The translations under genes were made by a program, and so were the position numbers. From assembly GCA_031271785.1 (NCBI GenBank), contig JAISUZ010000009.1, positions 1-39,133 on the forward strand: 39,133 nt of DNA, given 5' to 3'. Numbering within the stretch: position 1 is the stretch's first letter; every line of letters starts with the position of its first letter. Positions 1-39,133 of the stretch are shown here, piece after piece. This DNA is from Fibrobacter sp. (GTDB lineage: Bacteria; Fibrobacterota; Fibrobacteria; Fibrobacterales; Fibrobacteraceae). The notes under the pieces were generated by a model. It was not told where the DNA came from. It saw only the letters and a program-made list of their open reading frames with translations, and did no database searches.

Positions 1-288
1 ACTCCAAATCTTTTCTATCAGCTTTTCATCTTGCACGGTAAATGTATTGCCCAAAATCTTTTTGATAGAAATTTGAGTGTCGCAACCTGTTAACTTTGCT
101 TTGACATTCAAGCCGTTCAGGTATTCAGTTTTATCATCTTTTATTCCAACAATCTTTTTGACATCATTAAATCCAACTTGCTTTTGAATTTGCAGCTTGT
201 TGTATAATTCTAACTTTTGTTCGCTTGTCAAATAGCGATTGGCATATTGAAAAATATTTTTCTTCTTTTTCTCACTATACACTTCTTG
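1..288 (-). pseudogene. cas9: In-frame continuation of cas9 beyond the amber codon, cut by the window edge
   Basis: Reading minus-strand triplets from 288 down to 1, in exactly the frame of the upstream cas9 part, gives 96 codons with no stop. The translation begins QEVYSEKKKKNIFQYANRYL and keeps the same Lys/Glu/Asn-rich style. It continues naturally from the QINNLYITS sequence just before the TAG. The simplest reading is that one codon was changed to TAG in an otherwise intact gene. Whether the rest is intact cannot be judged from this window. Confidence 0.75.
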
Positions 289-1560
289 CTATGAAGTTAT
301 ATACAAATTGTTAATTTGCTTCCAACATCTAAATTTTTGGAATAATGGGTGTGAAGTGGCAACAACTTTTTCTTCTTTTTCAAAACGACAATTACTAATC
401 AATTCATCTTGAGATTTCAAAGGACGTTGATAGTAAATAACCTGTTCTTTTAAAATGTATTTCAAGCCTTTTTCAAAGGCTTGCTTTCTCAGCTGTTGTT
501 GCGATTCGCTTTTGCCCGGAAAAATGTAGTTGGCAATCTTTTCCAAAGTTTCTTTTGGACAACTATTTAATATTGGATAATATTGTGCTTGTGTTTCCCA
601 TACCTTATCAAATTCTTCTTTGTAACGATTGCGAAGAAATACCCTGTTTCTGATTTTTGTCCATTTACTTTGTCTCAAATCTTTCAAACGCAATTCACTG
701 ATAAAAAGATTTTCGTCTTTTAAAACCTTTTCATCAGCTTCCATTGCTTTACGCCAATTTGACTTTTGAGGTAAAGCGAAAACTACACTCGTTTCTTTAC
801 CTGTTTTTTTGTTTCTTCGGATTCTGATTTCAAATTCTTCCTCTTGTCCTATTTTTTCTTCTAAGTTCTGTAATTCTGTTTTGCCTTCTTTTTCCTCCTC
901 CTCTAATTTAACGGTTATTGTAAAATAATTTTGTTTTTCGCCTTTATTTTTTCCGCCCCTTACCGTAAAAGTTTCATCAGATTTTTCAACGCTCAAAACT
1001 TCCACTTTTTGCGTAATAACTTCATATGCTTTCTTTTTTGCATCGTCATCATTTGCATCTTCGTCTTGCTGCTTTTTCTTGGTATCATCGTCATTATTTC
1101 CGCCAGAGTAACCGCGAAGTTGATTGAATTTGTACAAGATTTTAGCAAAATCTTTCAATTCAATTTTGTTTTCCAACGCTTTAACGCATAATTCATATTG
1201 CCCCAAAGAGTCTAACTGCAAAGTTCCTTTTTTAATGGGCAAAAGTTCCAACTCTTGTAGTTTAGTTGGCTCAGGTACTCCATTTTTGAACTGAAATTGG
1301 TCGGGCAATATTCCTAATGTATGTAGAATAAAAAGTAATTTATTCCTACGCAATTTGTAGCGTTTGTTCATTTTTCGAGCAGTACGCTTTTCTCTGCGAG
1401 TTGCATTTTTAGTTATTCCAACTCCTTTTTCGTAGTCTTGTTTATCTGTTCCCATCGGAATGATACGACTGTTCATACCCAAAACTTTTTGAGTATCCTT
1501 ATCTACCAATGCCCAGCCGATGCTGTTCGTTCCTAAATCCAAACCAAGTATCTTTTTCAT
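289..1560 (-). CDS. cas9: Cas9, N-terminal part (type II-C-like), ending at an in-frame amber codon
   Basis: RNA-guided DNA endonuclease of a type II CRISPR system; only the first 423 codons lie before a TAG at 289-291. The N-terminus MKKILGLDLGTNSIGWA is the RuvC-I motif with catalytic Asp at residue 8. An arginine-rich bridge helix follows at about 50-76 (NATRREKRTARK, RYKLRR), then the recognition lobe. After LRGY (about 148-151) comes an unusual acidic/lysine tract rich in DDD and KKK (about 155-177). The ATG at 1560 is preferred over one five codons upstream because AAGGA precedes it at a normal distance. Complete family members are well over 1000 residues, so the HNH and RuvC-II/III parts lie beyond the window. 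The gene is visibly more AT-rich than its neighbours, which suggests horizontal acquisition. The stop may be a true inactivating mutation, a sequencing error, or a suppressed codon. Confidence 0.9.
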   Translation of the reverse strand: MKKILGLDLGTNSIGWALVDKDTQKVLGMNSRIIPMGTDKQDYEKGVGITKNATRREKRTARKMNKRYKLRRNKLLFILHTLGILPDQFQFKNGVPEPTKLQELELLPIKKGTLQLDSLGQYELCVKALENKIELKDFAKILYKFNQLRGYSGGNNDDDTKKKQQDEDANDDDAKKKAYEVITQKVEVLSVEKSDETFTVRGGKNKGEKQNYFTITVKLEEEEKEGKTELQNLEEKIGQEEEFEIRIRRNKKTGKETSVVFALPQKSNWRKAMEADEKVLKDENLFISELRLKDLRQSKWTKIRNRVFLRNRYKEEFDKVWETQAQYYPILNSCPKETLEKIANYIFPGKSESQQQLRKQAFEKGLKYILKEQVIYYQRPLKSQDELISNCRFEKEEKVVATSHPLFQKFRCWKQINNLYITS

Positions 1561-1594
1561 GAAAATTCCTTGCATTCAAAATATGTTTTCAATT

Positions 1595-1600
1595 ATTATA
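1595..1600 (-). promoter_or_regulatory. Probable -10 box (TATAAT) of cas9
   Basis: A perfect TATAAT on the minus strand, about 34 nt upstream of the cas9 ATG at 1560, in an AT-rich leader. No convincing TTGACA-like -35 element was found at 17 nt. This box differs from the TAnnTTTG boxes seen before most other genes in the window, which fits a foreign origin for cas9. Confidence 0.4.
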
Positions 1601-1675
1601 GATTTTTTCTCCCCAAAAGCAAAGTTTTGCAAACAAATCATTACTTTTTATGCATTTCCCGCGCCAGAGGCCGTG

Positions 1676-1709
1676 ACCCGAAGGGCGGAGACTTCGCAGA
1701 AGGCTCCGT
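1676..1709 (-). repeat. Dispersed ~34-nt repeat, copy A
   Basis: On the minus strand this reads ACGGAGCCTTCTGCGAAG, then TCTCCGCCCTTCGGGT. It matches 29971-30005 (plus) with two transitions, one transversion and one inserted base. The unit contains the inverted pair CGGAG/CTCCG. It lies in a GC-rich stretch beginning near 1655, next to the AT-rich cas9 leader. Confidence 0.7.
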
Positions 1710-1767
1710 GTTGCGCGGCAGATGCGAACTCGCTGAGTGAAGCAGATGCCCGCAAGATAGGACTCGG

Positions 1768-1786
1768 TCTCATGCAAAGCATGAGA
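1768..1786. repeat. Perfect 8-bp inverted repeat upstream of the KDPG aldolase gene
   Basis: TCTCATGC, loop AAA, GCATGAGA: a perfect 8-bp stem, 45 nt before the eda start codon. There is no T-run on either side, so it is not an obvious terminator. It could be an operator or an RNA hairpin; function unknown. Confidence 0.55.
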
Positions 1787-1818
1787 GGCGCCCAATTCTT
1801 TTCTATTCTCTTTTTTCC

Positions 1819-1826
1819 TATCTTTC
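1819..1826 (+). promoter_or_regulatory. TAnnTTTG-like box 4 nt before the eda start
   Basis: TATCTTTC (7 of 8 to TAnnTTTG) ends 4 nt before the ATG at 1831, and there is no Shine-Dalgarno sequence. This matches the layout before malQ, alkD and the small cysteine protein, and suggests a leaderless or nearly leaderless transcript. Confidence 0.35.
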
Positions 1827-1830
1827 TTTT

Positions 1831-2451
1831 ATGCTTAATAAACTTTCTAAAGCGCCGGTGATCGGGATTCTGCGGGATATTCCGCAGGGTCAGGAATTAA
1901 GTTGTATTCAATCTGCTTTTAACGGCGGTTTGAAAGCGATTGAAGTGACCATGAATACGCCGGGTGCTGTTTCGATTTTGAAGGAATTAAAGAAATACGC
2001 GGCGGAGAGAGAGATTCTCGTGGGGGCGGGTACGGTGAGGACGCTTCAAGATTTGGATTCGGCGCTGAATGCCGGCGCGGAGTTTATCGTGAGCCCAAGC
2101 ACCATTCCGGAGGTGATTCGCGAGGGAGTGCGCGCGCATATTCCGATGATTCCCGGGGCGCTTACGCCGACGGAAGTTCAAACGGCGTTTGATTTGGGCG
2201 CTACTTGTGTGAAAATTTTTCCGGTGCGGGCGCTCGGCGGCGCGGATTATATTAAGGAGCTTCGCGGGCCGTTCCGCGATATTAAACTTCTCGCTTGCGG
2301 CGGTGTTCACCGGGAAAATGCCCGTGCGTTTTTGAATGCCGGTACGGATCTCCTCGCTATCGGCGGGAGTATTTTCAAGCCCGAACTGATGCATGCCGGA
2401 ATGTGGAACGAGATTGAAGATAAATTAAAAGATTTTATGAGCGCGCTTTAG
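1831..2451 (+). CDS. eda: 2-dehydro-3-deoxy-phosphogluconate (KDPG/KHG) aldolase
   Basis: Class I aldolase cleaving KDPG to pyruvate and glyceraldehyde 3-phosphate (Entner-Doudoroff and uronate degradation), cytoplasmic. At 206 residues it has the normal size for the TIM-barrel family. The Schiff-base lysine is K128 in CVKIFPV. The catalytic glutamate is E38 in AIEVTM. The phosphate-binding end is recognisable in CGGVHRENA and AIGGSIF. The gene stands alone: cas9 diverges upstream, and mqnA converges downstream with an 11-nt gap. There is no Shine-Dalgarno sequence, but the N-terminus LSKAPVIGILR aligns with the usual family start, so the ATG at 1831 is accepted. Uronic-acid use would suit a plant-polysaccharide degrader, though that is inference. 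Confidence 0.93.
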   Translation: MLNKLSKAPVIGILRDIPQGQELSCIQSAFNGGLKAIEVTMNTPGAVSILKELKKYAAEREILVGAGTVRTLQDLDSALNAGAEFIVSPSTIPEVIREGVRAHIPMIPGALTPTEVQTAFDLGATCVKIFPVRALGGADYIKELRGPFRDIKLLACGGVHRENARAFLNAGTDLLAIGGSIFKPELMHAGMWNEIEDKLKDFMSAL

Positions 2452-2462
2452 TTCAGGCGTTT

Positions 2463-3290
2463 TTACGGTTCTAAAAATTCCAGTTTCGGCGCGGCGGCAA
2501 TAATTCCGAGTTGAGTACAATACTTAAAGAATAGCGAGAGGGATTGTTTTCGTTCTTCGGTGAAGGCGTAATCCATGCTCGCGTAATAATGTTCTATGAC
2601 ATGGTTCGGTAATGATACCGGGTAACGGGCGCGCCATTTTTCCAGCGCGGCGGCGGGATTTTCCCGGAACGAGCGAACGGAATTTTCTACCTGCGCTAAA
2701 AATTCATGAACCAAATTTTGCATTTCGGGCCGAAGGGCGCTGCGGTGTATGCTCCAGGCGCCGAACACAAAAGGAAGTTTCTGCCATTCTTCCCAAATGG
2801 CCGCAAGGTCATAACGGTATTCGAATAAATCCTTTTGATTTTCCAAAAGAGCTTCGTCTCCGATGAGCAAGCGCGCTTCAAAGTTTTCCGAGGTAAAACT
2901 TTCATTCGCGATAAAATCCGGCTGCACATGAAAGCGAAGCGCCGAGAGAACGCGAACGAGCGCGACGGATGTGGCGCTTTGCGGCGTGAAATGCACGCGT
3001 TTTCCGGAGAGGTTTTCCCAGGGAGAATGCGAAAATAACTTGACCGATTGTACTTCCAAGCGGCAAGAGGTGCAAAGCCGCGGCGCGAGTACAAAGTTTT
3101 CCGGATGGATTCCATATACAAGCGATGAGGCGGGCGCGAGGTGAATTTGTCCGTTAAACAGTCCGGCATTTAATTTTGTCGGCGCGCCGTCTTCAAAAGA
3201 AAAATCGGGATACTGTTCTTCGTTTCCGGTAAATGCGTGAAAGAACGGCGCACAAACTAAAAAGGGGATTCGACCGATGCTAAGTTTCAT
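2463..3290 (-). CDS. mqnA: Chorismate dehydratase (futalosine pathway of menaquinone synthesis)
   Basis: Converts chorismate to 3-[(1-carboxyvinyl)oxy]benzoate, the first step of the futalosine route to menaquinone. The fold is periplasmic-binding-protein-like but cytoplasmic. Family signatures visible are IGRIPFLVCAPFF at the N-terminus, LAPASSLVYG around residue 55, LLIGDEAL around 143 and YDLAAIWEEW around 160. The 275-residue length from the ATG at 3290 is normal. The frame stays open upstream, but those extra 21 residues are unlike the family. No strong ribosome-binding site precedes the chosen start. The other mqn genes are not in this window. Convergent with eda. Confidence 0.88.
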   Translation of the reverse strand: MKLSIGRIPFLVCAPFFHAFTGNEEQYPDFSFEDGAPTKLNAGLFNGQIHLAPASSLVYGIHPENFVLAPRLCTSCRLEVQSVKLFSHSPWENLSGKRVHFTPQSATSVALVRVLSALRFHVQPDFIANESFTSENFEARLLIGDEALLENQKDLFEYRYDLAAIWEEWQKLPFVFGAWSIHRSALRPEMQNLVHEFLAQVENSVRSFRENPAAALEKWRARYPVSLPNHVIEHYYASMDYAFTEERKQSLSLFFKYCTQLGIIAAAPKLEFLEP

Positions 3291-3368
3291 AAGCGAGTAT
3301 TGGTGATATACCTTTTCGGGTGTGGAATACAGGGGAACGGGATATGAGACCAATACACACGGCCGTCA

Positions 3369-3380
3369 CTCCGGCCGGAG
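3369..3380. repeat. 12-bp perfect palindrome
   Basis: CTCCGGCCGGAG, self-complementary over its full length, about 32 bases before the REP-like hairpin. Possibly part of the same repeat element or an operator; no further support. Confidence 0.4.
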
Positions 3381-3412
3381 CTTCCTTGTGCATCCGAACC
3401 CAAGCGACTGAG

Positions 3413-3433
3413 ATCCCAAATCAAGTTTGGGAT
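3413..3433. repeat. REP-like hairpin element, copy 1
   Basis: ATCCCAAA, loop TCAAG, TTTGGGAT, then GACG: a perfect 8-bp stem. The same design (stem, five-base TCNAG loop, stem, GAC) occurs at 39043-39065 with a different stem sequence, so pairing is preserved while sequence changes. This is a widespread bacterial intergenic repeat type. Confidence 0.75.
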
Positions 3434-3594
3434 GACGAGAGTGAAGTTTTGATTCTGAAACGAGCGCATGAAAGCGGCGGTATTCATTTCCCTCACCCCG
3501 AGTCCCTTGTTCCGAACTTCCATGTAAACACGTATTGAATCAATATGATGTGTTCCTGCAGATTTCATAGGAAATGAATTTTTAGAGGAACCCG

Positions 3595-5214
3595 TTAGTA
3601 TTCGATTAAGATTCCCGCGCGCAAATAAAGGAAAGCGTCCATTCTTTGCTGGCTTTGATAACCGCCCATCAGAAAGATGGAGGTGTGATCGCCGTTTTTA
3701 ATATCGAGGCCGCCGCCCGCTTTCCATACGCGCCCGCGATGATTCCCGAAAGCGTAACCGTAATCGAATGTGGCTACCGGAAGCACCTGCCCGCCGATCG
3801 GGAGCCGCAGAATCGCGCTTGCCGTTACGGGAACCAGATAAACGTCTCCGACTTCCTGATAACCGCCGCCAGCCCCGATAAACACCATTTGATCGAGAGG
3901 GAACCACCAGTGTGCGGAAACATCCAGGTTAAAATCTTTCAGCGATTTGGTGGGGTTCAGTGTTCCCACGGTGACATCGGCGGTGAATCCGGCAAACGAT
4001 TGCTGAGGGAATATCGAAAATCCGGCAAACGCCGCCAAAAAGAGGATTAAGCTTTTTACGCCGGCAGAGGCTTCATCGCCGCGGGCTTCGCGCGCCCAGC
4101 CGCCGCCCTTTTCGGGTTTAAAAGAAAGTACAAAGCCTTTTAAAAGAGCGATGTTCATTTGTAAGAAGTAATAAACGCTTTTGGAGATTTTAAGAGCAGC
4201 GGCAAAAAGGATCATCAGAAAAACTCCTAAAGTGACAAAGTAAACCGGTTTTCCGGTAAAAAGCAACGCCAGATTCGCAAGTAAAATCAGAAGGAAAAGG
4301 TGAGGCGTAAACCAGCGTAACAATTTGTGCGAAAAAAACAAATAGGCAACCAGCGGGCGGAACGGATTCAATAAGGGCAAGTAAGAAAAAAGATAATTAT
4401 AATTCGCGCGCCCGATGCGTACTTTGCGGCGAAACTCTCCGGAGGAATCCTTGGAAGTTTGTTCGGTACCGATCGCATTGGAGACAAACGTGCAGAAAAA
4501 GCCTTTTTGTAAAATTTTTACGGTAATGAAAAAATCATCCATCACGCTTTTCTTGACGGGGAGTTTGGTGTAGAGCGATTTGCGCACGGCGTACAAGGCG
4601 CCGTTCCCGCCGATCAAGCGGTCTTGTTTACCTTCAAATTTTTTGATTTCCGATTCAAAATCCCAATAAGAGGCTTCGCCGCGCCCGAGGTCGCTGCCGC
4701 TCGAATCCGAAAGAATCAAATGCCCGCAAGCGCACCCGATTTCGGGGTCGGAAAACGGTTCGGTAAGCCGGCGCACTACATTTGGGAAAAACAGCGTGTT
4801 GGCGTCGCAAAAAAGGAGAATTTCTCCGGTAGCGAGAGTTTCCAGGCGGTTCAGCATGGCGGCTTTTCCGGCGTTCTTTTCCGCCTGCACCAAACGAATG
4901 CCTTGCCCGGCGTAACGGGAAACGATTTCTGCCGTTTTATCTGCAGAACCGTCGTCTCCGATTAAAAATTCAATGCGGTCTTTCGGGTAATCGATTTCAA
5001 GCAGGTTTTTGATTTTGGTTTCAATGACCGCTTCTTCGTTGTAGGCGGAAATCAGCACGGAGACTTTGGGGAATGTTTCTTCTTGCTTTTTATCGCGCCG
5101 CCGAAAGAGTTCGCTTAAAAAAGGGAGCGTGACCGGAAAAATGAAATAGCAATGCACCAAAAGAATGAGCAGCACCCAAAATAAAGTTTCCGTAACCCAT
5201 AAAAACTGATTCAT
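3595..5214 (-). CDS. Membrane GT2 glycosyltransferase with C-terminal signal-peptide/beta-barrel-like domain
   Basis: Processive-type family 2 glycosyltransferase of about 380 residues, likely making or modifying a surface polysaccharide; substrate unknown. Numbered from the ATG at 5214: one membrane segment (about 5-30), then GT-A motifs DDGS (87-90), CDAN (136-139), GGNGALY (202-208), MDDFF (225-229) and RRKVRIGR (262-269), then membrane segments at about 290-360. The normal family end (FKPEKGGGWAREAR) is not followed by a stop. The frame continues into a signal-peptide-like helix, KSLILFLAAFAG, with a candidate cleavage site SFA/G near 408. About 130 residues of alternating beta pattern ending in Tyr follow, like a small outer-membrane protein. 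No ATG, GTG or usable start exists at the junction, so this is a real in-frame fusion in the sequence given. The ATG at 5214 overlaps the upstream stop (ATGA) with AAAGGA 12 nt before; an ATG at 5226 is also possible. Confidence 0.85.
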   Translation of the reverse strand: MNQFLWVTETLFWVLLILLVHCYFIFPVTLPFLSELFRRRDKKQEETFPKVSVLISAYNEEAVIETKIKNLLEIDYPKDRIEFLIGDDGSADKTAEIVSRYAGQGIRLVQAEKNAGKAAMLNRLETLATGEILLFCDANTLFFPNVVRRLTEPFSDPEIGCACGHLILSDSSGSDLGRGEASYWDFESEIKKFEGKQDRLIGGNGALYAVRKSLYTKLPVKKSVMDDFFITVKILQKGFFCTFVSNAIGTEQTSKDSSGEFRRKVRIGRANYNYLFSYLPLLNPFRPLVAYLFFSHKLLRWFTPHLFLLILLANLALLFTGKPVYFVTLGVFLMILFAAALKISKSVYYFLQMNIALLKGFVLSFKPEKGGGWAREARGDEASAGVKSLILFLAAFAGFSIFPQQSFAGFTADVTVGTLNPTKSLKDFNLDVSAHWWFPLDQMVFIGAGGGYQEVGDVYLVPVTASAILRLPIGGQVLPVATFDYGYAFGNHRGRVWKAGGGLDIKNGDHTSIFLMGGYQSQQRMDAFLYLRAGILIEY

Positions 5215-5663
5215 GGTTGAAGCCATTCCTTTTCATTTTCTAAAAAACGATTGAGTAAAAAAGACAAATCCTTGGCGGACAGCGCTTGCGAGAGCGTAAG
5301 GATCGACAAACCTTTGGGAGCGATGAGCACCATGGAAGGCGTGCCGTTTAATTCCCAGACATCAAAGAAACAGCGTTCGACGGTTTTCTTTTTTCCGTCG
5401 CAGGTGATGATTTCTTTCGATTCCACATCGAGCCGGACCGGATAAAACCTGGTGTTTAAAAGTTCAATCACGCCGGAATCCGTGAAGGCTTCGCGCTCCA
5501 TTACGCGGCAAGGGATGCACCAGGAGGCTTGCAAAAAGGCCCAAATCAGGCGCGGTTCTTTTTTTGTTTGTTCGAGCGCTTGTGTGTAAGGTACCCACTG
5601 AATTTGAGCTGCGTATAATAGAACACTTCCGCCGATCAGGAAAAGAATCGCCATTTTTTTCAT
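5211..5663 (-). CDS. Exported thioredoxin-like protein
   Basis: Periplasmic thioredoxin-fold protein of 150 residues, resembling the thioredoxin_7 / DsbD C-terminal group; likely a disulfide reductase or chaperone of envelope proteins. An N-terminal signal peptide (MKKMAILFLIGG, residues 1-19) precedes the domain. The active site is WCIPC (C49, C52) and the cis-proline loop is GTP at 107-109. Two more cysteines, C88 and C98, could form a second pair. An upstream in-frame ATG would add 28 basic residues ahead of the signal peptide and is rejected. The start overlaps the preceding lipoprotein stop as ATGA, and the stop overlaps the glycosyltransferase start the same way. Membership of the operon suggests work on exported proteins. 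Confidence 0.85.
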   Translation of the reverse strand: MKKMAILFLIGGSVLLYAAQIQWVPYTQALEQTKKEPRLIWAFLQASWCIPCRVMEREAFTDSGVIELLNTRFYPVRLDVESKEIITCDGKKKTVERCFFDVWELNGTPSMVLIAPKGLSILTLSQALSAKDLSFLLNRFLENEKEWLQP

Positions 5664-5992
5664 GGCAATAAATCCCGGTAGAGAGTATCGGCGTGGGCGG
5701 CAAGCGTGTCGGCATAAGCGGAGACGCTTTTTTGAAAAGCAATCCAAGCTTTGGGATCGTTTTGTAGCGCGGTAACGGAGGAGTCGAAACTCGCGGCCGT
5801 GTAACCGTATTTTTCAAGAATTTTAGACCGGGCGACCCGTACTTCGGGCGTAGAGGTATAAGCCTGTGTGGCAATGGAAAGCTCTACATACGTTTTCACA
5901 AAAACAGGATGTCCCGCCGTACTTTCTTTCTCGCACGCGGCGAGGAATAAAAAAAGAACGGGAACTAATTTACTCGCCACTCTCCAAAGCAT
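5660..5992 (-). CDS. Small lipoprotein, DUF4296-like
   Basis: A 110-residue predicted lipoprotein: signal sequence and lipobox LAAC with the lipidated cysteine at C20, then a helical domain. The pattern YGYTAASFDSSVTALQNDP resembles DUF4296, a short helical lipoprotein family of Bacteroidetes. That match is from memory of the family pattern and is moderate. Function unknown. The ATG at 5992 overlaps the end of ftsY by 23 nt, with GAAGG about 11 nt upstream; a GTG at 5980 is an alternative. The stop shares ATGA with the thioredoxin-like gene, so the two are probably translationally coupled. Confidence 0.75.
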   Translation of the reverse strand: MLWRVASKLVPVLFLFLAACEKESTAGHPVFVKTYVELSIATQAYTSTPEVRVARSKILEKYGYTAASFDSSVTALQNDPKAWIAFQKSVSAYADTLAAHADTLYRDLLP

Positions 5993-6890
5993 TCTCAAAA
6001 AGACCTTCGATATATTCTTGCTTGCTGAACGGAACGAGCTGATCGATACGTTCCCCGACGCCGACCCAGCGAATCGGAATTTGAAGCGCGCTCGCGATAC
6101 TGAGCAGAGAGCCGCCTTTTGCGGTACCATCCAATTTGGTGACCACAAGTCCGGTAAGCGGGAAACTCTGGTGAAAAATTTTGATCTGGTTAATGGTGTT
6201 TTGTCCGGTATTGCCGTCGATCACAAGCCAAATATCGTGCGGGTACGCTTTGTCCAATTTTTTCATCACGCGCACCATTTTCCGCAATTCTTCCATTAAG
6301 TGATCTTTGTTATGCAAACGCCCGGCCGTATCGATAAGAACCACGTCGCAATCGCGCGCACCCGCCGCTTCACAGGCATCGTAAGCGACCGATGCCGGGT
6401 CGGAACCTTCCTGATGCCGTACAAATTCGGCGCCGGAGCGTTCCGCCCATGTTTCCAGCTGGTCGATCGCCGCCGCACGGAATGTGTCGCACGCCGCCAT
6501 CATGACTTTTTTGCCTTCGCCTTTAAAACGGCTCGCGAGTTTTCCGATGGTGGTGGTTTTCCCGGCTCCGTTCACACCGATAATGAGAATGATATGCGGT
6601 TTTGCAACAAGTTTAAATTCGGGCGGGTCGGAAAGCAAGCGTTCCGCTTCCGAACGCATAATGTCGAGAACTTCGCGACCGGTTAACGATTTTCCGAGAG
6701 CGTTTTCACGGAGCGCGTCCGTTAAAAGAAACGCCGCTTCTACGCCGACATCGGCTTTGATTAAATGCTCTTCGAGATTTTCGAGCATTTCATCGGTGAC
6801 CTTACCGGCGCCGGCAATAACTTTCAACTCTCCAAGAATCGCATCGCGCGTTTTGGAGAGTCCGCTTTTAATGGCAGAAAATAAGCCCAT
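5970..6890 (-). CDS. ftsY: Signal recognition particle receptor FtsY
   Basis: SRP receptor GTPase that docks ribosome-nascent-chain/SRP complexes at the inner membrane. It is 306 residues with a short N-terminal segment, lacking the long acidic A domain of E. coli FtsY. The NG domain shows the P-loop GVNGAGKTTT (105-114), DTFRAAAIDQL (135-145), DTAGR (187-191) and TKLDGTAKGG near 251-260. The initiator region GLFSAIKSGLSKTR is typical. It begins one base after the clpP stop and overlaps the following lipoprotein gene, so it sits mid-operon. Confidence 0.97.
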   Translation of the reverse strand: MGLFSAIKSGLSKTRDAILGELKVIAGAGKVTDEMLENLEEHLIKADVGVEAAFLLTDALRENALGKSLTGREVLDIMRSEAERLLSDPPEFKLVAKPHIILIIGVNGAGKTTTIGKLASRFKGEGKKVMMAACDTFRAAAIDQLETWAERSGAEFVRHQEGSDPASVAYDACEAAGARDCDVVLIDTAGRLHNKDHLMEELRKMVRVMKKLDKAYPHDIWLVIDGNTGQNTINQIKIFHQSFPLTGLVVTKLDGTAKGGSLLSIASALQIPIRWVGVGERIDQLVPFSKQEYIEGLFENALESGE

Positions 6891-6891
6891 A

Positions 6892-7473
6892 TTACAGAAT
6901 ATTTTTCACTTGGTCGATTAAGCCGTAAGCTTTTGCTTCCGCCGCCGACATGAAATTATCGCGTTCCGTGTCGCGGTCGATTTCTTCGAGTGTTTTGCCG
7001 CTGTGTTCGGAAAGAATTTTTCCGGTGACGCTGCGGATCCGAAGCATTTCTTCCGCTTGAATTTGAATGTCGCTCGCAGGGCCCACCATTTGCCCGTGAA
7101 TGAGCGGCTGGTGAATCATGATCCGCGCGTTTTCCCAGGCATAACGTTTGCCGGCCGCTCCCGAAGTAAGGAGCACGGCGCCCATCGAAGCCGCTTGTCC
7201 GCAGCAAACGGTGGACACAGGACTTTGAATCGCCTGCATGCAATCGTAAATTGCAAGTCCCGAAGAAATCACGCCGCCCGGACTGTTGATGAAAAGAGTG
7301 ATGTCTTCGTGATTCAGAGAATCCAAATAAAGTAATTGTTTGACAATTCTTTCCGCGCTTTCATCGTCCACGCCGCCCCACAAAAAAATGCGGCGCTTTT
7401 CCGCGAGATAGCTTTCGGCGGATTTCATAAAATCCGGCTTTTTGTTTTGTTCTTTTTCACATTCCGATTTCAT
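6892..7473 (-). CDS. clpP: ATP-dependent Clp protease proteolytic subunit
   Basis: Serine peptidase forming the tetradecameric barrel that degrades proteins fed by ClpA/ClpX/ClpC. It has 193 residues with the complete triad: S96 in GQAASMG, H121 in MIHQPL and D172 in ERDNF. The hallmark FINSPGG is at 61-67. GGAG lies 6 nt before the ATG. First gene of a five-gene minus-strand operon (clpP, ftsY, lipoprotein, thioredoxin-like, glycosyltransferase). No clpX is adjacent, unlike in many bacteria. Confidence 0.97.
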
Positions 7474-7500
7474 ATCAACTCCAAGTGAAACATCATTACT

Positions 7501-7538
7501 TTATTTTAAAAATCCCGGGCTGCTGAAAACCCGGGATT
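7501..7538 (-). terminator. Rho-independent terminator of the carboxyltransferase gene
   Basis: On the minus strand: AATCCCGGG (7538-7530), ten-base loop, CCCGGGATT (7519-7511), then a T-rich tail. It lies 13 bases beyond the stop codon at 7551. The 9-bp stem is perfect. Confidence 0.85.
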
Positions 7539-7550
7539 CTAATTCAAGAA

Positions 7551-9140
7551 TTACTTCAGCGTGCTGACTTGAACATCCCAGCTTTGACCGTTCAAGCCAA
7601 TGCGGTATGTGGAAGTTCCTGCTACTTGCATGGCCGCCGTATTAGCTGCCGGCGCCGGAGCGGCGGCTGCAGGAGCCGCTTGAACAGCCGGTTTCTTTTT
7701 CGGAACGCCGATTTTGCGAATGCCTTTGAGGAAGTCGATACCCTTGTTGCCGCCCTTGGTTTCGAGCGCGCCCACAATGAAAATATTTTCATCGGTGACT
7801 TTAAGGTTATTTTCCTGCAAGAGTTTGGTGGCTTTCGGAATACCCGGTTCGAGAATATCGACCACGGAAATATCGCCGTATTTCTTGGAGAACACCGGAA
7901 GCTTGAGTTGTTCTTCGGCGATCTTCACGAGTTCCGGATCCGGTTCAACCGGCGTTTTTCCGAAGTAACCGAGAAGCATTTTGCCGTAACCGTCGGTCAT
8001 TTTTGCCCAAGTGTCGAGACCCTTGTTTTTATTGACGGTGTTCACGTAAGCCTGTTGGAAATAGAATTGGGAAACCGGAGTCACCGAAGTGGCAAACCCG
8101 CCGCGGCAAACGCATTCGGACATATTCTCAATCACTTTCGAATACAGGTGGAATGTTTTGGTTTCACGCATCATAAGGGTGTTCGCGGTGAGCGCGCCGC
8201 CCGGCATGGGTGAGAAAATCACGTCGGAAGAAATTTGGAGCGCTTCGGGCGGGAACTCGTAATCTTTCATGCATTCCACGGCGACGTTGTTCGCTTCCAT
8301 AATTTTGTTGATGTTGTCATCGACAATGCTGTCGCCGAGAGCGAGTTTGTAATCCGTGCCTTTCAAAGCGTGGAACAGGGAGAACAAATCCGGTTGGGAC
8401 GTTCCGCCGGAAAGCGGTTTACGGGCGAGACAAACTCCGTCCACGCCGCCTTCGATAGCCGCCACATACTGGGAAATACCGGTTCCGCAGGTATCGTGCG
8501 TATGAATACGCAATTCCACATCGGGGCCGAGAAGCGCGCGGGCGCGTTTCATGGTTTCATAAACCTTGTGCGGATTCGATGTTCCGGAAGCATCTTTGAA
8601 GCAAACGGAATCGAAAGGAACACCGGCATCCAGAATATCTTTTAATGTCTTGATATAAAAATCGGCATCGTGCGCGCCGGTACAGCCCGGAGGGAGTTCC
8701 ATCATGGTGACCACTACTTCGTGTTCCAGGCCGGCGTTCTTGATGCACTGACCGGAGTAGATCAGGTTGTTCACGTCATTGAGCGCGTCAAAGTTACGGA
8801 TACGGGTCATGCCGTGTTTCTTGAACATCTTGGCATGCAAATCAATCATGTCGCGCGGCTGCGCGTCGAGAGCGACTACGTTGATGCCGCGCGCGAGCGT
8901 TTGAAGGCGCGCTTTAGGGCCTGCGACCCGGCGGAATTCATCCATCATATCAAAGGCATCTTCACCGCAGTTCTGATAGAGCGCCTGATAACGGGCACCG
9001 CCGCCCGCTTCGAAATGGTTAATCCCGGCTTCGCGGGCGGCTTCCACAGCCGGCATGAAATCTTTGGTAAAAACGCGGGCGCCGAAAATGGATTGGAAAC
9101 CATCGCGGAATGAAGTGTCTTGGAAAAGAATCCTTTTCAT
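7551..9140 (-). CDS. Biotin-dependent carboxyltransferase subunit (oxaloacetate decarboxylase alpha / PycB / 5S type) without biotinyl domain
   Basis: TIM-barrel carboxyltransferase moving CO2 between carboxybiotin and pyruvate/oxaloacetate. It has 529 residues. The domain begins DTSFRDGFQSIFGARV, where classical members have RDAHQS. The likely carboxylated/metal-coordinating lysine is in CFKDASGT, and the metal histidines are in HTHDTCG. A flexible Ala/Pro linker (about 488-508) then leads to STYRIGLNGQSWDVQV, the first strands of a biotinyl domain. The protein stops there, before the AMKM biotin-attachment motif. A terminator follows at once, so biotin must come from a separate carrier protein. 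AGGA precedes the ATG. In a succinate producer this could serve oxaloacetate/methylmalonyl-CoA metabolism (inference). Confidence 0.85.
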   Translation of the reverse strand: MKRILFQDTSFRDGFQSIFGARVFTKDFMPAVEAAREAGINHFEAGGGARYQALYQNCGEDAFDMMDEFRRVAGPKARLQTLARGINVVALDAQPRDMIDLHAKMFKKHGMTRIRNFDALNDVNNLIYSGQCIKNAGLEHEVVVTMMELPPGCTGAHDADFYIKTLKDILDAGVPFDSVCFKDASGTSNPHKVYETMKRARALLGPDVELRIHTHDTCGTGISQYVAAIEGGVDGVCLARKPLSGGTSQPDLFSLFHALKGTDYKLALGDSIVDDNINKIMEANNVAVECMKDYEFPPEALQISSDVIFSPMPGGALTANTLMMRETKTFHLYSKVIENMSECVCRGGFATSVTPVSQFYFQQAYVNTVNKNKGLDTWAKMTDGYGKMLLGYFGKTPVEPDPELVKIAEEQLKLPVFSKKYGDISVVDILEPGIPKATKLLQENNLKVTDENIFIVGALETKGGNKGIDFLKGIRKIGVPKKKPAVQAAPAAAAPAPAANTAAMQVAGTSTYRIGLNGQSWDVQVSTLK

Positions 9141-9153
9141 GTTTTATTCCTAG

Positions 9154-9168
9154 AGGGGATGAATCCCC
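9154..9168 (-). promoter_or_regulatory. Hairpin just upstream of the carboxyltransferase ribosome-binding site
   Basis: GGGGA / TCCCC stem with a four-base loop, in the 5' leader immediately before the AGGA ribosome-binding site. Might affect translation or mRNA stability; speculative. Confidence 0.3.
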
Positions 9169-9232
9169 GGTTAAAAACTTTTCTGAAAAAACAAACAAAC
9201 TTAAAAACGAACCGGTCTGTTTTTTCGGAAAA

Positions 9233-9244
9233 ATTCAATTGAAT
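9233..9244. promoter_or_regulatory. 12-bp palindrome ATTCAATTGAAT in the carboxyltransferase leader
   Basis: A perfect palindrome lying about 10 bases downstream of the TATATTTG box (9254-9261, minus), at the predicted transcription start, where a repressor operator would be expected. No regulator can be named. Confidence 0.35.
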
Positions 9245-9253
9245 ATTCCGGCA

Positions 9254-9261
9254 CAAATATA
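9254..9261 (-). promoter_or_regulatory. TAnnTTTG promoter box of the carboxyltransferase gene
   Basis: TATATTTG on the minus strand, about 114 nt before the ATG at 9140, giving a leader of roughly 110 nt. This matches the Bacteroidetes -7 consensus TAnnTTTG. Confidence 0.45.
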
Positions 9262-9283
9262 CAAAATTGAGCCTCAAAACGCA

Positions 9284-9934
9284 CTATTTCAATCGCCGAA
9301 CAAATTCCCTGCAAGCGTTTTCCGGGCTTTCCGCGCCGAAAATCGCGCTCCCGACCACAAAAACGTTGGCGCCGGCCTCGCGGGCCGAATCCAGGTTGCC
9401 GAGTTTGATGCCGCCGTCGATTTGAAGGTCGAGTTCCGGACGGCGGCGGCGGAGTTCCCGCAACTTATCGAGCGTGTAAGGAATGAAACTCTGACCGCCG
9501 AAACCCGGGTTCACGGACATAATGAGCACCATGTCCACAACGTCGAGCACCGGATAAATCATCTCCAAAGGAGTGGCGGGGTTAATGGAGACCGCCGGTT
9601 TACAGCCGAGTTCCCTTATGCGTTGAAGCAACCTGTCCAAATGATGGGTGGTTTCCGCATGAACCGTAATGTAATCCGCTCCGGCTGCTGCAAAGGCATC
9701 CACATGATGTTCCGGCGCGGAAATCATCAAATGACAATCCAAAACAAGAGAAGTGCCGCGTTTGATTTCGGCGACAATTCCCGGACCGAAACTGATGTTC
9801 GGCACAAAATGCCCGTCCATAATATCCAGATGCACCCACGCAGCGCCGCCGTTTTCAATGGCGCTCAGGCTTGACCCGAGGTTTAAAAAATTCGCGTTGA
9901 GAAGACTGGGAGCGATTATTTGCTTTAAACTCAT
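9284..9934 (-). CDS. rpe: Ribulose-phosphate 3-epimerase
   Basis: Interconverts ribulose 5-phosphate and xylulose 5-phosphate in the pentose phosphate pathway; cytoplasmic metal enzyme. It has 216 residues from the ATG at 9934. Family motifs: IIAPSLLNANF at the start, VHLDIMDGHFVPN (H35, D37, catalytic D40), DCHLM (H68), SVNPGFGGQ (140-148) and QIDGGI (D173). The longer open frame to 9973 adds 13 residues unlike the family. There is no Shine-Dalgarno sequence; a TATATTTTG box ends 3 nt before the ATG, suggesting a leaderless message. Divergent from the histone-tail/CBM gene across 72 bp. Confidence 0.95.
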   Translation of the reverse strand: MSLKQIIAPSLLNANFLNLGSSLSAIENGGAAWVHLDIMDGHFVPNISFGPGIVAEIKRGTSLVLDCHLMISAPEHHVDAFAAAGADYITVHAETTHHLDRLLQRIRELGCKPAVSINPATPLEMIYPVLDVVDMVLIMSVNPGFGGQSFIPYTLDKLRELRRRRPELDLQIDGGIKLGNLDSAREAGANVFVVGSAIFGAESPENACREFVRRLK

Positions 9935-9937
9935 ACG

Positions 9938-9946
9938 CAAAATATA
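9938..9946 (-). promoter_or_regulatory. TATATTTTG promoter box of rpe
   Basis: TAnnTTTG-like with one extra T, ending 3 nt from the rpe ATG. The gene lacks a Shine-Dalgarno sequence, so the transcript may start at or next to the start codon. Confidence 0.35.
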
Positions 9947-10006
9947 GTCAGTTTTCACACATTTTATTATCATTTATGCAACATTCGATCTTAAGGAGGT
10001 TGCCTC

Positions 10007-10429
10007 ATGGCTACTACAAAAAAAACAACAGCGAAAACCACCACGGGTACGAAAGCTTCTCCGGCAAAATCCGCCAAGAAAGCAAGCGCCGTAGCCACAC
10101 CGAAAGCAGCAGCATCCAAAGGAAAAACAGCGGCGGCGGCAAAGAGCGCAAAAGCGGCGAAAGCTCCGAAGAAAAATGCCACCGTATTCAGCGTGTTCGC
10201 TCCCGATTGCAAATCGGTCTGCGTTGCCGGAGAATTCAATTCCTGGAACCCGGCTAAGGGAAAAATGAAAAAAGATAAATCCGGTAACTGGACTGCGAGC
10301 GTGGATCTTCCGGCGGGCGATCATCAATACAAACTCGTGTTCGATGAAATTTATTGGGAAACCGATAAATCGAACCCGAACCGCGTTCCGGACGGACAGG
10401 GCGGAGAAAACAGCGTAAAAAATGTCTAA
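10007..10429 (+). CDS. Histone H1-like basic tail fused to a glycogen-binding (CBM48/AMPK-type) domain
   Basis: A 140-residue protein in two parts. Residues 1-57 are almost entirely Ala, Lys, Thr and Ser with AKS/AAK/KAAK repeats and no hydrophobic core, like bacterial histone-H1-like or other disordered basic tails. Residues 58-140 form an early-set carbohydrate-binding domain of the CBM48/AMPK-beta type: VFSVFAPDCKSVCVAGEFNSW, then WTASVDLPAGDHQYKLVFD, ending GQGGENSV. This domain binds glycogen or starch in branching enzymes and kinases, but no catalytic domain is attached here. A perfect AAGGAGG (9993-9999) precedes the ATG, predicting high expression. Its stop overlaps the lysA start by 8 nt. 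A role in linking glycogen to nucleic acid or another polyanion is speculative. Confidence 0.8.
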   Translation: MATTKKTTAKTTTGTKASPAKSAKKASAVATPKAAASKGKTAAAAKSAKAAKAPKKNATVFSVFAPDCKSVCVAGEFNSWNPAKGKMKKDKSGNWTASVDLPAGDHQYKLVFDEIYWETDKSNPNRVPDGQGGENSVKNV

Positions 10430-11681
10430 TTACCCCATTCCGGAAAAATTAATTTATCAGGGTGTCGAAAGTTTCGGCACCCCTCTTTGGCTTTATGACC
10501 GCGGGACCATCGAAGAAAGAATCCGCGAGCTTCAGGTTTTCGATGCGGTGCGTTACGCCCAAAAAGCAAACTCGAATCTTTCCATTCTTTCGCTGATGAA
10601 AAAAATGGGAGTGGTGGTGGACGCGGTGAGCGCCGGAGAAATTTACCGCGCGCTGAAAGCCGGGTACCGCGGCGGCGCAACGAAGAAAACTCCGGAAATC
10701 GTTTACACCGCCGATATTTTTGATGCGGACGCGCTCGCGCTTGTGAAGGAACATCAGATTGCCGTGAACATCGGTTCTCCGGATATGATTCCCCAACTCG
10801 CCGAAGCGGGCATTAAAACCGAACTTACGCTCCGCGTGAATCCCGGGTTTGGGCACGGGCATTCCCGAAAGACAAACACCGGCGGCGACTTGTCCAAGCA
10901 CGGCGTTTGGTTTGAACAAATTAAAGATTGCATGAAACTCGCACAGGCAAACGGCATGTGGATTTCCGGGTTGCACATGCATATCGGCAGCGGCGCCGAT
11001 TTTGAACACCTTTCCAAAGTCACCGAAGCGATGCGCGAAGCCGCCCGGCATTTAGGTTCTCATATTCGTATGATTTCGACGGGCGGCGGGTTCCCGATTC
11101 CGTACCGGGAGTCGGAGGAAGGAAACCGCATTGACATTAATGCTTACTATAAGCTTTGGGATGATACGCGAAAACAAATTGCGCAATCCGTGGGGCATTC
11201 GGTTTCTCTCGAAGTGGAACCCGGGCGTTACCTCGTTGCCGAAAGCGGACTCCTCGTTTCTAAAATCCGCGCGATTAAGACCATGGGCGAAAATAAATTC
11301 TACATCGTGGATGCCGGTTTTACCGACCTCGTGCGCCCCGCGTTCTACGGCTCTTATCACAAGATTTCCATTTTGCCTCAAGGTTCTTCCGTTTTGGGCG
11401 AAGATTCCGATGTGATTGTGGCGGGCCCGCTTTGCGAATCCGGCGACGTGTTCACGCAGGAAGAAGGCGGCTATGTGGTTTCCCGGAAACTCCCCGAAGC
11501 GAAAGTAAACGATCTTTTGGTGCTTCACGATACCGGCGCTTACGGAGCCGCGATGTCAAGCAATTACAACAGCCGCCGGCTCGCGGCAGAGGTTCTCTAT
11601 TCCAAGGGGGAACTGCATTTGATCCGGAAACGCCAAACGTTTGAGCAAATGACGGAAAACGATCGGATTGTGGGTTTGTAA
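10422..11681 (+). CDS. lysA: Diaminopimelate decarboxylase
   Basis: PLP enzyme making L-lysine from meso-diaminopimelate, the last step of the pathway. It has 419 residues (fold III, alanine-racemase-like barrel). The PLP lysine is K48 in RYAQKAN. Other signatures are HMHIGSG, STGGGFPIPY, EPGRYLVAESG, GPLCESGDVF (catalytic cysteine region) and DTGAYGAAMSSNYNSR near the C-terminus. It overlaps the preceding CBM-like gene by 8 nt, so the two are probably co-transcribed and coupled, an odd pairing of lysine synthesis with a lysine-rich glycogen-binding protein. No lysine riboswitch is visible. Confidence 0.94.
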   Translation: MSNYPIPEKLIYQGVESFGTPLWLYDRGTIEERIRELQVFDAVRYAQKANSNLSILSLMKKMGVVVDAVSAGEIYRALKAGYRGGATKKTPEIVYTADIFDADALALVKEHQIAVNIGSPDMIPQLAEAGIKTELTLRVNPGFGHGHSRKTNTGGDLSKHGVWFEQIKDCMKLAQANGMWISGLHMHIGSGADFEHLSKVTEAMREAARHLGSHIRMISTGGGFPIPYRESEEGNRIDINAYYKLWDDTRKQIAQSVGHSVSLEVEPGRYLVAESGLLVSKIRAIKTMGENKFYIVDAGFTDLVRPAFYGSYHKISILPQGSSVLGEDSDVIVAGPLCESGDVFTQEEGGYVVSRKLPEAKVNDLLVLHDTGAYGAAMSSNYNSRRLAAEVLYSKGELHLIRKRQTFEQMTENDRIVGL

Positions 11682-11768
11682 AAGACTATTTCGCCAACCT
11701 TAAATTAAAAGCCTTTATTTTGTAATTAGCCAACAAATGGTAATATTGCGTGCGTTATTTGTTTTCGG

Positions 11769-12251
11769 TTAATATTCAAATTCTACCCAACATAATGATT
11801 CGGTGCAAAAACGATCTTTTAATTTAAATGTGTAATGCAGTTGAAACTCATCTGAAAAAATATATTCCTGTTCTTGCAAATTATGTACTGTAAATGCTTG
11901 CCTTGCTTCAATATTTATTGAATCTTTGATTTCAATCGTTTGTGTTGTATCAACGGGATCAATAGCATTGATAACAACATGCAATATTCCAGGGAAAGAA
12001 ACACCATCTTCTTTATCCCAAATTATAATTCTATCAAAATAATCATCTGTATAATCTTTTGTAAAAATTTTATTCTGATATATAACGGACCATGTACGCC
12101 ATCTAATAAATGATTGATTATAGGGGGCTTTAAAAAAATTAAAAATGATAACATCTTGATCCTCCATGCTACTACACCCACCTTCCTTCATACAACAACC
12201 ACTAAAAAGTAAACTACCTAACATTCCAAGCAACAACAGGTGATACCGCAT
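11769..12251 (-). CDS. Lipoprotein of unknown function, partner of the secreted peptidase-like protein
   Basis: A 160-residue predicted lipoprotein. Signal peptide MRYHLLLLGMLGSLLFSGC has its lipobox cysteine at C19, followed at once by a second cysteine and a CMKEGGCSS stretch. The mature part is rich in aromatic and acidic residues with a beta pattern and two more cysteines near the end (FCTESLCW). I recognise no family. GGAG lies 5 nt before the ATG. The gene starts inside the last 38 bases of the large peptidase-like gene, so the two form an operon. It could be an immunity/inhibitor or surface partner of that protein, by analogy with secreted cysteine peptidases encoded next to their inhibitors; this is inference only. 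AT-rich relative to its flanks. Confidence 0.72.
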   Translation of the reverse strand: MRYHLLLLGMLGSLLFSGCCMKEGGCSSMEDQDVIIFNFFKAPYNQSFIRWRTWSVIYQNKIFTKDYTDDYFDRIIIWDKEDGVSFPGILHVVINAIDPVDTTQTIEIKDSINIEARQAFTVHNLQEQEYIFSDEFQLHYTFKLKDRFCTESLCWVEFEY

Positions 12252-15200
12252 TGGCTCCTTCCTTTACCCATATAAACCGGGTATTTTGGTGAATGGTGAT
12301 ACTGCGCGCCGCGATTTGCCCGGCATATAATTTATCGCCCTGCCCTAAAATCACAAGGGCTTTAGGAGCAATCAACTGCCCGGCAAAAGAAGAATTTAAA
12401 AAAACGGTTTCGGCAGCATCGGTATGTACAATAAGCCGCCCGGCAACATTTAATAAAGATGTATTACCAAACGTTCCATTCCATTGAAAATGATCCTTAA
12501 TTTTAATCGTTACCGTTCCCGATTCGGGAAGTTCCAAAACACCGCCGGCTTCCACAATGAGTTCCCCCCAATTATAAGTTCCGGGCATTAAACGAAGCGT
12601 CGCTCCCGAAGAAACAATCACTTTATTTAAATAGGCATTCGGAGGTAGATTATATGTTTTATTCGAATTTACGGTTAAGGAAGAAAATAGCTTGAAATCT
12701 ACCAATGGCATGTAATTTTTTGTGAAAACAGACTGGTAAACCCCAGGGGCAACCAAGGCTTCCCGCGAAGCCCTATAAATAGTCCCGGCAACAAGCGCTG
12801 TCCCTCCCTGGTTATTTAATGTTCCGCCCAAGTGTAAATCGCCGTGAACCTGAGAGTGGCTTCGCAGCCAAACATTCCCTCTAACCGTAATATCGCCAAC
12901 CCAAGCCGAAACCCCCAAATTGACAGCATAATCATTGTCCTTACCCAGTGAAATTACAGGGCACGGATTTATTCCGTCATCACAATAGGCACGGTCGTTA
13001 ATGAACAATTTTTCCCGAGCAAGCAAAGCCACAGGATGAGCAACACAGCGAGGCTCCATATTTGACGGATGATTTTGTACTTCTAACATTATTTTAGAAT
13101 CAGTATTTTCACTATACTCATCACCATCACAATAACCATCCCCATCGGAATCCACATCCAATTCTGCGCGTAAACCATCATTATCTTCATCTGCCAAAAG
13201 TTTTCGAAGCGTATAATATCTTATTTCATCTTTATCCGAAGCCCCATCACCATCGGTATCGGCATTATAAGGATCTGTAAAAAATCGCATTTGTTCATCA
13301 AAATCGGTGATCCCATCGACATCAGAATCCAAATAAAGGCGAGAATCCGACATTCTACCCGAGGCGTAAACAGGCGGGATAAAATAACTCTTATAAAGTA
13401 CACCGCCCATATCCAAATCAAACGCCCAATTTAATCCGTTTTTTATCCCTGTGGCTATTGTAGAAAGAATGACATCAATTCCAACACCATGTACAGAAGC
13501 ATAATAGCGCCACTCGGAATTCCCTTCGTTATCTATATTCAAAAAGTGAAGATATATAGAGCCATCTAATGTAATTTTGTATCCGTCCACCACCATGGAA
13601 TGCCCTCCATCAAATCCTTGATTTGCTTGCGATATACCCAAAGGCATGCCGGATTCAATGGCTACAATAATTGAAATCGGGTCAGGAGGCCCCCCATGCC
13701 AACCCAATGCAGCCGTGAGTTGTGTGTAAGAAAACGCACCCGAGTATAAAAGAGCGCTTAATGCGGAATAGGCAACTCCATCTAATGCTCCTATATTCAA
13801 GGCAAAACTAACAGCATTAACCCGTTCAAGTATATTTCCGGACAAAGCATCATCTCTTGGAAAATCATACTTTACTTCCTTAACCTCGTAGATAATTTCA
13901 TCTTGAGTTAAATTGCCGCCATAATAACGATTCAGCATTTGAGCCATTACCGCCCAACAACGATTATGTTCACTATTATCTCTAGAGTGTTGTTTTGATT
14001 TGACATTCCAATCGGGATTAAATTCAATATGTGGAAAATCCCAATTAACACCATCGTTAATTTTCTCTTTATAGCCTAAATCCAGCATTCTTGAATCTTT
14101 TCTGGCCGGCAATGAGGGAACATTTAAAACTCGCTCACGAGCAACAACATCCCCGGCAAGAACGCTTAAAATACCTATAGGATGTGTAAAGTGTTGAATA
14201 ACCGCATCCGTGGCCGAAACATCATTAAAAATGTAATAAGAAATCGGATTTGTGTAAGTAACAGCCTTTTTTACTGTTTTTTTTGCCCAGCTCCAAAGGC
14301 CACGCCTTAATTCAACAGGTTCTGCCCACCACACATAATTACCTGTTGCCAACATCGGAAGCCGGAGTGATGTTTCCGGTGTTATTAAACTGAAAACCGT
14401 ATCGCCATAAGCAGAATCCCTTACAATATAAAATTGATACGCCGGAACATTCTCTACCGCAGTCCAACTAAATGTAATCGAATCGGAAGCCGTTTCAGGC
14501 AGTATTTTGGTACCAAGCCCCGGAAACATAATGGTTGGCATGGGAACGCCACCCGGTTCTTCCCATGGGCGATAATACTCCCAGTCTTCAATATTTCGCC
14601 CACGGCTATTTTCACGCACAATCAAACGATCGCCATTCAGTAGCCCCTGATTATACCCTAAATCGGTATTGGCCACAACGTAAAGCCCTTGCGAATCCCA
14701 TAATTCAAATTGAACGGCTTGTTCCGAGAAAGTGGGTGTCCAGCCATAGGCAAAATAGGCTTTCATAACTCCCTGACAAGTCACCCAAATTTCACCTTGA
14801 TTCTGATGCTGAATTGCAGCACTCCCTTGCCAAAGTTTAAAATCAGCGGAATCAATAGAAGATGTTAAATCAATGGTTTCTAAAAGACCTTGAAATCCAT
14901 GCAATTGTACTGAAGTTTCAATATTCGTATCATCTTGTGCTTTCCACGCCATTTTTATGGAATCTTTTTGAACTTCTGTAAACCAAATATCCGGACAACT
15001 CTTGGTATTATGATTTTCTGTAAGTAAAACACCATTTGAATATACATCTATGTTGTTTACCTCTTCAAAATGACTACTTTCGGGTGAAGAGAAATCATCT
15101 GTTTTATTCCAAAAAGACCAGTTTTTTGAATGAATCCCTATTGAAAATCCGTCATCGCCGCCAAGCATTTCCAATGGAGTCAAACTTAAACCGGGGAATC

Positions 15201-15504
15201 GAATAATAAGCGTTGCCTTAGAAGCGGCCTCAAAACGCCACTCGGCAATGCCACCCGGAAGATAATAAAATTCAGGAAGAGCCAAATTGGTTGTATCATG
15301 AGTGACATGATAATGTATTTCTAAATTTTTAATTACTTGGGAACTTGTGTTCTCTACTTTAAATCTCAAAGTTGTCAATGAGGCTGAATTTAATTGTTCA
15401 TCTAAAGACCAAACAGAAATCTGCCCGGCAAAGACAAATGCGGAAAACAACAAAAACAGACTTATAATTATTCTTTTCAACTCGAAATACTTCTCTAAAA
15501 ACAA
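12214..15504 (-). CDS. Large secreted multidomain protein with a papain-like (C39/C10-type) cysteine peptidase domain
   Basis: A 1096-residue exported protein. Order: signal peptide (about 1-27, ending FVFAG); N-terminal beta-rich region (30-330); fibronectin-III-like segment (about 335-425, ITFSWTAVENVPAYQFYIVRD); peptidase-like domain (about 490-680). The candidate triad is C516 in NRCWAVMAQMLNRYYGG, H635 in GGHSMVVDGYK, and an Asn/Asp at 656-658 in FLNIDNEG. Thrombospondin-3-like calcium repeats follow (726-800: DSDVDGITDFDE, DTDGDGASDKDE, DSDGDGYCDGDE). A C-terminal beta-solenoid-like region has repeated VHGDLHLGG and LIVEAGGVLELP motifs. It probably degrades or matures proteins at the cell surface. 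The start is a TTG at 15504, supported by a TATATTTA box five bases upstream; another TTG at 15480 is possible. No ATG is in frame. Confidence 0.78.
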   Translation of the reverse strand: MFLEKYFELKRIIISLFLLFSAFVFAGQISVWSLDEQLNSASLTTLRFKVENTSSQVIKNLEIHYHVTHDTTNLALPEFYYLPGGIAEWRFEAASKATLIIRFPGLSLTPLEMLGGDDGFSIGIHSKNWSFWNKTDDFSSPESSHFEEVNNIDVYSNGVLLTENHNTKSCPDIWFTEVQKDSIKMAWKAQDDTNIETSVQLHGFQGLLETIDLTSSIDSADFKLWQGSAAIQHQNQGEIWVTCQGVMKAYFAYGWTPTFSEQAVQFELWDSQGLYVVANTDLGYNQGLLNGDRLIVRENSRGRNIEDWEYYRPWEEPGGVPMPTIMFPGLGTKILPETASDSITFSWTAVENVPAYQFYIVRDSAYGDTVFSLITPETSLRLPMLATGNYVWWAEPVELRRGLWSWAKKTVKKAVTYTNPISYYIFNDVSATDAVIQHFTHPIGILSVLAGDVVARERVLNVPSLPARKDSRMLDLGYKEKINDGVNWDFPHIEFNPDWNVKSKQHSRDNSEHNRCWAVMAQMLNRYYGGNLTQDEIIYEVKEVKYDFPRDDALSGNILERVNAVSFALNIGALDGVAYSALSALLYSGAFSYTQLTAALGWHGGPPDPISIIVAIESGMPLGISQANQGFDGGHSMVVDGYKITLDGSIYLHFLNIDNEGNSEWRYYASVHGVGIDVILSTIATGIKNGLNWAFDLDMGGVLYKSYFIPPVYASGRMSDSRLYLDSDVDGITDFDEQMRFFTDPYNADTDGDGASDKDEIRYYTLRKLLADEDNDGLRAELDVDSDGDGYCDGDEYSENTDSKIMLEVQNHPSNMEPRCVAHPVALLAREKLFINDRAYCDDGINPCPVISLGKDNDYAVNLGVSAWVGDITVRGNVWLRSHSQVHGDLHLGGTLNNQGGTALVAGTIYRASREALVAPGVYQSVFTKNYMPLVDFKLFSSLTVNSNKTYNLPPNAYLNKVIVSSGATLRLMPGTYNWGELIVEAGGVLELPESGTVTIKIKDHFQWNGTFGNTSLLNVAGRLIVHTDAAETVFLNSSFAGQLIAPKALVILGQGDKLYAGQIAARSITIHQNTRFIWVKEGANAVSPVVAWNVR

Positions 15505-15509
15505 CTTTC

Positions 15510-15517
15510 TAAATATA
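15510..15517 (-). promoter_or_regulatory. TAnnTTTG-like box (TATATTTA) before the secreted peptidase gene
   Basis: Seven of eight bases match TAnnTTTG and it ends 5 nt before the TTG start at 15504. The same spacing occurs before malQ, alkD and the small cysteine protein. Confidence 0.35.
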
Positions 15518-15538
15518 AGTTCCTTTTAAAGAAATAGA

Positions 15539-15557
15539 AAAAGTTTATTCAACTTTT
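15539..15557 (-). terminator. Weak AT-rich hairpin after the CorA-type gene
   Basis: AAAAGTT, five-base loop, AACTTTT: a perfect 7-bp but AT-only-ended stem, 22 bases beyond the corA stop codon and followed by T-rich sequence. Possible terminator. Confidence 0.35.
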
Positions 15558-15578
15558 AAGTATCACGGCCAATATTTC

Positions 15579-16496
15579 TTATTTCCTTGTTGTCCAGAAC
15601 AAAGTAAAGAGCGCGATCAGGAGAATTGAGATTCCCATGATGATCCAGAAGGCGTTCGGGTTGGCGCCGAGTCCGAAAGGAAATTTCACGTTCATGCCGA
15701 AAATACTCGCGACAAACGTGGGGCCCATGACCGCAATGGTAATGACATTGAGGGTTTTGATGAGGGAGTTCATGTTATTGTTGATGACGCTCGCCCGCGC
15801 ATCCATAACGCTTGCGAGAATATTGGTATAAATTTCCGCCTGTTTTAAGCTCTGGCGGTTTTCAATGAGAATATCATCGAGGAGTTCTCTTTCGTTTTCC
15901 GTGAAGTTCAAACTCCGGCCGAGCTGCAATCGCTTCAATAACGTTTCGTTGGAGTTCAGCGCGTTCACATAGTAAATCAAACCTTTGTTCAAGTTCAGCA
16001 TATAAATTAAGTATTCGTTCCCCATGGCTTTTTGGAGTTTCTGTTCCAAATCTTCGTTGATTCTGCTGATGATTTTCAAGTGTTCGTTAAAATGAAATAC
16101 GGAATAGTTGAGGAGTTTCAAGACAAATGTGTTGAGGGAGTCGATTTTGGAAAACCGGCGTTCGTCCATAAGCGGAATATCGGCATCGGTTAACAGCAAG
16201 ACCCAGTCTTCAAAGAAAATTACGCCGAACGATTCCACACGGAATTGAAAATTGTCGGAGGATATATAGTTCTTCGGTTTCTTAAAAACGATGGTCGTGA
16301 AATCATCGTCATACTCGATACGGGAAAGTTCGTCATTATCGAACGCGGAGGCGATGGTGTGTTCGGTGAGTTCGTATTCCTTGACGAGAAGCCCGCGCTG
16401 TTCGGGACTCGGCGTTCCCATGAGCACAATGTCGGCGGCATCCTCATTCGGAGCCGGAAGGATTCTGCCCGATTCGATTTTATAATACTTACGCAT
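15579..16496 (-). CDS. corA: CorA-family divalent cation (Mg2+/Co2+/Ni2+) transporter
   Basis: Inner-membrane pentameric channel. It has 305 residues: a large cytoplasmic N-terminal domain with long helices, then two C-terminal membrane segments (about 245-265 and 280-300). The signature GMN follows the first (267-269), in FGMNVKFPFG, and the protein ends with the basic TTRK. GGAGG precedes the ATG by 5 nt. Stand-alone unit between the secreted peptidase gene and secDF; the secDF terminator lies just upstream. Confidence 0.92.
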   Translation of the reverse strand: MRKYYKIESGRILPAPNEDAADIVLMGTPSPEQRGLLVKEYELTEHTIASAFDNDELSRIEYDDDFTTIVFKKPKNYISSDNFQFRVESFGVIFFEDWVLLLTDADIPLMDERRFSKIDSLNTFVLKLLNYSVFHFNEHLKIISRINEDLEQKLQKAMGNEYLIYMLNLNKGLIYYVNALNSNETLLKRLQLGRSLNFTENERELLDDILIENRQSLKQAEIYTNILASVMDARASVINNNMNSLIKTLNVITIAVMGPTFVASIFGMNVKFPFGLGANPNAFWIIMGISILLIALFTLFWTTRK

Positions 16497-16532
16497 GGGG
16501 ACCTCCGGTCTTGAAGTTGCACCAAAATTAAA

Positions 16533-16560
16533 AAAGACCCGGGCAAATACCCAAGTCTTT
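16533..16560 (-). terminator. Rho-independent terminator of secDF
   Basis: Minus strand: AAAGAC (16560-16555), GGG and CCC inner stem, GTCTTT (16538-16533), then TTTAATTTT. It sits about 20 bases beyond the secDF stop. The stem has a two-base internal mismatch. Confidence 0.7.
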
Positions 16561-16580
16561 TTTGTAAAAAACCGAAAAAA

Positions 16581-19184
16581 TCAAATACCGGACTTGAAAC
16601 GCTTGGACCACCAAACCACGAACGGCGAGCAGATGCAAATGGTGGAGTAAGTTCCGACCACGATACCGATCACGAGAACGAGCGCAAAGTCGCGAATGGA
16701 GGTGCCGCCCATTACGGCGAGGATTCCGCACACAAAGAGGGTCGTCATGGAGGTTACGATGGTTCGGCTGAAAGACTGGCTGACAGACGCGTCCACCAGT
16801 TTCCCGAAGTTGGAACGCCCGTGGAGCGCCACGTTTTCGCGAATACGGTCGAACACCACAATCGTATCGTTTACGGAGTAACCGATCATGGTGAGGAGGG
16901 CCGCAATCAAAGCGCCGTCCACCGAGAGCCCGAGCAGGGAAATAAGCCCGATGGTGATGATGGTGTCGTGAATAAGCCCGACAACCGCACCCACACCGAA
17001 ACCGAGCCCGAGTTTTCCGAAACGGAACCAGATGTAAATACAAATCACAAGCCAGGAGAGAATCACGGAAAGGATCGCGTAGAAACGAAGTTCCTTACCG
17101 ATGGTCGGACCCACGGTGTCATTGGCGATGATTTTAGCGCCTTCGCTTTTTGCAAGTACATTCGTCAAAGCCGTTTGCAATTCCTGACCTTGAGATTCCT
17201 TAACGTTGATTTGATAGAAGTTTGTGCCGGCCGCTCCGGTTTTGCGAACCGTAATGTCATTAAACCCTTGCGCGCCCAAGTCGGCAAGCAATTGCTTTTC
17301 ATGAGATTCGCTATCCTGATACTGTACCGTATAAACTTGTCCGCCGGTAAAGTCAATGCTGAAATCAAAGCCTTTCACCACGGCAAGCGCGATACTGATG
17401 ATAATTAAAACACCGGAGAACATAGCGAACAGTTTCGATTTGGAAACCACGGCAAAGTTTGCTTCGTTCAAGGCGCGGAGACCGTTGCCGAGGCTGAGTT
17501 TTGTGGAATCGTGCTTGGCAAGTTTGATGTCGAAAATCGAACGGGTTACGGTGAGTGCGCAGAACATGGATGCCGCAATACCGATCATGAGCGTTAATCC
17601 GAACCCTTTCACGGCGCCGGTTCCGATTTTGTACAAAATAAGAGCGGTGAGGAACGTGGTTAAGTTGGAGTCAAAAATCGCGCTGAATGCCTTTTCATAA
17701 CCTTTGGCGATCGCCGCCCGGGCCGTGAGCCCGATCCGGAGTTCTTCGCGGACACGTTCGTAAATAATCACGTTCGCATCGAGCGCCATGGCAACGGCAA
17801 GAATGAAACCGGCAATACCCGGGAGCGTGAGCGTGGCGTGAAACACGGAAAGCACCGCCGCCGTCACAAGCACGTTAAAGAACATACCGACGCTTGAAAT
17901 CACGCCGCCCACGCGGTAGTAAACCACCATGAACAGCAAGCAGGCTATTAAACCGAACAGCGCGGAACTAAACCCGGAGCGGATGTTTTCGGCGCCGAGA
18001 GTCGCTCCGATGTTTCTGGATTCTACAATCTGCATCGGCGCTTTCAATGCACCGGCGCGAAGCACAATAGCGAGACGGTTCGCTTCGGCAATATCTTCAA
18101 GCCCTGTAATCTGCGCTTCGCCGTTCGGAATACGGTCGCGAATCGTAGGCGCGCTGATCACCTGATCGTCGAGAACGATCGCCATCCGCTTGTTCTTGTT
18201 CGCTGCGGTGACTGCCGAGAATTTTTTCGGACCAATGCCGCTGAACTTTAAGCTGACCGTGACTTCGCCGTCGTTACCGCGGAACGGGCGCGCATCGGAA
18301 ATATCTTCACCGCCCATTTCCACACGGCGGTTCAAGAGATACAAACGCTTTGCTTTGACGTTGGAGTTTTGAGAAACTTTTTCAAGACCGCTGCCCCAGG
18401 CAAAATCCACATCGCGGGGAATCAAATTCTGAATCGCATTTTGAGAAAGCAACTGTTTCACTTTTTCTACGGCATCTTCGGAAATAAAACCGCCGTTACC
18501 GCCCGAAATAAAATAGCCGGAAAGCGGTTTCAAATCACCGGCGCCGGAAGCGGCCACTTGCGAAGTTTCGGCCGGCGCCGCCGGTTGGGAGGTACTCGCG
18601 AGAAGTTCTTCGTCCGAGAGAGAGTCTGCAGAAACAGCGGCAGAATCCGTTTTAGCGGAGTCCGCTACCGCCGGAGTGTCCGTCAAAGCGGCCGGCGAAG
18701 TTTCGGAAAGGCGGGAGACATAGTTATCAATGAGGGTGACCACTTGGGCAAATTTTTCATCTTCGGCAAGAATCTTAAATTCCAAACGGGCGGTGCTCCC
18801 TACGAGTTCCTTTGCGGAAGAATCATCCACGCCCGCCAGTTCTACGACAATGCGGTTATCGCCGCTCGGAGAAATCTGCGGTTCGGAAAGGCCGTATTGG
18901 TCCACGCGGTTCCGGATAATTTCAAGCGACTGGCTCTGAACATCCTTCACATCGTCGGCTTTTAATTTCGATTTATCGATTTCAAGCGTAATGCTCGTGC
19001 CGCCGGCAAGGTCCAAACCGAAGTTGATCGATTTCGCCGCAAGCTTCGGATGTTCCTTTACGAAAAGTTCTTTCGCTTCTCCGGACTTGGAGTGAATTTG
19101 GATAGAGGGCCACAAAGAGTAGCAAGAGATTAAAAAGACCGCGAGAATAATCAGTTCTCGCATTCCAAATATTTTTTTATTCAT
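16581..19184 (-). CDS. secDF: Protein translocase subunit SecDF (fused SecD and SecF)
   Basis: Proton-driven accessory of the SecYEG translocon, pulling exported proteins into the periplasm. It has 867 residues from the ATG at 19184 (AAGGGAA five bases upstream). SecD half: first membrane helix (about 9-28), FGLDLAGG (D58), the periplasmic P1 domain, then six-helix block with ALDANVIIYERVREE. SecF half begins near 580 with SIDFTGG around 613 and contains the second RND block with VFDRIRE. An unusual Ala/Ser/Asp-rich low-complexity insertion (about 160-225) interrupts the SecD periplasmic domain. No yajC is adjacent. The longer frame to 19214 is rejected. Confidence 0.96.
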   Translation of the reverse strand: MNKKIFGMRELIILAVFLISCYSLWPSIQIHSKSGEAKELFVKEHPKLAAKSINFGLDLAGGTSITLEIDKSKLKADDVKDVQSQSLEIIRNRVDQYGLSEPQISPSGDNRIVVELAGVDDSSAKELVGSTARLEFKILAEDEKFAQVVTLIDNYVSRLSETSPAALTDTPAVADSAKTDSAAVSADSLSDEELLASTSQPAAPAETSQVAASGAGDLKPLSGYFISGGNGGFISEDAVEKVKQLLSQNAIQNLIPRDVDFAWGSGLEKVSQNSNVKAKRLYLLNRRVEMGGEDISDARPFRGNDGEVTVSLKFSGIGPKKFSAVTAANKNKRMAIVLDDQVISAPTIRDRIPNGEAQITGLEDIAEANRLAIVLRAGALKAPMQIVESRNIGATLGAENIRSGFSSALFGLIACLLFMVVYYRVGGVISSVGMFFNVLVTAAVLSVFHATLTLPGIAGFILAVAMALDANVIIYERVREELRIGLTARAAIAKGYEKAFSAIFDSNLTTFLTALILYKIGTGAVKGFGLTLMIGIAASMFCALTVTRSIFDIKLAKHDSTKLSLGNGLRALNEANFAVVSKSKLFAMFSGVLIIISIALAVVKGFDFSIDFTGGQVYTVQYQDSESHEKQLLADLGAQGFNDITVRKTGAAGTNFYQINVKESQGQELQTALTNVLAKSEGAKIIANDTVGPTIGKELRFYAILSVILSWLVICIYIWFRFGKLGLGFGVGAVVGLIHDTIITIGLISLLGLSVDGALIAALLTMIGYSVNDTIVVFDRIRENVALHGRSNFGKLVDASVSQSFSRTIVTSMTTLFVCGILAVMGGTSIRDFALVLVIGIVVGTYSTICICSPFVVWWSKRFKSGI

Positions 19185-19224
19185 CTGTATTCCCTTGGAA
19201 ACATTAAAATCCACGAATAGGGCT

Positions 19225-19232
19225 CAAATTTA
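19225..19232 (-). promoter_or_regulatory. TAnnTTTG promoter box of secDF
   Basis: TAAATTTG on the minus strand, about 40 nt before the secDF ATG, directly after the amylase stop codon. A leader of roughly 35 nt with a normal Shine-Dalgarno sequence is predicted. Confidence 0.45.
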
Positions 19233-19233
19233 A

Positions 19234-20676
19234 TTAAGGTAAAGACCTTTTGCTAACCAAAAAGCCGCCTTTCGGGATGTTTTTTGAAGAAAAACCGATT
19301 TTCTCGTCGATTTTATACGATAAAAGAATTGTTCCGTGAAGATTTTGCTCCAAAATTTCAATCTCTCCGGGGTAAGCCACCCGGAGTTCGAGCACGTCTT
19401 TTTTGAAAGTCCGCGAAATACGGAAACCGCCGTCTTCGGCCATAATTTCAATCTCTCCAAAGACAAGCGCTTCTTCTTTCCGCCGGAGCGCGAGCAATTT
19501 CCAGATTTCCTGATAAAGAGGGCTTTCCAATAAATGCCCCGCATTATTCCACGGGAAACAGCGGCGGTTATCCGGATCTTTCCCGCCTTCCATTCCGAAC
19601 TCATCACCGTAATAAATACTGACGGCGCCCGGCAGAAAAAGGAAAGTGACCCAAAGAAGCCGGAGTTCGTCCGGAGAATTGTGAGCGATGGTTGCAAGGC
19701 GCGGCGTATCGTGGCTCCCGATCAGCGTCATGGGAACGCCGAACTGATCCTTACGGAAAGAACCGCGCAGTCTTTCGCAAAAAATTTGGGTTCCGTTTTC
19801 CGCATGGTGATTCCACACGGATTCGGGTTCGCCTACCGAACGGTTTTCCGGCGAATTCATTTGTTTGGAACAAAAGTATTCGAGCAAAATACGCCGCACC
19901 GGATAATTCATAACGCCGTCAAACTGGTCGCCTTGAAGCCAGCGGTCGGGATTATCCCAAATCTCGCCGACAATATAAGCATCCGGATTGATCGCTTTCA
20001 CTCTCAAGCGGAATTCCTGCCAAAAGGAATCATCGTTAATTTCGTTCGGCACATCCAAGCGCCAGCCGTCAATACCTTTGCGCATCCAGTATTCACCGAC
20101 GTTCATCAGCATTTCCCGCACTTCTTTATTACCCGTATTAAACTTCGGGAGCGCCGAAAGGCCCCACCATGCCTGGTAATTCGGTTTTCCGGAATACGCG
20201 TTCAACGGGAAAGAATCCACAAAGAACCAATCGCGGTAAGGAGATTCCGCGCCTTGTTCCAAAAGGCTGTTAAACTGAAAGAAACCGCGGGAACAATGAT
20301 TGAAAACTCCATCCAGAATAATCCGGATTTGCATTTTTTTGCATTCTTTCACGAGTGTGTCGAAATCTTCTTCCGTGCCGAGCACCGGATCGATGCGGAA
20401 GTAATCTACCGTGTGATAACGATGGTTGGAGTTACTCGCAAAAACCGGACACAAGTAAATCGCGTTCGCGCCCAAGGTTTTGATATAGGAAAGTTTTTCA
20501 ATAATCCCGCGGAGATTTCCGCCGCACATCCCGTTAGAGGTCGGCGGGCTCGCCCAGGGTTTGAAAAGGCCGAGAGCCTTGTAAGAATCCGAACGGGCGA
20601 AACGGTCCGGAAAAATCTGATAGAAGATCGCTTCTTTTACCCAGTCCGGACAAGGAAATATAGGAGTCGCTTTCAT
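19234..20676 (-). CDS. GH13 alpha-amylase family glycosidase (maltodextrin hydrolase type)
   Basis: A 480-residue alpha-glucan hydrolase without signal peptide, so probably cytoplasmic, acting on maltodextrins or glycogen breakdown products. TIM-barrel regions: region I DGVFNH (122-127), region II GWRLDVPNE with nucleophile D208, region III VGEIW with acid/base E238, region IV SHD with D323. YYGDEFG follows later. No N-terminal CBM34 domain is present, unlike many neopullulanases. The start ATG shares a base with the malQ stop (TAATG), so translation is coupled. A longer frame to 20790 only reads into malQ. Exact specificity (cyclomaltodextrinase, neopullulanase, maltogenic) cannot be told. 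Confidence 0.9.
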   Translation of the reverse strand: MKATPIFPCPDWVKEAIFYQIFPDRFARSDSYKALGLFKPWASPPTSNGMCGGNLRGIIEKLSYIKTLGANAIYLCPVFASNSNHRYHTVDYFRIDPVLGTEEDFDTLVKECKKMQIRIILDGVFNHCSRGFFQFNSLLEQGAESPYRDWFFVDSFPLNAYSGKPNYQAWWGLSALPKFNTGNKEVREMLMNVGEYWMRKGIDGWRLDVPNEINDDSFWQEFRLRVKAINPDAYIVGEIWDNPDRWLQGDQFDGVMNYPVRRILLEYFCSKQMNSPENRSVGEPESVWNHHAENGTQIFCERLRGSFRKDQFGVPMTLIGSHDTPRLATIAHNSPDELRLLWVTFLFLPGAVSIYYGDEFGMEGGKDPDNRRCFPWNNAGHLLESPLYQEIWKLLALRRKEEALVFGEIEIMAEDGGFRISRTFKKDVLELRVAYPGEIEILEQNLHGTILLSYKIDEKIGFSSKNIPKGGFLVSKRSLP

Positions 20677-22646
20677 TAAATTTTCCAAATGAGGCGTTTC
20701 TTGCGCTCCTCGGTTAAAGAAAGAATTTGCGTGTTGAGAGAAGCCGCTTTCTGCAGTTCTTCCACCGTACAGGGCAAACGGTAAGACCAATTATGCGGGC
20801 CCACCGTTCCCGGAATATTCACGCGTTCTTCATCGGGGTTTTCGGGGAACCACTGCGGAGAAAGGGCGAGAAAATCCTGAATCACCGGAATGCAAAAGAG
20901 GCTGTTCGCCTTAAACAGGTTTTTGAAAATTTCTTTCACGTAACTCGGCTCGAGTTTTTCCGGAACGTTGAGCAAATGCGCATGCCGGGAATAAAGGGCG
21001 CGGTCAAAATCGGCTTCTTTCCAAAGCCCGGAGAGCGTCGAAGAATCGTGCGTGCTTGTAGTGCAAACGGAAAGGCGCGGATAATCTTCCATTTCGTAGT
21101 ATGGCGAATACGGAGCGTCCCAGTTTCTCGCCCAGCGTTCCACGCGGAGAGAGAAAATATTGAGTTTGGAAAGCACCGAAGGCACGCAGCGCGGCACCAC
21201 GCCCAAATCTTCCGCACAAATCAGCATATCGGTTTCGGCGGCAAAATTACCGAGCAGCTTCAGCGCGTTGCTTTCCCAAAGCGCCTCTTGCAAACCGGCA
21301 TTTTCCCCGATGACATTTTTAATGATTTCCTGTTCGCTCGGCGGGAGCGTAAACAAAACCGGCTGATTATACCAGTACCAGGTCGGATAACAACCCTCGG
21401 CCGGAGGAACCGAAAGAAATACGCGGTTCCAATATACCTTAAGCATCGCGTCTATCGTGCTTTGCGGCACGTCCAAAGCGAGAATCGCTTTCTCGGACTC
21501 AAACTCAGGGAGCAAGCAAAAACGCCCCGGAGCGCCCTTCATTTCACCGAAACAGCGCGTTATCATCTCACCGGCCTGTGCGCCGAGGAAAGAAGAAAGC
21601 TGTTCTTTCGAATAATTCGGAGATTTTAAGTATTCGATAGTCTCCCGTTTAATGCCCGCCTTCTCCAGCGTCTCGTAAGAAATCGGGACGGACGGATTCA
21701 AATAACCGAGCATCCCGGTTTCTTCTTTCTCGGGGATAGACCAAATACGGAAGAACCCGAGCACGTGATCGATCCGGTAAGCATGGTAAAACTTACTCGC
21801 CTGCACCAGGCGGTGGCGCCACCAGCGGTAATCGTCTTTCCCGATCGCATCCCAGCGGAAAGTCGGGAACCCCCAATTCTGCCCGGCATGGCTGAACATA
21901 TCGGGAGGAGCGCCCGCACGTTCTTCCAGAGAGAAATACTTACGGTCATACCAGACGTCGGCGCTGTCTTCATTGATTAAAATCGGAATATCGCCTTTCA
22001 GGTAAATACCGAGTTCGGAAAGTTTCATGGCAACGCTGCGGAACTGCCCTTCGGCTTCAAACTGCATCCACGCCTGAAACAACACTTCTTTTCTGTTTTT
22101 CTTCCAAAAAGCCTCCACCGAAGCGGGGGTCGGATCCTGATTTGTTTTCCAGACCCGCCAGCTCGCCTCTTTATTCTTTGCTTTCAGCACGCAGTAAACC
22201 GCGTAAGGCTTCAGCCAGGGGTTGCTTTCGATCCATTTCATGAGCGTCTCGTTCCGCTCCAAACTGCTGTAACGGTCTTCAAAAATCTCCCGGAGAATCG
22301 AACGTTTCCATAAAGCAATCTCGCGGTACGCCACACGCTTGTTTTTCGCCGTACGTTTTTGCATACCGGCAATATCCGCCTCGTATTCCGCGGAACCTTC
22401 AATCACCTGAAGGTTAATGTAAACGGGGTTCAAGGCAAACGCGCTGCGCGCGCTGTAAGGGCTCGATTCCTCGCCCGTATCGTTCACCGGCAGAATCTGA
22501 ATCACATTGAGTCCGCAAACGCGCGCCCACTTCGCCAGAGGAATCAGGTCTAAGAACTCACCCACGCCGATGCTATTTTTGGAACGTAAACTAAATAACG
22601 GGACGGCAACGCCCGACTGAAAAAAAGAAATATCTCCGTAACGCAT
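20676..22646 (-). CDS. malQ: 4-alpha-glucanotransferase (amylomaltase)
   Basis: GH77 enzyme transferring glucan segments between maltodextrins, cytoplasmic. It has 656 residues, longer than typical bacterial MalQ (about 500), with a helical insertion at roughly 85-200. Motifs: SPYSARSAFALNP (62-74), nucleophile D293 in YRIDHVLGFFR, acid/base E479 in CAEDLG, and D534 in STHDSS. It forms a coupled pair with the GH13 gene, together recycling alpha-glucans; Fibrobacter species store glycogen. There is no Shine-Dalgarno sequence, but TAAATTTG ends 4 nt before the ATG, suggesting a leaderless transcript. Confidence 0.94.
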   Translation of the reverse strand: MRYGDISFFQSGVAVPLFSLRSKNSIGVGEFLDLIPLAKWARVCGLNVIQILPVNDTGEESSPYSARSAFALNPVYINLQVIEGSAEYEADIAGMQKRTAKNKRVAYREIALWKRSILREIFEDRYSSLERNETLMKWIESNPWLKPYAVYCVLKAKNKEASWRVWKTNQDPTPASVEAFWKKNRKEVLFQAWMQFEAEGQFRSVAMKLSELGIYLKGDIPILINEDSADVWYDRKYFSLEERAGAPPDMFSHAGQNWGFPTFRWDAIGKDDYRWWRHRLVQASKFYHAYRIDHVLGFFRIWSIPEKEETGMLGYLNPSVPISYETLEKAGIKRETIEYLKSPNYSKEQLSSFLGAQAGEMITRCFGEMKGAPGRFCLLPEFESEKAILALDVPQSTIDAMLKVYWNRVFLSVPPAEGCYPTWYWYNQPVLFTLPPSEQEIIKNVIGENAGLQEALWESNALKLLGNFAAETDMLICAEDLGVVPRCVPSVLSKLNIFSLRVERWARNWDAPYSPYYEMEDYPRLSVCTTSTHDSSTLSGLWKEADFDRALYSRHAHLLNVPEKLEPSYVKEIFKNLFKANSLFCIPVIQDFLALSPQWFPENPDEERVNIPGTVGPHNWSYRLPCTVEELQKAASLNTQILSLTEERKKRLIWKI

Positions 22647-22650
22647 ACCA

Positions 22651-22658
22651 CAAATTTA
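22651..22658 (-). promoter_or_regulatory. TAnnTTTG promoter box of malQ
   Basis: Perfect TAAATTTG on the minus strand, separated from the malQ ATG by 4 nt, with no ribosome-binding site between. Confidence 0.5.
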
Positions 22659-22701
22659 GTCTTACTTCGCCAAAAAAGGCATTTTTCGAGATTTTATTTC
22701 T

Positions 22702-22709
22702 TACCTTTG
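22702..22709 (+). promoter_or_regulatory. TAnnTTTG promoter box of the small cysteine protein gene
   Basis: Perfect TACCTTTG, 5 nt before the ATG at 22715, with no ribosome-binding site. It faces away from the malQ box 43 bases upstream, forming a divergent promoter pair. Confidence 0.5.
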
Positions 22710-22714
22710 AAGCC

Positions 22715-22879
22715 ATGAGCTGGGAATGCCGCTATTTATCGGACACTTTTTGCCGGCTCCGGAAGCAGGAATGCAACCCCGGAGCATCTGGCTGCGTACT
22801 GGAAAGCCGGTTCCTTTACCCTCTTCGGGATCCCCCGAAAACCAAAACCGCGAAACCGAAACGCGGAAACCCCAAATAA
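22715..22879 (+). CDS. 54-residue four-cysteine protein, possible small zinc-binding protein
   Basis: Starts MSWECRYLSDTFCRLRKQEC and continues to a GCVLESRFLY segment and a basic tail rich in Lys and Pro. Four cysteines at 5, 13, 20 and 27 have regular 7-8 residue spacing (C-x7-C-x6-C-x6-C), which suggests a metal site or two disulfides. I recall similar short proteins with CKPG..GCVL in other bacteria but cannot name a family. It has no signal peptide, so a cytoplasmic metal-binding protein is likelier. A perfect TAnnTTTG box five bases before the ATG supports expression. It is divergent from malQ. An overlapping frame from 22726 has no such support. Confidence 0.6.
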   Translation: MSWECRYLSDTFCRLRKQECNPGASGCVLESRFLYPLRDPPKTKTAKPKRGNPK

Positions 22880-23160
22880 ATATTAAAAGGGGGGAAATCC
22901 CCCTCGCTTCAGCCGGAATTTTTACCCTGCCGCCTTATTCGGCTTCCGCCGGTCGCCGGGCGGCGGGTTCCGTCTTCCGCTCCCCCCTCAAAGACAAGTT
23001 CCTCAAAATAAAAATCAGGGAATTGAAACTTTCCCGAAGCCTCTATTCCCTGTTTGAGAAACATATAGCCTTCACGAGCCACGCAGCGGCGTAGTTTAAT
23101 ACCCGGAGGGCTTCTTACGGAAATCTTCCGCGCACCCTCCAAGCCCTGTTTTATAAAGGA
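22880..23160. other. Intergenic region with a G/C hairpin and no recognisable gene
   Basis: Nearly 300 bases between the small cysteine protein and the AT-hook gene. A hairpin with GGGGG and CCCCC arms lies at 22890-22903, followed by CTCGC, resembling 38846-38865. Short open frames on both strands have atypical composition and no start signal. No terminator with a T-run was found. Confidence 0.5.
22889..22908. repeat. GGGGAAA..CCCCTCGC hairpin motif, copy 1
   Basis: GGGGGGAAATCCCCCTCGC. The motif recurs as GGGGAAAGTTTTCCCCTCGC at 38846-38865. Only the hairpin and the trailing CTCGC are shared, so a family relationship is tentative. Confidence 0.35.
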
Positions 23161-23781
23161 TTAAACCCGGTTTTTCGGCGGGCGGCCGCGGCCTCTTTTC
23201 ACGGGCGCTTCTTTAATATTGGCCTTGGCGGCCTCTTCGGCGGAAACAATCGTCCCTTTCACTCCGGAAAGTCCTTTACCGCCGACACCGCCGAAGGAAA
23301 GTTTCAGCACCCGCCCGGTCGAAGGCTTCGGAGGCGTTGAAATACTGGATTTCGGGGTTACCACATCCTTTTTTTCCAAAGGATTTTCCGAAAAAAGCTC
23401 TTTACCTTCTCTTTTACGGAAGAAAAGCCCCGGTTTGGAGTCCTCTTTTCGGAGGGGGCGTTCGGGTTTGTTTTCAAAATCGCTGAGTTTCGGCATGGGT
23501 TTTGAGAAACCCGGCGCCGAAGGCGCCGGAGGAATCCCAGGAGTAGATTTTTTTTCCGATTCGTATTCTTCAGCGATTTTACGAATTTTTTCATCTTCCT
23601 GTGCTTTTTTCACAAAATCCCGTTCGCGCTTGGAAGGGCGGATACGATGCCGGGTCCGGCGGGATGTGCCGAAATCCAAAGAGAGAATTTCTTCATCGGA
23701 GAGCCCGCGAAGCTCCGCCGGCACCTCAATTATGGGTAATTTTTGTTCATTTAATGGTTCGTTCATTGTTTTTCCGGTCAA
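23161..23781 (-). CDS. Basic disordered protein with a C-terminal AT-hook
   Basis: About 206 residues, unknown family. The N-terminal part has IIEVPAELRGLSDEEILSLDF, a short acidic helix. A long Lys/Glu/Pro-rich region of low complexity follows, then a Gly-rich LSFGGVGGKGLSG segment. It ends with RGRGRPPKNR, a textbook AT-hook that binds the minor groove of AT-rich DNA. No enzymatic domain is visible, so a nucleoid-associated or architectural role is plausible. The start is uncertain: TTG at 23781 has AAGGGAG at ideal distance, while the ATG at 23766 has only a weak site. Divergent from the alkD-like gene. Confidence 0.7.
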   Translation of the reverse strand: MTGKTMNEPLNEQKLPIIEVPAELRGLSDEEILSLDFGTSRRTRHRIRPSKRERDFVKKAQEDEKIRKIAEEYESEKKSTPGIPPAPSAPGFSKPMPKLSDFENKPERPLRKEDSKPGLFFRKREGKELFSENPLEKKDVVTPKSSISTPPKPSTGRVLKLSFGGVGGKGLSGVKGTIVSAEEAAKANIKEAPVKRGRGRPPKNRV

Positions 23782-23873
23782 TTTTCACTCCCTTCGGGGC
23801 GAAAAATAGCAAAAATTTTAAAAAGAATACTTTTTCTGTTTGTCAAGACCTAGAAAATAAACACCGTTTGTTG

Positions 23874-23881
23874 TAATTTTG
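23874..23881 (+). promoter_or_regulatory. TAnnTTTG promoter box of the alkD-like gene
   Basis: Perfect TAATTTTG, 5 nt before the ATG at 23887, with no Shine-Dalgarno sequence between. Confidence 0.5.
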
Positions 23882-23886
23882 GTCTA

Positions 23887-24549
23887 ATGCTTCGGTTTAC
23901 ACAAGAAATTCTCTTAGCCCTTCAAGCTCTTTCCAACGAGGAAGAGGCGAAGAACATGGCAAAAAGTACCAAGGAACAGTTTGATTTCCTTGGAGTGAAA
24001 GTAGTCCCGCGCCGGGAAGCCACCTACCCTATTTTCGACAGAAATCCCCCGAAAGACGGAGATGAACTCGCCAAACGGGTAGAAGACCTGTGGGCGCAAA
24101 GTTACCGGGAAGTCCAATATGCCGCCTGCGATTATCTCTTCCGGCACCGGCACTTTCTCGGTGGGCAGCACTTAAATTTCCTCAAACACCTGATCAAAAC
24201 GCGTTCCTGGCGCGATACGGTGGACACGATTGCAACGAGTATCCTCGGCGAACTGGCATGGCGGCTCCCCGCGATCCGCGGAAAAATCGCCGCCTGGATC
24301 CGCGACCCGAACGTGTGGATTCGCCGCAGCGCGATTATTTTCCAGATTCAATACAGGGAACGCACCGATTGGAACATGCTGAAAGACTTTTGTTTGTTCT
24401 GCGCGAACGATGAAGACTTCAACATCCGCAACGGCATCGGAAAAGCGCTCACCGAATACGGGAAATACAATCCGGCGGAAGTGCGCCGTTTTGTGCTGAG
24501 CAATCCGTTCTCCCCCATGACCACTCAAGAAATCTTGAGACACATTTAA
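23887..24549 (+). CDS. AlkD-like HEAT-repeat protein (DNA alkylation repair family)
   Basis: A 220-residue all-helical protein of the AlkD superfamily, whose best-known members excise N3- and N7-alkylated purines without base flipping. Family landmarks are EVQYAACDYL (75-84), SWRDTVDTIATSILG (107-121), WIRRSAIIFQI (144-154) and FNIRNGIGKALTEYGKYNP (178-196). Relative to Bacillus cereus AlkD as I remember it, the catalytic Asp (D113) and Arg (R147) positions are kept. The two cleft tryptophans appear to be Arg109 and Lys186. This may change or abolish glycosylase activity. Promoter box and lack of a ribosome-binding site favour the ATG at 23887. Convergent with the permease gene. Confidence 0.85.
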   Translation: MLRFTQEILLALQALSNEEEAKNMAKSTKEQFDFLGVKVVPRREATYPIFDRNPPKDGDELAKRVEDLWAQSYREVQYAACDYLFRHRHFLGGQHLNFLKHLIKTRSWRDTVDTIATSILGELAWRLPAIRGKIAAWIRDPNVWIRRSAIIFQIQYRERTDWNMLKDFCLFCANDEDFNIRNGIGKALTEYGKYNPAEVRRFVLSNPFSPMTTQEILRHI

Positions 24550-24565
24550 GGCTTCACGCCTTAAA
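24545..24565. terminator. Hairpin between convergent alkD-like and permease genes
   Basis: TTTAAGGC, loop TTCAC, GCCTTAAA: a perfect 8-bp stem overlapping the stop codons of both convergent genes. It lacks a long T-run but could end transcription in both directions. Confidence 0.45.
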
Positions 24566-25322
24566 AAATCACGTCATAAATCAAATAAAGCGCAAGCCCG
24601 ATACTTGCGATACCGATAAACCGCCGGACAAATGTTTTACCGCGTTTCTGCTGAATCTTGCTTCCGAGGTAACCGCCGAGAGTCGCCCCCACCGCCATCG
24701 TAATGCCAAGCCCCCACTGCACTTTGCCGTGAATCGCAAGCGCAATGGTACTCAGCGAAAGAAATATCGTGGTGAGCGCGGTTTTCAGAGCGTTCACGCG
24801 AATCAGGTCCAAGCCGGTATAGCGCGACAGCGCAAAAATCTGCATAAAACCGACCCCGATTTGAAGCACACAACCGTAGAGAGCCGTGCCGAGAAACAGA
24901 AAAAAACCGCCGGGAGAAAGTTTTTCGGGCGGCTTTTCTCTCGGCTTACCGAGTACGGTCGGCTTCAAATTGCTGAAAACCGTCACCATGCAAATGGCAA
25001 GAGCAATCAAGAGTTTCAACAACTCGTCATTCAACCGCACAATTAAAAACATTCCCAACACAGCCCCAAGAAGCGTAGGCAAAATCAATTGCTTCAGCAC
25101 TTTTTTATCCAGATTCCCGCCGCGGGCGAGATGAAGCGCCGAACTGATATTCCCAATGAAAATACCGATGCGGTTGGTCCCGTTCGCAACCGTGGGAGGG
25201 AGCCCGAGAAAAATCATGATCGGAAGACTGAGCGAACTGCCGCCGCCGGCAATGCTATTGATAAAACTTACAATCACACCCAGGAGAAAAAAAACGGCGT
25301 ATGTCCACCACTCCGGACTCAC
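24561..25322 (-). CDS. TauE/SafE (DUF81) family membrane permease
   Basis: Inner-membrane protein of 253 residues with about eight hydrophobic segments in two homologous halves, typical of sulfite/organosulfonate exporters. Signatures include FINSIAGGGSSLSLP (21-35) and NGTNRIGIF (47-55), and the second half has GVGFMQIFALSRYTGLD and LKTALTT. The substrate is not predictable. The GTG start overlaps the preceding lipoprotein stop (GTGA), with GGGAG 8 nt upstream. It is the last gene of the PBP1-lipoprotein-permease operon, an unusual partner for a cell-wall synthase. Confidence 0.88.
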   Translation of the reverse strand: MSPEWWTYAVFFLLGVIVSFINSIAGGGSSLSLPIMIFLGLPPTVANGTNRIGIFIGNISSALHLARGGNLDKKVLKQLILPTLLGAVLGMFLIVRLNDELLKLLIALAICMVTVFSNLKPTVLGKPREKPPEKLSPGGFFLFLGTALYGCVLQIGVGFMQIFALSRYTGLDLIRVNALKTALTTIFLSLSTIALAIHGKVQWGLGITMAVGATLGGYLGSKIQQKRGKTFVRRFIGIASIGLALYLIYDVIF

Positions 25323-26494
25323 GGGGTGAGCTCCCGTAAAAGCAGCTGCTTGTTTTGGATAACTGTCTTACTTTGTTTGTTTTCCGGAAATTCCACCAAA
25401 CAGCGGTCAAGAAGCGAAATGGCGTCTTTGATTTTTTGATTCGCCTGTTCCCTGTCTTTCGGTTTTCTCGATTCTTTGAAAAGATTAGCGGCTTGCGTGC
25501 GCTGCTCGGAGCAATACAACTCACCGAGTTTTTCGAGTTCTTCCACAGCGCGCGGCCGGAGAACGCTCGACTTTAACTGCAAAAAATCCTTTTTGGCATC
25601 CAGGTATTTTTTGTCCTCCGCCTTCTTCTTCGCTTGAGCAAAAGCTTGCTCCGGATCGTGCGTTTCCCAAAACTTCTTACTTTGTTCGGATTCTTCAAGG
25701 CGCATTTGCGCCACTTTGAGTAAAGCGGATTCCAGTCCGAGCGTGTCTGCAAATTCGGGATAACTTTGAATGAGGCGCGTGATTTGCGTTTCCGCGGCAT
25801 CGTAATTGCCTTCCGACTTTAAGCGGGAAAGAATCTCCGTTTTTTCCTTATCCGCTTTAGCGTAATTCCGCCGGAACGATTTTTCCTTTTCCCGATTCGC
25901 CCAGGCAACGAGCGAATCACCGGGAGAAAGCGCCGAGAGACTATCGGTAAATTCGCGCACAAGCGCGTAAGAAGCGCCCGCCGCATTCATATTGATAATC
26001 TGGAAAATCAGCGGCTGAAATTCTTCTTTAACTTTGGCGGAGCGTTCTTGAATTTGATTCATAAGAAGCGTGGCGCGGTCCATCCACTCTTTCCATAACG
26101 GAGAAAGCACCACAAAACTTTCCAAAAGTTCCGTGGCGCGCTTCACATCGCCTTCGTTCAAAAGAGAATCCACCGAAGCAAACGTTTGCTCCGCAAGGAC
26201 GGGAATTTCAAAATAAAGATTCTTTCCGCTTTTTACCGGCGGATTTTCAGCAGCAACCGAATCCGGAGTTTGCACCCCGGATGCCTGCGCGGAATCTACC
26301 GGCGTAAACGCCGGCAGTTCAAAACCGGCGCTATCCTTCTTTTCTGCCGCCATCGCATCCGCTTTCTGCTCCGCCGCTTCATCCCGCAACGTTTCCGGCG
26401 GCGTCTGCAGCGTTTCAAGCGGCGGCGCGGGCGTTAGGGAACAAGCGGAAAGGAAAACGAGGAGGGAAAAACCGATTGCAAAAAACTTCTTCAT
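25319..26494 (-). CDS. Helical-repeat lipoprotein co-transcribed with PBP1
   Basis: A 391-residue lipoprotein: signal peptide with lipobox LSAC (C18), a Pro/Ala/Glu-rich linker (about 20-95), then a long array of amphipathic helices resembling TPR-like solenoids (LLNEGDVKRATELLESFV, RLKSEGNYDAAETQITRL). Such lipoproteins often act as adaptors in envelope assembly. Being encoded straight after the bifunctional penicillin-binding protein suggests a role as its regulator or scaffold, analogous to LpoA/LpoB but not evidently homologous. GGAG lies 8 nt before the ATG; an upstream GTG at 26503 overlapping the PBP stop is the alternative. Confidence 0.8.
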   Translation of the reverse strand: MKKFFAIGFSLLVFLSACSLTPAPPLETLQTPPETLRDEAAEQKADAMAAEKKDSAGFELPAFTPVDSAQASGVQTPDSVAAENPPVKSGKNLYFEIPVLAEQTFASVDSLLNEGDVKRATELLESFVVLSPLWKEWMDRATLLMNQIQERSAKVKEEFQPLIFQIINMNAAGASYALVREFTDSLSALSPGDSLVAWANREKEKSFRRNYAKADKEKTEILSRLKSEGNYDAAETQITRLIQSYPEFADTLGLESALLKVAQMRLEESEQSKKFWETHDPEQAFAQAKKKAEDKKYLDAKKDFLQLKSSVLRPRAVEELEKLGELYCSEQRTQAANLFKESRKPKDREQANQKIKDAISLLDRCLVEFPENKQSKTVIQNKQLLLRELTP

Positions 26495-26499
26495 CCGAC

Positions 26500-29400
26500 T
26501 CACTCCGGTTCAATAGGGACAAACGCATTTTCACCGCTGAAATCAGCCGGGAGTTCCCAATCATTTTCTTCACTCTGCCGTTCTTCTTTTTCCGAAACGG
26601 AAGATGCCGCCTGCAGAGAATCCGGAACTTGCGGGAGCGTAAGCGATGTGATAAAACCCGCCGAGGAGGCTTCCGTTGCCGCCGCACTCGTCACGGACGG
26701 CGGCACAAAATCCGGAATATCAAGCCAGGGCACCATCACGGATTTTCCGGCGCTTGCCAACGGGAGCCCGGTTTCCGGATGCACCGGAATCTCGCCGCGC
26801 TCATTCCCCAAGTGGAACGGCGCTTCGCCCCGCGCAATCGAAGAAAGGTCGAGGAAATCCACATTCGCGTTCTCGCGGCGGTCGCCGAGAACTTCTTCTG
26901 CAAAATCCACCCATTGCGGGAGCCCGCCCGAAGCCCCGGCAATCCGCGTTCTTCCGGAACGGAGAGGCCGGTTATCATCAAAACCCACATAACTCCCGAT
27001 AGCGATCACCGAATCCAGCGAATAACCGTTTTTATCCGGCACGTAAGTCGGAAGTGCTCCGAGGAACGCCACATTGCGGTAATCGTTGGTGGTTCCCGTT
27101 TTCCCGAGCGCCGGGAAACGCAGCGTCTCTTTGCCGTCTTCGGATTTGAGCGAAAGCGCATTCACTTGACTCCGGGCGGTACCGTGAGTGAAAACCATCC
27201 GGAGCATCACCGCCATTTGAGACGTCACCGTATCGCTTAAAATCTTTTCTTCTTCGGTCTCGTTTTCAAAAATCACTTTGCCGTCGCGGTTTTTAATCTT
27301 TTGAATCCAGCACGGCTCATTCCATTCGCCGTCTTTACAGCGGTAAACCTTTCCGCTTAAAATGCTTTGATACGCCGTCGTCATTTCCGCAAGCGTCACA
27401 TCGTTCACGCCGAGCGGCATACTTTGCACTTGCTGCAAAGGCTCGCGAATACCGATCTGCTTTAAGAACCGCGCAAAATCCGCCATGGCGAGCGAACGGT
27501 TAAAATCGCGCCAATTCCGGAGCGAAGCGGGCTCCAAATAATTTTTGGATTCATCCGCCGTTTCCACCATACTCACAAGCCGTTTAAAATCGGCGAGCGT
27601 AAAGTGAGGCGCAATCTCCGCCGCGTCCGAAGAAGACTCGCCCATGCCCGGCGTTTCCACGAGACTCTTTTTAAGCAAATCCATATAATGCAAATAATTG
27701 TGATTCAGCTTTTGCAGGTTTTCTTTATTTTTCGCCTGCGCCTTGATACCTGCCGACACGTTATTTCCATAAAACATATTGCGGAGAGTGCGCGCCTTCA
27801 GCGGCTCATTTTCGTAAATCAATTTTTGAACCAGTTCGTTTTGCGCCTTGGTAAATTCGATTTCCTGCTCGGCGGAACCCCGGAGCATAAGCCCGTATTG
27901 ATCCCGCAGTCTTTCAAAATAAGCCTTGCGATCCTCTTCGGGAGTTTGTGCGTAACCGTTCTTTTGCATCACCTCCTCCCATTCTTCGAGAGAAAGTTTA
28001 TCGAAAAGATGGTCGAGGAGCCACACGCTCGCAATATTTTCCGAACGCACCGCCGCCCAAAGAATACTCACCGTCTCGCCTTTATTCATGTGATCGGGGC
28101 GCGGAAAATAAAACTGGTTCCCGTATTGGAACAAATTAAAATCGTTCTCAATTTCATCGAGGTAATTCCAGTGATAATTCAAGGCGAGCGCAAACAGAAG
28201 CGGCTTCCAGCTCGAACCGAACTGCCGCAAAGCCTTAAAGGAACGGTCAAAACCGGTATTATGAAACCCCGACTGCGAAGCGAGCACCCGCCCTTCCTGA
28301 ATCGAAACGAGCGCGCCCTGAAGCACCGGTTCCGTTTCGATCCGGCACGGATAACGGTTCCCCGACACGGGAACGGTATCGAGAATACTTACGAGAAGCA
28401 CCGAACCTTTACCGAGGCGCGAAGCGAGAATTTTGGCAGGATCGCCTTTCACGCTCTCGCCGAACTTTTTGAGTTGCCCGGAAGTCACCACCCCATGCAG
28501 CTGCCCGAAAGAAAGGAAAATCGACTCGAGTTTACCGAGCGAATCGTAAGCCGCCGTATCTACCGCGCCGTAAAGGTAATCGCCTTTCCGGGCTTTCAAG
28601 GCGCGGTTCGGGAACTCCGCCTTGGGGAGCGCAAAGCCGCCGAGCTGCACTTGAAGCTTTGAAATATTGTTCTGGAGCGCGCGCATGGCGGCATCCTGAT
28701 ACTCCGCATCCAGATTCAGCGACACCTCAAGCTGCGAGCGCCGCCAATCCGGAATATCCTGCGCGGTGAAAAAATCCTGATAAAATTTGGAATCCAGCTT
28801 CTCTTCCAAATTGGCAAGCGGCGTTGAAAGCGTAAAGCGGAAATTCCCATGCTCAAACGGGAGCGGCTTTGCAAGCGCGGAATCCATCTCCGCCTGCGAA
28901 ATATATTTCTCTTCCACCATGCGCCGGAGCACATAGCGCGTGCGGTGCTCGCCGCGGGCGATCGCCGAATCCCGGCGCGCTGTGGTGCGCTGAATAAACG
29001 GATCATAATTAAAAGGTCCTTTCACGGAACCCGCGATAAAAGCGCACTCCGCAAGCGTCAAATTGTTAAGATCCTTATTGAAAAAATACTGCGCGGCGAT
29101 CGCCACCCCTTTCCCGGTACCGGAAACATGAAACTGATTCAAATAAAACTCAAGAATATCTTCCTTGCTGAAATGCTTCTCCATGCGGAGCGCGTTCATC
29201 AACTCTTTCCATTTCTCTTTCACGGAATTTTCTTCGCGCCCGAAAATATTTTTCACCGTCTGCTGCGTTAAAGAAGACCCGCCTTGCCTCAAACGCCCCA
29301 TGCGCAAGTTGTTAAACATCGCCCGGGAAAACCCGCGGAAATCAAACCCCTGATGATTCCAGTACCGCGCATCTTCGGCGGCCACGAGCGCGTTAATCAC

Positions 29401-29658
29401 ATTCTCCGGAATATCGCCGTAAGGCACATAAATGCGGTGATTCACATCGAAAAAAGCACCGAGCACCGTTTTACCGTCCCGGTAATACACGCGGGATTCT
29501 CCGGAAAGCACTTCCGAAATCGCCGCCCGGTTGAAAATGTGCGACGGATCTTTTCCGGGAAGCACCTTGAAAACCACAATGTAAGCAATGACCGCAAGCA
29601 CAAGCCCCACTAAAAAGAGCGCGAGAAGAATCTTCAGAAAAGTCTTTAAAATCCGCAT
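26500..29658 (-). CDS. Bifunctional penicillin-binding protein 1 (class A PBP)
   Basis: Peptidoglycan glycosyltransferase and transpeptidase anchored in the inner membrane by one N-terminal helix (about 8-32). It has 1052 residues, longer than usual. GT51 domain: catalytic E95 in AAEDARYWNHQG, QGGSSLTQQT (125-133) and EFYLNQ (170-175). Transpeptidase: SxxK at 482-485 (SSWK), SEN near 538, KTG at 853-855 in LGKTGTTNDY. The roughly 300 residues between SEN and KTG are far more than normal and contain a helical insertion (EEDRKAYFERLRDQYG and following). A low-complexity Ser/Glu-rich tail ends the protein. AAGGAAA precedes the ATG. First gene of a three-gene operon. Confidence 0.94.
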   Translation of the reverse strand: MRILKTFLKILLALFLVGLVLAVIAYIVVFKVLPGKDPSHIFNRAAISEVLSGESRVYYRDGKTVLGAFFDVNHRIYVPYGDIPENVINALVAAEDARYWNHQGFDFRGFSRAMFNNLRMGRLRQGGSSLTQQTVKNIFGREENSVKEKWKELMNALRMEKHFSKEDILEFYLNQFHVSGTGKGVAIAAQYFFNKDLNNLTLAECAFIAGSVKGPFNYDPFIQRTTARRDSAIARGEHRTRYVLRRMVEEKYISQAEMDSALAKPLPFEHGNFRFTLSTPLANLEEKLDSKFYQDFFTAQDIPDWRRSQLEVSLNLDAEYQDAAMRALQNNISKLQVQLGGFALPKAEFPNRALKARKGDYLYGAVDTAAYDSLGKLESIFLSFGQLHGVVTSGQLKKFGESVKGDPAKILASRLGKGSVLLVSILDTVPVSGNRYPCRIETEPVLQGALVSIQEGRVLASQSGFHNTGFDRSFKALRQFGSSWKPLLFALALNYHWNYLDEIENDFNLFQYGNQFYFPRPDHMNKGETVSILWAAVRSENIASVWLLDHLFDKLSLEEWEEVMQKNGYAQTPEEDRKAYFERLRDQYGLMLRGSAEQEIEFTKAQNELVQKLIYENEPLKARTLRNMFYGNNVSAGIKAQAKNKENLQKLNHNYLHYMDLLKKSLVETPGMGESSSDAAEIAPHFTLADFKRLVSMVETADESKNYLEPASLRNWRDFNRSLAMADFARFLKQIGIREPLQQVQSMPLGVNDVTLAEMTTAYQSILSGKVYRCKDGEWNEPCWIQKIKNRDGKVIFENETEEEKILSDTVTSQMAVMLRMVFTHGTARSQVNALSLKSEDGKETLRFPALGKTGTTNDYRNVAFLGALPTYVPDKNGYSLDSVIAIGSYVGFDDNRPLRSGRTRIAGASGGLPQWVDFAEEVLGDRRENANVDFLDLSSIARGEAPFHLGNERGEIPVHPETGLPLASAGKSVMVPWLDIPDFVPPSVTSAAATEASSAGFITSLTLPQVPDSLQAASSVSEKEERQSEENDWELPADFSGENAFVPIEPE

Positions 29659-29758
29659 AATATCCGTTTCCTTCTCTAATAATAAAATAATACGTGATTT
29701 TCCCCGGTTACCCGCTTGAAAAACGCCGCACTTTTATTTAAAATTGGAGTTCCCGAAT

Positions 29759-29847
29759 GGGAAGATGGCCGAGCTGGCCTAAGGCGCGTCCCTGCTAAGG
29801 ACGTATAGGACTTAATCCTATCGCGAGTTCGAATCTCGCTCTTCCCG
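29759..29847 (+). tRNA. tRNA-Ser (anticodon GCT)
   Basis: Acceptor stem GGGAAGA/TCTTCCC (29759-29765 with 29840-29846) and discriminator G29847. D arm GCC/GGC, anticodon stem CGTCC/GGACG with loop CTGCTAA (anticodon GCT at 29794-29796). A long variable arm typical of serine tRNAs is present, then T arm GCGAG-TTCGAAT-CTCGC. It decodes AGC/AGU. The CCA end is not encoded. 89 nt in total. Confidence 0.95.
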
Positions 29848-29853
29848 CTCAAG

Positions 29854-29880
29854 GCGGCGGTCCCGGTGGCCGCCGCTTTC
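29854..29880 (+). terminator. Probable terminator of tRNA-Ser
   Basis: GCGGCGG, nine-base loop, CCGCCGC (7-bp perfect stem), followed by TTTC. It begins 7 bases after the tRNA. The T-run is short. Confidence 0.5.
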
Positions 29881-29941
29881 GTGTTTAACGGGCGCGTCCC
29901 GAACCTTCGGCTTTGAAAATCGGGACGGGACCGGGCTTGTA

Positions 29942-29971
29942 TTTTACCCGGCGGCAAAGCCGCCTGTAAAA
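29942..29971. repeat. Strong inverted repeat upstream of repeat copy B
   Basis: TTTTAC-CC-GGCGGC-AAA-GCCGCC-T-GTAAAA. Twelve pairs in two blocks around a three-base loop. It abuts the dispersed repeat and may be part of the same small mobile element. Confidence 0.6.
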
Positions 29972-30005
29972 CGGAGCCTCCTGCGGAGTCTCCGCCCATG
30001 CGGGT
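29971..30005 (+). repeat. Dispersed ~35-nt repeat, copy B
   Basis: ACGGAGCCTCCTGCGGAG, then TCTCCGCCCATGCGGGT. It matches the minus strand of 1676-1709 nearly base for base. The two copies are about 28 kb apart with no shared gene content. Confidence 0.7.
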
Positions 30006-30076
30006 GCAAATCCCTCGCGCAGACAAAATACGCAAGCAATGCCCGGTTTTGGAAAAAGAACCGCATCTCATATTGT

Positions 30077-30085
30077 TATCTTTTG
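30077..30085 (+). promoter_or_regulatory. TATCTTTTG promoter-like box before the sensor kinase gene
   Basis: TAnnTTTG-like with one extra T, the same variant as before rpe. It ends 4 nt before an in-frame ATG at 30090. Either that ATG is the real, leaderless start, or the transcript has a leader of about 110 nt to the ATG at 30198. Confidence 0.35.
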
Positions 30086-30197
30086 TATCATGAACCAGCA
30101 ATGTGAACGACAAACACCGATCACCGGTCGTTGTTCCAATGGCACAAAAACAACCGCAACCTATCGCTTTCACGACCTCTCCTTACCGGAAATACAA

Positions 30198-33100
30198 ATG
30201 CCTAAAACGAAGACTTTAAAACCAATCGTTTATGTATTACTTGCCGCCGTCGCCGTATTCGCCCTGTTTTCGGGATGCAAAAAAACCGAAACGGCTCCGG
30301 CTGCAGGAACCGCCGTATTCACCTCGTTCCGGGACATACCCGGTGTCACCAACGAGGAAATACAAGCCATTGAAGCATTGCAAAAGAAAGGCGAACCGCT
30401 GATTTACGGCATGAACCGCGGCATAGAAGCCTTTGAGGAAAACGGCAAAATACAGGGATTCTCGGCAATGGTTTGCGAACTGCTCACCGAACTTTTCGGC
30501 ATGGAGTTCCAAATAAAATTTTACGAATGGAACGATTTGCTGCCGGGGCTCGCCACCGAAGAAATCGCCTTTACCGGAGATATGGCATTAACCGAAAAAC
30601 GCCGTCAAAGCGGTTATTTCATGACCGACCCGATCGCCGAACGCTCGTTAAAATACACGCAGAACGCCGACAGTTTAACTCTTGCGGAAATGGCGGAAAA
30701 ACGCCGGCTGCGTTTCGTATTCGTCGCAGACGCCGCCCCGGTGACCGACATCGCTTCGCTTTCCTATTACGCTTTTGATACGATATTCGTCAAGAATCAT
30801 GCCGACGGTTACCGCTTGATTCTGGAAGGAAACGCCGATGCCTTTTTTGACAAGAACGCCACGGAAGCGCGCTTTGATGCCGACAGCAAACTCTCGGTCG
30901 AAAACTTTTTTCCGGTCATCAATATCCCTATTTCGCTCACGACAAAAACCGTCGCGCTGAAACCGGTTATATCCGTCATGCAGAAAGCGCTGCAAAACGA
31001 AGAATTCCGCAATCAACTCAAAGGATTCTATAAACAGGGAGAAAAAGATCTCCAAAAGCATAAAATGCTTAACCGGCTGACGGAACAGGAAAGAGAATAT
31101 ATCCGTAAACACTCTGTCATACCGTTTGTCGCCGAACACTACAACTATCCGATCAGTTTTTATAACACGCATGAAGAGGATTGGGGCGGCATTCTTTTCG
31201 ATGTACTTGCCGCGGTGACGGAACTCACGGGTCTCTCATTCCAACTCATCAACGACGAGCATACCGAATGGCCGGAAATCTTGAAAATGCTTGAAGACGG
31301 CAATGCAAGCCTCATTTCCGAATTACTCCCTTCGGAAGAAAGACAAAACCGTTTTTTGTGGCCGGAAAAAGCGCTCCTCACGGATCATTACACGCTGATC
31401 TCCAAAGCGGATGTCCCGAATATCGACGTTAAGGAAGTCATGAATGAAAAAGTGGGACTCACGGAAGGCACCGCTTACGCCGAATTATTCAACGCCTGGT
31501 TCCCGAACCACAAACACATTGTGATGTTCGATAACCCCGACCGCGCCTTTGAAGCGGTGGCGCGCGGCGATATCGACATGGTCATGTCCAGCGAGCGCCA
31601 GCTGATCGCGCTCACCAACTTTCTGGAGCTTTCGGGATACAAGGCAAACGTGATGTTTGACCGCCCGTCGAAATCCATTATCGGGTTCAACAAAAATCAT
31701 GAAGAATTGCGCGACATCTTCAACAAAGCGTTCCGCATGATAGACGTGGACGGCATCGCGGCGCAATGGACGCAGAGAACCTACGATTATCAGGCAAAAC
31801 TCGCGCAGTCCCAGCGTCCGTGGCTGATCGGCTCCTCAATGCTTCTTTTGTTCACACTCATTCTTTTGGTGATATTGCACCGGAAAACGCGCCGGGAAGG
31901 CGCGCGGCTGGAACAGTTGGTGGCGCAGCGGACCAATGAGCTGGAACTTCAAAAAGATACGATCCAGCTGATGTTTGATTCGATACCCGATTTGATATTC
32001 ACCAAGGATTTGAATCTGAAATATACCCGGTGCAATAAAAGCATGGAAAAATATTTCGAAATTCACGAAAAGGATATTATCGGAAAAAACGACCGCGAAG
32101 GCCTCCATGTATCCGAAGATGCCGAAAGAGTATATAGAGAAGCCGACCTGAAAACCATTCAGGAACGCCGGATGGTAACCATACCCGAAGATATCATAAA
32201 GCGAAAAGACGGAACCCTCATGATTTGCGAACTCATTCAGGTTCCGCTCATCCATAACGGAGAAGTCACGGGACTTATGGGAATCGCTCACGATATCACG
32301 GCGCGCAAAGCGATGGAGAACACCATCCGGAAAACGTCCGACCGGCTGGAAGTCGCGCTCTCGGAGGCAAAGGAAGCCAATAAGGCGAAAAGCCGTTTTC
32401 TTGCCAATATGAGTCATGAAATCCGTACGCCCATGAACGCGATTATCGGCATGACCACCGTAGGATTATCCGTCACCGATTTGAAGCGGGCCGTTTACTG
32501 TTTCAAAAAAATTCAAGACGCGTCAAAACATTTACTCGGCATCATCAACGATATTCTGGATATTTCCAAAATCGAAGCCGGCAAGTTCGAACTCGCTTTA
32601 TCGGAATTTGAATTTGAAAAAATGCTGCGGCAGGTTGTCAATGTCAATAAATTCCGTATCGACGAAAAGAAACAGCATTTTTCGGTGTACATCGGCAGAA
32701 ACATTCCCAAGTTTTTATTCGGAGACTCTCAGCGGCTCGCGCAGGTGGTCACGAACTTGCTTAGCAATGCGGTCAAGTTCACGCCGGAAAACGGTTCGAT
32801 TTGTATTGATTCGCAGCTGGAAAAAGAAGAAAACGATATCTGCACGGTCCGGATTTCCGTTACCGACACCGGAATCGGCATTAGCCCCGAACAGCAAGCT
32901 CGCTTGTTCCAGTCTTTCCAGCAGGCGGAAAGCAGCATGGCGGTGCGCTACGGCGGCACAGGGCTCGGGCTTGCGATTTCAAAGAACATTATTGAAATGA
33001 TGGGCGGCCAAGTATGGATTCAATCCGAACTGGGCAAAGGCTCCAGTTTTATCTTGACGGCTCCGATGAAAGCAATTCCCGGAAAGCAAAAGACGCTGCC

Positions 33101-33902
33101 CGACTGGAGGAACGTCCGCTTCTTGGCTGTCGATAACGACCCGGCGGCGCTCGCTTATCTGCAAGAAATAATAAAAGGAACGGGCGCCCGGTGCGATACG
33201 GCCGAGAGTGCGGAAGAAGCTCTCCGCCTTATGGAACTCGCTCCCTACTATATTTACTTTGTGAACTCTGTTTTACCGGGTGTCGGCAGCCTGCGGCTAA
33301 CGGAAACCATTAAAGCGAAAAATGCCAAATCATTCGTGATCATGATGTCGGCGGCCGAACTGAATACCATTTCGGATCAAGAAAAGAAACCGGGTGTGGA
33401 CAAATTCATTTCCAAACCGTTGTTCCCTTCCGATGTGGTAAACGCCGTCAACGAACTACTCGGTATGAAAGTACAGGATACGGAAGATCCGCATCAGAGT
33501 CTCGTTACGTTCGAAGGTTCCCGGATATTGCTTGCAGAGGATATCGATATTAACCGTGAAATCGTGCAAGCCCTTTTGGAACCGACGTTGCTCCAAATCG
33601 ATTTTGCGGAAAACGGCGCGGAAGCGGTACGCATGTTCAGCGAGGCGCCGGAAAAGTATGATATGATTCTCATGGATGTGCAAATGCCGGAAATGGACGG
33701 GTACGAGGCGACACAGCGGATTCGTGCGATGGATACACCCAAGGCGAAGATGATTCCTATTATCGCCATGACCGCGAATGTATTCGCCGAAGATATTCGC
33801 AAAAGCTTCGATGCCGGAATGAACGATCATTTGGGAAAACCGCTGAACATCGAAGAAGTTTTAAACACATTGCGCACTTTTTTGCCTTCAAAAAAGACTT
33901 AA
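30198..33902 (+). CDS. Hybrid sensor histidine kinase with two solute-binding domains (BvgS-like)
   Basis: A 1234-residue envelope sensor, numbered from the ATG at 30198. Signal/lipobox-like N-terminus ALFSGC (near residues 20-27). Two tandem SBP_bac_3 domains occupy about 50-265 and 285-520. One membrane helix is at about 543-563, then a PAS domain (590-700). HisKA has phospho-acceptor H740 in NMSHEIRTPMN. An HATPase domain follows (NAVKFTPENG, DTGIGI, GGTGLGL). REC1 has Asn1023 where the phosphorylated Asp should be. REC2 is intact with D1160 in LMDVQMPEMDG. It presumably senses amino acids or related solutes and passes phosphate to REC2 or to an unlinked regulator; no Hpt domain or regulator gene is nearby. 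A start at ATG 30090 would add 36 residues ahead of the signal sequence. Confidence 0.9.
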   Translation: MPKTKTLKPIVYVLLAAVAVFALFSGCKKTETAPAAGTAVFTSFRDIPGVTNEEIQAIEALQKKGEPLIYGMNRGIEAFEENGKIQGFSAMVCELLTELFGMEFQIKFYEWNDLLPGLATEEIAFTGDMALTEKRRQSGYFMTDPIAERSLKYTQNADSLTLAEMAEKRRLRFVFVADAAPVTDIASLSYYAFDTIFVKNHADGYRLILEGNADAFFDKNATEARFDADSKLSVENFFPVINIPISLTTKTVALKPVISVMQKALQNEEFRNQLKGFYKQGEKDLQKHKMLNRLTEQEREYIRKHSVIPFVAEHYNYPISFYNTHEEDWGGILFDVLAAVTELTGLSFQLINDEHTEWPEILKMLEDGNASLISELLPSEERQNRFLWPEKALLTDHYTLISKADVPNIDVKEVMNEKVGLTEGTAYAELFNAWFPNHKHIVMFDNPDRAFEAVARGDIDMVMSSERQLIALTNFLELSGYKANVMFDRPSKSIIGFNKNHEELRDIFNKAFRMIDVDGIAAQWTQRTYDYQAKLAQSQRPWLIGSSMLLLFTLILLVILHRKTRREGARLEQLVAQRTNELELQKDTIQLMFDSIPDLIFTKDLNLKYTRCNKSMEKYFEIHEKDIIGKNDREGLHVSEDAERVYREADLKTIQERRMVTIPEDIIKRKDGTLMICELIQVPLIHNGEVTGLMGIAHDITARKAMENTIRKTSDRLEVALSEAKEANKAKSRFLANMSHEIRTPMNAIIGMTTVGLSVTDLKRAVYCFKKIQDASKHLLGIINDILDISKIEAGKFELALSEFEFEKMLRQVVNVNKFRIDEKKQHFSVYIGRNIPKFLFGDSQRLAQVVTNLLSNAVKFTPENGSICIDSQLEKEENDICTVRISVTDTGIGISPEQQARLFQSFQQAESSMAVRYGGTGLGLAISKNIIEMMGGQVWIQSELGKGSSFILTAPMKAIPGKQKTLPDWRNVRFLAVDNDPAALAYLQEIIKGTGARCDTAESAEEALRLMELAPYYIYFVNSVLPGVGSLRLTETIKAKNAKSFVIMMSAAELNTISDQEKKPGVDKFISKPLFPSDVVNAVNELLGMKVQDTEDPHQSLVTFEGSRILLAEDIDINREIVQALLEPTLLQIDFAENGAEAVRMFSEAPEKYDMILMDVQMPEMDGYEATQRIRAMDTPKAKMIPIIAMTANVFAEDIRKSFDAGMNDHLGKPLNIEEVLNTLRTFLPSKKT

Positions 33903-33919
33903 TCGCAAAACATAAAATC

Positions 33920-33923
33920 GAGG
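33920..33923 (+). promoter_or_regulatory. Shine-Dalgarno GAGG defining an AUU start of the helicase
   Basis: GAGG, five T residues, then ATT at 33929. This is ideal spacing, and the reading frame from 33662 to 34096 has no ATG, GTG or TTG. Confidence 0.6.
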
Positions 33924-33928
33924 TTTTT

Positions 33929-35272
33929 ATTCTTTTCTCGGATATTTCTTTAATCCCAACCCTGTTAGACGCCGTAGCGGCTCAGGGCTACCAGACTCCC
34001 ACGCCCATTCAGGAACAAGCGATCCCTCCCGTACTCGCCGGAAAAGACCTTCTCGGAATCGCCCAAACCGGTACGGGTAAAACCGCCGCGTTCGCTTTGC
34101 CCATTTTGCAGCGCCTTTCCGCCTCCGGCCGCGTGCGCGAACCGAAATGCCCGCGCGCCCTGATTCTTGCGCCTACCCGCGAACTCGCCATCCAGGTGGA
34201 AGAAAGTTTCCGCCGTTACGGAATTCATTTGCCTTTACGTTCTGCTTGCATATTCGGCGGGGTCAGCGATGTACCTCAAAAGGCCGCGCTTTCGCGCGGC
34301 GTCGATATTCTCGTAGCTACGCCGGGGCGGCTTCTGGATCTCGTTCAGCAGAAAATGCTTTATCTGAACCATCTTGAAATCTTTGTACTCGATGAAGCCG
34401 ACCGGATGCTCGATATGGGATTCGTTCGCGACATCAAAAAAATTCTTTCGATGCTCCCGCCGAAACGGCAGAATCTGTTTTTCTCCGCCACCATGCCGCG
34501 GGAAATCTCACAGCTCGCCGCCACCATATTCAAAACCACTCCCATTCGCATTGAAGTCACTCCCGAAAGCCGGCCGGTGGAGCGGATCCGCCAAACCGTT
34601 TACGCCGCCGAAAAGAAACAAAAAGCAACGCTCCTGAAACAACTCCTGCTTGAAAATCCGGGCATGAACAAAGTGCTCGTATTTTGCCGCACAAAACACG
34701 GCGCCGACAAAGTATGCAAAGTGTTAGACAAAGCGGGAATTACCGGTGCGGCCATTCACGGCAACAAAAGCCAAACGAGAAGGCAAGAAGCGTTAGGAAA
34801 CTTCAAGGATGAAAAAATCCGGGTACTCGTCGCCACCGATATTGCCGCCCGCGGAATCGACGTGGATCAAGTCACGCATGTATTCAATTACGATCTCCCG
34901 GAAACGCCGGAAACGTATGTTCACCGCATTGGGCGTACCGCCCGCGCCGGGAAAGAAGGGAGCGCCATCGCTTTCTGCTCGAACGAAGAAAGACCGCTCC
35001 TCCGCGCTATTGAAAAACTCACGAAAGTTTCGATTCCTTTCACAGAACACGCGATCCCGAAAGAGGACGCTCCGGCAACACCCGCGCCAACCCCTCGGAA
35101 AAAGAAAAGCGGAAACAAAAAACCGAAACAGGCGCCCGCAAACCCTCACGTAACAAAACCTGAAAATCAGAGCCCGGTAAAAACCGCCGGCGGACACCGC
35201 CCCGGGAGCCGCGCCCGCAAACGGATGCGGGAAGTTAACTCAGCTTCAAACCCGCCACGCCCACAGCAATAA
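33929..35272 (+). CDS. DEAD-box RNA helicase (RhlE-like) with a probable AUU start codon
   Basis: ATP-dependent RNA helicase, 447 residues from ATT 33929. All motifs are intact: Q motif GYQTPTPIQEQAI, motif I AQTGTGKT (K51), PTRELA, TPGR, DEAD (155-158), SAT, TDIAARGID and HRIGRTARAG. A Lys/Pro/Arg-rich tail binds RNA. The expected RhlE N-terminus (xFSDLGL..) appears as LFSDISLIPTLL immediately after the ATT. The first canonical start in frame is a TTG at 34097, which would delete the Q motif and the Walker A lysine and cannot be right. It lies 26 nt after the sensor kinase gene. Its 3' end overlaps the convergent SMR gene by 38 nt. A sequencing error changing ATG to ATT is the main alternative. 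Confidence 0.85.
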   Translation: MLFSDISLIPTLLDAVAAQGYQTPTPIQEQAIPPVLAGKDLLGIAQTGTGKTAAFALPILQRLSASGRVREPKCPRALILAPTRELAIQVEESFRRYGIHLPLRSACIFGGVSDVPQKAALSRGVDILVATPGRLLDLVQQKMLYLNHLEIFVLDEADRMLDMGFVRDIKKILSMLPPKRQNLFFSATMPREISQLAATIFKTTPIRIEVTPESRPVERIRQTVYAAEKKQKATLLKQLLLENPGMNKVLVFCRTKHGADKVCKVLDKAGITGAAIHGNKSQTRRQEALGNFKDEKIRVLVATDIAARGIDVDQVTHVFNYDLPETPETYVHRIGRTARAGKEGSAIAFCSNEERPLLRAIEKLTKVSIPFTEHAIPKEDAPATPAPTPRKKKSGNKKPKQAPANPHVTKPENQSPVKTAGGHRPGSRARKRMREVNSASNPPRPQQ

Positions 35273-35549
35273 GCACCATACAAATTATTTTCACGGCGCC
35301 GAGAGGCTCTTTAAAAATAATGGTGCTGATAAGCGTAATAATCACCACGCCGAGAGCCGCCCAAATCGCGTAAGCAATACTGAGCGGCACTTTTTTGAGC
35401 GAAAGCCCAAGCAGCGCAAAACAAAGAATGTAACCGAAAATCGTACCGAGTGTGGGGAGAAATTTTGTGAACCCATTGGAGTATTTCATAAGAGACGTCG
35501 CGATGACTTCACATGCGATCGCCAAAAACAGAAACACCCAATAAAGCAT
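35235..35549 (-). CDS. SMR-family multidrug/guanidinium transporter (EmrE-like)
   Basis: Four-helix inner-membrane antiporter of 104 residues. The essential glutamate is E14 in IACEVIATSLMK, and W63 in AIWAALG matches EmrE. The end KIICMVLIAVGVAGLKLS is typical. Such proteins export quaternary ammonium compounds, polyamines or guanidinium; the subtype is not certain. The ATG shares a base with the ileS stop (TAATG), so it is translated from the ileS message. A longer frame to 35624 lies within ileS and is rejected. Confidence 0.92.
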   Translation of the reverse strand: MLYWVFLFLAIACEVIATSLMKYSNGFTKFLPTLGTIFGYILCFALLGLSLKKVPLSIAYAIWAALGVVIITLISTIIFKEPLGAVKIICMVLIAVGVAGLKLS

Positions 35550-38500
35550 TACTTTTTCGCTTCGAACGCGACTTTCTCGCCGTCGGCTTCGCTTTCCACA
35601 AGCCCTGCGGGAGAGTCCGCCCAAGTGATCGAATCCGCCTGCGTTTCGCCGCGGATGTAATCTTCATTTTCTTTCACCGCACGCTTAAACGTATCGGAAG
35701 CCGAACAAAGCGTCACCTTAATCCGATCCGTAATCGCGAAGTTCCGATCTTTTCTCCTGTTTTGAAGGCGGTTCACAAGCTCGCGGGCGACACAGGCGCG
35801 TTTTAATTCGTCCGTAACCACGAGATCGAGCGCTAAAGTAAAGTGAGAATCCGCATCCACAGCGAGCCCTTCCGAAACCTTACGGTGAACGAGAATCGAT
35901 TCCGCGCCGATACTTCCGAAATCAAAATCGATCGTACCGCCGTTTTGAATCCGGAGTACATCTTCGCTGGAAAGTGCGGCGAGTTTCGCCTGAATCGCTT
36001 TCATGTTCGCGGCAAACAGAGGGCCCTTCGCTTTGATCGCCATAAAATCGGGCTTTGCCGAAAGAGTCACAAATTCGCCTTCGCTATCCTTAAAAATCAT
36101 CTCGCGCACATTGAGTTCGTCGAGAATCAAATCCCGCATTTTTTCGGCCACGTCGCGTTCTTCCGCACCGTGCGGCACGAGCGTCAAAGAGCCGAGCGGC
36201 TGACGGTTTTTCACCTCGTTGGCCGCACGGATTCCGCGCCCCATTTCCACCACCCCGCGCACCATCGCCATACGGTTCACAAGCGCGGAATCCTTGAGCG
36301 ATTCATCGGCGCTCGGGAAATCACAATGATGAACGCTCACCGGCGCGGAAGCATCCACTTCGCGCACGAGAATCTGGTAGATCTCTTCGGAAAGCATCGG
36401 GAGGAACGGCGCGAGGATTTTACTGAAATCCGTGAGCACCCGGTACATGGTAGAATAAGCCGCGTTTTTATCGCCGTCGTTATCGCTTTTCCAAAAACGG
36501 CGGCGGCTGCGGCGCACATACCAGTTCGTCAAATCATCAACCGCCGACACAATCGCCGACACCACGTTATAGAGGTGATAAGCGGACATTTCCTTTTCGA
36601 TTTTTTCGGCAAGGTCCTGAATCACCGCGAGAATCCAGCGGTCGAGTTCATTCTCGCTCTTTATCCAAACGCCGGGCTTCCAATCCAATTGCCCTTTCGC
36701 GGCATCGGCGTTATGGTTACTCACAAAGAAACTCACCGCATTCCAAAGCGGAAGCATCACCGCTTTGACAATGTTTTTCACACCCTCTTCGGAAAAGCGC
36801 AGGTCTTCGGCTTTGAGCGCGGCCGAATCAATCATGAAAAGCCGGATCGCATCAGAACCGGTGCGGGAAATCAAATCATTCGGATCGGGATAATTCCGGA
36901 GGCTCTTCGACATTTTCTGTCCGTTCTCCGCGAGGATAATCCCGTTCACAATCACATTCTTAAACGCCGGCTTTTGGAAAATCGCGCTTGAAAGCACCGT
37001 GAGCGTATAAAACCAACCGCGGGTCTGATCGAGCCCTTCGGCAATAAAATCCGCCGGGAACGTCGCTTCCACGCGTTCCTTGTTTTCAAACGGATAATGG
37101 TTCTGCGCGTAAGGCATGGAACCCGACTCAAACCAGCAATCGAAAACCTCGCTCGTACGCTTAAACTTTTTCCCGTTCTTCTCAATCACAATCGGATCCA
37201 CAAAATGCTTATGCAAATCCGAAACGGTAACGCCGGAAAGCTCCGCGAGTTCGGCAATCGAACCCACAGCGATCATCTCGCCGTCGTCGGCAAGCCACAC
37301 CGGGAGCGGCGTACCCCAAAAACGGTTCCGGGAAATATTCCAGTCGCGCGCATTCTCAAGCCACTTACCGAAGCGGCCGTTCTTGATATGCTCGGGAACC
37401 CAGTTAATCAACTGATTATTCTCAATCATCCATTGCTTCAGCGGCTTCACCACGCCCTCGGCGTTTGCCACCTCGCCGTCGATCTTCAGAAACCACGTCT
37501 TCAGCGCGCGGTAAAGAAGCGGCACGCCGGTACGCCAGCAATGCGGATAACTATGCACGAGCGTCTCATGCCGGAACACGCGCCCCTGCTCTTTCAGGTG
37601 GGCAATAATGGATTTATCGGCATCTTTTGCGCCGATACCTTTCCAGAGCGGCACCTTATCGGTAAATTTGCCTTCTTCATCGAGCGGGTCAAAAAGCCCG
37701 AGCTCAAGCACCGCGCCGAGCTGAAAGTCCTCTTCACCGAAACTCGGCGCAATATGCACCGCGCCCGTACCGTCTTCGGTACTCACAAAGTTTGCGGCAT
37801 AAACATGATAACGCCGGGAAAGCTCTTCCGGCGAAGCAAACGCATCGGAAAAACGGAAAAGCGGCTCGTAAGAAAGCCCGACCAAATCAGAACCCCGGCA
37901 GGAATCCAGCACCGCGGCCGTTTTAAAATACGCCGGTACCCGCGCCGCCGCGATCCAGAATTTCTGCCCGCTGCATTCGAGAAGCTGATACTCAATATCC
38001 TCGCCCACCGCAATCGCAAAGTTCGAAGGAAGCGTCCACGGCGTTGTAGTCCAAACGAGAATCGAAGTCCCGGCAAAACGGGGGTTCTCGGAAACCACCG
38101 GAAACGAAAGCGTGATCGAAGGATCCTGCCTGTCTCTATAACCCTGATTCGTTTCAAAGTTCGAAAGCGGCGTCGCAAGTGCGGGGCTGTAAGGCTGAAT
38201 CCGGTAACCCTGATAAATCAACCCTTTATCCCAGCACTGTTTAAACACCCACCACACGGACTCCATAAAGCTCGTGTCCATGGTCTTGTAATCGTTATCA
38301 AAATCCACCCAGCGGCCCATGCGGCGCACCGTCTTCCGCCATTCCTCCGTATAACGAAGCACCGCGCCGCGGCACGCCTCATTAAACCGATCCTCGCCGA
38401 ACTCGCGGATTTCCGCCACGCCGGAAAGCTTCAAATCATTTTGAATTAAAGTCTCAATCGGAAGCCCGTGGCAGTCCCAACCGAAACGGCGCTGCGCCTG

Positions 38501-38731
38501 CATCCCTTTCATAGTCCAGTAACGCGGCACGATATCCTTAATCGTGCCGGCAAGCAAATGCCCGTAGTGAGGAAGCCCGGTCGCAAACGGCGGCCCATCG
38601 TAAAAATTAAACGCAGGAGCCCCTTCGCGAATCTCAATCGACTTCCGGAAACTCTGATCTTTATCCCAAAGATTCAGAACACGTTCTTCAACGGACGGAA
38701 ACGACTCTTCTTTTTTCACTTCACGAAACAT
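35549..38731 (-). CDS. ileS: Isoleucyl-tRNA synthetase, eukaryote-like type
   Basis: Class I synthetase charging tRNA-Ile, 1060 residues from the ATG at 38731 (GAGGAG five bases upstream). HIGH motif is HYGH (55-58) in GLPHYGHLLAG. The editing domain carries WTTTPWTLPSN. KMSKS is near 605-609 in GQKMSKSLRNYPDP. The anticodon-binding region follows, with no C-terminal Cys4 zinc finger. The start FPSVEERVLNLWDK and the tail organisation fit the second bacterial class (IleS2), related to archaeal/eukaryotic enzymes and often insensitive to mupirocin. A TATTTTTG box lies 23 nt upstream. Confidence 0.96.
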   Translation of the reverse strand: MFREVKKEESFPSVEERVLNLWDKDQSFRKSIEIREGAPAFNFYDGPPFATGLPHYGHLLAGTIKDIVPRYWTMKGMQAQRRFGWDCHGLPIETLIQNDLKLSGVAEIREFGEDRFNEACRGAVLRYTEEWRKTVRRMGRWVDFDNDYKTMDTSFMESVWWVFKQCWDKGLIYQGYRIQPYSPALATPLSNFETNQGYRDRQDPSITLSFPVVSENPRFAGTSILVWTTTPWTLPSNFAIAVGEDIEYQLLECSGQKFWIAAARVPAYFKTAAVLDSCRGSDLVGLSYEPLFRFSDAFASPEELSRRYHVYAANFVSTEDGTGAVHIAPSFGEEDFQLGAVLELGLFDPLDEEGKFTDKVPLWKGIGAKDADKSIIAHLKEQGRVFRHETLVHSYPHCWRTGVPLLYRALKTWFLKIDGEVANAEGVVKPLKQWMIENNQLINWVPEHIKNGRFGKWLENARDWNISRNRFWGTPLPVWLADDGEMIAVGSIAELAELSGVTVSDLHKHFVDPIVIEKNGKKFKRTSEVFDCWFESGSMPYAQNHYPFENKERVEATFPADFIAEGLDQTRGWFYTLTVLSSAIFQKPAFKNVIVNGIILAENGQKMSKSLRNYPDPNDLISRTGSDAIRLFMIDSAALKAEDLRFSEEGVKNIVKAVMLPLWNAVSFFVSNHNADAAKGQLDWKPGVWIKSENELDRWILAVIQDLAEKIEKEMSAYHLYNVVSAIVSAVDDLTNWYVRRSRRRFWKSDNDGDKNAAYSTMYRVLTDFSKILAPFLPMLSEEIYQILVREVDASAPVSVHHCDFPSADESLKDSALVNRMAMVRGVVEMGRGIRAANEVKNRQPLGSLTLVPHGAEERDVAEKMRDLILDELNVREMIFKDSEGEFVTLSAKPDFMAIKAKGPLFAANMKAIQAKLAALSSEDVLRIQNGGTIDFDFGSIGAESILVHRKVSEGLAVDADSHFTLALDLVVTDELKRACVARELVNRLQNRRKDRNFAITDRIKVTLCSASDTFKRAVKENEDYIRGETQADSITWADSPAGLVESEADGEKVAFEAKK

Positions 38732-38754
38732 AAAAACTCCTCGGAAATCCCCGG

Positions 38755-38762
38755 CAAAAATA
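38755..38762 (-). promoter_or_regulatory. TAnnTTTG promoter box of ileS
   Basis: Perfect TATTTTTG on the minus strand, 23 nt before the ileS ATG, leaving room for a short leader with the GAGGAG ribosome-binding site. Confidence 0.5.
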
Positions 38763-38845
38763 GAAAAAAGCGCGCGCACGCGAATATCCGCCGTGAGAAA
38801 GACAACACGAAGATTGAGTTTTCATATTCCCTGCCCGGATTGAAA

Positions 38846-38865
38846 GGGGAAAGTTTTCCCCTCGC
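38846..38865. repeat. GGGGAAA..CCCCTCGC hairpin motif, copy 2
   Basis: GGGGAA, AGTT, TTCCCC followed by CTCGC. It is similar to 22889-22908 and lies between ileS and the FISUMP remnant, where it could act as a transcription end or be a dispersed repeat. Confidence 0.4.
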
Positions 38866-38925
38866 GGCTACTGCGTGCGCCGCTACCCCTTCCCCAGGGG
38901 ACACCCCTAAAACCCCGTGAAAATC

Positions 38926-39033
38926 TCAATCCTTAACGCAGCGAACCGAATAAGCGTTATGTTACCAATTCGCACCGGCATGAAAAACGTTCTCCATGTG
39001 CATAGCCCGCGGCCATCCGGACTCCGTATTGTT
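38926..39033 (-). pseudogene. Remnant of a FISUMP-domain protein C-terminus
   Basis: The minus strand reads NNTESGWPRAMHMENVFHAG, then ANW, a TAA (38962-38964), H, and NAYSVRCVKD followed by TGA at 38926-38928. The last ten residues are the conserved end of the Fibrobacter succinogenes major paralogous domain found in many secreted Fibrobacter proteins. The in-frame TAA, the missing body of the domain, and a REP-like hairpin directly upstream show it is degenerate. It is too short to be a gene but identifies the lineage. Confidence 0.7.
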
Positions 39034-39042
39034 CTTCATTGG

Positions 39043-39065
39043 ATTCTCGGATCCAGTCCGAGAAT
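39043..39065. repeat. REP-like hairpin element, copy 2
   Basis: ATTCTCGGA, loop TCCAG, TCCGAGAAT, then GACA: a perfect 9-bp stem. It shares its design with 3413-3433 and sits at the broken 5' end of the FISUMP remnant. Confidence 0.75.
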
Positions 39066-39133
39066 GACAAAGTATCTTTGATCGCCGCACGCGTCCCGCG
39101 TTCGCGATGGCACTTGTACAAATCCGAACTAAT

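What the first reader, a model, noticed from the sequence alone, without database searches (positions are those of the whole stretch)
1..1560. cas9 interrupted by a single in-frame amber codon
The TAG at 289-291 ends a clear Cas9 N-terminal lobe, yet the same frame stays open for the next 96 codons to the window edge with matching composition and no frameshift. A single recent substitution (for example CAG or AAG to TAG), a sequencing error, or amber suppression/recoding would each give this. If real, the locus is a freshly dead CRISPR-Cas9, or the organism reads TAG as sense here.
Basis: partly seen in the sequence, partly recalled or inferred. Interest (0 to 1): 0.6.

Follow-up and report, generated by a model that had tools for sequence, protein, structure and literature searches.

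The report
Recent amber mutation in Cas9 gene
A bacterium's otherwise complete CRISPR-Cas9 immune system carries one stop codon inside its cas9 gene, most likely a very recent knock-out mutation (or an assembly error) and not a changed genetic code, which is an ordinary kind of event.

Summary
In detail: a single in-frame TAG (289-291, minus strand) interrupts cas9. The window is contig C32 of a 112-contig genome. Its first 111 bases are identical to the last 111 bases of contig C11, so the rest of the locus could be read. The joined cas9 has 1429 codons with only this TAG (codon 424) and no frameshift. It is followed by intact cas1 and cas2, a tracrRNA-like anti-repeat with terminator, and an array of 22 identical 47-bp repeats with 21 spacers. 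The system is type II-C and Bacteroidota-like (60-75% identical to three Bacteroidales Cas9s).

The TAG falls on a lysine position shared by all three relatives, at the edge of a variable REC-lobe loop. The downstream 1005 codons show no sign of relaxed selection.

Recoding is rejected: the genome has release factor 1, 43 tRNAs with no CTA anticodon, and TAG ends about 12% of long ORFs, including one just upstream of dnaE.

Best reading: a very recent single-base nonsense mutation, possibly polymorphic, in an otherwise functional system. A consensus or assembly error is the main rival, because the site lies 178 bp from the shared contig end and no reads were available. Cas9 interference should be lost. 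Ordinary; low interest.

The parts
289..1560 (-). cas9, 5' part (RuvC-I, bridge helix, start of REC lobe; 423 codons before the TAG)
   Evidence: PADLOC Cas9 models E 1e-26 to 1e-12; aligns with Bacteroidales Cas9s; start MKKILGLDLGTNSIGWA
289..291 (-). in-frame amber codon TAG (codon 424), at a lysine position in the three nearest Cas9 relatives
1..288 (-). cas9 continuing in frame after the TAG; a possible but poor re-initiation GTG at 282
   Evidence: the gene runs on in contig C11 (L003:13865-16705, minus) to codon 1429
1..111 (.). 111-bp exact overlap with the end of contig C11:36594-36704, joining the two contigs inside cas9
1561..1830 (+). region upstream of cas9, up to the next gene (KDPG-aldolase-like ORF 1831-2451); contains a small dispersed repeat

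Best explanation
This is a complete, Bacteroidota-like type II-C CRISPR-Cas locus (cas9-cas1-cas2, tracrRNA, 22-repeat array) in which one recent single-base substitution turned a sense codon of cas9 into the stop TAG. Translation ends after 423 residues. The product has RuvC-I, the bridge helix and part of REC, but no HNH, RuvC-II/III or PAM-interacting region, so it should not cut DNA. Interference should be lost, and adaptation probably too, because type II adaptation is known to need Cas9. The rest of the locus has not yet decayed. The mutation may be polymorphic in the population. Shown: the TAG, the otherwise intact locus, and the standard genetic code. Inferred: that the base is real, recent, and abolishes function.
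For: One TAG in 1429 codons with no frameshift; cas1 (301 aa), cas2 and 22 identical repeats intact. The three nearest Cas9s have a lysine codon at that column. Identity to relatives is similar before and after the TAG (72-77% and 69-76% for the nearest two). dN is about 0.16-0.30 against dS above 1.5 or saturated, and a relative-rate count shows no excess change in this lineage downstream (37 against 72 unique changes). TAG is a normal stop: RF1, no CTA tRNA among 43, 12 of 99 long ORFs end in TAG. None of the listed Cas9 matches in 393 Bacteroidales genomes has an internal stop. Natural and laboratory CRISPR loss by nonsense mutation is documented (PMC3784566).
Against: No reads are available. 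The site is 178 bp from a contig end shared with another contig, so the consensus there could mix strains. No selective cause was found: there is no clear self-targeting spacer.
Confidence: 0.72

Rival explanations
1. Consensus error or strain chimera: the organism's cas9 is intact, and the TAG is an assembly or sequencing artefact near a break in the assembly graph.
For: Draft genome with 112 contigs. The contig breaks inside cas9 with an exact 111-bp end overlap. Two other contig ends tested show no such exact end-to-end overlap, so this looks like a local k-mer branch, that is, another very similar cas9 in the sample. Everything else in the locus looks functional.
Against: Substitution errors in assembled consensus are rare; the site is not in a homopolymer; a strain variant carrying the TAG would itself be a real nonsense allele.
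Confidence: 0.2
2. Functional despite the stop: low-level readthrough, or re-initiation at the GTG three codons downstream, giving two Cas9 halves that assemble (natural split Cas9) or a low dose of Cas9.
For: The TAG sits at the edge of a length-variable loop that tolerates insertions among relatives; the downstream part is fully conserved; a GTG lies 3 codons downstream.
Against: There is no Shine-Dalgarno-like motif before the GTG (CATAGCAAGAAGTG), whereas the true start has one (AAGGAA). No relative shows a split. A recent mutation predicts the same conservation.
Confidence: 0.07
3. TAG is read as sense genome-wide or by a suppressor tRNA.
For: An open frame after the TAG only.
Against: RF1 present, no CTA anticodon in 43 tRNAs, TAG ends about 12% of long ORFs; for example, a TAG separates a 625-aa gene from dnaE.
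Confidence: 0.01

Closest known systems
Type II-C CRISPR-Cas9 of Bacteroidales (L073 Lentimicrobium sp. MAG, L074 Bacteroidales Rs511_bin46, L112/G489)
   Same: Cas9 60-75% identical along its length; where the contig allows it to be seen (L073, L112), the same cas9-cas1-cas2 order and a downstream array
   Different: The relatives have an uninterrupted cas9; the repeat sequences differ
CbCas9 (PDB 8iyq), type II-C, 1442 aa
   Same: Best solved relative (E 3e-77); same length and domain order
   Different: Distant; no stop; the loop at the TAG position is of different length
Natural and selected nonsense mutants of CRISPR-Cas loci (e.g. csy2 in E. coli UTI89; cas10/cas6 in S. epidermidis escapers, PMC3784566)
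   Same: A single stop in an effector-complex gene of an otherwise intact locus
   Different: Those are type I and III loci; here no target that would explain the loss was identified

Membership tests
Type II-C CRISPR-Cas | Cas9 with RuvC and HNH nuclease domains | tested here: met
   RuvC_III and HNH_4 Pfam hits, PADLOC Cas9 hits on both halves; motifs DLGTNS, DHIIPKSR and HHAIDAL present, but the frame is interrupted by TAG
Type II-C CRISPR-Cas | cas1 and cas2 only, no csn2 (II-A) or cas4 (II-B) | tested here: met
   cas9-cas1-cas2 followed by the array; Cas1_II E 3e-114, Cas2_II E 5e-44; no further cas gene between cas2 and the array
Type II-C CRISPR-Cas | CRISPR array | tested here: met
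   22 identical 47-bp repeats, 21 different 29-30-bp spacers, L003:10695-12357
Type II-C CRISPR-Cas | tracrRNA with anti-repeat and terminator | tested here: met
   Anti-repeat at L003:12534-12558 on the opposite strand; predicted duplex with the repeat -32.5 kcal/mol, GC hairpin plus T-run downstream; expression not testable
Type II-C CRISPR-Cas | Full-length Cas9 translated | tested here: not met
   TAG at codon 424 under the standard code
Amber-recoding organism | tRNA with CTA anticodon, loss or change of RF1, TAG depleted as stop | tested here: not met
Old cas9 pseudogene | Several lesions and relaxed selection | tested here: not met
   One lesion; no downstream acceleration

The most novel reading that the evidence does not exclude
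A naturally split or stop-regulated Cas9: the amber lies in a permissive REC-lobe loop, and two fragments (423 and about 1002 residues) or rare readthrough product keep a low-dose immune system alive.
Probability: 0.06. Interest if true: 0.65.

Novelty: already known. Interest (0 to 1): 0.2.

Why it matters
If real, it is a snapshot of CRISPR-Cas9 loss at its first step: the effector is knocked out by one base while the adaptation genes, tracrRNA and array are still intact. That fits the known cost of immunity. It does not extend the genetic code or the Cas9 family.

Tried and rejected
Genome-wide TAG reassignment and suppressor tRNA: rejected. Old pseudogene: rejected. Self-targeting spacer as the cause of loss: no convincing match. 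The best non-array hits are parts of the repeat itself or chance-level. Phage targets of spacers: the hits in the phage collection come from similarity to CRISPR-like repeats in phages, as far as looked at, not from spacers. Two long open extensions after other TAGs (L048, L003) were followed up: the first is a separate gene (dnaE) with its own start, the second is a tandem histidine-kinase gene. Literature searches for natural cas9 amber mutants gave nothing on point.

Full report
Observation. The window's first 1560 bases hold the 5' part of a cas9 gene on the minus strand. In its frame, the codon at 289-291 is TAG. The window is contig C32 of a 2.28-Mb, 112-contig genome. Window 1-111 is identical to the last 111 bases of contig C11, so the gene could be followed past the window edge. 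The joined reading frame has 1429 codons before a TAA, with the TAG at codon 424 as its only stop and no frameshift.

Surroundings. In C11 (L003), cas9 is followed on the same strand by cas1 (301 aa) and cas2. Next comes an anti-repeat with a terminator hairpin that looks like the tracrRNA (predicted duplex with the repeat -32.5 kcal/mol). Then comes an array of 22 identical 47-bp repeats with 21 distinct spacers of 29-30 bp. This is a complete type II-C locus. The motifs around the catalytic residues of RuvC and HNH are present in the sequence. Cas9 is AT-rich (32% GC against 49% for the rest of the window). Its nearest relatives are Bacteroidales Cas9s (60-75% identity), while matched stretches of most Cas9s in the host's own family are only about 30-43% identical. 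A horizontal origin is likely (inference).

What the TAG replaces. In the three nearest relatives the aligned codon is a lysine codon, at the start of a loop whose length varies between relatives. The nearest solved structure, CbCas9 (PDB 8iyq), also differs in length there. By homology this lies in the REC lobe, so the N-terminal product would lack HNH, RuvC-II/III and the PAM-interacting region.

Age. Identity to relatives is similar before and after the TAG, dN is far below dS in both parts where dS could be computed, and this lineage has fewer unique changes downstream (37) than its closest relative (72). Nothing suggests relaxed selection, so the mutation, if real, is very recent. Of the listed Cas9 matches in 393 Bacteroidales genomes, none has an internal stop.

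Genetic code. Release factor 1 is encoded. The 43 tRNA genes found include no CTA anticodon. In about 160 kb examined, 12 of 99 long non-overlapping ORFs end in TAG. In one case the TAG separates a 625-aa gene from dnaE in the same frame. TAG is therefore a stop in this organism.

Error or mutation. The TAG is 178 bp from the 111-bp shared contig end. Such exact end overlaps typically mark a branch in the assembly graph (established knowledge of de Bruijn assemblers). The two other contig ends tested did not show one. A second, very similar cas9 may be present in the sample, so the TAG could be one strain's allele or a consensus artefact. Reads would decide, and none are available here.

Mechanism. 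Most likely a single-base nonsense mutation has knocked out Cas9 while leaving the adaptation module, tracrRNA and array untouched. Nonsense loss of CRISPR effectors is documented in the laboratory and in natural genomes, e.g. csy2 of E. coli UTI89 (PMC3784566). No spacer matching the genome itself was found that would explain selection for loss. A functional split by re-initiation at the GTG three codons downstream is not excluded, but it lacks a ribosome-binding motif and any precedent among the relatives.

Verdict. The finding is ordinary.

Noticed in passing
L003:9441-9462 (G000:C11:29440-29461): An exact 22-nt copy of the 3' half of the CRISPR repeat lies directly upstream of a 115-aa ORF (L003:9480-9827), 1.2 kb outside the array. 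It may be a repeat-derived promoter or an array remnant.
   Followed up: partly
L111 (G098:C136:1726-5783): Another same-phylum cas9, next to cas1 and cas2, is broken by a frameshift and an in-frame TAG in a contig with ambiguous bases; decayed or poorly assembled.
   Followed up: partly
L114:1507-1740 (OR089151.1, Riemerella phage vB_RanS_CRP19): An unannotated mini CRISPR-like array (three repeats starting GTTGTGAATTGCTTTCA, 78-bp period, similar to II-C repeats) in a phage genome; weaker, shorter matches appear in 11 further phage records.
   Followed up: partly
window 39000-39112: A dispersed repeat of about 113 bp at the window's right end has more than 50 partial matches across the genome, several 93-95% identical.
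   Followed up: no
window 1649-1712: A short dispersed repeat in the intergenic stretch upstream of cas9, with about 30 matches across the genome.
   Followed up: no
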